Shown here: positions 1 through 64,000 of the stretch, one piece after another
How positions within the stretch are numbered: the first letter of the stretch is position 1
How the letters are laid out: each line of letters begins with the position of its first letter
From: Acidobacteriota bacterium
Lineage (GTDB): Bacteria; Acidobacteriota; Terriglobia; Terriglobales; Acidobacteriaceae
Length of the DNA: 64,000 nucleotides
Assembly: GCA_021846275.1 (NCBI GenBank)
Contig: JAJZBZ010000001.1
Coordinates: 620,001-684,000 of the forward strand
Direction: 5' to 3'
The notes under the pieces: model-generated
What the model was told of the DNA's origin: nothing
The model's input: the letters and a program-made list of their open reading frames with translations, nothing else
Database searches by the model: none
Made by a program: the position numbers and the translations under genes

Positions 1-1
1 T

Positions 2-1783
2 GTCGGGCCTGCGGGCGAGTCGGAGCGCAACGCCGCGCGCATCTTCGGCGCGGACTGGACCTTCTACGTGCTCGGCGGCTCGTCCACATCGAACCAGATC
101 GTGGGTCACGGCGTGATTGCACAGGACGACATCGTGATCGCCGACGCGAACTGCCACAAATCGATCTGCCACTCGCTCACAGTCACCGGAGCGCGGCCCG
201 TCTACGTGACGCCCACGCGCAACGGTTACGGGATGATCGGCCTCGTCCCGCTGAAGCGATTCAGCCAGGAGGCGATTCGCGAGCTGATCGACAAAAGCCC
301 GTTTGCCGCCGGAGCCAACAGCCGCGAGCCGAGCTACGCCGTGGTGACCAACTCGACCTACGATGGCCTTTGCTACGACGTGAACAAGGTGGTCACGGCG
401 CTTTCGCCCTCTGTCCCGCGCATACACTTCGACGAGGCCTGGTACGCCTACGCGAAGTTTCATCCCATTTATCGCGGGCGCTTTGCCATGGACGTGCCGG
501 ACGATATGCCGGATCGACCGCTGCTCTTCGCTGTGCAATCGACACACAAGATGCTGGCAGCGTTCTCAATGGCCTCGATGGTGCATCTGAAGCTCAGCCC
601 GCGCGCGACGATTGACTTTGACCAGTTCAACGAGTCGTTCATGATGCACGGGACCACTTCGCCGTTTTATCCGCTCATTGCCTCGCTCGACGTGGCCGCC
701 GCGATGATGGACGAGCCAGCCGGACAGACGCTGATGGAGGAGACCATCAGCGACGCCATCAGCTTTCGCAAGGCGATGTCGTCCATCAAGCACCGTCTGC
801 GCAGGCAGGAGGACGGCGACGGCTGGTTCTTCGATCTCTACCAGCCGGATCGCGTGCAGGATCCCACCGATGGGCAGGTCTATGACTTCGAGGATGCGCC
901 GGACGACGTGCTGGCGACGCACTCGCGCTGCTGGACGCTGAAGCCCGGCGAGGAGTGGCATGGCTTTCAGGACGAGGATGTTGCCGACGATTACTGCATG
1001 CTCGATCCGACGAAGGTCACGATCCTGATGCCGGGCGTGAATGCGCAGGGCAGGGTGGCGGAATCAGGCATTCCGGCTGCGATCCTGACGGAGTTCCTCG
1101 ACGCGCGGCGCGTGGAGATCGCACGCACCGGCGATTACACCGTGCTGGTGCTGTTTTCCGTGGGCACCAGCAAGGGCAAGTGGGGCAGCCTGCTGGAAAA
1201 TCTCTTCGAGTTCAAGCGGCTCTATGACAGCGAAGCACCGCTGAACGAGGCGCTGCCGGAGCTGGTCGCGCGCTATCCGCAGCGCTATGGCAACGTGACG
1301 CTGAAGGATCTCAGCGACCAGATGCACGCGGCGATGGTGGAACTGCGGCTGACCGCGCTCGAATCCGAGGCCTGCGAGGTGGAAGAGGTGCAGGTGCTCA
1401 CGCCTGCGCAGACCTATCAGAAGCTGCTGCGCAACGGCACGGAAAAGATTCGCTTCAACGAAATGGCCGCGCGCGTCGCGGGCGTGATGCTGGTCCCGTA
1501 TCCGCCGGGAATTCCGGTCTGCATGCCCGGCGAACGGCTGGGCGAGGCTGACAGCCCGGTGATCCGGCTGATTCTGGCGCTGGAAGAGTTTGGCAAACGA
1601 TTTCCAGGCTTCGAGCGCGAGGTGCACGGCATCGAAGTGGACGCGGAAGGCAACTACTGGATGCGCGCCGTGATCGAAACCAACGGCAAGCGAGGCAACG
1701 GCAAACACCGCGGCGCACCCAGCTCCGCGCCGCCGGTCAAACGCCGCAAGCGCATCGCCCTGAAGCCGGAATCTCCGCGATAG
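2..1783 (+). CDS. Orn/Lys/Arg decarboxylase, AdiA-like (5' partial)
   Basis: The reading frame is open from base 2, so the start lies upstream of the window. It is a PLP-dependent fold-III decarboxylase of the biodegradative arginine/lysine type, which removes CO2 from a basic amino acid to make agmatine or cadaverine and consumes a proton. Visible family motifs are an SSTSNQ/VGHG substrate region, HFDEAWYAY with the PLP-interacting Asp, and STHKMLAAFS with the Schiff-base Lys. The C-terminal half keeps the LDPTKV...PG, GTSKGKWG and VPYPPGIP motifs, which line up residue by residue with my memory of E. coli AdiA, so arginine is the better guess for substrate; lysine or ornithine cannot be excluded. 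The last 25 residues are a basic tail (VKRRKRIALK) beyond the normal end. The protein is probably cytoplasmic. No antiporter partner is visible downstream. Confidence 0.9.
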   Translation, partial: VGPAGESERNAARIFGADWTFYVLGGSSTSNQIVGHGVIAQDDIVIADANCHKSICHSLTVTGARPVYVTPTRNGYGMIGLVPLKRFSQEAIRELIDKSPFAAGANSREPSYAVVTNSTYDGLCYDVNKVVTALSPSVPRIHFDEAWYAYAKFHPIYRGRFAMDVPDDMPDRPLLFAVQSTHKMLAAFSMASMVHLKLSPRATIDFDQFNESFMMHGTTSPFYPLIASLDVAAAMMDEPAGQTLMEETISDAISFRKAMSSIKHRLRRQEDGDGWFFDLYQPDRVQDPTDGQVYDFEDAPDDVLATHSRCWTLKPGEEWHGFQDEDVADDYCMLDPTKVTILMPGVNAQGRVAESGIPAAILTEFLDARRVEIARTGDYTVLVLFSVGTSKGKWGSLLENLFEFKRLYDSEAPLNEALPELVARYPQRYGNVTLKDLSDQMHAAMVELRLTALESEACEVEEVQVLTPAQTYQKLLRNGTEKIRFNEMAARVAGVMLVPYPPGIPVCMPGERLGEADSPVIRLILALEEFGKRFPGFEREVHGIEVDAEGNYWMRAVIETNGKRGNGKHRGAPSSAPPVKRRKRIALKPESPR

Positions 1784-1835
1784 CCTGGCGCAGCAAGCGT
1801 CTGCCTCTGGCGACTTCGTTGGAAGTTTTACCGCG

Positions 1836-2672
1836 TCATCTGCCGAAGAGTTTGCCAAGCAGGCCGACTGGTTTGCTCGCACCGTCCGGTGCCGCGTCCC
1901 GGTGGAATCTCTCCGTAAACTGGATCGGCTCGCCGGAGTCCAGGCCCACCGGCTGCGGCTGCGGCGGCAGCTTTGATCCGGTAATTGCTGCCTGCGGATT
2001 CAGGCGAAAAATCCGTTCCGCAGTCTCAGTTCCCGCGCGATTGGCCACGTAATCGAAGGCCTTGCGCAGATGGGGCGGGCGCGAAGCGGGGTTGTGCGCG
2101 TCCGTGGCGAGGAAGTGAATCCAGTTGCGGTCCAGCAACTGGTTGGAGAAGCTTTCCGCCGAGCGGCCGAAACGTCCATAGAGCGACGAAGCCGTGACCT
2201 GGACCAGCGCACCGGATCGCATCCAGCGGGCCATTCGTTCCGGATCGCGGACCAGAATGGGGTTGCGTTCCGGATGGGTGAGAACGCAGGTATATCCGGC
2301 GGCACTCAAGCGTGTGAGCGCGGAGTCAAGCTGGGGCGGGATGGCAAGCTCGGAGAACTCGACCAGCAGATAGCCTTTGCCGTCGATCGAGTATCTGTGC
2401 GGATGCTGAAGCGCGTCAAGGATATTGTCGGCGTTCAGGTGGAAGTCGCAGCCGAGCAGCAACCGCACGCTGTCTCCGAGCGCGTGCTGAATCTCCATCA
2501 TGCGCTCAAAGTTCAGCACAGCCTGGTAGGGGTAAACATCATTCGCGTGGGGTGTGCAGACAACGTGCGTCACGCCCTCCGACGCCGCCTCGCGGGCCAT
2601 CGCCAACGAGGTTTCCAGATCGGGCGAGCCGTCATCGACGCCGTAAATCAGATGGTGATGAATATCGATCAT
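1836..2672 (-). CDS. PHP-family tyrosine-protein phosphatase (CpsB/CapC/YwqE type)
   Basis: A 278-residue PHP-fold metallophosphatase. The N-terminal [15 protein letters not shown] is the standard start of CpsB/YwqE enzymes and supplies metal-binding His residues. Further metal motifs are CTPHAN, GCDFHL, LTHPERN and ATDAHN. These enzymes usually dephosphorylate tyrosine kinases that control capsule or exopolysaccharide export. I chose the ATG at 2672 because the family begins there; an upstream in-frame start at 2729 would add 19 residues with no family match and run into purQ. The last 45 residues are Pro/Gly-rich and not conserved. It lies 34 bases downstream of purQ on the same strand and is probably co-transcribed with it. 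No polysaccharide export genes are adjacent, so the physiological substrate is open. Confidence 0.82.
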
Positions 2673-2706
2673 TGCGTATCGAGCCGGGTGATGTGACTGC
2701 CGTTTG

Positions 2707-3402
2707 TCAGCGCGAAACCAGCGCGGCAATCATGCTCTGGAAGATGGTCAGCCCGTCCGCCGAGCCGAGGATGGACTCGCTCGAACGGTCGGGATGCGGC
2801 ATCATCCCAAGCACGTTGCGACCCTTGTTCAGCACGCCGGCAATGTTGTCGAGCGAGCCGTTGGGATTGGACTCCGCAGTAATTGATCCATCCGGCGCGC
2901 AGTATCGGAAAGCGATGCGGTCCTCCGCCTGCAACTCGCGCAGCGTCTCGTCGTCGCAGTAGTAATTGCCCTCCATGTGGCCGATGGGGATGCGCAGAAC
3001 CTGATCGGGCTGGAGCTGGCTGGTGAACGGCGAATTCGTCGTGGCCGCGCGCAGATGGACCGGCTTGCAGATGTATTTGAGGCCGGCATTCCGCATCAGC
3101 GCGCCGGGCAGAAGACCGGATTCGGCGAGAATCTGAAAGCCGTTGCAGATGCCGAGAACCAGCCCCCCGGCGTCGGCAAATCGCCGCACCGACTGCATCA
3201 CCGGCGAGAAGCGCGCAATCGCTCCCGTGCGCAGGTAATCGCCATAGGCAAAGCCGCCGGGCACCAGCACCGCATCCACATTCTGCAGGTCTTCGGAGTC
3301 GTGCCAGAGAAAGGTGACCGGCTGTCGCGTGATCTCGGCAAGAACGTGATACGTGTCGTGGTCGCAGTTGGAACCGGGAAAAACGAGAACGCCGAATTTC
3401 AT
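2707..3402 (-). CDS. purQ: Phosphoribosylformylglycinamidine synthase subunit PurQ
   Basis: The glutaminase subunit of FGAM synthase (fourth step of IMP biosynthesis); it hydrolyses glutamine and passes ammonia to PurL. At 231 residues it has normal length for the stand-alone PurQ found with PurS and small PurL. The N-terminal [10 protein letters not shown], the nucleophile Cys86 in GICNGFQIL, and the His203/Glu209 pair in [10 protein letters not shown] form the complete class-I glutaminase triad. The start ATG at 3402 gives the canonical [10 protein letters not shown]. The Shine-Dalgarno (GAAGG) is weak and very close. PurS and PurL are not in the window. The PHP phosphatase follows 34 bases downstream. 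Confidence 0.95.
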
Positions 3403-3496
3403 ACCTTCAGGGTAACAGCAAGGCGGCTATCGTCGCCCGTGGAACGACGGATGCGATTTTGTCGGCGGGTTTCATTCATGTGTGAACCGATAGCCG

Positions 3497-6124
3497 TTAA
3501 CGCAGTCCGCCGGTGAGCGTCAGATCAACGCCCTTCCCGTCGTCACTGAGGAATGCGACCACGCGATGATGGTCACTATCGTAAGCCGCCGTGACAGGCC
3601 CGTTCGTCGCCGAAGCAGCGTGAACAGGCCCGTTCGCGCCGTAGACCTCCACGCGGTACTGCGTCCACCACGGCTGGAAGCTGCCCTGATGCGGGCCGAT
3701 ATGCACGGTCAGTCCCTGCGGCGTGCGTTTGCAGGTGAACTCCACGCGCAGGAAGTCGCCCTTCTGGTAGGCGTAGCTGATGCCATCGTCGAGATAGACG
3801 CTTCCCGCGCAGCTCTCCTGACGGCGCAGGGCGCCGACCGGGCTGTTCGGCGGATAGACGCGCAGCGTCAGCGGCCCGACCGGCTTGATCATCGTGCTCT
3901 GCACCAGCGGCTGCATCGGCAGAATCGATCCGCCGCGCACGAAGACCGGCAGCTTGTCGATCGTCGGGTGCAGCGTGATCTGCAGGTCTTCGTCGGGCAG
4001 GTTGTCGTTGCCCACGCGCATGCGCTGCTGATCGTCGGCCACCACCGGTGCGCCCGTCCAGAAGTCGTACCAGCCGACCGGCGGCAGCACGGCCTGATAG
4101 TTGTCCAGCAGGTCCGGATACGGGCTGGGCGCGATCAGCAGGTCGGGGCCGAGCAGGAACTCGCTGCCGTTGTTGAAGTCCAGCGGATGCCGGTCGTGGC
4201 TCGCGTCGGGAAACTCCAGAAACAGCGGGCGCAGAATCGGCAACCCGGTCCGGCTCATCTCCTCGGCCACGGAGTAAAGGTAGGGCATGAGCCGGTAGCG
4301 CGTTTCGATGAAGTGGCGGCGCAGGTCCAGATCCTGCGTCGTCCCGTCGGCCCACGGCTCCTGCGGATTCGTGCCCATCGAGGTGTGGTCGCGATCAATC
4401 GGCTGGAAGGCGGCAATCTCCAGCCATCGCGTCAGCAGTTCCGGCTGCGGCGAACCGGCAAAGCCGCCCACGTCGGCTCCGGCTAGCGCAAAGCCGCTCA
4501 GGCCGAGGTTGGCAAGCTGCGGAACCGTCTGCCGCAGGTGGTTCCAGGTGCTCGAATTGTCGCCCGTCCATGTCGCCGCGTAGCGCTGACCTCCGGCGTA
4601 GCTGGCCCGCGTGAGCACGAAGGGACGAACGTCGGGATCGAGTCTGCGCACGCCCTCAAAGGTGCCGCGCGAGTTTTCCATGCCGAAGACATTGTGAATC
4701 TCCAGATGGTTTGCCGTGCGTTTGGCAAAGCCCGGCTCGTCGATCCGATGCTGCACGTCGTCCGGCATCGTCTTCGACGCAACGCCGAAGACGGATGGCT
4801 CGTTCATATCGTTCCAGAATCCGGCCACGCCGTCATGCACAAAATCAGCGTAGAGCGTGCCCCACCAGTCGCGGCTGGATTTCTGCGTAAAGTCAGGAAA
4901 TACCGCCGGACCAGGCCAGACCGGGCCGGTGAAGACGCTGCCGTCGGGGTTGTGAACGAAGTGGTCGCCAGCCAATCCCTCGTCGTAGGGCTTGTAACCG
5001 GCGTTGGGCACGCGGGCAATGTGCAGGTCGGTGATGAGCACCGTGCGGATGTGCTCGGCCAACAGGTCATGAATCATCTGAGTGAAGCGAGGAAATCGCT
5101 CGGGATCAACGGTAAACGGGCGATATTTGAACTGATAGTCGATGTCGAGATAGATGGCGTCCGCCGGGATGCGATAGGAGCGCAGCTCGCTGGCGATTTT
5201 GCGCACCTCCGACTCCGGGTAATAGCTGTAACGCGACTGCTGGAAGCCCAGCGTCCACATCGGCGGCAGCGGAGTCGTGCCCGTGAGCCAGGCCCACTGC
5301 TCGACGACGGCTTTGGGCGACGGGCCGTAAAGAATGTAGAGATCGAGCGGACCATTGTCGGCCCCAAACGAGTAAACGTCGCGCAGTTCCTTGTCAAAGT
5401 CGAAGCTGGTGCGCCAGGTGTTGTCCAGAAACAGCCCGCCGCAGATGCCGTTGCGATAGGTGAGGAAGTAGGGGATGGATTTGTAGATCGGGTCAGTCGA
5501 TTCCTGCCAGCCGTAGGAGTCCGTATTCCAGTTGGTGAAGGCTTCGTTGCGACGGTCCAGCGGTCCCGGTTTGTCCCCCAGGCCAAAGTAGTGTTCCTCC
5601 TCCGGCGAGCGCGCGTAAAAGCGAAAACTCGTCCCGTGGTACTCGATCGGATGCTCAGCCGGAGTCTGTACGATGATGTGGCCGTCATTGTCCGTCACGG
5701 TCAGCGCCATCGTCGCGCGATCCACGGCCAGATGCAGCTTGCCGGTGCGAAAGCCGACCGTGTGCGCTGTGGACTCAGGCTTGACGGCGACAGTGGCCGT
5801 GCGCGAGGCCGCCAGCACGGCCCACGACGCGTCCTCGGGCAGCGTGCCGGTCGCGCCAATGCGCACGCGCAACAGGTCATCGCGCAGGGCCGTGATGCGC
5901 ACAACCGCCGCGCCGGAATGCAGTTCGAGGCCGTCCGGCAACGCATGCGCGGCGGTCACGCGGTTGAGCACAATCGGCTGCATCGACTGAGCCACGGCAG
6001 GCGCGGCCAGGCAGAAGCCGACAGCCACCAAGCCAGCCAGCGAACAGAGAACGGCGAAATTCAGGGCAAAAAACGAAGGACGCGCACACGACCAGCGTGC
6101 GGTGGAACGGCAACAGGACGGCAT
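3497..6124 (-). CDS. Secreted GH31 alpha-glucosidase/alpha-xylosidase-type hydrolase
   Basis: An 875-residue glycoside hydrolase of family 31, which cleaves alpha-linked glucosides or xylosides with retention. The start ATG at 6124 is preceded by TGAGG at good spacing and gives a basic N-terminus, a hydrophobic stretch (about residues 20-46) and an AxA-type cleavage region, so export is likely; a longer frame start at 6253 lacks these. Order: N-terminal beta domain with YFGLGDKPGPLDRR, the catalytic barrel with the nucleophile Asp439 in WNDMNEP and acid/base Asp522 in TWTGDNSS, then beta-sandwich domains containing the RPLFLEFP and GPDLLIAP motifs. Both catalytic acids are present. It seems monocistronic, with 249 bases to the sulfide genes upstream. 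Substrate cannot be fixed from the sequence. Confidence 0.93.
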   Translation of the reverse strand: MPSCCRSTARWSCARPSFFALNFAVLCSLAGLVAVGFCLAAPAVAQSMQPIVLNRVTAAHALPDGLELHSGAAVVRITALRDDLLRVRIGATGTLPEDASWAVLAASRTATVAVKPESTAHTVGFRTGKLHLAVDRATMALTVTDNDGHIIVQTPAEHPIEYHGTSFRFYARSPEEEHYFGLGDKPGPLDRRNEAFTNWNTDSYGWQESTDPIYKSIPYFLTYRNGICGGLFLDNTWRTSFDFDKELRDVYSFGADNGPLDLYILYGPSPKAVVEQWAWLTGTTPLPPMWTLGFQQSRYSYYPESEVRKIASELRSYRIPADAIYLDIDYQFKYRPFTVDPERFPRFTQMIHDLLAEHIRTVLITDLHIARVPNAGYKPYDEGLAGDHFVHNPDGSVFTGPVWPGPAVFPDFTQKSSRDWWGTLYADFVHDGVAGFWNDMNEPSVFGVASKTMPDDVQHRIDEPGFAKRTANHLEIHNVFGMENSRGTFEGVRRLDPDVRPFVLTRASYAGGQRYAATWTGDNSSTWNHLRQTVPQLANLGLSGFALAGADVGGFAGSPQPELLTRWLEIAAFQPIDRDHTSMGTNPQEPWADGTTQDLDLRRHFIETRYRLMPYLYSVAEEMSRTGLPILRPLFLEFPDASHDRHPLDFNNGSEFLLGPDLLIAPSPYPDLLDNYQAVLPPVGWYDFWTGAPVVADDQQRMRVGNDNLPDEDLQITLHPTIDKLPVFVRGGSILPMQPLVQSTMIKPVGPLTLRVYPPNSPVGALRRQESCAGSVYLDDGISYAYQKGDFLRVEFTCKRTPQGLTVHIGPHQGSFQPWWTQYRVEVYGANGPVHAASATNGPVTAAYDSDHHRVVAFLSDDGKGVDLTLTGGLR

Positions 6125-6373
6125 AGAAACCTCAGAAAAGAAGTGCAAATGGTACGGGAGAAGAATAGCCGATGCAAGCCGATCCTGTGCGGGGAAAATG
6201 CAGCCAGGGTCATTTTTGCTGAACAGTGGCGTGGCGCGCAGGAAAAAGCTCATTGCTGTATGTTCCGAAGAACCTTCAGCAATGAGCCTTGAAGCGGTAC
6301 AGGATGAGTTCGCGGTATAGACGTACAGGGAATGTCGGTGCGGCGATCCGGCCTCGGGATTAGGCGCTCTGGA

Positions 6374-7579
6374 TCAGGCTTTGCCGCGGAGCATGCCGTG
6401 CCAGTAAAGCCGCGGCAGCAGATGTTTCTTGACGAAGTACATGCTGTAGCGTTCCTTCGACTGGTCGATGGGGAATGTCTCCTGCGGCTTGCCGTCGTAG
6501 TCGAACTCGGCCATCACCAGGCTGCCGTAGCCGGTGACGAGCGGGCATGAGGTGTAGCCGTTGTATTTGCGCAGCAACGGCTGGCCCTGCATCCACGCGA
6601 TAAGATTGGCGGCGGCCACCGGCGCTTGCTTGCGCACAGCGGCGCCAGTCTTCGAGGTGGGCAGGCTGCTGGAGTCGCCCAGGCCGAAGACGTTGGGGAA
6701 GCGCGTGTGCTGGAGCGTGAATTTGTCCACGTCAACCCATCCGTCGGCGTTGCCAAGCGTGGATTGCTTCACCACATCGAGCGGCCCCTGCGGCGGTGTG
6801 ACGTGGATCATGTCGTAGTGCATGGTGGTCATCTCGCCGGTGTCCAGGTGCTTGAAGATGGCTTCCTTCGCCTCCGGGCGCAGCTCGACGAGATTGTTGC
6901 GATAGTGGGTCTGGATCTGTTTGCGCGCGATCACCTTGTCCAGCGTGTCGGCGTAGCGCTTCACGGCGAAGATATTCGCAGCAGCGGAGAAAAAGTGAAC
7001 CTCGGACTGGCTGCGCACGCCCGATTTCCGAAAATGGCTCTCGGCCAGATACATGATCTTCTGCGGAGCGCCGCCGCATTTGATCGGCGGCAGTGGCTGC
7101 GTAAAGATAGCCGTTCCGCCGCGAAAGTTCCGGGTACATTCCCAGGTGTAGCTGACGGTCTCCGGCGAATAATTGCTGCATACGCAGTGTTTGCCCACGC
7201 TTTCGGCCAGTCCCGGAATCTTTTCCCAGGCCAGCCGCAGTCCCAGCGCGACCACCAGCGTGCGATAGTGGAGCACGGTGCCGGATGCCGTGGTCACGGT
7301 GTTGTGCTCGGGCTGAATCTGCGCGACCGAATCCTTGATCCAGCGAACGCCCGGTGGAATCAGGCTTGCTTCCTTGCGCACTGTCTTGCTCAGCGGATAA
7401 ACGCCGCCGCCGACCAGCGTCCAGAGCGGCTGGTAGTAGTGTTTTTCGGAGGGTTCAACGATGGCTACCGAGCTGTGCTTCAGCTTGCCGGGCAGCATGT
7501 TCTTGATGTGCGCGGCGGTGGTGATGCCTGCGCATCCGCCGCCCAGGATGAGTATGTCGAAACTGTCTGTGGATTGCAT
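6374..7579 (-). CDS. Sulfide:quinone oxidoreductase, SQOR (type II) family
   Basis: A 401-residue FAD-dependent disulfide reductase-like enzyme that oxidises H2S, hands electrons to quinone and makes a persulfide. The FAD-binding [10 protein letters not shown] is at residues 13-22. Two cysteines that match the redox pair of mitochondrial SQOR are present, Cys168 in [10 protein letters not shown] and Cys345 in [12 protein letters not shown]. The C-terminal segment ([22 protein letters not shown]) is also very like the human enzyme. The start ATG at 7579 has AGAGG six bases upstream; the frame extends to 7726 but that part is not conserved. It lies 101 bases downstream of the persulfide dioxygenase-rhodanese gene on the same strand and should be in one operon. 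It is likely peripheral on the inner membrane. Confidence 0.92.
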
Positions 7580-7680
7580 GTTGACCTCTGCTTGCCGGTG
7601 CGACGGATGGAATTGGGGAAGAACTGGCTCAGGATTGGGGAAGCGATCGCGAAGTTCGGGACAGCGTCGGGTCGGCCCGC

Positions 7681-9075
7681 TCAGGCCGAAACCGACGCAG
7701 CGCCTTCTGCCTGCATGGAGTTCCACGCATTCATGCCGCCCACTGCGTTGGAAACCTGCGAAAATCCAAGTCGACGCAGAATGCTGGTTGCAATCGACGA
7801 GCGGTAGCCGCTCTGGCAGACGACGATGACCTCGCGGTTGCGGTCATGCGCCGAGGCCGTCTCCAGCAGGTGAGCCAGTTCGTGATGGAGCGCGCCGCGA
7901 ATGCTGCCCGCCTTGAACTCGCCCGGTCGGCGAACATCCAGCAGCAGCACACTGGGATCGCTTTCGAGCCGGTCGCGGACCTCGGTGATCGGCATCTGCG
8001 CCACCGTCGTCAGCGGATAACCGGACTGATCCCAGGCATAGATTCCGCCTTCCAGATAGCCACAGGCGGACTCAATGCCAACGCGCGCCAGCCGCATCAC
8101 CGCCTCGTCCACGCCTTCCACATCCTCGGCAATGACCACGATTGGCGTCTTCATGTCGAGCAGCGTGCCTGCCCAGGAAGCAAACTGGCCGGAGAGTCCA
8201 ATGTTGATCGCGCCAGGAATGTGTCCGCTGCCAAACTGCCCAGCCGGGCGAACGTCGAGAAGAACGGCTCCCTGATTCGCCTTGTCCAGCACCTCGTCTG
8301 GCGTCATCGCTGGCGGACGCTCCATCTGCTCCAGCGCTCGCGCGCCGGTCCGGTTCAGTTCGGCGTCCTTCGAAAAATAAACAGGAGCCTCGGGCAGGTC
8401 CGTCGTCATCATGCGGATGAACTCGTCGCGAGACATCGGCTGCAAAGCGTAGTTCATCTTCTTCTGTACGCCGATTGTCGACGAGGTGTCCTTCGAGATA
8501 TTGCGCCCGCACATCGACCCGGCACCGTGCGCCGGATACACCTCCACAGCATCATCAAGCGTCATCACCTTGTGGCGCAGGCTGTCGTAGAGCATCGCGG
8601 CCATATCCTGCGCCGTGTAGCCCTTCGACCCTGCCAGATCCGGGCGGCCCACGTCGCCGATGAAGAGCGTGTCGCCGGTCAGCAGCTTCGGCGGCGCGGC
8701 TGGATCAGAGAGATCGCAGGCCAGGATGCACATTCCCTCCGGCGTATGTCCTGGCGTCTCCAGAAAACGCAGATTCACCGAACCGACCTGAATCTCGTCG
8801 CCATCCTGAACCGCGCGGTGCGGGAAAGTCGCTCCGGCGCGCGCGCCCATCACGATGGTCGCGCCGGTTCGCTCAGCCAGCTCGCAGTGGCCGCTGACGA
8901 AGTCCGCATGCAGATGCGTCTCCAGAATCCAGCGGATGGTCAGGTGCTGCTCGGCGGCTTCCTGCAGGTAAATCTCCACATCGCGCTGCGGATCGACCAC
9001 GACGGCCTCGCCCTCGGAGCCGATCAGGTAAGAGGCATGGGCCAGACAGCCCAGATAGAACTGCTTGAAGTACAT
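7681..9075 (-). CDS. Persulfide dioxygenase (ETHE1-like MBL fold) fused to two rhodanese domains
   Basis: A 464-residue fusion. Residues 1-235 are a metallo-beta-lactamase fold of the ETHE1/PDO type with the mononuclear-iron motif THLHADFVSGH (His54, His56, Asp58, His63), His110, Asp135 and His183. Such enzymes oxidise glutathione or other persulfides to sulfite. Rhodanese domain 1 (about 255-355) keeps LLDVRPAGQFGSGHIPGA but has no Cys in the loop where the active site should be (IAEDVEG). Rhodanese domain 2 (about 362-460) has Cys420 in CQSGYRSS and should be active. The start ATG at 9075 has an excellent GGAGGG seven bases upstream and the typical MYFKQFYLGC opening. It sits between an AraC regulator and SQOR, completing a sulfide-oxidation path. 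Confidence 0.93.
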   Translation of the reverse strand: MYFKQFYLGCLAHASYLIGSEGEAVVVDPQRDVEIYLQEAAEQHLTIRWILETHLHADFVSGHCELAERTGATIVMGARAGATFPHRAVQDGDEIQVGSVNLRFLETPGHTPEGMCILACDLSDPAAPPKLLTGDTLFIGDVGRPDLAGSKGYTAQDMAAMLYDSLRHKVMTLDDAVEVYPAHGAGSMCGRNISKDTSSTIGVQKKMNYALQPMSRDEFIRMMTTDLPEAPVYFSKDAELNRTGARALEQMERPPAMTPDEVLDKANQGAVLLDVRPAGQFGSGHIPGAINIGLSGQFASWAGTLLDMKTPIVVIAEDVEGVDEAVMRLARVGIESACGYLEGGIYAWDQSGYPLTTVAQMPITEVRDRLESDPSVLLLDVRRPGEFKAGSIRGALHHELAHLLETASAHDRNREVIVVCQSGYRSSIATSILRRLGFSQVSNAVGGMNAWNSMQAEGAASVSA

Positions 9076-9141
9076 GGTGAATCCCTCCATTGACAACCGG
9101 CCATTGATTACCGGAAATGTTGATCGGGATTCACTCTTTAC

Positions 9142-10011
9142 CTATGCGGATACGATTGTCTTGAACGAAATTGCTGTTTTCCTGTATTGGCCCGGCGTCA
9201 CGCCGGTCATGCGCTTGAAGTGGCGCGTGAAATGGCTCTGGTCCGCAAAGCCGGTGAAGGCCGAGACATCGGCGATGCTGGAGCCGGAGCGCAGCATTGC
9301 CCGGGCGCGGTGAACGCGCACCTGTTCCAGATAGAGATGCGGCGGCATGCCCGTGGCATTGCGAAAGACGCGCAGCAGGTGAAAGGCGCTCAGTCCGGTC
9401 AAATGCACCAGTTCATCGAGCGTAACGTTTTCCATGTACCGCTCTTCCAGATAGCGCCTGACCTTGCGCACCGCGCCCGGTTCGTTGCCCGCAGCGGCGG
9501 CGGAGGGGCGGTCGTCGGCGTGGCGGGCGGCCAGGTGAGCCAGCGCCAGCAGGAAGCGCGACTCGCGCTCCAGCACAATCGGCTCGGCCTCCAGGCAGCA
9601 GTGAAGCCGACGCAGAGCGTCGAAGAGGGATTCGTCGTGGATGATCGGCTGAGCAAAAAAGGGAATGTCCCGCTGCGCGCCGGAAAACTCCGAGACCGCG
9701 CGTTGCAGGATTGCCGGATCAAAGTAAAACATCCGAAAGCGCCAGCCTTCCTTGGTTGCGCCTTCGCCGGTGTGTACCTCGCCGGGATTGAAAACAACAA
9801 TGCTGCCGCCGGGAGCGGTGTGGCGCGCCGCGTGATAGTGAAAGGCTTCGACGCCCTCTTCGATCACGCCAATGGCGAATCCGTCGTGGGTGTGGCGGGC
9901 AAAGGTGTGGGAGATATAACGCGCGTGGAGCAACTCCACGTCGCCAATGTCTTCGGCGCGCCAGATGCGTGCGGACTCACCCTCGGCGAGGGATAGACAA
10001 TCACAATCCAT
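9142..10011 (-). CDS. AraC-family transcriptional regulator with N-terminal cupin
   Basis: A 289-residue regulator. An AraC-type cupin sensor occupies about residues 15-165 (RHTHDGFAIGVIEEG, VVFNPGEVHTGEG) and a double helix-turn-helix the last 100 residues (LTGLSAFHLLRVFRNATGMPPHLYLEQVRVHRA, SAFTGFADQSHFTRHFKRMTGVTPGQYR). The start ATG at 10011 is the first that makes biological sense; the frame is open to 10152 but that part is not AraC-like. It ends 66 bases before the persulfide dioxygenase start on the same strand, so it is a candidate regulator of that operon. It has cysteines at residues 3 and 5 (MDCDC) and a Cys-Cys pair in RLHCCLEAE, which invites a thiol or persulfide sensing role; that is inference. 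Confidence 0.88.
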   Translation of the reverse strand: MDCDCLSLAEGESARIWRAEDIGDVELLHARYISHTFARHTHDGFAIGVIEEGVEAFHYHAARHTAPGGSIVVFNPGEVHTGEGATKEGWRFRMFYFDPAILQRAVSEFSGAQRDIPFFAQPIIHDESLFDALRRLHCCLEAEPIVLERESRFLLALAHLAARHADDRPSAAAAGNEPGAVRKVRRYLEERYMENVTLDELVHLTGLSAFHLLRVFRNATGMPPHLYLEQVRVHRARAMLRSGSSIADVSAFTGFADQSHFTRHFKRMTGVTPGQYRKTAISFKTIVSA

Positions 10012-10311
10012 AAATCTGACCCGCAATCCGCATGGAGTGGCAGCTGATAAACGGCCGCAATCGGGAAGTATTCCACGCGAATTACCCTTACAGCATGGCA
10101 CGCCGGGCGGGAATTTGCACGGAAAAAGCCGCGAAACTGCGCCGCAAAACAACCTTTTGGTTGCGCCGGATCAAATTCCGAAACGGCTCTGGCAGCGCCG
10201 GAAGCAGCCAGTGGAACTGTGGGAAAATGCTATACTTCTGAAGGCGAAGGCAGTTGCTTCAGAACTCCGCTGTGCAACTCCGCTGAACGATTCTGCAAGC
10301 TGAGGTTTCCT
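10012..10311. other. Divergent intergenic region, AraC regulator / yebC
   Basis: This 300-base gap separates the minus-strand AraC gene from plus-strand yebC. It should contain both promoters. Apart from an extended -10-like element for yebC at 10228-10236 I see no clear structure and no additional gene. Confidence 0.6.
10228..10236 (+). promoter_or_regulatory. Extended -10 promoter element for yebC
   Basis: TGC followed by TATACT fits a TGn-extended -10 box of a housekeeping sigma factor. It lies about 76 bases before the yebC start. I see no good -35 hexamer at 16-18 bases, which is tolerated for extended -10 promoters. A motif match only. Confidence 0.4.
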
Positions 10312-11061
<750 letters not shown>

Positions 11062-11094
11062 AAAGGCAGTTACGCCGATTGAGGCTGGAAGATC

Positions 11095-11119
11095 AGGCCG
11101 CCGGTCGAGGCGGCCTTTT
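11095..11119 (+). terminator. Intrinsic terminator after yebC
   Basis: GGCCGCC (11096-11102) pairs with GGCGGCC (11109-11115) across a six-base loop and is followed by TTTT. The A at 11095 can pair with the first T. It lies 33 bases after the yebC stop. Confidence 0.85.
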
Positions 11120-11159
11120 CCGTGGTCGTCAGTGGAGTGAAAATTTACAGGGTCATGAG

Positions 11160-11885
11160 GTGGCGGTTTTGAATCGAAGGAGAAACGCGGTGCTGGCACT
11201 GGCTGGTGCCTGCTGTCTGGCAAGCGCCGTTGCGGCTCATGCGCAGGCGGCGGCAAAAGACAACACGCTGGACTGGGCGGGCGATGTGCGCACGCACGAA
11301 CGCTGGGAGTTCGGCCCGTTGTTGAACGGCGGCAACGGCCTGTACGGCCACGCGAGTTATCACTTTGTGTGGGCGGGCGTTCAGGCGGGCAAGGTGCTCA
11401 CGCCGATCATTCATGCGGGGCCGTTGAGCGGCCAGTTTGAGTTTGGCGTGGAGATCCTGCCCTACTGGCAGGCGATTACGCCGGCACCCTACTCGCAGAC
11501 GGTAATCAGCAACGGCCAGCCGGTCGTGCAGAACTACGGCGGAGGCGTTTTCACCGGCGTCAGCATCGAGCCGGTGATCTTTCGCTGGAATTTTCTCACG
11601 CGCTCACGTCGGATCCAGCCGTGGTTCCAGGCTGCCGGCGGGTCGGTCTATACGACGCACAAATTTCCCCCGACCCTGCTGGTGCCGCATGGCACGCCGG
11701 GCGGAACGTCGGTCTTCAATTTTTCCCCGCAGGGCGGCATCGGGTTTCATTACTTTCTTCGCCAGGGACGGTCTTTTGATGTGGGCCTGAACGCGGTGCA
11801 TATTTCCTCGGCCTCGCTGGGTGACAAAAATCCCGGCGTGAACTCCAGCCTGCAACTGCAGATTGGATATACGTGGTGGAAGTAG
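11160..11885 (+). CDS. PagL-like lipid A 3-O-deacylase / acyloxyacyl hydrolase family outer-membrane protein
   Basis: About 241 residues with a signal peptide (RRRN, hydrophobic core, AHAQA) followed by a small predicted beta-barrel. The C-terminal region with NAVHISSASLGDKNPGVNSS resembles PagL-type acyloxyacyl hydrolases, which remove the 3-O-acyl chain of lipid A; the His-x-Ser pair is present, but the position 14 residues after the His, where PagL has Glu, is Asn here. Start choice is uncertain: GTG at 11160 gives a proper basic n-region, while GTG at 11190 has a much stronger AAGGAG site but loses the positive charges. The stop at 11885 lies 2 bases before the next gene, suggesting translational coupling. 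Catalytic activity is unproven. Confidence 0.7.
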   Translation: MAVLNRRRNAVLALAGACCLASAVAAHAQAAAKDNTLDWAGDVRTHERWEFGPLLNGGNGLYGHASYHFVWAGVQAGKVLTPIIHAGPLSGQFEFGVEILPYWQAITPAPYSQTVISNGQPVVQNYGGGVFTGVSIEPVIFRWNFLTRSRRIQPWFQAAGGSVYTTHKFPPTLLVPHGTPGGTSVFNFSPQGGIGFHYFLRQGRSFDVGLNAVHISSASLGDKNPGVNSSLQLQIGYTWWK

Positions 11886-11887
11886 CG

Positions 11888-12835
11888 ATGACGGATGCGG
11901 TGGTCGAGTGCGTGCCCAATTTCTCCGAGGGCAGGGATGAGGACGTTGTGCGCGCGATCGTGAGCGCGATGCGCGTGGACGGCGTGAGGCTGCTGGACTG
12001 GTCGATGGATGCCGACCACAATCGCTCCGTGGTCACGGTGGCCGGGGAGCCACATGCGGTGGTCGAGTCGGCCGTGCGCGGCGTCGGTCGCGCTGCGGAA
12101 CTGATCGACCTCACGCGGCAGCAGGGTGTCCATCCACGAATGGGTGCGGCGGACGTGGTCCCGTTTGTGCCGGTGCGGGGGATAACGCTGGAGCAGTGCG
12201 CGCTGCTGGCGCGGCAGGCCGGCGCTGAGATATGGCGTCGCCATGCGGTGCCGGTCTACTACTACGGCGCGGCGGCTTCGCGGCCGGATCGGGCAAATCT
12301 GGAGGACGTGCGGCGCGGGCAGTTCGAGGAGCTGCGCGAGCTGGTGCTGCGGGATCACGCGCGCTGCCCGGATCAGGGTGGTCCGGAGCTGCACGCGACG
12401 GCTGGAGCAAGCGCGGTGGGTGCGCGACGGTTTCTGGTGGCGTTTAACATTTACTTCGACACGCAGGACGTATCGGTTGTGCGCCAGATGGCAAAGCGGA
12501 TTCGCGCCTCATCCGGCGGATTGCCGGGTGTGAAGGCGATGGGCGTGATCGTGCGCGGGCAGGCCCAGCTCTCGATGAACATTACGGATTTGCATGCGGT
12601 TTCGATCTCGGCGGCCTATGAAAAGGCCGCTGAACTGGCCATGCAACAGCGGGTAGGGCTGGTGCGCACGGAGTTGATTGGCCTGCTGCCGGAACACGCC
12701 TATGAGCGCGACAGCGAGTGGATGCGTCTAAGTATTGAGTTCGATCCGGAGATAAAGGTAATCGAACGCAGGTTGAAGTCCCCGATGGAGTGGCCTGAGG
12801 AAATGACTGTATCCGGCATCGTCGGCAAAAGATGA
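11888..12835 (+). CDS. Glutamate formimidoyltransferase (FtcD N-terminal type)
   Basis: A 315-residue single-domain enzyme that moves the formimino group from N-formimino-L-glutamate to tetrahydrofolate, the folate-linked last step of histidine degradation. CVPNFSEGRD opens the protein and the catalytic His82 in GVHPRMGAADVVPFVPV aligns exactly with the His known from the mammalian enzyme. GLPGVKAMGV and LSMNITD are also present. There is no cyclodeaminase domain, in contrast to the bifunctional animal protein. The ATG at 11888 is preceded by GGAAG and nearly abuts the stop of the PagL-like gene. Another formiminoglutamate-consuming enzyme (HutF) is encoded 21 kb away, so two fates for the same intermediate seem available. 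Confidence 0.92.
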   Translation: MTDAVVECVPNFSEGRDEDVVRAIVSAMRVDGVRLLDWSMDADHNRSVVTVAGEPHAVVESAVRGVGRAAELIDLTRQQGVHPRMGAADVVPFVPVRGITLEQCALLARQAGAEIWRRHAVPVYYYGAAASRPDRANLEDVRRGQFEELRELVLRDHARCPDQGGPELHATAGASAVGARRFLVAFNIYFDTQDVSVVRQMAKRIRASSGGLPGVKAMGVIVRGQAQLSMNITDLHAVSISAAYEKAAELAMQQRVGLVRTELIGLLPEHAYERDSEWMRLSIEFDPEIKVIERRLKSPMEWPEEMTVSGIVGKR

Positions 12836-12892
12836 ATCTCTTGCTCGTGTGCCACCCGTGCATGCGGCGTGAAAATGAAGGAGAACGAAAGA

Positions 12893-13852
12893 GTGAGACA
12901 GATGAAATGGTTTGCGGTGCTGGCGCTGGTGTGCGCAATGAGCAGCGGGTTTGCCGCGCAGTTGTCCTCGGATGCAAGGTCGGCGATTCCCTATGACGTG
13001 CAGCAGATGGTGGTCGTGGACTATCGCGTCATGCAGAACTCGCCCGTGGCGATGCAACTGCGAAGCCAGGTGATGCCGCCGGAGCTGAAACGGCTCGAAG
13101 ACACGCTGCAAAAAGCCGGGCTGAACGACAACAACGACCTGGACCAGCTTGCCTTCATTCTCTATCGCACCAAGCCCGGTTCCGACGATGTGGAGACCGT
13201 GGGCGTCGCGCAGGGGCAGTTTCCCGTGCAGGATGTGATTGCCAACTTCAACAAGAAGCACATGAAGGCCACGAAGCTGCGCACGACGACGATCTATCCG
13301 CTGGGAGCTTCCGGCATGAGCGTGGTCTTTCTGGATGAATCGACGATGGTCTTCGGCACGCTGGAGTCCGTGAAAGCGGCCATCAATGTGCGTGACGGCA
13401 TGGCGCAGGGTTTCCTGAGCAACAACCAGATGATGGGCGAGATGCAGAGCGTGGACAGCTCGCCGCTGTGGAGCATTCTGGACCAGAAGGGCACGCAGAC
13501 GATGATGAAGCAGTTAATGAGCCAGATGGGCCAGATGGCCGGCTCCGTGACGGACTTCAGTTCTGTGAAAAATCTTCTGCTCGGCAGCTACTACTCGATG
13601 GACTTCCAGCACGGCGTGCGCTTTGACCTGAACGTGCAGTCGAGCGACAACTTCGCCGCTGCAACGATCTCCTCGCTGCTGAACGCCGCGGTCCTCTACA
13701 AGAAGATGAGCGGAACCGACAGCGAAAAACTGGCCATGAATGACGCCGCCGTCAGTTCCAGCGGCGGAATGCTGAGCATCCACTTCGGCGCGAGCGATGA
13801 TGATTTTCAGGCGCTCCTGAAGTCGGACATGTTCAAGAGCATGGTTCACTGA
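12893..13852 (+). CDS. Secreted protein of unknown function
   Basis: About 319 residues. A short basic n-region (RQMK), a hydrophobic core (WFAVLALVCAMSSG) and AAQ suggest Sec export. I do not recognise the mature part. It is rich in Met, Gln and Ser (for example MMKQLMSQMGQMAG at about residues 203-216), contains no Cys after the signal, and ends in an amphipathic segment. I chose GTG at 12893 because AAGGAG lies nine bases upstream; ATG at 12902 or starts at 12869/12875 are alternatives. It follows the formimidoyltransferase by 57 bases on the same strand but nothing links the functions. The overall pattern of mixed alpha/beta with two related halves (YPLGASGMSVVFLDESTMVFGTLESVKAAI) may repay structure prediction. 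Confidence 0.75.
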   Translation: MRQMKWFAVLALVCAMSSGFAAQLSSDARSAIPYDVQQMVVVDYRVMQNSPVAMQLRSQVMPPELKRLEDTLQKAGLNDNNDLDQLAFILYRTKPGSDDVETVGVAQGQFPVQDVIANFNKKHMKATKLRTTTIYPLGASGMSVVFLDESTMVFGTLESVKAAINVRDGMAQGFLSNNQMMGEMQSVDSSPLWSILDQKGTQTMMKQLMSQMGQMAGSVTDFSSVKNLLLGSYYSMDFQHGVRFDLNVQSSDNFAAATISSLLNAAVLYKKMSGTDSEKLAMNDAAVSSSGGMLSIHFGASDDDFQALLKSDMFKSMVH

Positions 13853-13879
13853 TCTGAGTCCCGCCGCCGATCGCGCGCA

Positions 13880-15892
13880 TCAGTCTCCCGGCTGCATCTC
13901 ACGGGCGTCGGAGGACTTCGTCAAAGGCGCGCTGGCTTTGGCCGGATGCCGACTCATTTGCGGCTCACCCCGATTCAGCGCAAGACCGTTTTTTGTCTCC
14001 TGATCCTGAGTGTCATTCTGCTCCGTCGGCGCAGGCTCCGGTTGCCCGGGCATTGAGGCTGCCGATTGGATTGATGGCAGATACGGTCCGTTGAATCGGC
14101 AGACCCGATCCCGACCCTTGCTCTTTGCGTCGTAGAGAGCCTGGTCAGCGCGCGCCGTCAGTTCCAGCGCCGTCGCGCCCGGTCGCGGCACCATCGTGGC
14201 GCAGCCGATGGAGACGGTGACATGCCCGGTATCCACAGCCGGATGCGGCAGCCTGCGCCTGCGCACGGCTTCGCAAATATCCTCGGCAATGTCCATGGCT
14301 CCGGCGCTGTCGGTGCCGGGCAGAATCACGGCGAACTCTTCGCCGCCATAGCGGGCAATCAGATCGGCTGGCCGCTGCACCACGTCCAGCGCGGATTCGG
14401 CAATCTGGCGCAGGCAACTGTCTCCGCGCAGGTGGCCCAGCGTGTCGTTGTAGAGCTTGAATCGATCCACGTCGAGAAAGAGCAGCGAGAGCGGTGTGCC
14501 GTCGCGCAGATTGCGCCGCCATTCGCTGGCCAGCGCCTCGTCAAATCGTCGGCGATTGGCCACGCCCGTCAGGGCATCGACGGTGACCAGTCCCTCCATC
14601 GTGTGATAAGCGGCCTGCAGTTTTTCCTCGGCCAGCTTACGGTCGTGAATGTCGCGCACCACGTTCAGAATGCCCAGCGGCCTGCCACTGCGTTCGTCGC
14701 GATAGACGCGCACGCTTGCCTCGACCCAGAAATAGTTCCCGTCCTTTCTGCGCACACGATATTCGCAGGTGCCGCCATCGGCTCCGTTGCCAAGCTGCTC
14801 AAACGTTGCGTCGATGACTGCCACATCGTCCGCATGAACGATGTCATGGAATGTCTTATCCAGCAAATCTTCCGGCTGCCAGCCGGTCATCGCTTCCACG
14901 CTGCTGGAAATCCACTTCCTGCGACCTGTCATATCCGCGTAGATGATGACATCGCGCGAGGTTTCCGTGAGCAGTCGATGCATCAAAGCGGTACGTTTCA
15001 GCTCATGACGGGTTCGTCGCAGTTTATCGAGCGGAATGGAAAGTGCATAGACAACGAACAACTGAGAGGCCAGATAAAGCTGAAAGAAAATCGCACGCTG
15101 ATAGGGTTCCAACAGCGGGTTCAGGGCGATGGGTCCGCGACCGTGTACGGTAGTCCAGCCGCCAAATGCAGCCGAAAAAAGCACGCACGCCGAGGCCCAG
15201 CCCACTCCCAGTTCGAGGGTGATGACGACGAGCAGCGGAAAAGTGAGATAAAGCGTCGGTATGTGCGCGAGTGTAAAGATGCCCACAGTGACGAGCGGAA
15301 AGGATGCCAGAACAAACCAGCGACGGCCCACCCGACGCCTGCGTCGGGGGCGTGTGCGCAGGATGGCGACTACTGCGGGCGTCACGCAGAAGATGCCCAG
15401 GCATCCGCCGAGAAACCACTGCGCGACGCTGGGCCAGAACGGCTGCTCGTGCAGCAGCGCATTGTGCGCCCCGTTGAGCAGCGCGGAAACAAGCTGGCCC
15501 GGCACGCAGACAAAAGCGACAAAGCGACCCAGGTAGCCCAGCCGCGCAATTTCCGGCAGAATGGTGGATTTTGGCCGCAGCAACTGCGCAGGCAACCACA
15601 CTTCCAGCAGGTTCAGTGCATTGAAGAAAAGATTGCGAGTCACCGTCTCATGAATCAGCGCGCTGCCCACGAACATGCCTGCGAAACCAGCCAGCAGATA
15701 CCATCGCCAGCACCAGCGTGGAACCAAAAGCAGCACGGCAAGCAAAATTCCGTCAGCAAACCAGATCACATCAAAGCCAGGCCGATCGGCGGCGAAGTTA
15801 TGCGCAGAGACAATGGCAATCACCAGCATGCAGACCAGCGCCACCATGCGCAGCAGGGATCGGCTGCATCGGAATGCTCGGCTTGTAACCAT
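13880..15892 (-). CDS. Diguanylate cyclase: MASE1-type membrane sensor, PAS and GGDEF domains
   Basis: 670 residues. About eight membrane segments in residues 14-290 form a MASE1-like sensor, followed by a PAS/PAC unit (about 300-420, with EYRVRRKDGNYFWVEASV and GILNVVRDIHDRK) and a GGDEF domain (about 430-600). The active-site motif is GGEEF at 516-520 and an RxxD inhibitory site (Arg507-Asp510) sits the usual five residues before it, so it should be an active, product-inhibited c-di-GMP synthase. The C-terminal 60 residues are low-complexity. It is downstream of lpxD and a lipoprotein gene on the same strand but 261 bases away, so it likely has its own promoter. The input signal is unknown. 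Confidence 0.93.
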   Translation of the reverse strand: MVTSRAFRCSRSLLRMVALVCMLVIAIVSAHNFAADRPGFDVIWFADGILLAVLLLVPRWCWRWYLLAGFAGMFVGSALIHETVTRNLFFNALNLLEVWLPAQLLRPKSTILPEIARLGYLGRFVAFVCVPGQLVSALLNGAHNALLHEQPFWPSVAQWFLGGCLGIFCVTPAVVAILRTRPRRRRRVGRRWFVLASFPLVTVGIFTLAHIPTLYLTFPLLVVITLELGVGWASACVLFSAAFGGWTTVHGRGPIALNPLLEPYQRAIFFQLYLASQLFVVYALSIPLDKLRRTRHELKRTALMHRLLTETSRDVIIYADMTGRRKWISSSVEAMTGWQPEDLLDKTFHDIVHADDVAVIDATFEQLGNGADGGTCEYRVRRKDGNYFWVEASVRVYRDERSGRPLGILNVVRDIHDRKLAEEKLQAAYHTMEGLVTVDALTGVANRRRFDEALASEWRRNLRDGTPLSLLFLDVDRFKLYNDTLGHLRGDSCLRQIAESALDVVQRPADLIARYGGEEFAVILPGTDSAGAMDIAEDICEAVRRRRLPHPAVDTGHVTVSIGCATMVPRPGATALELTARADQALYDAKSKGRDRVCRFNGPYLPSIQSAASMPGQPEPAPTEQNDTQDQETKNGLALNRGEPQMSRHPAKASAPLTKSSDAREMQPGD

Positions 15893-16153
15893 CTTGTCCA
15901 GTGTGTCTTCCCTGGTTTCTTCCTGACCGAATGCTCAGCCGCTCGGAGTGCTCGCATGCAACTTCGGCAGTCGAACGAAACTATCAGGAACTACATCGGC
16001 TGGAACCCGAACAAGGTTCGCCTTTTCAGAAGAAAATACGAGAATCTTTTCGTCAACTCTAATCTTGCACGGTCAGTCAACGATATTTCCTGGAGTCATA
16101 TTTGGTGGGATCAAAGTGGATGGCACCGCAGGATGTTCCCGCGGCACACCTCG

Positions 16154-16537
16154 TCAATGTCCCATCGAAAACTGCGGCGCAAACTGAATCTTTTCCTGCG
16201 GCAACAGCGAAATCGTCAACTGCCCCTGCTCGTTGTCCCGCACGTCCGGACCAGCGGCATGGATCGTCTTGTCCATCGCGCCCAGGTACTGCGCGCTGAT
16301 CGGTCCGTGGCCGTTCACCTTCAGCCGATAGTGGTAGACCGCTCCGGGCGCGAGCAGGTTGATGCCGAAACTGGCAATGGGGTAATCGACCTCAATATCG
16401 CGCACCGGCGCGCCAGTCTGGTTCACGACGGTCACATTGATCCAGAAGGAACGGTACTCCTTGCAGCCGATGGCAACCAGCGCGGCAAGGAAAGCCACCG
16501 CTGCGAGAGCAGTTCTGGCGAGTGTGTGTGCTTTCAT
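16154..16537 (-). CDS. Small predicted lipoprotein of unknown function
   Basis: 127 residues. A hydrophobic leader ends in AIGC (Cys25), a lipobox-like site, followed by KEYRSFWINVTVVNQTGAPVRDIEVDYP, which reads like a small beta-sandwich (a conserved Asn/Gln-Thr-Gly turn typical of Ig-like modules). It is probably anchored in the membrane facing the periplasm. Its ATG overlaps the last four bases of lpxD (ATGA), so the two are translated together. The function is unknown; association with the outer membrane is inferred from lpxD coupling only. Confidence 0.75.
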   Translation of the reverse strand: MKAHTLARTALAAVAFLAALVAIGCKEYRSFWINVTVVNQTGAPVRDIEVDYPIASFGINLLAPGAVYHYRLKVNGHGPISAQYLGAMDKTIHAAGPDVRDNEQGQLTISLLPQEKIQFAPQFSMGH

Positions 16538-17589
16538 TCCGCGCCTCCGTTGGAGTGGTTTGCCGGCTCCCTGTTGATCGCAGCCGCCTCCATGCGTTTT
16601 TCCAGCGCGCTCAGCCGACGAGCCAGCTCCGGCAGCCGTTGAAAAAGGCTGACCGCGCGCAGCCAGAGCCGATTGTCAAAGGCGGGCGAGCCGGAGATCA
16701 TTTTGCCGGCCGGAACGTCATGCGAAACGCCGGACTGCGCGGTCAGAATGACGCTGTCGCCGAGTTCGCAGTGGCCGGCCACGCCTGCCTGTCCGGCCAG
16801 AATGGCGCTTGAGCCTACGACGGAGGAACCAGCCAGCCCAACCTGAGCGCAGAGCATCGTGTGGCTGCCGACGCGCGATCCGTGACCCACCTGAACAAGG
16901 TTGTCGATCTTGGTGCCGTCGCCGATAACAGTGCTGCCAACGCTCGAGCGATCCACGCAGGCGTTGGCCTGTATATCCACATGGGAGCCGATGCGCACCG
17001 GGCCGGTCTGCGGGATTTTCTGCCAGCGGCCCTGCTCGTCACGAGCAAAACCAAAGCCGTCCGCTCCGACGATGACGCCGTTTTCCAGCGTCACATGGTC
17101 CCCCAGTTCACAGCTCTCGCGGACCACCGCGTGAGCGTGCGCAAAGAAGTGAGCGCCGATCTTCGCGCGGTCATAAATCACAACATGGGGCAGAATAACC
17201 GCGCCAGGGCCGATCTCGACCTCTCTGCCAATGACGGCATAGGCTCCGATGTGCGCGTCCGCGGCGATTCTGGCCGTCGAGTCGATGACAGCTGTCGGGT
17301 GAATGCCCGGAGGATAAACAGGTGGCTGGTGAAAGATCGCAAGAGCCTGAGCGAAAGCCAGGTAGGGATTGGCCAGCCGCAGCGTGGGCGTGGCCAGGGA
17401 AGGGAACTCCGGCGTGACCAGTATGGCTCCGGCCTTTGTTGTGCGAGCCAGCGCGGCGTAGCGCGGGTTGGCCAAGAAAGTCAGGTCGGTCGGAGCAGCC
17501 TCTTCCAGCCCCTGCACTCCGAGAATCTCGACGGAGCCATCGCCATCGAGAGTTGCCTTCAGCCGCTCGGCCAGTTCCGCCAGAGTCAT
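16534..17589 (-). CDS. lpxD: UDP-3-O-acylglucosamine N-acyltransferase LpxD
   Basis: 351 residues, normal for LpxD, which adds the N-linked hydroxyacyl chain in the third step of lipid A synthesis. An N-terminal uridine-binding domain (about 1-100) is followed by a left-handed beta-helix of hexapeptide repeats and a C-terminal helix. The catalytic His236 lies in IDNLVQVGHGSRVG, followed by the AQVGLAGSS motif. The start ATG at 17589 gives the standard MTLAELAERL; no strong ribosome-binding site is seen. The gene is isolated from fabZ, lpxA and lpxB, and is coupled by an ATGA overlap to a lipoprotein gene. It supports a Gram-negative outer membrane with lipid A. Confidence 0.95.
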   Translation of the reverse strand: MTLAELAERLKATLDGDGSVEILGVQGLEEAAPTDLTFLANPRYAALARTTKAGAILVTPEFPSLATPTLRLANPYLAFAQALAIFHQPPVYPPGIHPTAVIDSTARIAADAHIGAYAVIGREVEIGPGAVILPHVVIYDRAKIGAHFFAHAHAVVRESCELGDHVTLENGVIVGADGFGFARDEQGRWQKIPQTGPVRIGSHVDIQANACVDRSSVGSTVIGDGTKIDNLVQVGHGSRVGSHTMLCAQVGLAGSSVVGSSAILAGQAGVAGHCELGDSVILTAQSGVSHDVPAGKMISGSPAFDNRLWLRAVSLFQRLPELARRLSALEKRMEAAAINREPANHSNGGAE

Positions 17590-17708
17590 GCACTGATTGT
17601 AGCGGACGACGGGCGGAGCGTGGCGCGGGCGCGATGGCGGTGTCTGTGGAGGCGCAAGCTATTGCCCGGCGCGGATTTACCCTAGCCAACGGGTTTCCGT
17701 TGTGTTAA

Positions 17709-17795
17709 CGTACTCTGGTTGCCCGGTCTTTTGGGGATTTGTTCAAGTGCTTTCCATTCAGCAGTTTAATGGAACACTCCTGTCAGGAGAGTACG
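17709..17795 (+). promoter_or_regulatory. Possible leader structure before the polymerase-like gene
   Basis: CGTACTCT (17709-17716) is repeated inverted as AGAGTACG (17788-17795), just ahead of the start at 17803. Inside the second arm region lies a palindrome CTCCTGTCAGGAG (17778-17790) that holds the AGGAG ribosome-binding sequence. Pairing would hide the ribosome-binding site. Visible complementarity only. Confidence 0.3.
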
Positions 17796-17802
17796 AGCCG
17801 AG

Positions 17803-19911
17803 ATGCCTGATTTCGTCTATTTGTTGGAAAATCGCCTGAGCAACCACCAGCAGTCTGCTCTGCGAGCCGTGCGTGAGGCGGCGCGCCAGGCGCAGATGCC
17901 GGTTTTTCTTGTCGGTGACGCCGTCCGTGACCTCGTGAGCGGCAATTCCGTCCGCGAGCTGGAGGTCGTCGTCCACGGCAACACAGCCGACCTCAGGAAG
18001 ACTCTGGTGGCGCAGGGCGCAACCGCCTGGTGGGAAAATGCTTCCGCGCGGCGGCTTTCGCTGCGTTTTCCGGGCAGTGTTCTGCTGGAGATCGCCTCTG
18101 CGCGCCACGCGGATTATCCCAAATGCGGCAAGCCGGTTTACACCTGGGCATCCATCCACGAAGACCTGCGCTCGCGCGACTTCACCGTCAACGCGATGGC
18201 GATCTCGCTCAACGACGGCTCCTACGGCCTGCTGATGGACCCGCTGAACGGCATCGCCGACCTGGAACTGCGGCAGTTGCGGCTGGTTTCCAACTACGGT
18301 TTTCTGGAGGAACCCGCCCGTCTGGTGCGAGCTTCGCGGCTGCGTGTGCGGCTCGGCTTTCAGTTTGAGGAGCGGACGCAGCGCCGCTACGATAACGCCC
18401 GCGAAGAGTCGATGATCCAGTATCTCTCCGAAGAGGAGCGACGACGCGAACTGGAGCAGATTCTCCACGAGGAAGAAGCGCTGAAGGTCATCGCCGCGCA
18501 TGAGGCCGATGGCTGGATGAAGGCGCTATTCCCGGCCTGGACCGCTGCAAAGGTGGATGTGGAGAAGCTGCAGGCGCTGCATGATTTCTCGATCCAGCTG
18601 GCCGTGCAGGGCGTACATGCCGACCTGTCCACGGCTCAGGCCCATTTCCTCACGGCAAAGCTCTCCGCGAAGGATCAGGCCGCGCTGAAGGACAAGCTCC
18701 TCCGGCCAGGATTCGTCAAGGCATGGGAGGGTCTGGAGGCGAGCGCGGCGCAGCTGGCAAAAGCGATGACGGCGAAGGACAATGCACGACCCTCCGCCTG
18801 CTACAACCTGCTCACCAGTTTTGCGCCGGAGGCCGTGGTCTGGCTTGGATTCACGGCAAAGCAGGCGGCGATCAGGGAGAAATTTGATGCCTTCCTGAAG
18901 ACCTGGCCGGAGCATCGCCAGAAGCTGCCGGTGGCTATGATGGCCGAGATGCGCATCACGCCGGAGCTTCCCGAATACGGTGACCTGGTGCGGCGAATCT
19001 TCCTGCGGCTGATCGACGGGGAGTTGCAGGCCGACGAGGAGATGCGCGCGTTTCTGGAGCCGCATTCGCCGCCCGCGCCCGCTCCGCCGCCCAGTTACAA
19101 ACGCAGCCGCGCGCGCCGTGGAGCGGAGCCGCGCGTCAAGGCCCGCGTCGTCGAAGAGGACGAGGATGACTCCGAGGAAAACGTCGGCGATCTGGACGAG
19201 GACGGCGTGGAACTGGATTTCCGCATCGGTGACAGCGATGAAGGCCGCATTCTGGGCGATGAGGACGATGCCGAGGATGATGATGTCTTCGCACGCGATT
19301 CCGTGAGCGCCGACGAGACCGAGGATATGGACGACGACGAGGAAGATGAACCGAAGGCCGTCGTCGGCCGTGGCAACAAGGCTGCCAAAGGCAAAGTCGG
19401 CTCGAAGCCCGTCCCCGCCGTTGCGGCGCGGGCGGAAAAGCCAGGCACAAAATCAAAGAAGGCGACCAAAGTCGCAGCACCCGCTGCGAAACCGGCACCC
19501 AGGACTCCGACCACGACCGCTGCAAAACCAGCCTCAAAGGTTGAGGCAAAGGCGGAAAAGGCGAAGCCGACGAAAACCGCTACGGCAAAACCGGCGGTTA
19601 TGGCAAAACCTGCGAAGGTCAAAGTCTCTGTGGCGAAATCGGTGGCGTCAAAATCCGGAAAGCCGAAAACTTCGCCGACGAAGTCGGCGAAGAACGCGCC
19701 AAAAACGGCCCCGAAGGCTGCTGCGAAGCCGTCGGCGAAGAAATCAGCCGCGAAACCAGCGGCAAAACGCCCGGCAGCGAAGGCCAAACCCGCTCGCTCG
19801 GCGAAGACGGCGAAACCGGCAGCTCGGTCTGCTCCGGTGAAAAAGGCGGTGAAGGCGGGAAAACCAGTCCGCTCCGCAACAAAGCCCGTGACCAGAAAAA
19901 AGAAACGTTAA
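17803..19911 (+). CDS. CCA-adding enzyme/poly(A) polymerase-like protein with altered active site and H1-like tail
   Basis: 702 residues in three parts. Residues 1-420 follow the class-II nucleotidyltransferase plan: a head with FLVGDAVRDL (38-43 where GGAVRD is usual), RSRDFTVNAMA, DPLNGIADLE and EEPARLVRASRLRVRLGF, then helical neck/body. The metal-binding DxD of active CCA-adding enzymes is here Glu52-Leu-Glu54 (SVRELEVVVHG), so activity is doubtful. Residues about 449-515 are very acidic. Residues 516-702 are Lys/Ala/Pro-rich with AKPAAK-type repeats and end in RKKKR, like histone H1 or the tails of some bacterial DNA-binding proteins. The start ATG at 17803 follows AGGAG by 13 bases. It has its own terminator. 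It may bind tRNA or nucleic acid rather than add nucleotides. Confidence 0.85.
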   Translation: MPDFVYLLENRLSNHQQSALRAVREAARQAQMPVFLVGDAVRDLVSGNSVRELEVVVHGNTADLRKTLVAQGATAWWENASARRLSLRFPGSVLLEIASARHADYPKCGKPVYTWASIHEDLRSRDFTVNAMAISLNDGSYGLLMDPLNGIADLELRQLRLVSNYGFLEEPARLVRASRLRVRLGFQFEERTQRRYDNAREESMIQYLSEEERRRELEQILHEEEALKVIAAHEADGWMKALFPAWTAAKVDVEKLQALHDFSIQLAVQGVHADLSTAQAHFLTAKLSAKDQAALKDKLLRPGFVKAWEGLEASAAQLAKAMTAKDNARPSACYNLLTSFAPEAVVWLGFTAKQAAIREKFDAFLKTWPEHRQKLPVAMMAEMRITPELPEYGDLVRRIFLRLIDGELQADEEMRAFLEPHSPPAPAPPPSYKRSRARRGAEPRVKARVVEEDEDDSEENVGDLDEDGVELDFRIGDSDEGRILGDEDDAEDDDVFARDSVSADETEDMDDDEEDEPKAVVGRGNKAAKGKVGSKPVPAVAARAEKPGTKSKKATKVAAPAAKPAPRTPTTTAAKPASKVEAKAEKAKPTKTATAKPAVMAKPAKVKVSVAKSVASKSGKPKTSPTKSAKNAPKTAPKAAAKPSAKKSAAKPAAKRPAAKAKPARSAKTAKPAARSAPVKKAVKAGKPVRSATKPVTRKKKR

Positions 19912-19917
19912 AAGCAG

Positions 19918-19945
19918 AAACCCCGGAGCCATTCTCCGGGGTTTT
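19918..19945 (+). terminator. Intrinsic terminator after the polymerase-like gene
   Basis: AAACCCCGGAG and CTCCGGGGTTT form a perfect 11-bp stem with a five-base loop, ending in a T run. It begins seven bases after the stop codon. It may also act for the convergent gene ending at 19978, since the other strand also presents a T run. Confidence 0.92.
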
Positions 19946-19977
19946 CTTGTGCACGCTCGTCGAAACAGGGGTGGATT

Positions 19978-20223
19978 TCAGTTTTGATTCTCTGTCACGG
20001 ATTTTCCGTCAGGGGCAGACTGATTCTTCTCGCCAACATAAACCTCGCCGTGCTGGTTTCGCGCACCACGCGGATAACGCTGCTGGCTGAAGAACCGCGC
20101 CTGGCAGGTCAGGCACTCCCACGGATAAAAGCCAAACCAATAGCGCAGACGGTGGGAGAGGGTCGTTTTGCGTCGTGTGCGCCGAGTCGTCGTGGAGCCA
20201 CATTTCTTACACGCGGGATGCAC
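19978..20223 (-). CDS. Small zinc-ribbon-like protein
   Basis: 81 residues with two CxxC pairs, CKKC at 5-8 and CLTC near 37-40, spaced like a rubredoxin/zinc-ribbon knuckle pair. It is basic between the pairs (TTTRRTRRKTTLSHRLRYWFGFYPWE). The start is GTG at 20223 with GGGAG seven bases upstream, which supports it being a real gene. The C-terminal 30 residues are polar and probably disordered. It is convergent with the polymerase-like gene and shares its terminator region. I do not recognise a named family. Confidence 0.6.
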   Translation of the reverse strand: MHPACKKCGSTTTRRTRRKTTLSHRLRYWFGFYPWECLTCQARFFSQQRYPRGARNQHGEVYVGEKNQSAPDGKSVTENQN

Positions 20224-20530
20224 GTTCGTTCTCCCAGGGACGCAACATCTGGGGATTGCGATCCCTGACCAAATTCCATCGTAACCGAATTTATCCGCTA
20301 CGTTTCCACAAAGTACAATCTTTTCCTCAGATAGAGGTGCAATGGATCGAAACGAGCACCTCTATCCCGCTGTCATTTGCACGCCGTCATTTGACCGCCG
20401 CTTCTGAAAACAACACGGAAAGCCGAAGGGAAAATCGCGCTTTCAGGCGAGGTACGATTCAGGGCCAGAAACGGATTGCAAAAGTTGCAAAAAATCTCCG
20501 GCCATTCTCCAGCGAGCGATCAAGTCGGCC
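20224..20530. other. Intergenic region containing a perfect inverted repeat
   Basis: This 307-base gap lies between the minus-strand zinc-ribbon gene and the end of the DUF2141 gene. It is more AT-rich than its surroundings. It contains the 11-bp inverted repeat at 20330-20366 and a short direct repeat of TTGCAAAA near 20477-20493. I see no gene in it. Confidence 0.6.
20330..20366. repeat. Perfect 11-bp inverted repeat
   Basis: GATAGAGGTGC at 20330-20340 is matched exactly by GCACCTCTATC at 20356-20366, with a 15-base loop. There is no T run on either side, so it is not a typical intrinsic terminator. It lies about 107 bases upstream of the zinc-ribbon start and 165 bases downstream of the DUF2141 stop. 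Confidence 0.8.
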
Positions 20531-21049
20531 TTACCTGTACTGAATGTGGATTTCGATCTCCGTCGACGGGCAGGTCAGATGCACCAGCGCCTTCTTGTAG
20601 GACGGAGCGGACATCCCCACCCCCGGATTGTTGGCAAAACCGAAGCCTTCAATGGGGAAACCGAAGAAGTTCCGGTCCAGCTTGTGATTTTCATTCTCGT
20701 CATGAATGGCGGCCACGGCGTAGTCGCCCGGTGGCAATCCCTTCCAGACTTTGGTGGATGCCGGGCCTGTGGGCAGCATCACGATAGGGGAGGGTCCATG
20801 TCGCAGCGCCTTGTCGTTGTTCTCCGGCCAGCCTGCGGGGCTGTTGAAGACGGTCGTGCCGACCACGCCGTGAGCATTGCGCAGTCCGTCCACATGCACA
20901 ATCAGGTCGCAGCCGGAGCTGGCGGAGGAACCGGAATCGCCTCCGGTCGGGGCCGAGCTGGGGGTTTGCGCCTTTGCCAAGGGGAGCATCCAGGCGCAAG
21001 CCGCCGCCAGAATCATTCCCGTCAGTTTTCGCCTCGTCAGTTTTTGCAT
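20531..21049 (-). CDS. Exported DUF2141 domain protein
   Basis: 172 residues. A Sec signal (KLTRRKLTGMILAAACAWMLPLAKAQ) is followed by a Ser/Gly linker and a DUF2141 domain (about 45-172) with the family motifs GVVGTTVFNSPAGWP, LPPGDYAVAAIHDENENHKLD and FFGFPIEGFGFANNPG. Function of the family is unknown; it has a transthyretin-like beta-sandwich character. The ATG at 21049 has AGGAG nine bases upstream. It stands alone, divergent from dnaE. Confidence 0.88.
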   Translation of the reverse strand: MQKLTRRKLTGMILAAACAWMLPLAKAQTPSSAPTGGDSGSSASSGCDLIVHVDGLRNAHGVVGTTVFNSPAGWPENNDKALRHGPSPIVMLPTGPASTKVWKGLPPGDYAVAAIHDENENHKLDRNFFGFPIEGFGFANNPGVGMSAPSYKKALVHLTCPSTEIEIHIQYR

Positions 21050-21236
21050 GAACTTTCACTCCTGAAGGATTTGGAATTGGGTTTCTGCCGCGCCCCGGCT
21101 GCGTTCGCGGGATTCGCAGGATGGCGGCGAACGGGAGCGAACGAAGCGCCGTTGGTTTTGTACCGGATTTTCCTCACGGATCGCCCCCGGCCGGGAGTTT
21201 CGAGCGTTCGCTCAGCACCTACAATGGGTGCAGATT

Positions 21237-24200
21237 ATGGCCGAGTTCACGCATCTCCACCTCCATACGGATTACTCCCTGCTTGACGGCGCCTGCGACG
21301 TGGACAAGCTGGTCGAGCGGGTCGCCAGCATTGGCCAGAACTCCGTGGCCATGACCGACCACGGCAACATCTACGGCGCTGTCCATTTCTTTGATGCGGC
21401 AAAGAAGAAAGGCGTCAAGCCGATTCTTGGCTGCGAGCTGTATATCTGCAAAAACGAGGACCATCGTGCCGACCCGGGCGGCGACAAATATAACCACCTG
21501 CTGGTGCTGGCGCAGAACGAGGAAGGCTATCGGAACCTGATTCGCATCACCTCCGAGGCCTCGGTTCACGGCTTTTACAAGAAACCGCGCGTCAGCAAGG
21601 CTTATCTCGCGCAACACGCCGAGGGGCTGATCGGTTTCTCCGGCTGCCTGTCCGGCGAGCTGTGCGAAAAGCTCCTGGCCGGCGAATACGAGGCCGCGCG
21701 CGCGACTGCGGCGCAGTACCGCGACATCTTTGGCCGGGAAAACTTCTACCTCGAAATTCAGGATCAGGGGCTGATTCAGGAAAAGCAGATTCACAAGGAC
21801 CTCTACCGTCTGGAGCGCGAACTGGAAATTCCGCTCGTGGCCACCAATGACTCGCATTACCTCTGCGAAGATGACCACAAGCCGCACGATGTCATGCTCT
21901 GCGTCCAGACCGGTGCCAAGGTGCGGGACGCGAACCGCTTCCGTTTCGACGCCGACCAGTTCTACGTCAAGACTGCCGACGAGATGGAGCGCCTGTTCCC
22001 GGATCGGCATGACATCCTCACGCGCACCCAGGAGATCGCCGAGCGCTGCAACCTGAAGCTCAGCAAGGTGGACAATCCCTTCCCGGAGTTTGCCGTTCCG
22101 GCGGGCCACACCATCGACAGCTACTTTGAAGAGATTTGCCGCGAAGGCTATCGCAAGCGTCTCGAAACGGCCATCCGCCACTTGCAGGCGCGCGGGCAGT
22201 TGCGCTCGGCGCTCCACGAATACGAGGCGCGGCTGGAGCGCGAGATCGGCATCATCCGACAGATGAAGTATTCCGGCTATTTTCTTATCGTCTGGGACTT
22301 TATCCGATATGCGCGCGAGCACGGAATCCCCGTCGGCCCCGGTCGCGGCTCCGCCGCCGGCTCGCTCGTCGCCTACGTCATGGAGATCACCAACATCGAT
22401 CCGCTTCAGAATGCGCTGCTCTTCGAGCGATTCCTCAACCCGGAGCGCATCTCGATGCCCGACATCGACGTGGACTTCTGCATGAACCGTCGCGGCGAGG
22501 TCATCGACTACGTCACCCGCAAATATGGCCGCGAACAGGTGGCGCAGATCATCACCTTCAACACCATGGCGGCCAAGGCGGCCATCAAGGACTGCGGCCG
22601 CGCCATGGACATGCCTTACGGCGACGTGGACCGCATCGCCAAACTGATTCCGCCGACGATTGGCATCACCATCGACAAGGCGCTCGAAGAGCAGCCCGAG
22701 CTGAGCAAAGTCTACGAAAACGACGCTCAGATCCGCGAACTGATCGACACCGCGCGCAAGCTTGAGGGCCTCGTCCGCGGCTCCGGCGTGCATGCCGCCG
22801 GAGTGGTGATTGCACCGCGACCGCTCACCGAACTGGTGCCCATCGCAAAGACCAAAAACGATGAAATCGTCACCGCCTATGACATGAAGGCGGTCGAAAA
22901 AATGGGCCTGCTCAAGATGGACTTCCTCGGCCTGACCACGCTCACCGTCATCACCGACGCGCTCGAGCTGATCCGCCAGAATCGCAGCCAGCCCGTTGAA
23001 GGCGAGGCACTCGAAGACCGTACGCTGGACATCGAAACCATTCCGCTCGACGACAAGGAGACCTACGAAAAAGTCTTCCATCGCGCGCTCACCTCCGGCG
23101 TCTTCCAGTTTGAGTCCGGCGGCATGCGCGACGTGCTGCGCCGTTACAAGCCGGAGTCCATCGAAGACCTGACCGCGCTGAACGCGCTCTATCGCCCCGG
23201 CCCGATTCAGGGTGGCATGATCGACGACTTCATCGAGCGCAAGTGGGGTCGGCGCAAAGTCGAATACCTGCTGCCGGAACTTGAGAGCCTGCTCAAGGAA
23301 ACCCTCGGCGTCATCGTCTATCAGGAACAGGTCATGCAGATCGCCAACAAGCTTGCCAGCTATTCGCTCGGCGAGGCCGACCTGCTGCGCCGCGCGATGG
23401 GCAAAAAAGATCCTGCCGAAATGGCCAGCCAGCGGACGCGCTTCATGGAGGGCGCGGCAGGACTCGGACTGCCGCGCGAGCCAGCCGGTGAAATCTTCGA
23501 CCAGATGGAGAAATTCGCCGGCTACGGCTTCAACAAATCCCACTCCGCCGCCTACGCGCTGCTGGCCTATCAGACGGCGTATCTGAAGACACACTATCCC
23601 GTCGAGTTCATGGCCGCGCTGCTCACGTCGGAAATCTCCAAGCCCGAAAATGTCGTCAAGTACATTCAGGAGTGCCGCGAAATGGGCATCCGCGTCGAGC
23701 CGCCCGATGTACGCTACTCCGGCGCTCACTTCACGCCCAGCGGTGACGCCATCCGCTTCGGCCTCACCGCGATCAAAAACGTCGGCGGAAACGCGATTGA
23801 ATCCATCCTCACCGCTCGGCGCGCCCTCGAAAGCGAAGGCAAAACCTTTTCCAGCTTCTGGGATTTCTGCGAACGCATCGACCTGCGCCTGATGAACAAG
23901 CGCGTCATCGAGTCGCTCATCAAGGCCGGAGCGCTCGATTGCATGGGCAGCCGCGCGCAGTTGACCGCCGCGATTGACAAAGCCATTGAACGCGCGCAAA
24001 AGGCGCAAAAGGACGCTGCGCAGGGCCAGCACGGCCTCTTCGGCTTATTCAACGAAGACGCCGCGCCGGGCAGGGGCGCTGACGAGTTGCCGCGCGTCGC
24101 CGAGTGGGAAGAAAACCAGCGGCTGACTGCCGAAAAAGAGGTGCTCGGCTTCTTCGTCTCCGGCCATCCGCTCGACAAATACGCCGAGAAGCTGCGCAAC

Positions 24201-24788
24201 CTGAGCGGCGTCGTCAGCGTCGCCGACGCGCTGGAGATGAAGCCGCCCTCCGCGCCGCGCTGGGGCCAGCAGCGTGATCCAGCGTCGGAGATTGCCGTCG
24301 CCGGCGTCCTCGTCGGCATGCGCGCGGCCAAAAGCCGCCGCAACGACAAGATGTATGCGCAGGGCCAGATCGAGGACGCAACCGGAAAGATGGAGGTCAT
24401 CTGCTTTGCGAAGGATTATGAACGGCTTGCCGAGCAGCTCAAAACCGAAGCCCCCGTCCTGCTGCGCGGCGCGCTCATCGGCGAGGAAGACTCCGCGCCC
24501 AAGCTCGCCATCGAAGCCGTGCAGCCACTCGACGATGTCGAGATCAAGCTCCCGCGCGCCGTGCGCATCCGCGCCAGCCTGGATCGCGTGAGTGAGGAAT
24601 CCATGCAGGCGCTTCGCCAGCGCATCGACTCCGCGCCCGGGCCGGGAAAACTCATGATTCACCTGAAAAAACCGGACTTATTCGAAGTCGTTCTGGAGCC
24701 GCGCGGGGCCTCCGTCGCCGCGGATCGCGGCTGGATCGAGTCCGTCGAGGAGATTCTCGGACGCGGCTCGGTCCAGGTGCTTTCATGA
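21237..24788 (+). CDS. dnaE: DNA polymerase III alpha subunit DnaE
   Basis: 1183 residues, typical for the replicative DnaE1 type. Order: PHP domain (HLHTDYSLLDGA at the N-terminus), polymerase palm with catalytic Asp409 and Asp411 in MPDIDVDFC, fingers (GPGRGSAAGSLVAYV, LYRPGPIQGGMIDDFIERKWG, YGFNKSHSAAYALLAYQTAYLK), the helix-hairpin-helix region and a C-terminal OB-fold (VAGVLVGMRAAKSRRNDKMYAQGQIEDATGKME). The ATG at 21237 gives the standard MAEFTHLHLHT; a GTG at 21228 is possible. There is no clear ribosome-binding site. accA follows 91 bases downstream on the same strand, a pairing also known from proteobacteria. No sign of the ImuC/DnaE2 context (imuA/imuB). Confidence 0.97.
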   Translation: MAEFTHLHLHTDYSLLDGACDVDKLVERVASIGQNSVAMTDHGNIYGAVHFFDAAKKKGVKPILGCELYICKNEDHRADPGGDKYNHLLVLAQNEEGYRNLIRITSEASVHGFYKKPRVSKAYLAQHAEGLIGFSGCLSGELCEKLLAGEYEAARATAAQYRDIFGRENFYLEIQDQGLIQEKQIHKDLYRLERELEIPLVATNDSHYLCEDDHKPHDVMLCVQTGAKVRDANRFRFDADQFYVKTADEMERLFPDRHDILTRTQEIAERCNLKLSKVDNPFPEFAVPAGHTIDSYFEEICREGYRKRLETAIRHLQARGQLRSALHEYEARLEREIGIIRQMKYSGYFLIVWDFIRYAREHGIPVGPGRGSAAGSLVAYVMEITNIDPLQNALLFERFLNPERISMPDIDVDFCMNRRGEVIDYVTRKYGREQVAQIITFNTMAAKAAIKDCGRAMDMPYGDVDRIAKLIPPTIGITIDKALEEQPELSKVYENDAQIRELIDTARKLEGLVRGSGVHAAGVVIAPRPLTELVPIAKTKNDEIVTAYDMKAVEKMGLLKMDFLGLTTLTVITDALELIRQNRSQPVEGEALEDRTLDIETIPLDDKETYEKVFHRALTSGVFQFESGGMRDVLRRYKPESIEDLTALNALYRPGPIQGGMIDDFIERKWGRRKVEYLLPELESLLKETLGVIVYQEQVMQIANKLASYSLGEADLLRRAMGKKDPAEMASQRTRFMEGAAGLGLPREPAGEIFDQMEKFAGYGFNKSHSAAYALLAYQTAYLKTHYPVEFMAALLTSEISKPENVVKYIQECREMGIRVEPPDVRYSGAHFTPSGDAIRFGLTAIKNVGGNAIESILTARRALESEGKTFSSFWDFCERIDLRLMNKRVIESLIKAGALDCMGSRAQLTAAIDKAIERAQKAQKDAAQGQHGLFGLFNEDAAPGRGADELPRVAEWEENQRLTAEKEVLGFFVSGHPLDKYAEKLRNLSGVVSVADALEMKPPSAPRWGQQRDPASEIAVAGVLVGMRAAKSRRNDKMYAQGQIEDATGKMEVICFAKDYERLAEQLKTEAPVLLRGALIGEEDSAPKLAIEAVQPLDDVEIKLPRAVRIRASLDRVSEESMQALRQRIDSAPGPGKLMIHLKKPDLFEVVLEPRGASVAADRGWIESVEEILGRGSVQVLS

Positions 24789-24879
24789 GCGCGAAACGGA
24801 TCGTTTGGACGCCCGTGCCACAGGAACGTACAATCAGAGAGTCCGATGATTTTGTGATCGGCGGATTCATTTGAGCGCA

Positions 24880-25725
24880 ATGAGCGAAACGACGCAGGGA
24901 ATTGCAATTGAGGCGCGGGCCGTATCGCCCGCGTGGGCAAAGGTGGAGCGCGCACGGCATCCGAAGCGCCCGTATCCCATGGACCTGATCGAACGGCTGT
25001 TCACCGACTTCAGCGAGATTCACGGCGACCGCGCCTTCAGCGACGACGAGGCCGTAGCCTGCGGCATGGCTCGTTTTCGCGGCCAGGAAGTGATGGTCAT
25101 CGGCAATCGCAAGGGCGGCACGACCAAAGAAAAAATGCGCCGCAACTTCGGCATGCCCAACCCCGAGGGCTATCGCAAGGCTCTGCGCGTGATGAAATTT
25201 GCCGAAAAATTTGGCCGCCCCATCATCACCTTCATCGATCTGCCCGGCGCGTTTCCCGGCCTCGGAGCCGAAGAGCGCGGTCAGGCCGAGGCCATCGCCC
25301 GCAACCTGATCGAGATGGCCCGGCTGCGCGTGCCCACCATCGCCGTCATCAGCGGCGAGGGCGGCTCCGGCGGCGCGCTTGCGCTGGCCGTCGCGGACCG
25401 CGTGCTGATCCTGGAAAACGCGCTCTACTTCGTCATCACGCCGGAGGCCTGCGCGGCCATCATGTGGCGCGACGCCGCCCACAAGGAGCGCGCAGCGGAG
25501 GCGATGCGCGTCACGGCGCAGGAGGTGCTGGAGCTTGGCTGCGTGGATGCGATTGTGCCCGAACCACCCGAAGGCGCGCATGCTGACCACGATGCGGCCG
25601 CTGAGCTTCTCGGCGACCATCTCCAGCGGCACCTCGCGGAGTTGCAGGCGCTGCCACTGGACACGATGATCGCGCAGCGGCAGGCCAAATTCCGCCAGAT
25701 CGCGCGCTTCTACACTGAGAGTTAA
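24880..25725 (+). CDS. accA: Acetyl-CoA carboxylase carboxyltransferase subunit alpha
   Basis: 281 residues. With AccD it transfers the carboxyl group from biotin to acetyl-CoA, making malonyl-CoA for fatty-acid synthesis. Motifs ARHPKRPYPMDLIERLFTDF, GRETKEKIRRNFGMP-like (GGTTKEKMRRNFGMPNPEGYRKALR), FIDLPGAFPGLGAEERGQAEAIARNL and SGEGGSGGALAL are all present. Compared with E. coli AccA it lacks about 45 residues of the N-terminal helical region; an in-frame stop at 24847-24849 rules out a longer form. The start may also be TTG at 24871. AccD is not in the window. Confidence 0.95.
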   Translation: MSETTQGIAIEARAVSPAWAKVERARHPKRPYPMDLIERLFTDFSEIHGDRAFSDDEAVACGMARFRGQEVMVIGNRKGGTTKEKMRRNFGMPNPEGYRKALRVMKFAEKFGRPIITFIDLPGAFPGLGAEERGQAEAIARNLIEMARLRVPTIAVISGEGGSGGALALAVADRVLILENALYFVITPEACAAIMWRDAAHKERAAEAMRVTAQEVLELGCVDAIVPEPPEGAHADHDAAAELLGDHLQRHLAELQALPLDTMIAQRQAKFRQIARFYTES

Positions 25726-25757
25726 TTGCGCCGTCAGGCACACCACCCGGAGTCATG

Positions 25758-26849
25758 ATGATCGCCGACCCGCGCACCTCGCAATTTCAACGCGCACGCG
25801 CCTTCAGCCGCATGCTGCTGGCCGTCGTCGTTTTTCTCATCGCGCGGGTAATTGCCGAGCGCGGTGCGCAGGGGCTGGCCACCGGACGCTGGGAGCCGAT
25901 CCTGGAGCAGGCAATGCTGGCCTTTCTGCTCCTGCTCGGCTTCAGCTTTCTCGGCCTCACCCAGGATCGCCAGCCGCACCCGATAGCCGAACAGGGTTTT
26001 CTGCGCCGCCCAGGCTGGCAAGGCGAAGCAGCGCGCGGACTCGCGCTCGGCTGGGCCATGGCGCTGGTCGCCTTCCTGCCGCTCGTGCTTACCGGCGGCG
26101 TGGTCATCCGGCTCAACCTCGCGGCAAGCGCCTTCGGCTGGCTGCTCGTCGATGCGTTCTTCTTCGCACTTTCCACGCTCGCCGTCACCATCGTCTTTCA
26201 GGGCTATCCGTTTCAGTGTGCGATGCGGGCCTTTGGCGAATCCTCCGCCGCGCTCCTGCTGGCCATCCTCTACGGACTGATGCAGATCAACTCACCCGGC
26301 GCAAGCCGCGCCAGCACGGCCTTCTGCTTCGCCTTCGGCCTCCTGCTTGGCATCGCCTATCTCCGCACGCGCGCGCTCTGGCTGCCCTGGGGACTGCACT
26401 TCGGCTGGATCGCCGCTCAGGCGCTGCTCTTTGGCCTGCCCGTCAACGGCGCAACCTCCTACTCACCCGTCATCCAGTCCGACGCCTACGCGCCCGTTTT
26501 CTGGGGCGGCGCCGATTACGGCCTCAACGGAAGCTGGTTCGCGGTGATTCTCGCGCTCGCTGCCATCGTCGCGCTCCTCCGCGTTACGCGCGACCTCAGC
26601 TTCCTTCACAACGCCCCCGTGCTGGTGCCGGGCGGCATCCCCGTCGATCTCGACGCGGCGTCGCGCAGACAGCACGAAGCCGCCACGCGCGACGAAGCTC
26701 CAGCCGCTCCGCCGCTGGTCCAGATTCTCGCCGCCTCGCCAACAGTGAACCCTGCGGCAAACCCGGCTTTGAATCCGCAGGCCGCTCAAGCGACGCCGGA
26801 AAGCTCGCCTGCCGATGCCTCTGGCTCTCATGTAAACTATCAGCAGTGA
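25758..26849 (+). CDS. CPBP/Abi-type membrane protein lacking protease residues
   Basis: 363 residues with about seven to eight membrane helices in residues 15-290, then a Pro/Ala-rich cytoplasmic tail. The arrangement is that of CPBP intramembrane (Rce1-like) proteases: VFQGYPFQ stands where EE-x-x-FRGYPFQ is expected, LYGLMQINSPG where an H follows LMH, and GLHFGWI keeps the third-motif His. So the paired Glu, the Arg and the second His are replaced (Thr-Ile, Gln, Gln). It is therefore likely a pseudoprotease with a binding or transport role. I chose the second ATG (25758) because GGAG lies five bases upstream. It is 32 bases after accA and may be co-transcribed. Confidence 0.8.
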   Translation: MIADPRTSQFQRARAFSRMLLAVVVFLIARVIAERGAQGLATGRWEPILEQAMLAFLLLLGFSFLGLTQDRQPHPIAEQGFLRRPGWQGEAARGLALGWAMALVAFLPLVLTGGVVIRLNLAASAFGWLLVDAFFFALSTLAVTIVFQGYPFQCAMRAFGESSAALLLAILYGLMQINSPGASRASTAFCFAFGLLLGIAYLRTRALWLPWGLHFGWIAAQALLFGLPVNGATSYSPVIQSDAYAPVFWGGADYGLNGSWFAVILALAAIVALLRVTRDLSFLHNAPVLVPGGIPVDLDAASRRQHEAATRDEAPAAPPLVQILAASPTVNPAANPALNPQAAQATPESSPADASGSHVNYQQ

Positions 26850-26966
26850 GTCGCGCGGCTGGCAGCGCCGATGCGCGCCCCTACGACCACGCCGTTGAAG
26901 CCGCCTGTTCCCGTTGACCACGAGCAGGCGTGTGCCAAGACAATCCAAGGAGAAATCAACTCACTC

Positions 26967-27146
26967 ATGGCAAAGATTGCAAAAACTGGTGATCGCAAAA
27001 AAGCAATGGACACGACAAAGTCCACCGACTGTCCCAAGTGTGGCAAGCCCACACGCATCGTCAAGCGCGTGAAGGATCGTGAGCGCAGCGTTCCGGGCGG
27101 TGTTTACATCTCCTGCTCGGTCTGCGAGTTTTTCGAGAAGCTGTAG
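26967..27146 (+). CDS. Small zinc-ribbon protein
   Basis: 59 residues with CPKC (22-25 region) and CSVC near the C-terminus, a classic four-Cys zinc ribbon, and a very basic middle (KPTRIVKRVKDRERS). AAGGAG lies 14 bases before the ATG, longer than ideal; no other in-frame start fits better. A strong terminator follows at 27174. The compact size and isolation suggest a nucleic-acid or ribosome-associated accessory protein, but I do not recognise a named family. Confidence 0.75.
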   Translation: MAKIAKTGDRKKAMDTTKSTDCPKCGKPTRIVKRVKDRERSVPGGVYISCSVCEFFEKL

Positions 27147-27173
27147 ATCCGCAACCAGGGCTGAATCAAAAGC

Positions 27174-27202
27174 AAACGCCCGGCGATTCGCCGGGCGTTT
27201 TT
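27174..27202 (+). terminator. Intrinsic terminator after the zinc-ribbon gene
   Basis: AAACGCCCGGCG (27174-27185) and CGCCGGGCGTTT (27189-27200) form a perfect 12-bp stem with a three-base loop and a T run. Confidence 0.93.
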
Positions 27203-27304
27203 CTTTGCCAACAGATTCTTCTCGTTCATAACAGGGCAGGGAATCATCGCAAAGCCCGTGCAGACTTGCGAAATACAACCTGCTCATTCGCGAAAAATCC
27301 CGCC

Positions 27305-28114
27305 TCACTCGCCCAGTTGCAGCCGCTGAATCCGCAGCGCGCGCCCGGTCCTCGCGTCGCATTCGATCAGCGTCGCGCACAGCTTCGGATTCCCCTTTGC
27401 CGCCTCGAACTTCCCCGGCAATCCCGTCCGAAACCGATGCAGAACCAGATCCTTGTCCACGCCAATCACCGAATCATACGGCCCGCTCATCCCCACGTCG
27501 GTCTGGTACGCGGTGCCGCCCGGCAACACGCGCTCATCCGCCGTCGGAATGTGCGTATGCGTCCCCAGGCAGGCCGTCACGCGCCCATCCAGATGCCAGC
27601 CCATCGCCACTTTTTCGCTCGTCGCCTCGGCGTGAAAATCCACCAGAACGACGCGCGCCGAAATCGCCCGCAGCAGCTCATCCGCGGCATGAAACGGATC
27701 GTTCGTCCCGTTCATGAAGACGCGCCCCATCAGGTTCACCACCGCGTATCGCGTACCCGCCTCCGGCCCCAGCGCGATGGTTCCCTCGTATACGCCAAAG
27801 CCCGGTAGTCCATGCTGCAAATTCGCCGGGCGCAGCACGCGCCGCGCGCGCGCATCGCTCGTCTCCGGCACAGAGCGCATATAGTCCATCAACTCGCGCT
27901 TGTCCCAGACGTGATTGCCCGTCGTAATCACATCCGCGCCCAGGTCAAACAACTCTTCCGCCAGCGCCGGAGTGATGCCAAATCCTCCGGCGGCGTTTTC
28001 GCCATTGACGACCGTCAGATCGACCGCATGCGTCTCCCGCAGATGGCCCAGATGCTCGCGCACAATCCCGCGCCCGGCGCTGCCGAAGACATCGCCCACA
28101 AACAGAATCTTCAC
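27305..28114 (-). CDS. ymdB: YmdB-family metallophosphoesterase
   Basis: 269 residues, the expected length for the TIGR00282/YmdB family, which hydrolyses 2',3'-cyclic nucleotides and affects RNA turnover and biofilm switching in Bacillus. Metal-binding motifs are GDVFGSAGR (residues 7-15), [19 protein letters not shown] and the paired His in [11 protein letters not shown]. The ATG overlaps the lysS stop by four bases (ATGA), so it is translated together with lysS. It follows an unusual partner, as ymdB often sits with rny (RNase Y) instead. Cytoplasmic. Confidence 0.9.
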
Positions 28115-29625
28115 GCCTCTGCTCCGCCGTCCGCTGCCTGCTCACCCTGCATTTCCTGACGCTGCGCTTCCGGCCGCATCAGCGGAAACAAAATCACGTC
28201 GCGAATCGAGCGCGAGCCGGTCAGCAGCATCGTCAGCCGATCAATGCCAATCCCCTCGCCACCCGTCGGCGGCAGGCCGTAGCTCAGCGCGCGCACGTAG
28301 TCCTCGTCCATCTGGTGCGCCTCGTCGTCGCCCGCCTCGCGCGCCGCCAATTGTTGCTCGAATCGCCTGCGCTGCTCCACCGGATCGTTCAACTCGCTGA
28401 AGGCATTGCCGACCTCGAAGCCTCCGATGAAAAACTCAAACCGCTCCACATGCGCCGGGTCGTCGGGCTTCGCTTTCGACAGCGGCGAAACCTCCGTCGG
28501 ATACTCGTGAATGATCGTCGGTTGGATCAGCCGATGCTCCACATGCTGCTCAAACAATTCGTAGAGCGCCTTGCCGCTCAGCGCCGTCAGATCCGGACAC
28601 TCGCCAGCCGCCACCGGCCAGTACTGCCGCACGGCCTCGACCATCGTCAGCCGCTGCCACCGGGCCAGATCGATGGTGTGCCCGTTGAACTCGACCACCG
28701 TCGTCCCGTTCACCTCCTGCGCCACCTGCGCAATCAGTGTCTCGGTCAGGTCCATCAGGTCGTGATAGTTCGCATACGCCTGATAGAACTCCAGCATCGT
28801 GAACTCGGGATTGTGCTGCGTCGAAACGCCTTCATTGCGAAAATTCCGATTGATCTCATAGACGCGATCCAGCCCGCCCACCACCAGCCGCTTCAGATAC
28901 AGCTCCGGCGCAATCCGCAGAAACAGGTCCAGATCGAGCGCATTGTGATGCGTCACAAACGGCCGCGCCGCCGCGCCGCCCGCAATCGGCTGCATCATCG
29001 GCGTCTCCACTTCCAGATACTCGCGCTCGTCAAAAAACCGCCGAATCGCGCGCAGAATCTTCGCCCGCTTCACAAAAACCTCGCGGCTGTCCAGATTGGC
29101 AAAGAGATCGACGTAGCGCTGCCGATACCGCAGCTCCACATCCGCCAGTCCGTGATATTTCTCCGGCAGCGCCAGCATCGCCTTCGCCAGAAACGTCAGC
29201 GTCTCCACATGCACCGTCAGCTCGTTCGTGCGCGTGCGAAACAAGTAGCCCGTCACGCCGATATGGTCACCCATGTCCAGCAGCTTGTAGAGCGCATAGC
29301 CAGCCTCGCCCACCGCATCCTGACGCACATACATCTGCAACCGCTCGCCATTCTGTTGCAGCGCGGCGAATCCTGCCTTGCCCTGCGCGCGAATCGCCAT
29401 GATGCGCCCCGCAATCGAAACCACCACGCGCTCGACCGGCTGCTCCGCAGTGCCGTTCAGCGTCTCCGCCGGCGTCTCGCCCCACTGCGCGCGCACGGCG
29501 GCGATAGTGTGCGTCGTCCGGTACTGATTGGGATAACGCGCCTGCCCCAGCGCGGCAATCGCGTCCAGCTTTTCCTGCCGCAGCGCAAAGAGATTGCGCT
29601 CAAACTCTGATTCGAACTCCGCCAC
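28111..29625 (-). CDS. lysS: Lysyl-tRNA synthetase, class II
   Basis: 504 residues. An N-terminal OB-fold tRNA-binding domain (about 55-160) is followed by the class-II catalytic core with motif 2 ([23 protein letters not shown]) and motif 3 ([24 protein letters not shown]). [27 protein letters not shown] is also diagnostic. I chose GTG at 29625 because AGGAAAGGA lies just upstream and the resulting length is normal; the frame is open to an ATG at 29715 but the extra 30 residues are not family-like. It is first in a lysS-ymdB unit and divergent from the F0 genes. Confidence 0.95.
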
Positions 29626-29767
29626 CGGACAATCCTTTCCTGTCTGCAACACACTCAGAAAATTCAGTATATCGAGCAGGGACAGATTCCACAGCGCAGC
29701 GTCCTGTTTGTTCAACGCACAGCGTCATGCTCGCCCATCGCGAGGCGATTGTGTATAACCAACAGGG

Positions 29768-30085
29768 ATGCCCTACCAGAATCCATCGCCGAGCGAAAAC
29801 GCAAAGCCGCAGCGCGGCTCCGAAGCGCTGCGCGGCCTCGCACAGGCCGAGAGCCTCATGCAGATTGCGCTCGTCCTGCCCTGCGCGCTCGTCATCGGCT
29901 GGGGCGCGGGCTGGTCCATCGATCACCACTTCCACACCCACTGGGCCACTCTGCCCGGCCTCATTCTCGGACTCATCTCCGGCATGGTCACCGTCGTCCG
30001 CATGGCGCTCGCCTCCGGCAGCCAGCCGCGCAGCCGATCCGGCAACACTCCGCTCAACAAGCCAGGCGCGCAAGACAAGCCATGA
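29768..30085 (+). CDS. AtpZ/AtpI-family protein, F0 assembly factor
   Basis: 105 residues with two membrane helices (about 31-50 and 60-82) and the short GWGAGWSIDHHFHTHWATLPGLILGLISG motif typical of AtpZ/AtpI proteins, which help assemble the c-ring or carry magnesium. It overlaps the next gene by ATGA. The start ATG has AGGG directly before it, which is too close for an ideal ribosome-binding site. Confidence 0.8.
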   Translation: MPYQNPSPSENAKPQRGSEALRGLAQAESLMQIALVLPCALVIGWGAGWSIDHHFHTHWATLPGLILGLISGMVTVVRMALASGSQPRSRSGNTPLNKPGAQDKP

Positions 30086-30582
30086 ACCAACCAGATTCCA
30101 AATCCGAATTAACGCCCGAATCCGTGTCCGGATTTACGCCGAACACCGCAACCCATCCGCACACACCCGAGCACCCCATCCTGGAATTCAACGACGCGGA
30201 TCTGGCTCGCCTGCTGCGCCGCGCCGCGTGGCTCACGGCTGTGCTCGGCCTCGTGCTTGCCGTGCTGCTGGGCTTCGCGCTCGGCTGGCAGAGCGGCGCG
30301 CTTCTGGCCGTCGGCGCGGCCATCTCCGTGGCCAGCGTCTTCGAATGGGCGCGCCTCATTCGCCTCTTCAACGCGCGTATGGACGCGCAGCGAATGCCGC
30401 GCGGCGCGACGCTCTCGGTCGCGCTCTTTCTGCTCCGCCTGCTCTTTTTTGCAGCCGCCATTTATGGTAGCCTAAAGTTTCTGCATGGTTCCGTGTTCAG
30501 CCTGATTGGCGGCCTCGCGCTGGCCGTCGTGGCGCTTGTATGGCAGGCGCTGAAGGTTCTGCGCGGATCCGATGCTGCTTAG
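30082..30582 (+). CDS. ATP synthase subunit I-like membrane protein
   Basis: 166 residues. A polar N-terminus (about 50 residues) is followed by four membrane helices with the two-hairpin pattern of AtpI-like proteins. There are no distinguishing motifs beyond position and topology. It overlaps the preceding gene by four bases and is 15 bases before atpB, so its role in F0 biogenesis is inferred from context. Confidence 0.72.
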   Translation: MNQPDSKSELTPESVSGFTPNTATHPHTPEHPILEFNDADLARLLRRAAWLTAVLGLVLAVLLGFALGWQSGALLAVGAAISVASVFEWARLIRLFNARMDAQRMPRGATLSVALFLLRLLFFAAAIYGSLKFLHGSVFSLIGGLALAVVALVWQALKVLRGSDAA

Positions 30583-30597
30583 GAAAGACCGAAGACG

Positions 30598-31332
30598 ATG
30601 CCCGAAACTCTCGCCTGGACTCGACTCCTCAACCACCTCTTCGGCGGCGCTGTCACGTCGCTGCTCCATGCCGTCGGCGTACAGCCCAAATATCCCGCCG
30701 CGCCCATCTCCGACGCCTACGCGCTGGAACTGCTGATCGCAGGACTCCTGTTCTGTTTCTTCGTGCTCGTGCGCCTCACGCTCAGCGTGGAAAAGCCATC
30801 CGTCCCGCAGCAGTTCGCCGAAATCATCCATGAGTTCGTCGGCGGCCAGGCTCACCAGATCATCGGCCACGGCTTTGAGCGCTACCAGAGCTTCGTCACG
30901 GTCATCTTCCTCTTCGTGCTCGGCTGCAACTTCCTCGGCCTCATCCCGCGCATCGACACGCCCACCAGCTTCCCCGTCGTTCCGCTCGGCATCGCCGTGG
31001 CCACCTTCGTCTACTACCACTACCACGGCTTCCGCGAGCAGGGCTTCGTCGGCTACCTGAAGCACTTCGCCGGACCCATCTGGTGGATCGCGCCGCTTCT
31101 GTTTCCCATCGAGATCATCTCCCACTGCGCGCGCGTCATGTCGCTCACCATCCGTCTCTACGCGAACATGTTCGCCAGCGACCTCGTCACTCTGGTCTTC
31201 TTTTCGCTGGTGCCGCTCGGCATTCCGGTCATCTTTCTCGGCCTTCACGCGATGGTCTCCATCATTCAGGCCTTCGTCTTCATGTTGCTGGCCATGATCT
31301 ATCTCTCTCAGGCGGTCTCGCACGAACACTAG
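30598..31332 (+). CDS. atpB: ATP synthase F0 subunit a
   Basis: 244 residues, a membrane subunit that forms the proton half-channels against the c-ring. The essential Arg186 is in SLTIRLYANMFASD. The C-terminal FLGLHAMVSIIQAFVFMLLAMIYLSQAVSHEH is the standard end of subunit a. The N-terminal region has the usual hydrophobic segments and TFVYYHYHGFREQGFVGYLKHFAGP. It lies 15 bases after the AtpI-like gene and 161 bases before atpE. Subunits b, delta, alpha, gamma, beta and epsilon are not in the window. Confidence 0.96.
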   Translation: MPETLAWTRLLNHLFGGAVTSLLHAVGVQPKYPAAPISDAYALELLIAGLLFCFFVLVRLTLSVEKPSVPQQFAEIIHEFVGGQAHQIIGHGFERYQSFVTVIFLFVLGCNFLGLIPRIDTPTSFPVVPLGIAVATFVYYHYHGFREQGFVGYLKHFAGPIWWIAPLLFPIEIISHCARVMSLTIRLYANMFASDLVTLVFFSLVPLGIPVIFLGLHAMVSIIQAFVFMLLAMIYLSQAVSHEH

Positions 31333-31493
31333 AAGCCGCTGGGTGCTGGCCTGTGCCGTGCCTGAAACAAATTTTGCCGCCGAAGAATCGCTTCCGCTTC
31401 GGAACGGCCAAGGGTCGCAAGCGTGAGGGGGCCAGCTCGGTGAGCCTCAACCACCCACTGGCGACCGCAAAATAGGGAAGCAGGAGAAACGCA

Positions 31494-31793
31494 ATGAAGA
31501 AACTGCAATCCGTCCTCATGGTCCTCTCGACCCTCTGCTTCGCCATCCCGGCTCTGGCCGATGGCGGATCGGGTGCCATCAACCTCGCCCCCATCGGTGC
31601 CGGTCTCGGCATCGCCATTGCCGCCGGCCTCTGCGGCCTCGGCCAGGGTCGCGCCACCGGCAGCGCCGTCGAAGCGCTTGCCCGCAACCCCGGCGCCCGC
31701 GCCGGCATCCAGCTTCTGCTCGTGCTCGGCCTCGCTTTCATCGAGTCGCTCACCCTCTTCACGCTGGTCATCATCTTCGCCAAAATCCAGTAG
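31494..31793 (+). CDS. atpE: ATP synthase F0 subunit c with N-terminal leader
   Basis: 99 residues. A Sec-like leader (KKLQSVLMVLSTLCFAIPALADG) precedes the two c-ring helices. Helix 1 carries the GLGQGRATGSAVEALARNP loop and helix 2 the ion-binding Glu84 in LAFIESLTLFTLV. A Gln in helix 1 and Ser after the Glu are shared with Na+-type rings, but the Thr and Tyr of the Na+ signature are Leu and Phe here, so proton use is more likely. GCAGGAGAAACGCA precedes the ATG. It is followed directly by a terminator at 31832, so the operon ends here. Confidence 0.95.
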   Translation: MKKLQSVLMVLSTLCFAIPALADGGSGAINLAPIGAGLGIAIAAGLCGLGQGRATGSAVEALARNPGARAGIQLLLVLGLAFIESLTLFTLVIIFAKIQ

Positions 31794-32146
31794 GAGGCGA
31801 ACAGTCCCGGCACATTCTTCGGATCAGAATCACCGGCCTCGCCTCGCGCGGGGCCGGTTTGTTTTTGCTCACGCCCCGAGACGCGGCCATCCCAAAGACC
31901 GAATCCCGCTGTGTACCGAGACGGCACACGAGTGTCCTAAAACTTGACATGGCCTCCCAACCTGTTGTCTGCTATAGCTGCTGTCCCCATTATTTGGCTG
32001 CGGAGTGCCGGAAGTGCTTACCTTGCACAGTTCCGTGCGCCCATCATGCGTTGATACGAGGGTTCGCTGTCTTCAGGACCAAGCGGCTGCCGTAAAAGGC
32101 CGATTCCGTCCGGAAACGCAGCACAGAACCCGGTGAAATCCGTAGC
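31794..32146. other. Intergenic region after atpE
   Basis: A 353-base gap. It opens with the terminator at 31832-31866. A TTGACA hexamer lies at 31944-31949 and a TATAGC at 31973-31978, but the 23-base spacing is too long for a normal promoter. I see no other gene or structure. Confidence 0.55.
31832..31866 (+). terminator. Terminator after atpE
   Basis: ACCGGCC (31832-31838) pairs with GGCCGGT (31852-31858), with further pairing inside the loop, followed by TTTGTTTTT. It closes the atpZ-like-atpI-like-atpB-atpE unit. Confidence 0.85.
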
Positions 32147-32851
32147 ATGCGGATTCATCGCTGCGCCCATTCTGGCCGTATCCGGGGGATGCTCGTGCTC
32201 AAGCGCTCATTTGACTTTGTCCTGTCCGCAATTTGGCTGCTCATTTTTTCGCCGGCATTTCTACTGCTGGCCATCGCCGTCCGCATCAGCTCGCCCGGCC
32301 CTGCGCTCTTTCGTCAGCGCCGCACAGGCCGCAATCTCGTCCCGTTTTTCATCCTCAAATTTCGCACGATGCGAGTGGACTCCTCCGGTCCCGCCTTCAC
32401 GCTGGCCGACGATCCGCGCGTCACCCCGCTCGGTCGCTGGATGCGACGCACCAAGCTCGACGAGCTGCCGCAGCTCTGGAATATTCTCCGCGGCCAGATG
32501 AGCTTTGTCGGCCCGCGTCCCATCGTGCCCGAGCTGATCGCCACCAACCCCGCCGCCTACCGCAAGCTCTTTCGCGTGCGGCCGGGGCTTACCGATCCGG
32601 CCTCGATCAAATACGCCGATGAAGCCCAGCGTCTCCGGCGCGTCGAAGACCCCGAGCGCTACTTCCACGACGTGATCGCGCACGACAAGCTGCGCATCTC
32701 CCTCGACTACCAACATCACGCCACAACCATCACAGACATCGCCCTGCTCGGACGCACCGCACTCGTCTGCCATCGCGCCGTCATGGCCGAACTGCCTCGC
32801 CCGCGCTTCCGCTCACTTCCATCACGCTCGCTGGCTTCCCGTCCATCCTGA
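32147..32851 (+). CDS. Undecaprenyl-phosphate sugar phosphotransferase (bacterial sugar transferase)
   Basis: About 234 residues. A single membrane helix (about 24-46) is followed by the catalytic PGT domain with SPGPALFRQRRTGRNLVPFFILKFRTM, LDELPQLWNILRGQMSFVGPRP and RPGLTDPASIKY, which marks small initiating enzymes that transfer a sugar-1-phosphate to undecaprenyl phosphate in exopolysaccharide or glycan synthesis. The start may be ATG at 32189 (MLVLKRSFDF), the family-like opening, or 32147 which has GGTGA ten bases upstream. The final 30 residues (PRPRFRSLPSRSLAS) are basic and not conserved. It is alone; no other glycan-assembly gene is adjacent. Confidence 0.85.
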   Translation: MRIHRCAHSGRIRGMLVLKRSFDFVLSAIWLLIFSPAFLLLAIAVRISSPGPALFRQRRTGRNLVPFFILKFRTMRVDSSGPAFTLADDPRVTPLGRWMRRTKLDELPQLWNILRGQMSFVGPRPIVPELIATNPAAYRKLFRVRPGLTDPASIKYADEAQRLRRVEDPERYFHDVIAHDKLRISLDYQHHATTITDIALLGRTALVCHRAVMAELPRPRFRSLPSRSLASRPS

Positions 32852-33052
32852 GCGCCTGTTTCTTCAGTGACTTCTGAAAAACAACAGAAAGCATTGCATA
32901 AAACTACAGATGCCAATGAAAGCTCTGTATAAAATTGCTTATAGAGTGAAAAGAGTTACTCAATACGTTTTCTGCGCTCGATTTCCTCTTTTCTATACAC
33001 TGCCGGGAATATAGCATGAAACTATTCTCAGCAGGAGGCCGCCCCGCGCAGA

Positions 33053-34497
33053 ATGCCCACGCTCTATCAACCGGAGATTCTTTACGCCGAAGGCCACGCC
33101 CAGGCTGGCTCCGCACTGCTCGTCGGGGATGACGGCATCGTCGAACGAATCGTCGCGCCCGATGAAATTTCCTCGTTGACCTCGGACATCCGGCGAGTCG
33201 CAATGCCCGGTCGCGCCCTGCTCCCGGCCTTCGCCAACGTCCACTCCCACAGTTTCCAGCGCCTCTTTCGCGGCTGCGCCGAGGGTCGTCGCGCCGGTGG
33301 AGACACCTTCTGGACCTGGCGCGAACAGATGTACCGTGCCGCCGCTTTTGCTGATCCCGATCAGATGTACTCGATCGCCCGCGCTGTCTTTCTCGAAATG
33401 GCGCAGGCTGGCACATCTCTCGTCGGCGAGTTTCACTACGTCCATCGCGACCGCAACGGCCGCGTCTACACCAATCCAAATGCGCTCGCCGAGTCCATCC
33501 TCGCCGCCGCGCGCTCGCTCGGCCTGCGCATCACGCTGCTGCGCACGGCCTACTTCCGCGCCGGATTCAACCTCGCGCCCCATCCCGGCCAGCGACGTTT
33601 CTACGAGCAGCCCGACGAGTACCTCGCCAACCTTGACTCGCTCGCCGCTGCTCACTGCGCCCAGCCGCTCGTCCGCGTCGGAGCCGCCCCGCACAGCATT
33701 CGTGCCGTCCCGCTCAGCAGTTTTCACCCCATCGCGGAATGGACGCGCAAGCACGCGCGACCCATGCACCTGCACATCTCCGAGCAGCCCGCGGAAAACG
33801 AAGCCAGCCTGCGCGAATTCGGCGCGACGCCCGTCTCGCTGCTCGCCGCCGAAGGGCTGCTCGACGCGAGGACAACTCTCGTCCACGCGATTCACATCAC
33901 CGAAGCCGAGATGGAGCAGATCGCCTCGGCCCGCGCCACCATCTGCAGTTGCCCCACCACGGAGCGCAATCTCGGCGATGGAATCTTTCCCGCCGATCTG
34001 GCCGCGCGACTTGGCGTCCCCATTGCCTTCGGCTCGGACAGTCAGGCGCAGATTCATCCCTTTGAAGACGCGCGCCAGCTTGAGTATCATCTCCGCCTGC
34101 GTGACCGTGAGCGCGGCGTGCTCGACGGCTCCGCGCGCGAAGCCTGGCGCAACAGTCAGCCCATCGGAGCCTCGTTGATCGAGGCCATGACGGCCAACGG
34201 CTATCGCTCGCTTGGTTTCGCGGGCGGGCATCTTGCTGCGGGCGAACCCGCCGATTTCCTCACCCTCCGGCTCGACGCCATCGAGTTGCTTGGCGCAGAC
34301 GCCGCTTCGCTCGCCGAGCAGGTCGTCTTCGCCGCCTCGCCATCCGCCGTCGATGCGGTGTATGTTCAGGGCAGGCCGATCCTTCAGGATGGCGAGCACG
34401 CCGAGTCCGCCTCCATTCGCGCCGAATACCAGCAGGTTCGCCGCGATTTTCTCCGCTTTCAACAGCAGTTTCCAGACCCATTCCGCGAGGTTCTTCC

Positions 34498-34501
<4 letters not shown>
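33053..34501 (+). CDS. hutF: Formimidoylglutamate deiminase HutF
   Basis: 482 residues of the amidohydrolase superfamily. It converts N-formimino-L-glutamate to N-formyl-L-glutamate and ammonia in the five-step histidine route. Motifs [45 protein letters not shown] and [24 protein letters not shown] are those of HutF and include the metal-binding His and Asp. AGGAGG lies 14 bases before the ATG, rather far; no better in-frame start is visible. It overlaps hutU by ATGA and leads the hut operon. The upstream 200 bases are AT-rich and probably hold the promoter. Confidence 0.93.
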
Positions 34502-36159
<1,658 letters not shown>

Positions 36160-36197
36160 ACGCAACTCCGCCGTCGAGGAAACGGTCCGTCAACCCA

Positions 36198-37520
36198 ATG
36201 AACCAGCGATCAGCAAGCGATCAGCAAAGCATCAGCGGCACCGCGAGACTGGCCATCGTCAACATCGGCCAGCTCGCCACGCTGGCCGACGAATCGGACG
36301 CGCCCGCCCTGCGCACCGGCCCACGAACCAGGCCGCGCATCGGCCCGGCCATGCGCTCGCTCGGCCTCATCGCCGACGCGGCCATGCTCGTCGAAAACGG
36401 CAGGATTTGCGCCACCGGTCGCTACGCCGATCTGCGCCGCCAAATCCCCGCCGACGCGACCCTCATCGACGCCGACCAGCGCCTCGTCACCCCCGGCTTC
36501 ATCGACGCGCACACCCATCTCGCCTTCGCCGGCAACCGCGCCGCCGAATACGAGCAGCGCATCGCCGGAGCCACCTATCAGCAGATCGCAGCCTCCGGCG
36601 GCGGCATCCAGTCCACCGTACGCCTCACCCGCGCCGCCACCGACGCCGAACTCATCGCCCAGACGCGCCGCCATCGCGACTGGCTCCTGCGCGGCGGCAC
36701 CACCACCCTCGAAGCCAAATCCGGTTACGGCCTCAACACCGAAACCGAACTCCGTCTCCTGCGCACGCTCGCCGCGCTGAATGCGGAAGGCAGCGTGCGT
36801 ATTGTGCCCACTCTGCTCGCCGCCCACACCGTCCCGCGCGAACTCGCCGACTACCGCGCGGAATACATCCGCTCCATCCTCGACGACCTGCTCCCCATCG
36901 TCGCCCGCGACGGTCTCGCCCGCTTCTGCGACGCCTTCTGCGACGACCACGCCTTCACCGTCGACGAATGCCGCACCGTCCTCGCCGCCGCCGCGCGGCA
37001 CGGACTCGGCCTGCGCATTCACGCCGAGCAGTTCCGACCCGGCACCGGTGCCGCGCTCGCCGCCGAACTCCGCGCCACGACCGCCGATCACCTGGAAACC
37101 ATCGACGACGCCACCATTGACCTGCTTCGCGATGCCGGCGTCCAGCCCGTGCTCCTGCCCGCTTCGGCTTTCTGCCTTTCGCGCGCCGAGTATCCCCCCG
37201 CGCGCCTCATGATCGACTCCGGCCTCGCCGTCGTTCTCGCCACCGATTTCAACCCCGGCTCCGCGCCCGCGCCATCCATGGCCTTCACGCTTTCGCTCGC
37301 CTGCCTCCACATGCGCATGACCCCTGCCGAAGCCCTCACCGCCGCCACCATCAACGCCGCGCACAGCCTCGGCCTGGCCGACGAAATCGGCTCGCTCGTC
37401 CCCGGCAGGCAGGCCGATTTTCTCCTGCACGAGATCACCGATTACCGCGAACTGCCTTACTTCGCCGCCGCACCATTCCGCCCGCGCGTCTTCATCGCAG
37501 GCCGCGAGGTCACCCCGTGA
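36198..37520 (+). CDS. hutI: Imidazolonepropionase HutI
   Basis: 440 residues of the amidohydrolase family; it opens the imidazolone ring to give N-formimino-L-glutamate. Metal motif FIDAHTHLAFAGNRAAEYEQRIAGATYQQIAASGGGI, then KSGYGLNTETELRLLR, LLAAHTVPRE, HAEQF and ATDFNPGSAPAPSMAFTLSLACLHMRMTPAEAL cover the whole family signature. The GTGA at its 3' end couples it to the M20 gene. The first 15 residues (QRSASDQQSISG) are polar and variable and are encoded by a small repeat of GATCAGCAA. Confidence 0.96.
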   Translation: MNQRSASDQQSISGTARLAIVNIGQLATLADESDAPALRTGPRTRPRIGPAMRSLGLIADAAMLVENGRICATGRYADLRRQIPADATLIDADQRLVTPGFIDAHTHLAFAGNRAAEYEQRIAGATYQQIAASGGGIQSTVRLTRAATDAELIAQTRRHRDWLLRGGTTTLEAKSGYGLNTETELRLLRTLAALNAEGSVRIVPTLLAAHTVPRELADYRAEYIRSILDDLLPIVARDGLARFCDAFCDDHAFTVDECRTVLAAAARHGLGLRIHAEQFRPGTGAALAAELRATTADHLETIDDATIDLLRDAGVQPVLLPASAFCLSRAEYPPARLMIDSGLAVVLATDFNPGSAPAPSMAFTLSLACLHMRMTPAEALTAATINAAHSLGLADEIGSLVPGRQADFLLHEITDYRELPYFAAAPFRPRVFIAGREVTP

Positions 37521-38662
37521 CTCCGCTCGAAATTCTGCGCGCGCTCGTCGCCATTCCCAGCGTCTCGTCCGTCTCCAACCTTCCCGTCCTCGCATGGGTA
37601 GACGATTTCCTGCGCCCGCTCGGCTGGCAAACGCAAACCCAGCGCTACACCGACGAAGCAGGCATCGAAAAAGCCAACCTCCTCGCATACGCGCCCACCA
37701 TCGACAAACACATCGCCGCAAACACAGCGTCGCCGCTCGCCTTCGTCTGCCACACCGACACCGTCCCGCCCGCCGACGGCTGGCATGACCCATACACGCT
37801 CCAGATCGCCGACGGCCACGCGCACGGCCTGGGATCCTGCGACGTCAAAGCCGCTCTGGCCTGCTTCCTCGCCGCCGCGCTGCCGCAGCAGGCAATCCAG
37901 TCGCGCAAATCCATTCAGCCCGGCCTGGCCCTTGTGCTCACCGCCGACGAAGAGATCGGCTGCAAAGGCATGGACCGTCTGCTCGCATCTCTGCCACAGT
38001 TGCGCTTCGCGCGAGCCATCGTCAGCGAGCCAACCAGTCTCCGCCCCGCAGTCGCCGGCAAAGGCTACGGCCTGGCGCGCGTCACCGTCCGGGGCAGGGA
38101 AGCGCACTCGGCATTTCCACGCGAAGGCGTCTCCGCAATTGCTGCGGCAGCGGAACTTGTTCCTCGCATCCTCGCCGCATCCACCTGCGCAACGCACTCG
38201 CTCTTCGATCCGCCATCCACCACCTTCAACATCGGCACCATCACCGGCGGCACAGCCAAAAACATTCTCCCAGGCGAATGCTCGTTCCTCGTCGAGTGGC
38301 GCGCCGTGCCCAACGAAACCCCCGGCGCAATCCCCGCGCTCCTCAGCGAAATTCTCCGCGCCGAGCAGGACAAACTCCAGCCAGGCGTCACCGTCACGCT
38401 CGAAGTGCTGCGCGACGAGCCTGGTTTTGACCGCGCCACCGTCGCGCCGCTGGCCGATCATCTCGCCGCCGCGCTCGCTCGCCCGCTCACCGGCATCAGC
38501 TTCGGCTCGGAGGCCACGCGCGTCGCACGCATCGCAGGCGAAGTCGTCGTCCTCGGCCCCGGAGACATGCACACCGCGCACAGTGACCGCGAATGCGTCC
38601 CCATCGCCGAACTCAATGAGTGGACGCAAATCCTGCGTGACCTTTTTCGCCACGCATTCTGA
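37517..38662 (+). CDS. M20-family amidohydrolase (ArgE/DapE-like), probable N-formylglutamate deformylase role
   Basis: 381 residues, zinc-dependent M20 hydrolase. Metal-binding motifs are HTDTVP, GLGSCDVKAALA, TADEEIGCKGMDRL and the C-terminal FGSEATRVARIAGEVVVLGPGDMHTAHSDRE, which look most like acetylornithine deacetylase ArgE. It starts with GTG at 37517 that overlaps the hutI stop (GTGA), so it is the fourth gene of the hut operon. HutF makes N-formylglutamate, yet no HutG is visible in the operon; an ArgE-like enzyme that removes an N-acyl group from an amino acid is chemically suited to the missing step. That role is inference; arginine biosynthesis is the other option. Confidence 0.85.
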   Translation: MTPLEILRALVAIPSVSSVSNLPVLAWVDDFLRPLGWQTQTQRYTDEAGIEKANLLAYAPTIDKHIAANTASPLAFVCHTDTVPPADGWHDPYTLQIADGHAHGLGSCDVKAALACFLAAALPQQAIQSRKSIQPGLALVLTADEEIGCKGMDRLLASLPQLRFARAIVSEPTSLRPAVAGKGYGLARVTVRGREAHSAFPREGVSAIAAAAELVPRILAASTCATHSLFDPPSTTFNIGTITGGTAKNILPGECSFLVEWRAVPNETPGAIPALLSEILRAEQDKLQPGVTVTLEVLRDEPGFDRATVAPLADHLAAALARPLTGISFGSEATRVARIAGEVVVLGPGDMHTAHSDRECVPIAELNEWTQILRDLFRHAF

Positions 38663-38777
38663 ACAAATTCTCATCCAGCCGGACGCAACCATGGCACCCG
38701 GCTTGCCCTCACTTCGCATAGCTGTCCGCTGCGCCAACCAGCGCTCGGCTCAGCCTGCTACCCCTTACCTTACAGGG

Positions 38778-39110
38778 ATGATTTCCGAGTCAGTTCTTCT
38801 CAGGGTCAACGTCATGCAAATTGCTCCCGTGCAGCCACAACCCGTTGCCCCGACCCATGCCAATCTGCATGGCGCGGGAGGTCACGCGCAAGGGCACATA
38901 CTCCGTCCTCGCATCACCGAGGATGTTTCCACCGAAGACAGCGAATCCCTCTGGATGGCCAGCGCCTGGCGCGGCAACTCCGGCGGCAATCCGAACGATC
39001 AGCCAGCGGCCGCTTCCGGCACAGAGACTTCCGCAACGCAAACTCCCGCCGCCGAATCCACAACCCCGGCCGCGCCGCCCACCGGCTCACGCATCTCCTA
39101 CTGGGCCTGA
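38778..39110 (+). CDS. Possible small hypothetical protein
   Basis: An open frame of 110 residues with a Pro/Ala/Thr-rich, low-complexity C-terminus (SATQTPAAESTTPAAPP). Starts at 38778 or 38814 are possible; both have an AGGG-like sequence nearby. No domain is visible. It overlaps the convergent Gph gene end by 13 bases. The frame may simply be a chance opening in GC-rich DNA. Confidence 0.35.
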   Translation: MISESVLLRVNVMQIAPVQPQPVAPTHANLHGAGGHAQGHILRPRITEDVSTEDSESLWMASAWRGNSGGNPNDQPAAASGTETSATQTPAAESTTPAAPPTGSRISYWA

Positions 39111-39820
39111 GCGCCGCGCAGCGCCAGCGCCCACTCCGCCGCGTGCTCCACTTCCACATCCGGCCCAGCCTCGCGCATCCGCTCCGGTGCCAGCCCAAAT
39201 CCGCAGCCCATCGACCACGCACCCGCATTCCGCGCCGTCTGCACGTCCACCTCGGAGTCGCCAATCATCAGCGTCGTCTCCGGCCTCGCGCCCAGGCTCG
39301 CCATCACATGCAGCAGCCCTTCCGGATCCGGCTTCTTCGTCGCAAAACTATCTCCGCCCAGGATCAAGGAAAAGTATTGCGCCAGTCCCAGCCCGTCGCA
39401 GATCGCCCGCGCCGGACCGACCGGCTTGTTCGTCAGTACAGCCATCTGCGGCGGCGTGGCACCGTCCGCAATCGCAGCCAGCGACTCCATCACGCCCGCA
39501 TACGCCCGCGTGTAATCCAGCTTGTGCGCGCGATACCAGGTCAGGAAATACTCCAGCGCCTCGCGATGAAATTCCTCATCGTTCGCCATCGACTCCGGCA
39601 GCTCACCCGGCTCCAGCAGCGCGCGCCGGATCAGCATCCCCGCGCCATCGCCGATGAAGCTCGCAATCAACCCGTCGCCCAGAGTGCGCAGCCCAAAGTG
39701 CTCCAGCGTCGCATTCACCGAGTTGCACAGATCCTTGCTGGAGTCGATCAGCGTCCCATCCAGATCGAAGACCAGCAGCCGCAGTTTTTCCGTGGGCACC
39801 GCCCGATGAAAACGAATCAT
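39098..39820 (-). CDS. gph: HAD-superfamily phosphoglycolate phosphatase (Gph type)
   Basis: 240 residues. HAD motif I FDLDGTLIDS (nucleophile Asp19, Asp21), motif II VLTNKP, motif III with KKPDPEGLLHVM and motif IV MIGDSEVDVQTARNAG are complete, with an alpha-helical cap between I and II. Gph hydrolyses 2-phosphoglycolate from DNA repair or oxygenation side reactions; the symbol is by family resemblance. The start ATG at 39820 lies inside a small inverted repeat ATACAC-CATCA-GTGTAT (39819-39835) which may hide it. Confidence 0.85.
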   Translation of the reverse strand: MIRFHRAVPTEKLRLLVFDLDGTLIDSSKDLCNSVNATLEHFGLRTLGDGLIASFIGDGAGMLIRRALLEPGELPESMANDEEFHREALEYFLTWYRAHKLDYTRAYAGVMESLAAIADGATPPQMAVLTNKPVGPARAICDGLGLAQYFSLILGGDSFATKKPDPEGLLHVMASLGARPETTLMIGDSEVDVQTARNAGAWSMGCGFGLAPERMREAGPDVEVEHAAEWALALRGAQAQ

Positions 39821-39911
39821 ACACCATCAGTGTATCGGCCTCGCCGTCTGCCAGGACAGTCTGGCAACCCGTTTACGCGCCGCCATAAAACAGCACCATT
39901 GCGAGCGAGCG

Positions 39912-40772
39912 TCAGTCCACGCGAACATTGCCGCTGCCCGTACGCACCTCAATCGTCGCCCCGCCGCCACGCACCTTCGCGTGGAACGAGTGATGCGTCG
40001 ATTGCACCTCCGTCATCGGCGCGCTGTTGTCGAAATGAACATCGCCCGAGCCTGTGTGCGCGTCGAGCGTAAACCCCGCCTGGCCAGGCTTGATCTCCAC
40101 GTCGCCTGATCCGGTCGTGATGTACCAGCCCGCCGTCGGATTGCCGTTCAGATGCAGATTGCCCGATCCTGTCGAAGCGCGCAGCGCGCCCGCAATCCCG
40201 CGCAGCGTGATGTCGCCCGACCCGGTATCGGCGCGCACATCGCCGCTGCCGCCGGAGTCGATCACGATATTCCCCGATCCCGTGCTCGCCGTGAATCCGC
40301 CCGTCAGCCCACTGGCGCGAATGTCGCCCGATCCCGTCCGCAGTCGCGCATGGCTGCCCACGCCGTCGTCGGTCACATTGCCGCTGCCCGTGTTCATCTC
40401 CAGCATGGCGCCAGCCGGAGCCTCGATCGTGTAATCAATCGAGACGCAGTGCAGATCATGCAGATGCGCGCCCACCGTGACGATGTCGCCCGTCTGCTCA
40501 ATCGGCGGATTCTGCGCAATGGCCTCCATCTGCGCATCGCTTGTCCGAGGCTCGCCGAATACCCATCCGCAGCCGTGCTTCACCACGCCCACAATCTGTA
40601 TCTCGTTGCTCGTGCCCTGCGACAGCCGCACATTGCCCGAACCGTTCATCAGGTGCAGCGTGCTCGTCGCGCTCACCTTCAGCGTCCGCTCAAATCGCGC
40701 ATCGGCCCGCGCCAGCAGGGAAGTCGTCGCCATCAGCGCACAGCCCAGCACATATCCAACCATTCGTTTCAT
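39912..40772 (-). CDS. Exported DUF4097-type beta-solenoid protein with TGSGN/D repeats
   Basis: 286 residues. A Sec signal (MKRMVGYVLGCALMATTSLLARAD) is followed by a repetitive all-beta region in which the motif (T/N)GSG(N/D)(V/I/L) returns nine times at roughly 17-20 residue intervals, as in DUF4097 (head GIN/adhesin-like) right-handed beta-helix proteins. The ATG at 40772 has GAGGAGAG just before it; the longer frame to 40847 overlaps the upstream gene. It follows the MacA-like adaptor by 61 bases on the same strand. Function unknown; likely periplasmic or surface-associated. Confidence 0.85.
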   Translation of the reverse strand: MKRMVGYVLGCALMATTSLLARADARFERTLKVSATSTLHLMNGSGNVRLSQGTSNEIQIVGVVKHGCGWVFGEPRTSDAQMEAIAQNPPIEQTGDIVTVGAHLHDLHCVSIDYTIEAPAGAMLEMNTGSGNVTDDGVGSHARLRTGSGDIRASGLTGGFTASTGSGNIVIDSGGSGDVRADTGSGDITLRGIAGALRASTGSGNLHLNGNPTAGWYITTGSGDVEIKPGQAGFTLDAHTGSGDVHFDNSAPMTEVQSTHHSFHAKVRGGGATIEVRTGSGNVRVD

Positions 40773-40833
40773 CGTTCTCTCCTCATTTCCGTTTGCAAAT
40801 TTCCGCCAGCAAATTCTTATCTGCTTCGCGCGC

Positions 40834-42033
40834 TCACTGCAACACAACCGTATCGCCCTCGCGCAGCCCGCTCACAATCTCCGTAATCGATCCATTCGAC
40901 AGTCCCACCACCACCGGCACTTTGCGCATTCCGCTCTTCTGGTGCGGGTCCGGAACCTCGACCGTCGCCTGTTTCTGGTTGTCATAAGTAATCGCGTTTT
41001 CCGGCACCGTAAGCACGTTCCGGTGCTCGCCCAGCAGAATCTCCGCGTTCGCCGTCATCTGCGACTTCAACTCGCCATTCGGATTGTTGATCGACACACG
41101 CACCTCAAACGTCGTTACGTTGTCTTTCTCCACGCCCATCGGAGAAATCTTCGTCACCTTGCCATCGAAGTAGCGATTGCGAAAGCTTTCCACCTTGATC
41201 CGTGCCGGCTGGCCCAGATAGACGTGCGCAATATCCGACTCATCCACCTTGCCCTTGACGTAAACCTCATGCGTATCGCCCAGCGTCATCACCAGCGTCG
41301 CCGTCGAGCCAAGCACGAGGATTGAACTGACGGCGTCGCCAATCTCCACATCGCGCGACAGCACCTCGCCATCCATCGGAGCCGTGATTGTCGTGTAGCT
41401 CAACTGCTCCAAAAGCTGATCGAGCGTCGCCTGATTCTGCGCCACCTGCGCCTCGGCCTGCTTCAGCTTCGCCTGGTCCACCACAATCGCCGCGCGCGAA
41501 GAATTCCGCTTGTTCAGCTCCGCCTCGTAGTCGCGCCGCGCATTGTCCAGTGACTGCTGCGGCACCAGCCCCTGCTGCAACATCGCCTCATTCCGATCGA
41601 GCGTCGCCTTGTACATCGGCAGGTCTGGAGCCTTCGCGTTCACGCGGTCCTGTGCAATATCGGCCTCGATGATGCCCACATTCGCCTTCGCCGCGCTCAG
41701 TTGCGCGCGCTGCGCCGATACCTGCGCCAGAATCTCCTGCTGATCGAGCTGCGCCAGCGGCTGACCCTTGCTCACGCGATTGTTAATATCCACAAACAGC
41801 TTCTCCACAATCCCCGAAGCCTTCGACTTCACCTCCACCTGCGTAATCGGTGTAATCTTTCCCGTCGCCACCACCGAGCGCATCACGTCCGCGCGCGTCA
41901 CCCTCGCCAGCTTGTTCGGGTCAATAGGATTCCCGCTCGCCAGGTGAGCCAGCGCCACACCCGCACCCGCCACCACCACTGCAATCCCTGTTCCGAGCCA
42001 CAGCCAGAAACGTGATTTCTTCCGTCCCTTCAC
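40834..42033 (-). CDS. HlyD/MacA-like periplasmic adaptor (membrane fusion protein)
   Basis: 399 residues. A short cytoplasmic basic N-terminus, one membrane helix (about 8-32), a lipoyl domain (VEVKSKASGIVEKLFVDINNRVSKGQPLAQLD), a coiled-coil hairpin (about 95-205), then beta-barrel and membrane-proximal domains with TTITAPMDGEVLSRDVEIGDAV. This is a MacA-type adaptor for an ABC (MacB) or RND pump. No pump or TolC-like gene is adjacent, so its partner is elsewhere. It heads a two-gene minus-strand unit with the DUF4097 protein, and is divergent from the CBS protein (187-base gap). Confidence 0.92.
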   Translation of the reverse strand: MKGRKKSRFWLWLGTGIAVVVAGAGVALAHLASGNPIDPNKLARVTRADVMRSVVATGKITPITQVEVKSKASGIVEKLFVDINNRVSKGQPLAQLDQQEILAQVSAQRAQLSAAKANVGIIEADIAQDRVNAKAPDLPMYKATLDRNEAMLQQGLVPQQSLDNARRDYEAELNKRNSSRAAIVVDQAKLKQAEAQVAQNQATLDQLLEQLSYTTITAPMDGEVLSRDVEIGDAVSSILVLGSTATLVMTLGDTHEVYVKGKVDESDIAHVYLGQPARIKVESFRNRYFDGKVTKISPMGVEKDNVTTFEVRVSINNPNGELKSQMTANAEILLGEHRNVLTVPENAITYDNQKQATVEVPDPHQKSGMRKVPVVVGLSNGSITEIVSGLREGDTVVLQ

Positions 42034-42220
42034 CTATCCATCCTCCGCACGCGCTTCCGCGTCGTCCTGTCATCCGTGAAATCTGCGCCCACCGTCACTT
42101 GCAATTTCGCCGTACAACAGCCCATACGCAGCCGCCCGCCATTTCGTTCCATCCCCCGTCCCATCCCCGCTTTCCAGACTTGCATTCCAAACCCCGCGCC
42201 AGTGTTAGACTCAGGTCCAA

Positions 42221-43579
42221 ATGCAGGGTCACGCTCTACTCCAGTCGGTCGCCGTTGTCGGCCTCATTCTGGCCAACGGATTCTTCGTCGCCGCCGAGTT
42301 TGCGCTCGTCTCCCTGCGCCGCACGCGCGTCGATCAGCTTGTTGACGATGGCGTCGCAGGCGCGTCCGCCGTCCGTCGCCTGCAACAGGATCTGGACAGC
42401 TTTCTGCCCGCCGTACAGCTTGGCGTCACGCTCTGCAGTCTCGCTCTCGGCTGGATCGGCGAACCATTCGCCTCCAGTCTTCTGCTTGGCCTGCTTCACC
42501 GGCTGCCCCGCGCTCAGGCGCTTGCCCACATCGCCTCCGCCGCACTCGGCTTTGCGCTCATCACCTATCTCCAGGTTCTGCTCGGAGAGCTTGCGCCCAA
42601 GTCCCTCGCCCTGCGGCGCATGGAGGCCGTGGCCATCGCCGTCGCCGGACCCATGCTGTTCTTCATGGCGCTCACGCGCCCGGCGCTGCGCTTTCTTCAG
42701 CACTCCGCCCGCGCCGTGCTCGCCGTCTTCGGCGTCCCGCTCACCGTTGAACTCTCCGCGCACTCACCCGAAGAACTCAAGCTGACCGCCACAGCCACGC
42801 GCCGCATGGATATGATCTCCGATTTTCAGGAACAATTAATTCACCGCACGCTTGAGATCGACGAGCTGACCGTGCGTCAGATCATGACCCCGCGTCAGCA
42901 GATCATCTCTCTCGCCGCCGACACGCGCATTGAGCAGGCCAGCGCAAGCTTCAGCGAACATCTCCACTCCCGCGTGCCCGTCTACGAAGACGCGCCCGAG
43001 CACATCGTCGGCATCGTATACGCCAAGGACATCGCGCGGCTCATGCACTTCCAGAGCACCGCGCGCTCGACCGCCATCGCCGAACTGCGCCTGCGCCAGA
43101 TCATGCGCGACGTGCTCTTGGTTCCGGAGACCAAATCCGTCGCCGGACTCATTGAAGACTTCCAACGCCGTCGCCGTCAGATCGCCATCGTCGTCGATGA
43201 GTATGGCACCACCGTCGGCCTCGTCACCGTCGAAGACGCCATCGAACAGCTCACCGGCGAAATCGACGACGAATTCGACGATCCCGTCCGCCCCATCCTC
43301 ACCACAGCCTCCGGCGCGCTCCTGCTCGACGGCAGCCTCAACCTCCGCGACCTCGAAACTCAGATGCAGTGGTCGCTGCCGCGCGAGGCCGATGTCGAAA
43401 CCCTCGCCGGATTCGCGCTCACTCAGCTTGGCCGCATCCCTGTTCCCGGCGAGTCCTTTGTGTTTGACGGCCGCCGATTCACCGTCACCGAAATGGACGG
43501 CCGCCGCATCGCTCAACTGCGCATGGAACTCCTCACGCCACGCGAAGTCGAACCCATGCCCACTGAGCCGCAGCCATGA
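42221..43579 (+). CDS. Hemolysin-family CNNM/CBS/CorC_HlyC protein
   Basis: 452 residues. An N-terminal CNNM transmembrane domain (about 1-190, with ANGFFVAAEFALVSLRRTRVDQLV) is followed by two CBS domains (about 215-330, with RQIMTPRQQIISL and VVDEYGTTVGLVTVEDAIEQLTGEI) and a C-terminal CorC_HlyC domain (about 345-440). Such proteins are thought to export Mg2+ or other divalent metal. The start at 42221 has AGG five bases upstream. It overlaps folK by ATGA. Confidence 0.93.
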   Translation: MQGHALLQSVAVVGLILANGFFVAAEFALVSLRRTRVDQLVDDGVAGASAVRRLQQDLDSFLPAVQLGVTLCSLALGWIGEPFASSLLLGLLHRLPRAQALAHIASAALGFALITYLQVLLGELAPKSLALRRMEAVAIAVAGPMLFFMALTRPALRFLQHSARAVLAVFGVPLTVELSAHSPEELKLTATATRRMDMISDFQEQLIHRTLEIDELTVRQIMTPRQQIISLAADTRIEQASASFSEHLHSRVPVYEDAPEHIVGIVYAKDIARLMHFQSTARSTAIAELRLRQIMRDVLLVPETKSVAGLIEDFQRRRRQIAIVVDEYGTTVGLVTVEDAIEQLTGEIDDEFDDPVRPILTTASGALLLDGSLNLRDLETQMQWSLPREADVETLAGFALTQLGRIPVPGESFVFDGRRFTVTEMDGRRIAQLRMELLTPREVEPMPTEPQP

Positions 43580-44130
43580 ATCCATCGCTCGCCACCATCG
43601 CCCTCGGAGCCAACATCCGCTCGACCATCGGCGCGCCCGCCGTCACGCTCGCCGCCGCACTCGACGCGCTGCGTCCGCTCGGCGAATTGTCCGCCGTCTC
43701 GTCCCTCTGGCTCACGCCGCCCGTCGGATTCGCCGACCAACCGTGGTTCCACAACGCCGTCGCGCAACTGCGCACCCCGCTCGATCCAGCCTCACTGCTC
43801 ACCGAGCTACTGCGCATCGAGATGAGCTTCGGTCGCAACCGCGCCATCGCGCCCGCCAACGGCCCGCGCACGCTCGATCTTGACCTGCTGCTCTACGACG
43901 ATCGCCTGCTCTCGACCAAAGAACTCACTCTGCCGCATCCGCGACTCACCGACCGCGCCTTCGTCCTGCTGCCGCTTGCCGAAATCGCACCCACGCTCGT
44001 CCATCCCCTCACCCGGCTCACCATCGCCGACCACCTCGCGCTGCTGCCTGCCGAGCATCGCGCCGCCTGCACGCAACTCAATTCCCGACCGCAATTCCCA
44101 CCTGAAACCCAACCGCCTTCACGCTCCTGA
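43576..44130 (+). CDS. folK: 6-hydroxymethyl-7,8-dihydropterin pyrophosphokinase
   Basis: 184 residues. It pyrophosphorylates hydroxymethyl-dihydropterin in folate synthesis. ALGANI at the N-terminus, WFHNAVAQLRT, SFGRNRAI-x-NGPRTLDLDLLLYDD and LTLPHPRLTDRAFVLLPLAEIAP make the identity clear, with the metal-binding DLD. The start overlaps the preceding gene by four bases (ATGA). Folate production links loosely with the formimidoyltransferase in the window. Confidence 0.95.
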   Translation: MNPSLATIALGANIRSTIGAPAVTLAAALDALRPLGELSAVSSLWLTPPVGFADQPWFHNAVAQLRTPLDPASLLTELLRIEMSFGRNRAIAPANGPRTLDLDLLLYDDRLLSTKELTLPHPRLTDRAFVLLPLAEIAPTLVHPLTRLTIADHLALLPAEHRAACTQLNSRPQFPPETQPPSRS

Positions 44131-44161
44131 ATTCCACACACGCTTCATTTACATTAGGGAG

Positions 44162-45508
44162 ATGCCCTCAGCATCCCGCGCCGAATGGAAGGCCGAAATC
44201 TCCGCGCTCGTCACCCTCGCCGTGCCCGTCGTGCTCAGCGAACTGGGCTGGATGGCGCAGGGCGTCGTCGACACCATCATGGTCGGCCGCCTCGGCCCGG
44301 ATGCCATCGGCGCGGTCGCCCTCGGCAACGCAGTCTTTTACACCCCGTCGCTCTTCGGCATCGGCCTTCTGCTCGGCCTCGACACCGCCGTCGCCCAGGC
44401 CTACGGGCGCGGCGACCACGACGACTGCCACCGCTGGCTCGCTCAGGGCATCTACCTCGCGCTCGCCATCGCGCCCGCGCTCATGCTGCTCATCGCGCTG
44501 GCCAGCCTCGGTTACGCCCGCTTCGGCATCGCGCCCGAGGTCGCCCATCCCGCCGCCGCCTACGTCCGCGTGCTTGTCTTCAGCCTGCCTCCGCTGCTGC
44601 TCTACGCCGCCGCGCGCCGCTATCTCCAGGGCGTCGGCCAGGTCAAGGTCATCACCCTCACCTACGTCCTCGCCAACCTTCTCAACTGGGCAGGGAACTG
44701 GCTGCTCATCTACGGCCACTGGGGCTTTCCCGCGCTCGGCGTGCGCGGCTCGGCGCTCTCCACCGTCTTCGCCCGCATCGGCATGGCCGCCTCGCTGATA
44801 TTTTTCGCCTGGCGATACGAGCGCCAGCGCGGCCATCCCCTCTTTCATCACTGGGCCGCGCCAAAGTGGGATCGCCTCCGCTCGCTCATCCGCCTCGGCC
44901 TGCCCGCCGCCGGTCAGATCACCCTCGAAGTCGGCGCCTGGAACACCGCCACGCTCGCCGCCGGATGGGTCAACCCCATCGCCCTCGCCACGCACCAGAT
45001 CGCGCTCAACTACGCCAGCATCACCTACATGGTCCCGCTCGGCATCTCCTCAGCCGCCGCCGTCAGCGTCGGCCACGCCATCGGCGCTCGCCGATTCGCC
45101 AACGCCCGCCGCGCCGCCTGGATCGCGCTCGCCCTCGGCACTGCCTTCATGCTGTTCGCCGGCGTCGTCTTCCTGCTCGTCCCGCGACCGCTCATCGAGC
45201 TTTACACCAGCGACCCGCGCGTCCTCGCGCTCGGCCCGTCCCTCCTGCTCATCGCCGCAGCCTTCCAGGTCTTCGACGGCATCCAGACCATCTGCACCGG
45301 AGCCTTGCGCGGCCTTGGCCAGACCCGCATTCCCATGTATGCCAACTTCGTCGGCTACTGGCTGCTTGGCCTGCCGCTCGGCCTCCTGCTCTGCTTCACG
45401 CTCCGCTGGGGTGTACACGGCATCTGGACCGGACTCACCCTCGCCCTCATCGTCATCTCGCTCACGCTGCTGCTGCGCTGGAGCAGGGAAGCGAGCCGCC
45501 TCGCCTGA
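44162..45508 (+). CDS. MATE-family multidrug/cation exporter (NorM type)
   Basis: 448 residues with 12 membrane helices in two related halves. The N-half has ELGWMAQGVVDTIMVGRLGPDAIGAVALGN and the C-half LGLPAAGQITLEVGAWNTATLAAGWV, the standard MATE openings of each half. It exports cationic drugs in exchange for Na+ or H+; which ion cannot be told. The ATG at 44162 has AGGG just ahead. It lies 31 bases after folK on the same strand. Confidence 0.92.
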   Translation: MPSASRAEWKAEISALVTLAVPVVLSELGWMAQGVVDTIMVGRLGPDAIGAVALGNAVFYTPSLFGIGLLLGLDTAVAQAYGRGDHDDCHRWLAQGIYLALAIAPALMLLIALASLGYARFGIAPEVAHPAAAYVRVLVFSLPPLLLYAAARRYLQGVGQVKVITLTYVLANLLNWAGNWLLIYGHWGFPALGVRGSALSTVFARIGMAASLIFFAWRYERQRGHPLFHHWAAPKWDRLRSLIRLGLPAAGQITLEVGAWNTATLAAGWVNPIALATHQIALNYASITYMVPLGISSAAAVSVGHAIGARRFANARRAAWIALALGTAFMLFAGVVFLLVPRPLIELYTSDPRVLALGPSLLLIAAAFQVFDGIQTICTGALRGLGQTRIPMYANFVGYWLLGLPLGLLLCFTLRWGVHGIWTGLTLALIVISLTLLLRWSREASRLA

Positions 45509-45673
45509 CCATTCCCATTCGCTTCCATCCGGTTGATTCCGCGTTTCACCCCGCAACAATTTCGCAGAAACCCCTTGCATTCGCCGTTTTTTCGGCGTCT
45601 ACTTATCGACAATTCCGCAGCGGCCCATCCATGCGAGCCATTTCCCAGGCGGAATCCATCGCGGAGGTGTCCC

Positions 45674-46753
45674 ATGACCACGCACACGCATCGCTTCGAT
45701 CACCCTTTGCTCACCCGCATCCTGCTCGCGCTTGCCATCCTCATCGGCCTCGTCCTCTTCGCCGTACCCGCGCGCGCGGCAGCCTCGTCCTATCCCTGGT
45801 CTTCGATCCTCTTCAACGGTGATCCGCACTTCGAGCACAGCTTCACCATGCCCTTCGAATACTCCAAGGACCACATCTTTCTCAACCTCACCATCAACGG
45901 CCATCCCGGCATGGTCTTCCTCTTTGACACCGGCTCCAACGTCAACATCCTCGACATCACCACCTCACAGCAGCTTGGCTTCCATCCCGTCTTTCTCACC
46001 AAGGAGCGCGGCGTCGGCTACGGCAGCGGCAAAGTCCGCATCGCCGCCGCCACCAACATGGACGCCCGCCTCGGAGCCATCCACATTGCCGACGCCATGA
46101 CCCTCGTCGATCTCCACAACCTCGAACTGCTCAATGTCCATCACCTCGACGGCATCCTCGGCCAGCCCGTCCTCAGGCAGTTCATCATTGAAATCGACTT
46201 TGCCGACCGCCTCATCACCTTTTACCCGCGTCGCGGCTTCCTCTACGCCGGCAACGGAGAAGTGCTCAACCTCGTCACAACCGGTGAATCCCTGGTCGTT
46301 CCCGTGGAGCTTGCCACCGGCACCCGCCGCGAGCACGATGCGCTCCTCGACCTCGACACCGGCAGTGACGCCACCGTCATGCTCTACTCCAACTTCATCC
46401 AAAAATCGCACATCGCCGAAACCGGCCGAAAAGGCGCACTGTCCCTGGTCCCCGCGGCAGCCTACGGCATCGGTGGCATGTTTGACCTTCAGTCCGTCGT
46501 CGTCCCCTACTGCCTCATCGGACACACCGAGATGCACGCCATGCCGGTCTTCCTCATGCACACCACGCCGGACTTCTCCGGCAGACGCCGCACCGATGGC
46601 GTCGTTGGAACAAACATTCTCTCGCTCTTCCGCCGCGTCGTCTTTGACGCTCCTCACGGGCGCGTCATCCTCGAACGCCGCACGTCCATGAACCTCGCCA
46701 TCGACAACACCGAAGACGCCAAAGGCGTCGGCTCCATCTGGGTGCAACCATAG
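45674..46753 (+). CDS. Exported aspartyl protease-like protein with two retropepsin halves
   Basis: 359 residues. The ATG at 45674 is preceded by an ideal GGAGGT at five to six bases and starts a basic leader and a membrane/signal helix (about 14-35) ending in ARAAA. Two retropepsin-like half domains follow, each with a DTGS motif: Asp85 in FLFDTGSNVNILD and Asp228 in LDLDTGSDATVML, each with a hydrophobic-hydrophobic-Gly later (DGILGQPVL, DGVVGTNIL). The two halves could pair inside one chain as in pepsin. Family resemblance is to PF13650/TIGR aspartyl-protease-like proteins. It stands alone. Confidence 0.85.
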   Translation: MTTHTHRFDHPLLTRILLALAILIGLVLFAVPARAAASSYPWSSILFNGDPHFEHSFTMPFEYSKDHIFLNLTINGHPGMVFLFDTGSNVNILDITTSQQLGFHPVFLTKERGVGYGSGKVRIAAATNMDARLGAIHIADAMTLVDLHNLELLNVHHLDGILGQPVLRQFIIEIDFADRLITFYPRRGFLYAGNGEVLNLVTTGESLVVPVELATGTRREHDALLDLDTGSDATVMLYSNFIQKSHIAETGRKGALSLVPAAAYGIGGMFDLQSVVVPYCLIGHTEMHAMPVFLMHTTPDFSGRRRTDGVVGTNILSLFRRVVFDAPHGRVILERRTSMNLAIDNTEDAKGVGSIWVQP

Positions 46754-46817
46754 AAGGACTTCGTTTTGCCGTTTGATCCTTGTCCCGCTGAGACCGGCTT
46801 GACCTGCGCATTCGTCG

Positions 46818-48437
46818 TTACATGCCAGCACCCGTCGCCTGGTTCACTTCGATGGACTCGATGCGAACATTCGCGGGTTCAGTGAAGCGGATTCGATTGC
46901 TGTTTTCGTGCCTGTCCAGCCGGACCTGTATCCAGACGGACGAGCCGTTCGCTCCGGTCGGTGGAAGCGCGATCCTGGTGCTGGCTTGTTCGTTCACGCG
47001 CAACGCTGCAATGCGGGTTTCGACTGTCGGGTTTCGATACTCGATGCGCACCGGAACAAATGTCGCAGCCGAGGCCGCAATGCCGGAAAAGCGCGTCTCC
47101 GAGCCGTCAGAATCCTTGTCTGTCGCGTCTGGAGTGTAATGCGCAAACAAGCCTTCCGTGCCGTTCACCAGCAGCAGCACCGCATCCTGCGGCGGAACAG
47201 TCGCCTCGTACTTGTCTTTGATTCCGGCCGATGTTTTCTCCGTCCACACCTCGCGCACCGTCGCCTCCGATCCGGTCAAACCCAGATCCTTCCACCTGAC
47301 GCTCATCGGAGCGGGGAAGTACGTCCGGTTCAGCAGCAGCACGGCGCGCTCGCCGTCTGCTGAAAGAAACTTCGACCAGACCTCCAGTCCCGGCCCATTC
47401 TCGGCCACTTTGACGGCTTCGAGTCCAAGCGGATTCTGGTCAATGGCAATCAACTCCGGATTGGTCAGGTCGGCGAGTGTCGCTGCATCCAGCGCAGTCA
47501 CGTCCGCGCCAATCAGCAGCGGCGCGCCCGCCATGGCCCACAACGCGAGATGCAGCCGATTCTGCGCCGCATTCAGCGACGGCATCCCCACCACCATCAT
47601 GTCCGCGTCGTTGTAGTAACCGGTGTGCTGCGCCTCCGGGTGATAGTTCCTGTCGAAGTTCCGAAGCATATTTTCGAGCGAGACTTTTCGTTCCGTATGC
47701 GGGCCTGCGGCCACAACCGGGGCAACAATATCGCCGCCCGTGCGCCAGATCGCCTGATCCGCGCCGCCCACGCCCGGCGCCCAGGTGAACGGACTATCCT
47801 TGCCCCATTCGCAGATCGAGAAGTAGAGCTTGCGGCCCGTGATTTTTTCCGCTCGCGCAATCGCCCTCGCAATCTCCCCATACTGGAAGTCAGGGTCCAG
47901 ATTCTCCTTGGCGCCGCCGCACCAGTCCACCTTTACGTAATCGAATCCCCACCGCGCAAACTGAAGAAAATCCTGCTCGTAGTGGCCTTCGCTGCCGGTG
48001 TGAAAATACGCCGGGCCAATGTCGGGATACATCGAGCAGCCGTCCTTGCCCGCGTCGGTGTAGATGCCCGCCTTCAGACCCAGCGAATGAATATAGCGCA
48101 CGATGTTGCTCATGTCTCCGGCGCGCTCGCCCGGTTCAATAGCGGGCCAGGCCTTGGGATCGACCACGATGTTGCCGGCGGAGTCGCGCTCGCCGACCCA
48201 CCAGCCTTCGTCGATGTTCACGTAAACGTAGCCCGCCTTCTGCAGCCCGGAGCTGTGCAACGCATTCGCCTGGGCCACGGTGATCGCCGAGTTGATCGTG
48301 TTCGAGAAACTGTTCCACGACGACCAGCCCATCGGCGGCAGCGCGATCCGTGCCGCGCGCGAAGCCTGAGCCGCAGCCAGAAACTGAAAACAACCCACCA
48401 CGATCAGCAGCGGCAGAAATTGGAATATTCGCTTCAT
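46818..48437 (-). CDS. Secreted GH27 alpha-galactosidase
   Basis: 539 residues. A signal peptide (KRIFQFLPLLIVVGCFQFLAAAQA) is followed by the GH27 barrel with LPPMGWSSWNSF, NIDEGWW, GIYTDAG, nucleophile Asp171 in YVKVDWCGG and acid/base Asp236 in WRTGGDI. A C-terminal beta-sandwich (about 335-420) and an additional beta domain (about 440-539) end the protein. GH27 enzymes remove terminal alpha-galactose, or beta-L-arabinopyranose in some members. GGAGGG lies nine bases before the ATG. It is divergent from the DUF2961 gene with a 137-base shared control region. Confidence 0.94.
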   Translation of the reverse strand: MKRIFQFLPLLIVVGCFQFLAAAQASRAARIALPPMGWSSWNSFSNTINSAITVAQANALHSSGLQKAGYVYVNIDEGWWVGERDSAGNIVVDPKAWPAIEPGERAGDMSNIVRYIHSLGLKAGIYTDAGKDGCSMYPDIGPAYFHTGSEGHYEQDFLQFARWGFDYVKVDWCGGAKENLDPDFQYGEIARAIARAEKITGRKLYFSICEWGKDSPFTWAPGVGGADQAIWRTGGDIVAPVVAAGPHTERKVSLENMLRNFDRNYHPEAQHTGYYNDADMMVVGMPSLNAAQNRLHLALWAMAGAPLLIGADVTALDAATLADLTNPELIAIDQNPLGLEAVKVAENGPGLEVWSKFLSADGERAVLLLNRTYFPAPMSVRWKDLGLTGSEATVREVWTEKTSAGIKDKYEATVPPQDAVLLLVNGTEGLFAHYTPDATDKDSDGSETRFSGIAASAATFVPVRIEYRNPTVETRIAALRVNEQASTRIALPPTGANGSSVWIQVRLDRHENSNRIRFTEPANVRIESIEVNQATGAGM

Positions 48438-48452
48438 CGTCCCATCCCTCCG

Positions 48453-48470
48453 TTGCCAATACTATTGCAA
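48453..48470. promoter_or_regulatory. Possible operator between the divergent GH27 and DUF2961 genes
   Basis: TTGCCAATACTATTGCAA is a near-palindrome with TTGC and GCAA at its ends. It sits between two divergent carbohydrate genes, 15 bases before the GH27 start. The size and symmetry are compatible with a LacI-family operator. A visual match only. Confidence 0.3.
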
Positions 48471-48574
48471 TCTCCGAGGAACGCCTGATCGGTGGTCAGG
48501 AAAAATCGCTGCCGCGCATCCAGGCGGATTACGATGGTGGCAATGCCGTGCGAGGCTAAGAAAGGCATAAAAAG

Positions 48575-49555
48575 ATGAATCGGCGTGAATTTTCCCTGTG
48601 GAGTGCGGCGCTGCCGCTGGCCGGCTTGCCGCCTGTGGCCGGCGCAGTGGAGTCGGCAGCTTCGGTCTCTGGCGCGCGAACGTTCAGTCAGGTCGGCAAG
48701 GAGCAGCGACCGTTTGTGCAGCAACCAGAGGCGACGCTTGCCGAGCAGAGCGGTTCAGGTTTTCTCGATCACATGTGGTTCGGCGGCTCGTTTCCGGATT
48801 ACCCGCGAGTGCGGCTGCGCGTATATGTGGACGGGGAGGATGCTGCTTCCATCACCACCGAGCTTGGCTTTGGCGCAGGCGTCGGCTTCAACGATTCCGC
48901 CGCGCCGTGGGGCACGCGCTGGAGCGGCGTGACGGGCGCGCCAAGCGGAATCTTTCTCAATTACCGGATTCCATTTTCACGACATCTGCGCGTGACGGCG
49001 GAGTTGCCGCCCGCAGCGGCTCGCGATGTCCCGTTCTGGTGGATCATTCGCGGTCTGCATGGGGTTCCGCTGCGGGTGGGGGATTTCACGCTGCCTCCGC
49101 AGGCTCGGCTCCGTCTCCATCGAAAGGAATCGTTCCATGTGAAGCCTCTGGAGTTCTTTGATCTTTGCCGGATCAGCGGCGAGGGAATGGTCTTTCAGGT
49201 CGCGATGGCGGCGCAGAGTGAAAACTTCGAGTATCTCGAAGGACAGATGCGAGCCTATGTGGACGGAGCAAGCCAGCCGATGATGCTTTCCTCCGGGCTG
49301 GAAGACTACTTCCTTGGCACCTATTACTTCAATCGCGGACTCTACCATCTGCCGCAGGCCGGCCTGACGCACAAGGACGAAAGCAATCACAGTTTTTCAG
49401 CCTACCGCTTTCACGATCTTGATCCGATCGTGTTTGCGAAGGAACTTCGGCTCGCCTGCCGATGCGGCGAGACGATCGGCGACCGAATCGCTGGCACGAC
49501 CGGCCATCCACAGGCGACCGTCTATACCACCTACGCCTGGGTCTACGAATGGTGA
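48575..49555 (+). CDS. DUF2961 (GH172-type) glycoside hydrolase
   Basis: 326 residues. A twin-Arg-like leader (NRREFSLWSAALPLAGLPPVAGA) is followed by a DUF2961 domain. SSGLEDYFLGTYYF (about 230-250) is the family landmark with a probable catalytic Glu, and the fold is a double jelly-roll. Characterised DUF2961/GH172 enzymes act on alpha-D-arabinofuranosides or fructofuranosides, so a furanoside of this type is a good guess. AAGG lies eight bases ahead of the ATG. It faces the GH27 gene and precedes the DUF5597 gene by 236 bases. Confidence 0.85.
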   Translation: MNRREFSLWSAALPLAGLPPVAGAVESAASVSGARTFSQVGKEQRPFVQQPEATLAEQSGSGFLDHMWFGGSFPDYPRVRLRVYVDGEDAASITTELGFGAGVGFNDSAAPWGTRWSGVTGAPSGIFLNYRIPFSRHLRVTAELPPAAARDVPFWWIIRGLHGVPLRVGDFTLPPQARLRLHRKESFHVKPLEFFDLCRISGEGMVFQVAMAAQSENFEYLEGQMRAYVDGASQPMMLSSGLEDYFLGTYYFNRGLYHLPQAGLTHKDESNHSFSAYRFHDLDPIVFAKELRLACRCGETIGDRIAGTTGHPQATVYTTYAWVYEW

Positions 49556-49708
49556 AGCTGCGCCTTCGAGCCACTGCTTTCAGGCACTGCTGGCGATGCC
49601 GGATCGCCAGCCGGATCGCCAGAAAGACCAGCGATGACGATCATGCGGACATCCTCACATCCGCTTTACACAATTCCTGCGCGCGTGTTACCGTTTTTCA
49701 CGCTCTTG

Positions 49709-49720
49709 GTTATCGTTAAC
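49709..49720 (+). promoter_or_regulatory. LacI-like operator candidate ahead of the DUF5597 gene
   Basis: GTTATCGTTAAC is symmetrical at ten of twelve positions around a central CG, as in many LacI-family sites (GTTAnCGnTAAC). It lies 72 bases before the start at 49792. No LacI-type gene is in the window. Confidence 0.35.
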
Positions 49721-49791
49721 TGAAACGGCTCTACAGGTCAACCTCACCGCAAAACGAACCGGAGCACACTCTTTCGTGCGCGGAGGCGCTC

Positions 49792-51444
49792 ATGCTGAAA
49801 CGATGCAGTTTACCGATCCTCTCACTCCTGCTCGCCATCCCCTTTTCCGTTGCCGCCCAGAGTTCTTCCGCGCCGCATCTTGAAAAGAAGGGCGACGTGA
49901 CGCAGTTGATCGTCGACGGCAAGCCCTATCTGATGCTTGCCGGTGAGCTGTTGAACTCCAGCTCGTCGAATCTGACCTACATGCAGCCGGTGTGGGCAAA
50001 GCTCGCCGCCATGGGCCTCAACACGGTTCTCACGCCGCTCTCCTGGGAGCAGATCGAACCCACCGAGGGGCAGTACGATTTTTCGCTCGTCGACGGCCTG
50101 CTGGCTCAGGCCCGCGAGCAGCACCTGCACATTGTCTTTCTCTGGCTCGCGGCCTGGAAAAACGGCATGTCCGGCTACCCGCCCGTCTGGGTCAAGCAGG
50201 ACACCGCGCGCTTCCCGCGCGTGATGGAAGACGGCAACCCGATGCCGATCCTCAGCACATTTTCACCCGCATTGCGCGAGGCTGATTCCGCCGCATTCGC
50301 CGCGCTCATGGCGCATCTGCAGAAAATCGATGCCGCCGACCACACCGTCCTCATGATGCAGGTCGAGAATGAGGTCGGAGTCCTCGGCGCGGCGCGCGAC
50401 CATTCCGCCGCCGCCGACAAGGCGTTTGCCGGTGAAGTTCCCGCCGAGCTGATGCAATATCTCACCGCGCATTCGGCCTCGCTCAACGAGGAGTTGCGCA
50501 CGCTGTGGGCGGCGAATGGCATGAAGACCCACGGGACGTGGACGCAGGTATTCGGTGACACCGAGCGCGCCGACGAGATTTTCATGGCCTGGCAGTACGC
50601 GCGCTACGTGCAATCCGTGGCCGCCGCCGGCAAAGCGGCCTACCCGCTGCCCATGTACGCCAACACCTGGCTGGCCGGCGAAGACACGCCGCCCGGTGAC
50701 TACCCCAGCGGCGGCGCGCAGCCTCGTGTGCTCGATGTCTGGATGGCCGCCGGAGCAGCATTCCACGGTGGCCTGGACATGGAATCGCCCGACCTCTACG
50801 CCTCTGGTTTTGCCAGTTGGTGTAAACGTTACCGCAGACCCAATAACCCGCTCTTCATCCCAGAAACCAACGGCAGCACCGCCGGTGCCGCCCATGTCTT
50901 CTATGCCCTCGGACAGCAGGCCGCCCTGGGATTTTCCCCATTCGCCATCGATGCCGGACTTCACGGCGGCGCATGGCCAAACCAGGAGGCATACCTGAAG
51001 GGTCAGACCGCGCTCGCAGACAGCTACCACGCGCTCGCCGAGCTGATGCCCTTGCTCACCACCGCGCAGGCCGCCGGCGCCGTCCGCGGATTCGTGCTCG
51101 ACAAAAGTCATCCGGCAGTCGATTTCACCATGAACGGAATGACCGTCCATGTCCGCCTCGACAGCATATTCGGTCACTCGGCCAGCAGCGGCTACGGGCT
51201 GATTCTCGCGGAGAGTCCCTATCATTTTCTGGGCGTCGGCAGAGGCTTCGATCTCTCGTTCACGCCGCGTGACGACAGCGCCCCGCGCATCGGTCTCGCC
51301 TCCGTGGTCAGGGGGCATTTCATCAACGACAAATGGGTCGCCGAAGAACGGCTGAACGGCGATGAGACCGACCAGGGAAATCACTGGCGATTCGACTCGC
51401 GCAGCCTTTCCATCGAACGCGCCGTGCTCTATCGCTTTCCATAG
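49792..51444 (+). CDS. DUF5597 GH35-like beta-galactosidase
   Basis: 550 residues. A signal peptide (KRCSLPILSLLLAIPFSVAAQ) is followed by a TIM-barrel typical of GH35/GH42 clan-A enzymes with PLSWEQIEPTEGQYDFS, the acid/base Glu194 in MMQVENEVG and the nucleophile Glu358 in IPETNG, then a DUF5597 beta domain (about 410-550) with GYGLILAESPYHFLGVGRGFDLSF. It probably releases terminal galactose from galactan or arabinogalactan. GGAGG lies five bases ahead of the ATG. It is followed 102 bases later by GH43. Confidence 0.92.
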   Translation: MLKRCSLPILSLLLAIPFSVAAQSSSAPHLEKKGDVTQLIVDGKPYLMLAGELLNSSSSNLTYMQPVWAKLAAMGLNTVLTPLSWEQIEPTEGQYDFSLVDGLLAQAREQHLHIVFLWLAAWKNGMSGYPPVWVKQDTARFPRVMEDGNPMPILSTFSPALREADSAAFAALMAHLQKIDAADHTVLMMQVENEVGVLGAARDHSAAADKAFAGEVPAELMQYLTAHSASLNEELRTLWAANGMKTHGTWTQVFGDTERADEIFMAWQYARYVQSVAAAGKAAYPLPMYANTWLAGEDTPPGDYPSGGAQPRVLDVWMAAGAAFHGGLDMESPDLYASGFASWCKRYRRPNNPLFIPETNGSTAGAAHVFYALGQQAALGFSPFAIDAGLHGGAWPNQEAYLKGQTALADSYHALAELMPLLTTAQAAGAVRGFVLDKSHPAVDFTMNGMTVHVRLDSIFGHSASSGYGLILAESPYHFLGVGRGFDLSFTPRDDSAPRIGLASVVRGHFINDKWVAEERLNGDETDQGNHWRFDSRSLSIERAVLYRFP

Positions 51445-51546
51445 CGCGTCCGCAACTCCAGCCAGACTCACCGCGCCAAAGCGGCCAGACACAAAGCCGA
51501 ATGATCCATCGAGATTGAGCGCTCCGGCGCGGACAGAAGGTTGCAC

Positions 51547-52749
51547 ATGACGGAATCGAACAGCAATCCCACCTCGCGACGAGCCTTTCTCGGCGGCCTC
51601 GGTGCCGCGCTCGCGCTGCCAGCCGCAGGGCAGGCCACCGCGCACGCTGCCCCACCCACGCCCGCTCCCACTTACAAAAACCCATTGAACTGCCACATCG
51701 GAGACCCCTACGTCCTGCAAACTCCCGATGGACACTATTACATCTACGGAACCGGCGGAGGTGGCGGAAGATTCGGCGGCAAAGGCGATCCCTCGACAGC
51801 GTTTCCCACCTTTGCTTCCACCAACCTCGTCGACTGGACTCCCGTCGGCGAGACGTATAAGCGAAACCCCGTGGATTCCTGGTGCGTCGATGCCTTCTGG
51901 GCACCGGAGGTCTACCACTTCAACGGCCGCTATTTCATGGTGTACAGCGCCCAGTGGAGACACAATCCAACCAATGAAAAGGAGAATTTCCGCATCGGCG
52001 TCGCCGTTGCCGATTCTCCCACCGGGCCATTCCGCGACATTCAGAATCGACCGATCTTCGATCCCGGCTACCCGATCATCGACGCCGATGTGCTGTTCGA
52101 CTCCGACGGTCGAATCTATTTGTATTACTCCCGCTGCTGCTACAAGCATCCCGTCGAAAGCGACCTCGCCAGTTGGGCGCAAAAGGAAGGATGGTACAGC
52201 CAGATTGAGGAAAGCTGGATCTACGGCGTCGAACTCAAGCCCGATTTCAGCGGAGTCATCGGAGAGCCGGTTCTGCTCCTGCGCCCGCCCGTAAGTTTCG
52301 CTGACTACACGGCCGCCTGGGAAAACATCGTCGCGCTCTCTCACGCCGTCAACCGCCGCTGGACCGAGGGTCCATGCTCGTTCAAACACGGAGACAGATA
52401 TTACCTCATGTATTCGGCAAACTCCGTCGCCGGACCCGATTACTCCGTGGGCTACGCCTCGGCCGAGACCCCGCTCGGACCCTTCACCAAAGCGGCAAAC
52501 AACCCCGTCTGCCACAAGAACACCAATCAGGGCGGAGATGTCGTCACCACCGGCCACAACTGCGTCACAAAGTCTCCCGACGGCAGCCAGATGTACTGTC
52601 TTTACGGCGCAAGAACTACCCAGATGAAAGGCTTCCAGAGGATTCTGTTCCTCTGCCGCATGGAAATCCGCGACGACGGCATCCTGCTCGTGGACCCTCC
52701 CGACACGACCATCGACCACCCATATCCGTCCGGCGCTCACGCCATTTAA
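51547..52749 (+). CDS. Secreted GH43-type arabinosidase/xylosidase/galactosidase
   Basis: 400 residues. A Tat-like leader (SRRAFLGGLGAALALPAAG) is followed by a five-bladed propeller. Catalytic base Asp53 is in NCHIGDPYVLQTPDGHYYIYGT, the pKa-modulating Asp in IIDADVLFDSDGRIYLYYS, and the acid Glu274 in WTEGPCSFKHGDRYYLMYS. GH43 includes arabinofuranosidases and exo-beta-galactosidases; the subtype is open. AGAAGG lies just before the ATG (TTG at 51541 also possible). It ends the plus-strand carbohydrate group. Confidence 0.92.
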   Translation: MTESNSNPTSRRAFLGGLGAALALPAAGQATAHAAPPTPAPTYKNPLNCHIGDPYVLQTPDGHYYIYGTGGGGGRFGGKGDPSTAFPTFASTNLVDWTPVGETYKRNPVDSWCVDAFWAPEVYHFNGRYFMVYSAQWRHNPTNEKENFRIGVAVADSPTGPFRDIQNRPIFDPGYPIIDADVLFDSDGRIYLYYSRCCYKHPVESDLASWAQKEGWYSQIEESWIYGVELKPDFSGVIGEPVLLLRPPVSFADYTAAWENIVALSHAVNRRWTEGPCSFKHGDRYYLMYSANSVAGPDYSVGYASAETPLGPFTKAANNPVCHKNTNQGGDVVTTGHNCVTKSPDGSQMYCLYGARTTQMKGFQRILFLCRMEIRDDGILLVDPPDTTIDHPYPSGAHAI

Positions 52750-53198
52750 GCCGACGCGCATCCGCGCAAACAATACGAACCGTGAGCAGCGGCGAAATCC
52801 ACTCAGCCGCGCGTATCTGTAGCTCTGCATCTTTCCGACACTTTTTCGCCCTGCGCCGTCGATGCGATTGACATCCGCGCTTCGTCAGGCGTTCCAATCC
52901 TTTGATTCGGTTTGTTTCGCATCAGGGATTGTCCCGAATCAATGCACTCATAAGAGCAGCGAGCATTCTTGCCGAAAAGGGGAGTGTGGCCGTGATCGAG
53001 GCGTCCTGGCTCATCCGCGCGCGTGATTCAAGCCTTGGGCGCCGATGCGTGACAATCCCAGCCGGCTGAGCTGGCGCGCAGAGCGAGCCGACAACGGAGA
53101 ATCGCAATGAAAGCCCACTTTTGCCTCCGCGATCTTTGCAACTTCCGTTCCGCCCGCCTCAAACACCGCGGCACGTTGCCCTCTTTTGCCGAGGCGAT
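52750..53198. other. Intergenic region with a possible short leader frame
   Basis: A 449-base gap between GH43 and the ABC importer. It holds a 35-codon frame at 53107-53214 with its own GGAG seven bases upstream, overlapping the first permease start. I see no terminator or other gene. Confidence 0.55.
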
Positions 53199-53214
53199 AT
53201 GCGTCTTTCCCTGA
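53107..53214 (+). CDS. Possible 35-residue leader peptide before the ABC operon
   Basis: ATG at 53107 preceded by GGAG; 35 codons, TGA at 53212-53214, in a different frame from the permease, whose ATG (53199) lies 16 bases before this stop. The geometry would allow translational coupling. The peptide (MKAHFCLRDLCNFRSARLKH...) has two Cys and many Arg and no known match. Confidence 0.3.
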   Translation: MKAHFCLRDLCNFRSARLKHRGTLPSFAEAICVFP

Positions 53215-54056
53215 ACATTCTCATGCGGGCTGCGCGCGCGCTGCTGCTTGTCGTTTTCGCGGCTTCGGGAACCATCCTGATGGTGCGCTGCGCTCCCGGC
53301 TACTTCTCCGACGCTCGCGAGATGGATGGACTGTATGGCCAGGTCGCGCAAATGGAAATGCAGACGAAACGGAAGACCGAGGATTCCATCCGTGAGACGA
53401 TCGCGAAGACATTTCAGAGCTGGGCGCGCGGCGACTTCGGTCAGTCTCGCCAATACCAGACACCCGTGGCCGGGCTGATGGCCTCGCGCATCCCGGTCTC
53501 AGTCCGACTCCTGAGCGAGGGCCTGGCCTTTGGATGGCTGCTGGCAATTTCCGCCGCGCTGCCGATCAGCGCGCTGCGCGGCAACCATGTGCTCTGGGGA
53601 GCGCCGTTCACCCTCCTGCTCTCGATCCCCACCGCGGCGATGGCCACCGCCTGCATCGTCGCAAATGCCGGCGGTCCCGTGATGGTGCTCGCGCTGGTCA
53701 TCGCCGCGCGCGATTTCAAGTTTCTTCGCCATCTGCTGGACGAAGCCTGGAGCGCGTCGCATCTTCTGCTCGGCCGTGCGCAGGGAATCTCCCCGCCCCG
53801 GTTGTTTGCGAGGCATATTCTTCCAAATATCGCTCCGCGGCTGCGCGCGCTGGCAACGCTCTCGCTGGTGACGGCGCTTGGCGCGCTGCTTCCCGTGGAA
53901 GTGATCTTTACCGTTCCCGGCGTTGGACAGCTTGCCTGGTCGGCCGTGATGAACCGCGATCTCCCGGTCCTCGCCGCTGTCAGTGTCCTGATGGCCGCCG
54001 CCGTGGCCGCCGCGGAATGGATGGCGTCGCAATCGGCGTTGGTGGAGGCGGGATGA
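53199..54056 (+). CDS. ABC transporter permease, DppB/OppB type
   Basis: 285 residues. An N-terminal helix (about 8-28), a periplasmic loop, and five further helices with the inner-membrane loop motif GISPPRLFARHILPNIAPRLRALATLSLV that contacts the ATPase. It belongs to the peptide/oligosaccharide/nickel importer group. GAGG four bases ahead supports the ATG at 53199. ATGA overlap with the second permease shows an operon. The protein is shorter than usual (about 310-330). Confidence 0.85.
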   Translation: MRLSLNILMRAARALLLVVFAASGTILMVRCAPGYFSDAREMDGLYGQVAQMEMQTKRKTEDSIRETIAKTFQSWARGDFGQSRQYQTPVAGLMASRIPVSVRLLSEGLAFGWLLAISAALPISALRGNHVLWGAPFTLLLSIPTAAMATACIVANAGGPVMVLALVIAARDFKFLRHLLDEAWSASHLLLGRAQGISPPRLFARHILPNIAPRLRALATLSLVTALGALLPVEVIFTVPGVGQLAWSAVMNRDLPVLAAVSVLMAAAVAAAEWMASQSALVEAG

Positions 54057-54853
54057 AAAGGCTCCTGCCCGTCGTACTACTTCTCCTGCTCATGCTGGCC
54101 TCGATGGTTGTGCTCCGGCTTTCGCCCTGGCGTTATGCCACACAGGATCGTGTATCGATTCTCGCGTCGTCCACCTTGACGCACCCTGCCGGCACCGATG
54201 AACTCGGCCGGGACCGGCTCGTCCGCGCGGCGGCTGCCCTGCTCATTGGAATCGGTGGCGCCTCCGCTGCCGCCACAATCACCATTCTTCTCGCAGCCGC
54301 TGCTGGACTTCTCGCCGCGTTCAGCCCGTCCTGGGTCGCCGCCGTGCTCCTGTTCCTCAGTGACGGATTCCTGTCCCTGCCCTGGCTTTTTCTGCTCATG
54401 ATCGTCCGATCCATGCTCCCGCTCACGGCTTCTCCGCTGACCACTGCCGTCATCACCTTTCTCGTTCTCGCCTTGCTCGGCTGGCCCGCGTTTGCCCGAA
54501 CCATCTTCCACGGAGCGCGCGGGATTCGCAGTTCCGAGTGGATGATTCATGGCCGAGCCTCCGGCCTGACCGCGCGACAGTTGATCCTCGTTCATGTCTT
54601 TCCCAACCTCGGCTCGTTACTCCTGCCGCAGTTTTTCGTCTGCATCCCGGCGTTCCTCATGGCCGAGGCCAATCTCGGCGCGCTCGGCCTTGGAGTCGGC
54701 GAGCCGATCCCGTCCTGGGGCGCGATGCTCCTTGAACTGGATAACACCGCGCTTCTCATCAGCACCCGCTGGGTCTTTCTGCCCATCGCGCTGCTGGTCC
54801 TCGTCCTTCTGCTCCTCGAATTCCTTACCAGCGAGGCAAATGCCCATGTCTAG
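54053..54853 (+). CDS. ABC transporter permease, DppC/OppC type
   Basis: 266 residues with about six membrane helices and the motif ASGLTARQLILVHVFPNLGSLLLPQF, the ATPase contact loop, and HPAGTDELGRDRLVRA (the DELGRD motif of DppC). It overlaps the first permease and the substrate-binding protein at its ends, so is translated in one unit. It is short for the family. Confidence 0.88.
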   Translation: MKRLLPVVLLLLLMLASMVVLRLSPWRYATQDRVSILASSTLTHPAGTDELGRDRLVRAAAALLIGIGGASAAATITILLAAAAGLLAAFSPSWVAAVLLFLSDGFLSLPWLFLLMIVRSMLPLTASPLTTAVITFLVLALLGWPAFARTIFHGARGIRSSEWMIHGRASGLTARQLILVHVFPNLGSLLLPQFFVCIPAFLMAEANLGALGLGVGEPIPSWGAMLLELDNTALLISTRWVFLPIALLVLVLLLLEFLTSEANAHV

Positions 54854-56501
54854 CCGATTCCGCTCCATCCCCGCATTCCTGCTGCTTTGCTCCGCGCTCT
54901 GCGCCTCCGGTCAATTTGCATCTCAGTCCGCGCCCAGGCAACCCGGCGAACTGGCCTGGGCGATTCACTACGACCCGGGAACCTTCGACCCGGCAAAGGT
55001 GGACGATCAGGCATCCGAGCTGGTGCGCTACCTGACAGGTGGCGTTCTCGTTCGCGTCAACCGCCTCACCAACAAGCCCGAGCCGCAGCTTGCGGACAGC
55101 TATCGCATCTCGGAGCAGGGAAGACTGCTGGTCTTTCATCTGCGCCCCGGCCTGCGTTTCTCCGACGGCACAGAACTCACTTCCGCCGATGTCGCCTGGT
55201 CGCTTCGCCGCGTGCTCGCGCCCGATACGCAGTCCGTGGTCGCCGAGGAATTTCTTTCGCCTGCCGCTGTCGTCGTCGATACCCCGGACAAACTCACCGT
55301 GCGCGTTCATCTGCCCCGGCGCATCCCTGGAGTCGAAGCAATCTTTGACGAGATTGCCATCGAACCAGCCAACCGGCCCAGTCAGGGCCGCGTCACGGCA
55401 GGACCGTTCACCGTCGCCGAATACAAAAGCGGACAGTTTCTGCGCCTCCGCCGCAACCCCTGGTACTGGCGGCGCGATGCCGCCAGCGCGCCACTTCCAT
55501 ACGCGTCCTCCATACGCCTCGACATTCTCAACAATCGCGAGCAGGAGGCGGCGAATTTTCTCCGCGGCGAGTACGACCTGATCGACGCGCTTGCGCCCGA
55601 GTACTTCGCCGTCGTCGCCCGCAGAGAGCCGCAGGCAACGCGCGATCTCGGCGCTTCGCTCAATACCGAGCAGCTCTGGTTCAACCAGTCTCCCGCATCG
55701 CCCCTGCCGCAGTACGAAAAAGCCTGGTTTCGGAATCGAGGATTTCGCGTCGCGATCTCCGAAGCCATTCACCGCGTCGATCTGGCGCGCATCGCCTATG
55801 ACGGACATGCCACCCCGGCATTCGATTTCATCTCGCCCGCAAATCAGCAGTGGCACAACAACAACCTGAAGTATCCGCCCGAAAACCCGGCACTCGCCCA
55901 GCAAACGCTCGCCGCATCGGGATTCCATCGCAGCGGCGGCCGCCTCTATGACTCCGCCGGCCACGCCGTGCGATTTTCCATCCTCACCAACGCCGGCAAC
56001 GGTGCGCGGCAGAAGATGGCGTCGCTCATCCAGCAGGATCTGGCCCGCGCCGGAATCGAGGTCACCATCGTCCAGCTCGACTTTCCGGCATTGATCGAAC
56101 GGCTGATGCACAAACAGGACTATGAGGCCTGCCTGCTGGGAGTCTCGAACGCCGAGCCTGATCCCAGCTCCATGATGAACATGTGGCTCAGCTCCTCGCC
56201 CAATCATCAGTGGAATCCCTCGCAAAAAACGCCTGCAACACCCTGGGAAGCCGAGATCGACCGCCAGATGCGCTTGCAGGCTTCCAGCGCCTCCCAGCGC
56301 GAACGCAAGCTCGCCATCGACCGTGTGCAGCAGATTGTCGCCGATCAGCAGCCATTCATTTACCTCGTCTATCCCAACGTCCTTCAGGCCGTCTCTCCAC
56401 GATTGAGCGGCGTCGATCGAGCGATTCTATCCCCCGGACCCATCTGGAAGATTGATTCGATTCGCCGCGCCCAGGGCCGCTCTCAGGCGGGTGGACAATG
56501 A
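54846..56501 (+). CDS. ABC transporter substrate-binding protein, family 5 (DppA/OppA type)
   Basis: 551 residues. Signal peptide MSSRFRSIPAFLLLCSALCASGQ without a lipobox Cys in a good position, then the SBP_bac_5 domain with YDPGTFDPAKVDDQASELVRYLTGGVL, LAWDLRPGLRFSDGTELTSADVAWSLRR-type segments (FHLRPGLRFSDGTELTSADVAW) and LLDAGWRR-like LAASGFHRSGG. It captures peptides, sugars or other solutes. Start at 54846 with GAGG nine bases ahead (54840 also possible). It overlaps the neighbouring genes by 8 and 4 bases. Confidence 0.9.
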   Translation: MSSRFRSIPAFLLLCSALCASGQFASQSAPRQPGELAWAIHYDPGTFDPAKVDDQASELVRYLTGGVLVRVNRLTNKPEPQLADSYRISEQGRLLVFHLRPGLRFSDGTELTSADVAWSLRRVLAPDTQSVVAEEFLSPAAVVVDTPDKLTVRVHLPRRIPGVEAIFDEIAIEPANRPSQGRVTAGPFTVAEYKSGQFLRLRRNPWYWRRDAASAPLPYASSIRLDILNNREQEAANFLRGEYDLIDALAPEYFAVVARREPQATRDLGASLNTEQLWFNQSPASPLPQYEKAWFRNRGFRVAISEAIHRVDLARIAYDGHATPAFDFISPANQQWHNNNLKYPPENPALAQQTLAASGFHRSGGRLYDSAGHAVRFSILTNAGNGARQKMASLIQQDLARAGIEVTIVQLDFPALIERLMHKQDYEACLLGVSNAEPDPSSMMNMWLSSSPNHQWNPSQKTPATPWEAEIDRQMRLQASSASQRERKLAIDRVQQIVADQQPFIYLVYPNVLQAVSPRLSGVDRAILSPGPIWKIDSIRRAQGRSQAGGQ

Positions 56502-57457
56502 GCGGGCATGTGTTGCAGGTTCAGCTCACTGCCGCCTACGGGAAACGAGCTGTCCTCCGCGATCTTGCCTTCGATCTCTCAGCTGGAGAGGCGCTCGGTG
56601 TCGTCGGTTCCAGCGGTGCCGGAAAGACCACGCTGGTCATGGCGCTGCTCGGCCTGCTCGCCTTTCACGGCGGCAGAAGCACCGGGAAGGTTCTCATCCA
56701 GGGGAAAAATCTGCTGCGCATGACGGAACGCGAAGCGCGCCGTATTCGCGGAAGACTGATCGGCCTCATTCCGCAAAGCCCGATGACGGCTCTGAACCCC
56801 GCCATCACGCTCGAAGCTCATTTTCAGGCTGCCTGGCGCGCGCATGAATCCACCGGCAATCAGGCTCTGCGCCTTCGCCTGCGCCAGTCGCTTGAAGAGG
56901 TCCAACTGCCTGCCGACGACGACGCATTTCTGCTCCGCAAGCCGGGGCAGATCAGCGTCGGCCAGGCGCAGCGCGTGCTCATCGCGCTGGCCTTGCTTCA
57001 TCATCCTTCCATCCTGATTGCCGACGAGCCGACCAGCGCGCTCGATCCCGTCACCCAGTCCGAGATCGTGAAGCTCCTGCAACGACTCACGCGCCGCCAC
57101 GGCGTGGCAATGCTCTACATCTCACACGACCTCATTTCCGTGCTGGAGCTGTGCGACCGCTTGGCCGTGCTCCATGACGGCGCAATCGCCGAATGCATCC
57201 CGGTGCGGCATCTCGAACAGGCCACGCACCCCGCAACCCGAACGCTGTTCGGTTCGCTGCCCGTGCCGATCTCCGTCCTGCTCGCTCACTTCGCTGCGCG
57301 GATGCGCCCGCAATCCTCCTCGGACAACTTCCCTCCGCGCCCTCACGCAACGCTCACCCGCAACGGCGCGGCACAAACGGATCACTCGTGGCCAGAGGAC
57401 GAAGGCATCGCGCTGTCCGCGAATGGAGCAGGCCGCTACAACCTCCGTGATAAGTAG
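56498..57457 (+). CDS. ABC transporter ATP-binding protein, DppD/OppD-like
   Basis: 319 residues. Walker A GSSGAGKTT (37-45), Q-loop IPQSPMTALNPAITLEAHF, signature ISVGQ (152-156) in place of LSGGQ, Walker B ILIADEPTSALD (172-183) and H-loop ISHDL. The peptide-importer type has the MTALNP Q-loop. No DppF partner follows, so it may act as a homodimer. The C-terminal 60 residues (SSDNFPPRPHATLTRNG...) are variable, and the Cys-rich iron-sulfur tail of DppD is missing. ATGA overlap with the binding protein gene. Confidence 0.88.
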   Translation: MSGHVLQVQLTAAYGKRAVLRDLAFDLSAGEALGVVGSSGAGKTTLVMALLGLLAFHGGRSTGKVLIQGKNLLRMTEREARRIRGRLIGLIPQSPMTALNPAITLEAHFQAAWRAHESTGNQALRLRLRQSLEEVQLPADDDAFLLRKPGQISVGQAQRVLIALALLHHPSILIADEPTSALDPVTQSEIVKLLQRLTRRHGVAMLYISHDLISVLELCDRLAVLHDGAIAECIPVRHLEQATHPATRTLFGSLPVPISVLLAHFAARMRPQSSSDNFPPRPHATLTRNGAAQTDHSWPEDEGIALSANGAGRYNLRDK

Positions 57458-57563
57458 ATTCTTAGCTTTAGCCTCTTGAAACTCCTCTTTCAACCGAAGA
57501 AGGAAGTATTGTCGCGCCATTAGAAAATTCCAAGACTTCACAGCGGCACAGAAAGAGGGAAGC

Positions 57564-59375
57564 ATGAGACAACCTATTCTCGGAAAAACGCTGCGGAGGA
57601 CAGTATCCCTGTTCCTGTCAACATTGATTCTTTGCTCCGGATTGGCGTTTGCCGTTTCGCCCAAGATTTCCAGGGATCTTCAGGCAAACAACTCCTCCGG
57701 CATGGTCAATGTGATCGTCCAGTTTGATCAGGTGCCAAACGCCACCTACCACAAGAAGATCACCGACCGCGGCGGTCAGCTCAAGCGCGAGCTTGGAAAA
57801 TTCAAGGGCGCGCTCTATCAGATGCCCGCCTCGGAGCTGGAGGATCTGGCGACCGATCCCGCCGTCAAATACATCTCCCTTGATCGCCCGCTTCGCGGCT
57901 CGGGCACGTCGAGCTGGGTGCTCGATTACCACAACGAGACCATCAACTCCGCCAACGCCTGGTCACAGAACATCACCGGAACCGGCATCGGCGTGGCCGT
58001 CATTGACAGCGGCATCGCCAACGTCCCGGACATCAACGCGCCCAGCGTCGTCTACAGCGAGGACTTCACCGGATCCGGCAGCGCGCTCGACCAATATGGT
58101 CACGGCACTCACGTCAGCGGCATCATTGCCGGCAACGGCAGCAGTTCCAGCGGGCCTGCCGACAACTACACCTTCAAGGGCATAGCGCCCGGCGTCAACC
58201 TCGTCAACCTTCGCGTCCTCGACCAAAACGGCCAGGGCACCGACAGTGAGGTGATCGCCGCGATTCAGACCGCGATTCAGATGCAGAGCACCTACAACAT
58301 TCGCGTCATCAATCTCTCGCTGGGAAGGCCCGTGCTGGAAAGCTACACCTCCGATCCGCTCTGTCAGGCGGTCGAGCAGGCCTGGCAGGCGGGCATCGTC
58401 GTCGTCGTCGCCGCCGGCAACTATGGCCGCGATGACAACGCCGGAACCTACGGCTACGGCACCATCACCGCGCCCGGCAACGATCCCTACGTCATCACCG
58501 TCGGAGCCATGAACACACTCGGCACTCCGGACCGCACCGACGACATCCCGACCTCTTACAGCTCCAAGGGGCCTTCCATCATCGATCAGGTCGTCAAGCC
58601 GGACCTCGTCGCGCCGGGCAACCTCATCATCTCGCTCTACACTCCGCCGGACACGCTGAACGTCGAAAACCCTGGCAATGAAATTTCCACCTCCCTCTAC
58701 CAGGCAACCGGCCCGTTCCCAACCTCGCCGGCCTACTTCATCCTCAGCGGAACAAGCATGGCCACGCCGATGGTCAGCGCGACGGCAGCCCTCATGTTGC
58801 AGCTGAACGCCGCGCTCACCCCCGATCAGATCAAGGCGCGGCTCATGGTATCCGCGTTCAAAGACCTGGTTCAGGCTGCCACCGTCACCGATCCAACCAC
58901 CGGCCAGACCTTTAACGAGCAGGCCGACATCTTCACCGTTGGCGCCGGCTATCTGGATATTCAGGCAGCACTCGCAAGCACGGTGCTTGCGCCTCCGTCC
59001 GCCGGCAGCGCCATCTCGCCCACGGCCATCATCTCCACGTCAGGAAACGTTGTCCTGGTCAACGGCTCCTCAATCCTCGGCAGCGGCGCCACCAACTGGA
59101 GCGTTGCCTCCGTCTGGGGAGACTCCATCTTCGGCGGAACCGACACCCTCACCGGAGACGCCATCCTCTGGGGCACCAGTTCGCTCACCGGAGACGCCAT
59201 TCTCTGGGGTACGGGCACACTCACCGGCGATGCCATTCTCTGGGGCACCGACATACTGACCGGGGATGCGATTCTCTGGGGCACGGGTTCGTCCGTCAGC
59301 GACGTCTCCCATCTCTGGGGAGGCCGAAGCGCGCAGCTTGATGCCAACAGCGTCCTGTGGGGCACCAAACGGTAG
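57564..59375 (+). CDS. S8 subtilisin-like serine peptidase with C-terminal LTGDAILWGT repeats
   Basis: 603 residues. Signal peptide (about 1-30), a pro-domain-like region (about 45-110 with VIVQFDQVP), and the S8 catalytic domain (about 135-460) with Asp148 in VAVIDSGI, His180 in GHGTHVSGIIAG and Ser398 in SGTSMATP. The last 130 residues hold four perfect-phase 12-residue repeats of LTGDAILWGT plus degenerate copies (SVWGDSIFGG, SHLWGGRS, SVLWGTKR). GAGGG lies just before the ATG. The repeat tail may anchor or extend the enzyme at the surface. Confidence 0.92.
   Translation: MRQPILGKTLRRTVSLFLSTLILCSGLAFAVSPKISRDLQANNSSGMVNVIVQFDQVPNATYHKKITDRGGQLKRELGKFKGALYQMPASELEDLATDPAVKYISLDRPLRGSGTSSWVLDYHNETINSANAWSQNITGTGIGVAVIDSGIANVPDINAPSVVYSEDFTGSGSALDQYGHGTHVSGIIAGNGSSSSGPADNYTFKGIAPGVNLVNLRVLDQNGQGTDSEVIAAIQTAIQMQSTYNIRVINLSLGRPVLESYTSDPLCQAVEQAWQAGIVVVVAAGNYGRDDNAGTYGYGTITAPGNDPYVITVGAMNTLGTPDRTDDIPTSYSSKGPSIIDQVVKPDLVAPGNLIISLYTPPDTLNVENPGNEISTSLYQATGPFPTSPAYFILSGTSMATPMVSATAALMLQLNAALTPDQIKARLMVSAFKDLVQAATVTDPTTGQTFNEQADIFTVGAGYLDIQAALASTVLAPPSAGSAISPTAIISTSGNVVLVNGSSILGSGATNWSVASVWGDSIFGGTDTLTGDAILWGTSSLTGDAILWGTGTLTGDAILWGTDILTGDAILWGTGSSVSDVSHLWGGRSAQLDANSVLWGTKR
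59145..59288 (+). repeat. Four tandem 36-bp repeats in the S8 gene
   Basis: Units at 59145-59180, 59181-59216, 59217-59252 and 59253-59288, each coding for xLTGDAILWGTx. The DNA copies differ at third codon positions and in the residues between the motifs, so the protein sequence, not the DNA, seems to be maintained. Confidence 0.92.
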
Positions 59376-59399
59376 CTCAGACAACCACACAATCTCCGA

Positions 59400-59438
59400 C
59401 GGTCATTGCCACACAGCATCGGCTGCGGGCAATGACCG
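59400..59438. repeat. Perfect 11-bp inverted repeat after the S8 gene
   Basis: CGGTCATTGCC (59400-59410) and GGCAATGACCG (59428-59438) pair exactly around a 17-base loop. No T run follows. It lies between the S8 gene and the HD-GYP gene and could be a Rho-type, processing or regulatory hairpin. Confidence 0.8.
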
Positions 59439-59525
59439 CCGGACAACGAAAAATCGATGTTTTCTCCTGCCCTGCCGATTTCCTATGAGGTTGCATTTCC
59501 TGATTTCCCAGACCGGAGCGAACCC

Positions 59526-62024
59526 ATGAGCAGCGAAGTACCCATTCAAGCCAGACTCTTCGTCGCCATCACCGCATTGGCAGGGTCTCTGGTGCTCGCG
59601 TCCGCTCTGCTTCACTGGCAATCCCATGATCCACTCAAATTCGGATGCTATCTTCTCATCGCCATCCTCGCCTCCACCATGAAGGTGCGGATACCCGGCA
59701 TCGAAAGCACCCATTCCGTCACATTCCTCTTCGTGCTTCTCGGCGTTCTGGAGCTTTCCCTTGCGGAGACGCTGGTCATCGCCTGCTCGGCGGCCCTGGT
59801 CCAGAGCCTGTGGAAGACCAAACAACGCCCTGAGCTGCTCAAGATCACCTTCAATCTCTTCAGCCTCAGTTGCAACGGCGTCTATCTCACCTACATGGCC
59901 TATCACCTGTCGGCCCGCGCCCTCCACAACAGCATGCCTCTGCTGCTGTTCGTCGCCGGCTGCACCTACTATCTCAGCAACACCGTCCCGCTCGCCATCG
60001 TCATCGGCCTGGCCGAGCGGCGTCCCCTGCGCGGACTCTGGGAGGAAACCTACTTCTGGTCGCTGCCCTACAATCTCGCCGGGGCCGCGCTCGTCGGCGT
60101 CATGAGCTTCTGCAATCGCTACGCGGGCTGGGAAAACTCGCTCATGATCGTCCCCATCATGTACGTGATCTACCGCTCCTACCTGCTCTATCTCAGCCGC
60201 CTCGAAGAGCAGAAACGCCGCGTCGCCATGGAAGAGCAGCAGGTGCTCGCCGAAAAGCTTCACGTCGAGCAGGTCTGCTCCCTTCACATGCGCACCATCG
60301 AGGGGCTGGCCCTGGCCATCGACGCCAAGGACCACACCACCCATGAGCACCTCCATCGCGTCCGCGTCTACGCCGCCGAGATTGCCCGCGAGTTGCATCT
60401 CAACCCCCTCGAAGTCGATGCGCTCAACGCCGCCGCGCTCCTCCACGACATCGGCAAGCTGGCCGTGCCCGATCACATCATCAACAAACCCGGCCGCCTG
60501 ACCCGTGAAGAGTTCGAAAAAATGAAGATTCACCCCATCGTCGGAGCCGAAATTCTCGAACGCGTCTCCTTCCCTTATCCGGTCGCTCCCATCGTTCGCT
60601 CCCATCACGAAAAATGGGATGGCAGCGGCTATCCCGATGGCCTCAAAGGCGAGCAAATCCCCATCGGCGCGCGCATCCTCGCCGCCGTCGATTGTCTCGA
60701 TGCCGTTGCCTCCGACCGCCAATATCGCAAGGCGCTGCCCCTCGACGAAGCCATCCATCTCGTCATCGCCGATTCCGGCAAAGCCTACGATCCCAGGGTC
60801 GTCGAGATTCTCGCCCGCCGCTATCGCGATCTCGAAGCCGCCGCGGTTCAGAGCCTCGAACAGGTCGGCATGTCCAGTCAGAGCGCCCACATCAAAGTCG
60901 AACGCGGCGAAAAACCCGCCGCCGGCTTCGCCGTTGACGGTGCCCACGCGGCCCGCGGCCCGGTCGACTTCCTTTCTTCCATCGCCTCCGCTCGCCAGGA
61001 GGCGCACACCCTTTTTGAACTCAGCCAGGATCTCGGTGACTCGCTCAGCCTCGACGAGTCGCTCTCCCTCGTCGCCATGCGCCTGCGCAAACTCGTTCCC
61101 TACGATTCCATCGTCGTCTTCACCCGCAAAGGCGATCTCCTCGAACCGGAGTTTGTCAGCGGCGACCACTTCCGCCTGCTCTCTTCGCTGGAAATCCCCG
61201 TCGGTACGGGACTCTGCGGCTGGGTTGCTCAAAACGCAATGCCCATCATCAACGGCAATCCCGATGTCGAACTCGGCTTCGTCAGGGAAGGGAAGCCCGC
61301 AACCAGTCTCCGGTCAGCGCTCGCAGTCCCGCTGGAGGGATTCTCCGGTCAGGTCGGCGTACTCGCGCTCTATCAATCCGAACCCGACGCCTTTTCCGGC
61401 GACCATCTCCGCGTCCTCCAGGTCATCACCTCCAAAGTCGCTCACTTCATCGAAAACGCCCTCAAATATCGCCAGGCCGAAAAATCCGCCACCAATGACT
61501 TCCTCACCGGCATGCCCAACGCGCGCGCTCTTTCCATCCATCTGGAAGGCGAACTCGCCCGCTGCAAGCGCGAAAACTCCACCCTCGCCGTCATGGTCTG
61601 CGACCTCAACGAGTTCAAGCAGATCAATGATCGCCACGGCCACATGGCCGGCGATCAGGTGCTCCAGCGCTTCGCCAGCCTCCTGCGCGAGGCCTGCCGC
61701 GAATCCGATTACGCCGCGCGCATGGGCGGCGACGAGTTCGTCATCCTCGCCCCCGGCATGACCCAGCACTCCGTCGAAGAGCGAGCCACCCTGCTCAGCT
61801 CCCTGGCGCAAAAAGCCGGCCGCGAGGTCTGCGGAGAAAACATCCTCTCGCTCAGCGTCGGTGCCGCCTTCTATCCCCACGACGGCCGACAACCCGAGCA
61901 ACTCCTCTCCGAAGCCGACAAGAAAATGTACGCCGCCAAGCGATTTCATTACCTCGACAGCGATAAACTCTCGCGCTACATGCTCGCCGGACGATCTCTC
62001 ATCACCTCCGGCGAAATCATGTAG
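59526..62024 (+). CDS. Membrane c-di-GMP signalling protein: HD-GYP, GAF and GGDEF in one chain
   Basis: 832 residues. About seven membrane helices (10-225) are followed by an HD-GYP phosphodiesterase domain (about 250-440: HD307-308 in LLHDIGK, GYP 368-370 in GSGYPDGLKGEQIP), a GAF domain (about 495-650), and a GGDEF domain (about 655-820: GGDEF at 734-738, RxxD inhibitory site Arg725-Asp728 five residues before it). Both an HD-GYP hydrolase and an intact cyclase are thus in one protein. ATG at 59526 has GGAG eight bases ahead. No partner gene is adjacent. Confidence 0.93.
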   Translation: MSSEVPIQARLFVAITALAGSLVLASALLHWQSHDPLKFGCYLLIAILASTMKVRIPGIESTHSVTFLFVLLGVLELSLAETLVIACSAALVQSLWKTKQRPELLKITFNLFSLSCNGVYLTYMAYHLSARALHNSMPLLLFVAGCTYYLSNTVPLAIVIGLAERRPLRGLWEETYFWSLPYNLAGAALVGVMSFCNRYAGWENSLMIVPIMYVIYRSYLLYLSRLEEQKRRVAMEEQQVLAEKLHVEQVCSLHMRTIEGLALAIDAKDHTTHEHLHRVRVYAAEIARELHLNPLEVDALNAAALLHDIGKLAVPDHIINKPGRLTREEFEKMKIHPIVGAEILERVSFPYPVAPIVRSHHEKWDGSGYPDGLKGEQIPIGARILAAVDCLDAVASDRQYRKALPLDEAIHLVIADSGKAYDPRVVEILARRYRDLEAAAVQSLEQVGMSSQSAHIKVERGEKPAAGFAVDGAHAARGPVDFLSSIASARQEAHTLFELSQDLGDSLSLDESLSLVAMRLRKLVPYDSIVVFTRKGDLLEPEFVSGDHFRLLSSLEIPVGTGLCGWVAQNAMPIINGNPDVELGFVREGKPATSLRSALAVPLEGFSGQVGVLALYQSEPDAFSGDHLRVLQVITSKVAHFIENALKYRQAEKSATNDFLTGMPNARALSIHLEGELARCKRENSTLAVMVCDLNEFKQINDRHGHMAGDQVLQRFASLLREACRESDYAARMGGDEFVILAPGMTQHSVEERATLLSSLAQKAGREVCGENILSLSVGAAFYPHDGRQPEQLLSEADKKMYAAKRFHYLDSDKLSRYMLAGRSLITSGEIM

Positions 62025-62130
62025 ACGCAGCCCGAACGACTGGTTTATAAACAGTGTCGGCGTCTGCTCGACCATACAACACCTGCGAAATGCTGCGGGC
62101 GATACGCGTGGCAGGCAAGGGAGTTGTTGC

Positions 62131-64000
62131 ATGAAAGACCGTATTCCTACTTCGCTTCTCTTGTTTATCTCGATCATCCTCTCCGGAGCAGGGCTTGGGG
62201 CACAGTTTCCGGGAATCTCTCCGCAGAAGCACTTCCCGTGGTCTGACACGAGTCTCTCGCCCGATCAGCGCGCCGACATGGTGATCAGGGAGATGACACT
62301 CGATGAAAAAATTCAGCTTCTCCACGGTCTTGGCTGGAACACTCTTTTTTCCCAACCGGAGAGCGGACCGGCTACCCGCGCCATCTCCACGCTGGGATTC
62401 ATTCCCGGCATTCCCCGGCTCGGCATTCCAGATCTTCAGATGACGGACTCCAATCAGGGAGTCTCCATGGCGGGATCGAAGGGCCGCTATGCCACCGCGT
62501 TCCCATCCGGCGAGGCGATGGCCTCTGCCTGGGATCCGGCGCTTTCCTATCAGATTGGCACGCAGCTTGGCCATGAGATGCGCGACATGGGCTTCAATAT
62601 GTCGCTCGGCTCCGGCGTCAACCTGATTCGTGAGCCGCGGGACGGACGCACCTTCGAGTACAAAGGCGAAGACCCGCTGCTTGCCGGAACTCTGGCCGGC
62701 TCGGAACTCAAGGCGGAAAAGGCGCTTCACCTCATCACCGATGTCAAGCATTATGCGGTCAACGATCAGGATGCCGGGCGCATTGTCGTCAACTCGATCA
62801 TCAGCAAACGCGCCATGCAGGAAAGCGACCTGCTCGCCTTTCAGATCGCGTTAAGGGATTCCGGTGCCGGCGCGGTCATGTGCTCCTACAACAAAATCAA
62901 TGGAACCTACGCCTGCCAGAACACATACACCCTGAACGATGTACTCAGAAAGCAGTTCGGCTTCAAGGGATTTGTCGTCTCCGACTGGGGCGCTACCCAG
63001 AGCACCGTCCCGGCGGCGATGGCCGGGCTTGACATCGAGATGCCCGGAAACGACTCCTTTGGCGCGCCCTTGAAGAAAGCCGTGGAAACTGGTGCCGTGC
63101 CGATGCAGCAGCTCAACGACATGGTCCACCGGGTATTGAGGACGGAATTTGACTCCGGCATCGTCGATGACCCGCCGCAGCCCGAGTCTCCCAACGTCAT
63201 GCTCGGCTTCCAGATCGCGCAGAAGACCGAAGAGCGTGGCGCGGTCCTCCTGAAAAACCAGGGCAGCGTGTTGCCGCTCGATGCCGCGTCTGTTCGCTCG
63301 ATTGCCGTCATCGGCGGTCACGCGGATGTGGGCGTCCTCTCCGGCGGTGGCTCGTCTCAGGTATCTCCCGCCGGCGGGAATCCGGTTCTCCCACCCCCTG
63401 AACTGCTGAAGAATCCGCTTGCAGGCTTCATGCTGGTCGATGTCTATCAGCGATCCGCTCCGCTGAAGGGAATCGAACAGAAAGCGCCCGGCGCAGTCGT
63501 TCGGTTCGACCCCGGCACCGACCCTGCATCCGCCGCCGCTCTCGCGCGCAACTCCCACATCGCGATTGTCTTCGCGGTGCAGCATGAGTCCGAGGGCATG
63601 GACCTTCCCAATCTCTCCCTGCCGGGCAATCAGGATGCCCTGATCGAGGCAGTCGCGGCCGCCAATCCGCGCACCATCGTTGTGCTGGAGACCGGAGGCG
63701 CAGTGCTCATGCCCTGGATCGACAAAGTCGCAGCCGTCGTCGAGGCCTGGTATCCGGGCATTCGCGGTTCGCAGGCCATCTCCAATCTGCTATTCGGCGA
63801 CGTGAATCCATCGGGCAGGCTGCCGCTCACGTTCCCCAGGAGCGAAGCCGATCTGCCGCATCCGCTTCACCTCGCTCCGCCGCCGACCGACGCCAGCCAT
63901 CCCATGCCTGTTCTCGCCGGAGCACCCGGTCAGGTCGGTCTCATGATGGGCATCGGCCCGTTCTTTGACGTCCACTACGACGAAGGTCTGAAGGTTGGCT
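62131..64000 (+). CDS. Secreted GH3 beta-glucosidase/xylosidase-type hydrolase (3' partial)
   Basis: The frame is open through the end of the window, giving 623 residues. ATG at 62131 has AAGGGAG eight bases ahead and a signal peptide (KDRIPTSLLLFISIILSGAGLGAQ). The N-domain of GH3 shows PRLGIPDLQMTDSNQGVS, SLGSGVNLIREPRDGRTFEYKGEDP, LITDVKHYAVNDQD, and the nucleophile Asp285 in FVVSDWGA. The C-domain starts near 345 (RGAVLLKNQGSVLPLD) and includes a loop with a possible acid/base near VQHESEGMDLPNLSLPGNQ. It hydrolyses beta-linked glucosides or xylosides. The C-terminal part is missing here only because the window ends. Confidence 0.94.
   Translation, partial: MKDRIPTSLLLFISIILSGAGLGAQFPGISPQKHFPWSDTSLSPDQRADMVIREMTLDEKIQLLHGLGWNTLFSQPESGPATRAISTLGFIPGIPRLGIPDLQMTDSNQGVSMAGSKGRYATAFPSGEAMASAWDPALSYQIGTQLGHEMRDMGFNMSLGSGVNLIREPRDGRTFEYKGEDPLLAGTLAGSELKAEKALHLITDVKHYAVNDQDAGRIVVNSIISKRAMQESDLLAFQIALRDSGAGAVMCSYNKINGTYACQNTYTLNDVLRKQFGFKGFVVSDWGATQSTVPAAMAGLDIEMPGNDSFGAPLKKAVETGAVPMQQLNDMVHRVLRTEFDSGIVDDPPQPESPNVMLGFQIAQKTEERGAVLLKNQGSVLPLDAASVRSIAVIGGHADVGVLSGGGSSQVSPAGGNPVLPPPELLKNPLAGFMLVDVYQRSAPLKGIEQKAPGAVVRFDPGTDPASAAALARNSHIAIVFAVQHESEGMDLPNLSLPGNQDALIEAVAAANPRTIVVLETGGAVLMPWIDKVAAVVEAWYPGIRGSQAISNLLFGDVNPSGRLPLTFPRSEADLPHPLHLAPPPTDASHPMPVLAGAPGQVGLMMGIGPFFDVHYDEGLKVG

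Follow-up and report, generated by a model that had tools for sequence, protein, structure and literature searches.

The gene on the forward strand at positions 17803 to 19911 of the window, by which we mean the whole stretch of 64,000 nucleotides that was analysed, encodes a tailed homologue of the A-adding tRNA nucleotidyltransferases in which the catalytic DxD motif is missing. From sequence comparisons across the phylum, we lean towards the reading that it is a retired A-adding-type enzyme, which a CCA-adding partner would have released and which would now be non-catalytic. Because tRNA nucleotidyltransferases perform an essential housekeeping function, a dead member kept under selection in a group of soil bacteria would be noteworthy. 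A search of the PMC literature, a collection outside which most subscription papers lie, returned no report of a dead tRNA nucleotidyltransferase paralogue kept by selection. The parts of the gene and its two neighbours lie as follows.

16534 to 17589: lpxD, divergent from the gene.
17803 to 19911, forward strand: the whole gene, an open reading frame of 702 codons for a tailed A-adding tRNA nucleotidyltransferase homologue without the DxD motif.
17914 to 17919, forward strand: G38-D39, where GG is expected.
17956 to 17964, forward strand: E52-L-E54, the site of both metal-binding aspartates.
18103 to 18153, forward strand: loop region ahead of motif B, residues 101-117, with R101 retained and E103 of the ancestral RxE gone.
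18175 to 18192, forward strand: motif B, RDFTVN, residues 125-130, intact.
18298 to 19062, forward strand: residues 166-420, forming the neck, body and tail helices, with homology to the CCA-adding enzyme of T. maritima and the A-adding enzyme of A. aeolicus (limits approximate).
18307 to 18321, forward strand: motif D, EEPAR, residues 169-173 (ancestral EDxxR).
19153 to 19350, forward strand: acidic block, residues 451-516, 66 amino acids with 22 D and 15 E, net charge -34.
19279 to 19305, forward strand: short conserved motif DDVFARDSV inside the acidic block.
19351 to 19908, forward strand: Lys/Ala/Pro-rich tail, residues 517-702, 186 amino acids, 64% K+A+P, net charge +52.
21228 to 24788: dnaE.

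The start codon is backed by a start of the MPDY/MADY type that is common to 30 aligned relatives. A preliminary description of this DNA had proposed that the nucleotidyltransferase head keeps its fold motifs but has ExE for DxD and GD for GG. Both parts of this proposal hold: residues 35-160 match the Pfam domain PolyA_pol (PF01743) with 62.5 bits for a cut-off of 23, motif B is intact in the context SRDFTVNAMA, and the substituted positions are E52-L-E54 and G38-D39. In the T. maritima CCA-adding enzyme, Asp55 and Asp57 are catalytic, and the carboxylates of the A. aeolicus A-adding enzyme are likewise known (PMC3925840, in part). The window protein, with GD and ELE, thus lacks the GG and DxD metal site of an active class II tRNA nucleotidyltransferase. 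In the selection with a CCA-trimming exonuclease of PMC11784652, an AxA variant is inactive.

The origin as a tRNA-tail enzyme that had been suggested for the protein is borne out by profile matches, and its neck, body and tail are homologous to those of solved class II members. For a family profile built from 30 relatives, the best PDB sequence match is 3h37, the CCA-adding enzyme of T. maritima, at 208 bits over 7-416; the profile also matches 4wby, the A-adding enzyme of A. aeolicus, at 202 bits over its positions 19-385. Among NCBIfam models, the window protein scores best against the A-adding NF041569, with 105 bits over 4-260 for a cut-off of 1440, a cut-off also missed by the three long homologues from outside the class that were run against NCBIfam (597-817 bits, nearly full length). 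Pfam and NCBIfam scans found no N-terminal DHH and CBS domains in the window protein. Judged by these sequence features (the DxD motif, the DHH-CBS half and the NF041569 cut-off), it is not classed as an A-adding enzyme. An AlphaFold model of residues 1-420, made from a five-row alignment, has a mean pLDDT of 71.9 and a pTM of 0.55, with residues 101-131 below 50. Foldseek ranks the T. maritima and A. aeolicus enzymes first for this model, with query TM of 0.43-0.47, and its top match has an E-value of 1.4e-16 but a TM of 0.45 and an rmsd of 13.9. Given the modest model quality and the low TM, the model supports the assignment at fold level only.

Relatives were searched in 31 genomes, 29 of which hold the protein family, the other two (G002 and G016) showing the partner enzyme only. 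Within the window's genus the gene is present in 14 of 15 genomes. G002, which has only the partner, gives a best lpxD match of just 38% identity; G016 has lpxD without the family gene beside it. A phylum-wide search covered 297 genomes, of which 286 had some match and 11 had none, and the rows from outside the class were chosen among the matches listed. The resulting alignment of 80 family sequences comprises 14 from the genus, 2 from a sister genus, 31 other rows of the same taxonomic family, 12 from a second taxonomic family (f2), 3 from another group within the class, here called the third group (with L006 assigned to it from the tree), and 18 that lie outside the class. These last are a selection, and duplicates and partner enzymes were removed prior to counting.

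The DxD motif is kept in all 18 rows from outside the class, in all 3 of the third group and in 30 of the 31 from other genera of the same taxonomic family. It is found in none of the 14 genus members (10 ExE, 3 DxE, 1 GxE), in neither sister-genus row (both DxE) and in none of the 12 rows of family f2. The second catalytic Asp is replaced by Glu in the 14 genus carriers and in both sister-genus rows, and GD stands for GG in 12 of the 14 genus members. Family f2 has T, S, F, V, H or L at the first DxD position in 12/12 and H, N or E at the second in 4/12; its third carboxylate is Arg and its motif B Asp is Gly, both in 12/12. The comparison of DxD positions across homologues that the preliminary description had called for therefore reveals a lineage-wide change, and an isolated substitution or a sequencing error is excluded because the site is altered in all 14 carriers of the genus. 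In a tree of 71 rows, from which nine near copies were left out, the window's genus with its sister genus and family f2 form two separate supported clades of DxD loss. Hence, the canonical active site appears to have been lost across whole lineages at least twice. The DxD label requires a minimum of three changes on this tree, the third being a single ExD row (L043). This lone variant belongs to another genus of the same taxonomic family, is otherwise intact, and may mark the beginning of a third active-site loss.

The gene seems to be under purifying selection in the window's genus, with dN/dS of about 0.07, and the head appears to be constrained about as tightly as the rest. Among seven close species of the window subclade, residues 1-165 have a mean pairwise dN/dS of 0.065 and residues 166-420 one of 0.080. 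In five species of the other subclade of the genus the values are 0.077 (9 of 10 pairs usable) and 0.073, respectively. Mean dS is 1.4-1.9 (1.4-1.7 in the window subclade), near saturation, which makes these values approximate. A pseudogene is excluded, as dN/dS is low across the 12 species compared and none of the 14 copies has an internal stop.

This constraint on the head would also fit a protein that is still an enzyme, in which ExE holds the metals and A or another nucleotide is added, perhaps slowly or on a different RNA. Glu can in principle bind metal, and in the window subclade the three carboxylate positions are all acidic (E, E, then E in 7/8 or D in 1/8), R125 and D126 of motif B are kept in 8/8 and so is the Arg of motif D, which reads EExxR in 8/8, so that residual activity is conceivable. 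We nevertheless consider continued catalysis unlikely, since the genus also contains the DxE, GxE and GD variants counted above, family f2 has the first- and second-position residues already given, and in the other subclade of the genus the nucleobase Arg is replaced by L or Q in 5/6. Motif D of that subclade has Asn at the Asp position in 6/6 and has lost its Arg in 5/6. From this pattern we infer that catalytic activity was lost.

Other alterations reach further than the loss of DxD. In motif C, position 149 is Asn in 62/62 rows from within the class and Gly in at least 16 of the 18 from outside it, and 9/31 rows of the same taxonomic family retain the Glu in the Arg-x-Glu that precedes the loop. 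The carriers of DxD within the class are thus already altered in motif C, and a change of role may predate the loss of the site. On these residues, even the members with DxD may have an altered job.

The architecture of the protein family differs between the class and the rest of the phylum. Outside the class, at least about 450 residues precede the family part in 14/18 rows (the remaining ones have 350 in L073, 208 in L079, 101 in L085 and 51 in L081), and DHH, CBS and PolyA_pol domains are present in the 4/4 long homologues scanned. Within the class, 0-113 residues precede the family part in 62/62 rows, the N-terminal half being gone. L081 and L085, which have no room for the DHH-CBS half and have an intact DxD, are short homologues from outside the class and represent an independent truncation.

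The partner enzymes also differ. Those from outside the class have a spacing from motif A to motif B of 71-78 in 11/12; in the twelfth (L091) the pattern caught a false match upstream, and a second, short-spaced motif is present in its sequence. All 12 genomes with these partners also hold a stronger match to the family among the matches listed. A short loop is a hallmark of bacterial CC-adding enzymes (PMC7014341 and PMC3925840, both in part), although the loop is not always decisive for activity (PMC3925840, in part). Within the class, the spacing is 85-128 in the 35/35 genomes measured (8 and 31 rows, 4 of them overlapping). Two partners of the third group are 34-35% identical to the window's partner and have a different type of long loop. 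Loop length suggests that partners outside the class are CC-adding and those inside it CCA-adding. A canonical CCA-adding-type enzyme had been proposed as something to look for elsewhere in the window's genome, and we did find a second, HD-type enzyme with an intact site (GG and DYD), encoded on a separate contig from the window gene. A partner is present in 28/31 genomes and was not found in G014, G026 and G030 (88, 89 and 73% complete); a missing partner in these, or a missing gene in G002 and G016, is a real loss or an assembly gap. In NCBIfam, the partners L001 and L104 hit pcnB, the poly(A) polymerase model, as well as CCA models, in each case below the cut-off. From similarity and the loop, the partner within the class likely adds CCA.

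Within the class, truncation and a long-loop partner thus precede the loss of DxD. Truncation is not strictly tied to the type of partner, as L081 is short yet its genome holds the short-loop partner L091. On the preferred reading of a released and retired enzyme, the ancestral state would have been a long A-adding-like protein headed by DHH and CBS domains, with an intact site, beside a short-loop partner of the CC-adding type. In the class, the N-terminal half is gone, and the partner has a long loop, as is typical of CCA-adding enzymes. A partner able to add the whole CCA may then have freed the A-adding gene to change, and the catalytic site would have been lost at least twice, once in the window's genus with its sister genus and once in family f2, the fold meanwhile being held by purifying selection in the window's genus. 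The neck, body and tail helices may have kept their hold on tRNA, or on another structured RNA, while no longer adding nucleotides, and we infer that the protein binds RNA. Against this stands the slight acidity of residues 1-419 in the window's genus (net -4 to -15).

The encoding of CCA in tRNA genes was considered as a trigger of site loss, and it is non-discriminating, since CCA is encoded by most sampled genes whether or not the genome belongs to the class. In the window's genome, this is true of each of the 43 tRNA genes found. Elsewhere, with ten loci sampled in each of six further genomes, it is encoded by 39/43 genes outside the class (15/15, 12/13 and 12/15) and by 14/14, 11/11 and, in family f2, 10/12 inside it. 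The two exceptions in this f2 genome (G021) end in ACGG and ACAC, not NCCA, so that some addition is needed there. The G021 copy of the protein family (L026) has TxD and RGFT.

H1-like and HU-tail proteins have a Lys/Ala/Pro-rich low-complexity tail, and the C-terminus of the window protein has this character. The preliminary description had given it as an acidic block of 60-70 residues followed by about 185 Lys/Ala/Pro-rich ones, and the counts come out at 66 and 186. It had also taken the H1-like tail and the dead site as one conversion, and this does not stand. Basic tails are found on relatives with an intact DxD (L046, net +49; L061, net +52) and on most rows of family f2, so that a gain of the tail together with the catalytic loss is excluded, and the sign of the tail flips within the genus, from a net charge of +9 to +25 in the window subclade to -12 to -40 in the other subclade (6/14 genus members). 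Acid-rich tails occur in the genus, the sister genus, L041 and the DxD row L048 (net -18). The tails of L015-L019 have, in place of the Lys-rich sequence of the window subclade, a second conserved block of the type GAGLKALA..LDLEEPSDPADLDEADP. A search for a tandem-repeat origin of the tail gave no array at score 40.

The length, composition and charge of this tail, and the many relatives with basic ones, could point to a nucleoid protein that binds DNA architecturally, with the enzyme part as a passive carrier; the proximity of both lpxD and dnaE in 8/15 loci also fits. We regard this as distinctly unlikely: the tail is net negative in the 6 genus members just mentioned and has just 12-35 residues in L006, L031, L032, L033, L066 and L067, relatives with DxD carry tails too, and the strong constraint on the enzyme part speaks against a passive carrier. 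If the protein is instead a retired nucleotidyltransferase, its charged and probably disordered tail may add electrostatic contact.

Within the acidic block, DVFA preceded by acidic residues is kept in 14/14 genus members, and DDVFARxSV probably docks a protein partner in the window's genus. As a docking peptide shared with other proteins, DDVFAR was rejected, since the DDVFA[R/S/G-like] codon pattern occurs only twice in the genome, once here and once between the listed open reading frames (of at least 120 amino acids). This suggested protein contact and the partner in 28/31 genomes would also agree with a regulator of the partner, a dead paralogue that tunes repair by binding either the long-loop enzyme or the tRNA on which it acts, but we give this reading little credence, as the two genes are on different contigs in the window's genome (G000) and the three incomplete genomes yielded no partner.

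The recurrent lpxD/dnaE neighbourhood supports the orthology of the gene. Of the 15 loci examined, 11 have lpxD near the gene. In 5 of the 8 loci with both neighbours (L197, L198, L200, L206 and L207), dnaE follows directly downstream of the gene in the same orientation, less than 200 bases away as judged by open frames. A leader structure over the ribosome-binding site had been proposed as a hint of regulation; the fold has a z-score of -1.15, with 26/200 shuffles as good or better, and the predicted leader folds differ among the 17 relatives folded, so that neither line supports a regulatory leader. At about 17705-17735, in the gap between lpxD and the gene, there is a block like GTGTTAACGTACT-TGGTTGC, which is conserved in many members of the genus and to some degree in the sister genus (several rows are incomplete there). 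It is possibly a promoter or a regulator site.

These observations can be extended, tentatively, to a recurrent conversion, in which the replacement of a CC-adding and A-adding pair by one CCA-adding enzyme would turn the freed A-adding enzyme into a non-catalytic, tailed tRNA or RNA scaffold with a docking motif. That two such conversions took place within a single class of Acidobacteriota, with catalytically intact tailed intermediates still extant, is possible rather than probable. The extant intermediates (long with DHH-CBS, short with DxD, tailed with DxD and tailed without DxD) make the order of steps towards a pseudo-enzyme directly testable. Where annotation relies solely on the PolyA_pol domain, such proteins could be mislabelled as CCA enzymes.

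Among known systems, the window protein resembles H1-like and HU-tail proteins in its tail, but this tail is joined to an enzyme fold, stands behind an acidic block and varies in net sign within the genus; we do not file it as an H1-like protein. With the A-adding tRNA nucleotidyltransferase (NF041569; A. aeolicus 4wby/1vfg) it shares the best NCBIfam match and the 202-bit profile match, and it differs in having neither the DHH/CBS half nor DxD, in reaching 105 of 1440 bits and in its long charged tail. The T. maritima class II CCA-adding enzyme (3h37, 3h38, 3h39, 3h3a, 5hc9) is its best PDB match in sequence and, according to the predicted model, in fold, but the Asp55 and Asp57 of that enzyme are Glu in the window protein and its GG is GD (PMC3925840, in part). 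Finally, human OASL offers a parallel, being a protein with a Pol-beta-like nucleotidyltransferase fold that has lost catalysis and retained a role (PMC4446440, in part). It belongs to an unrelated branch, however, and binds dsRNA in innate immunity.
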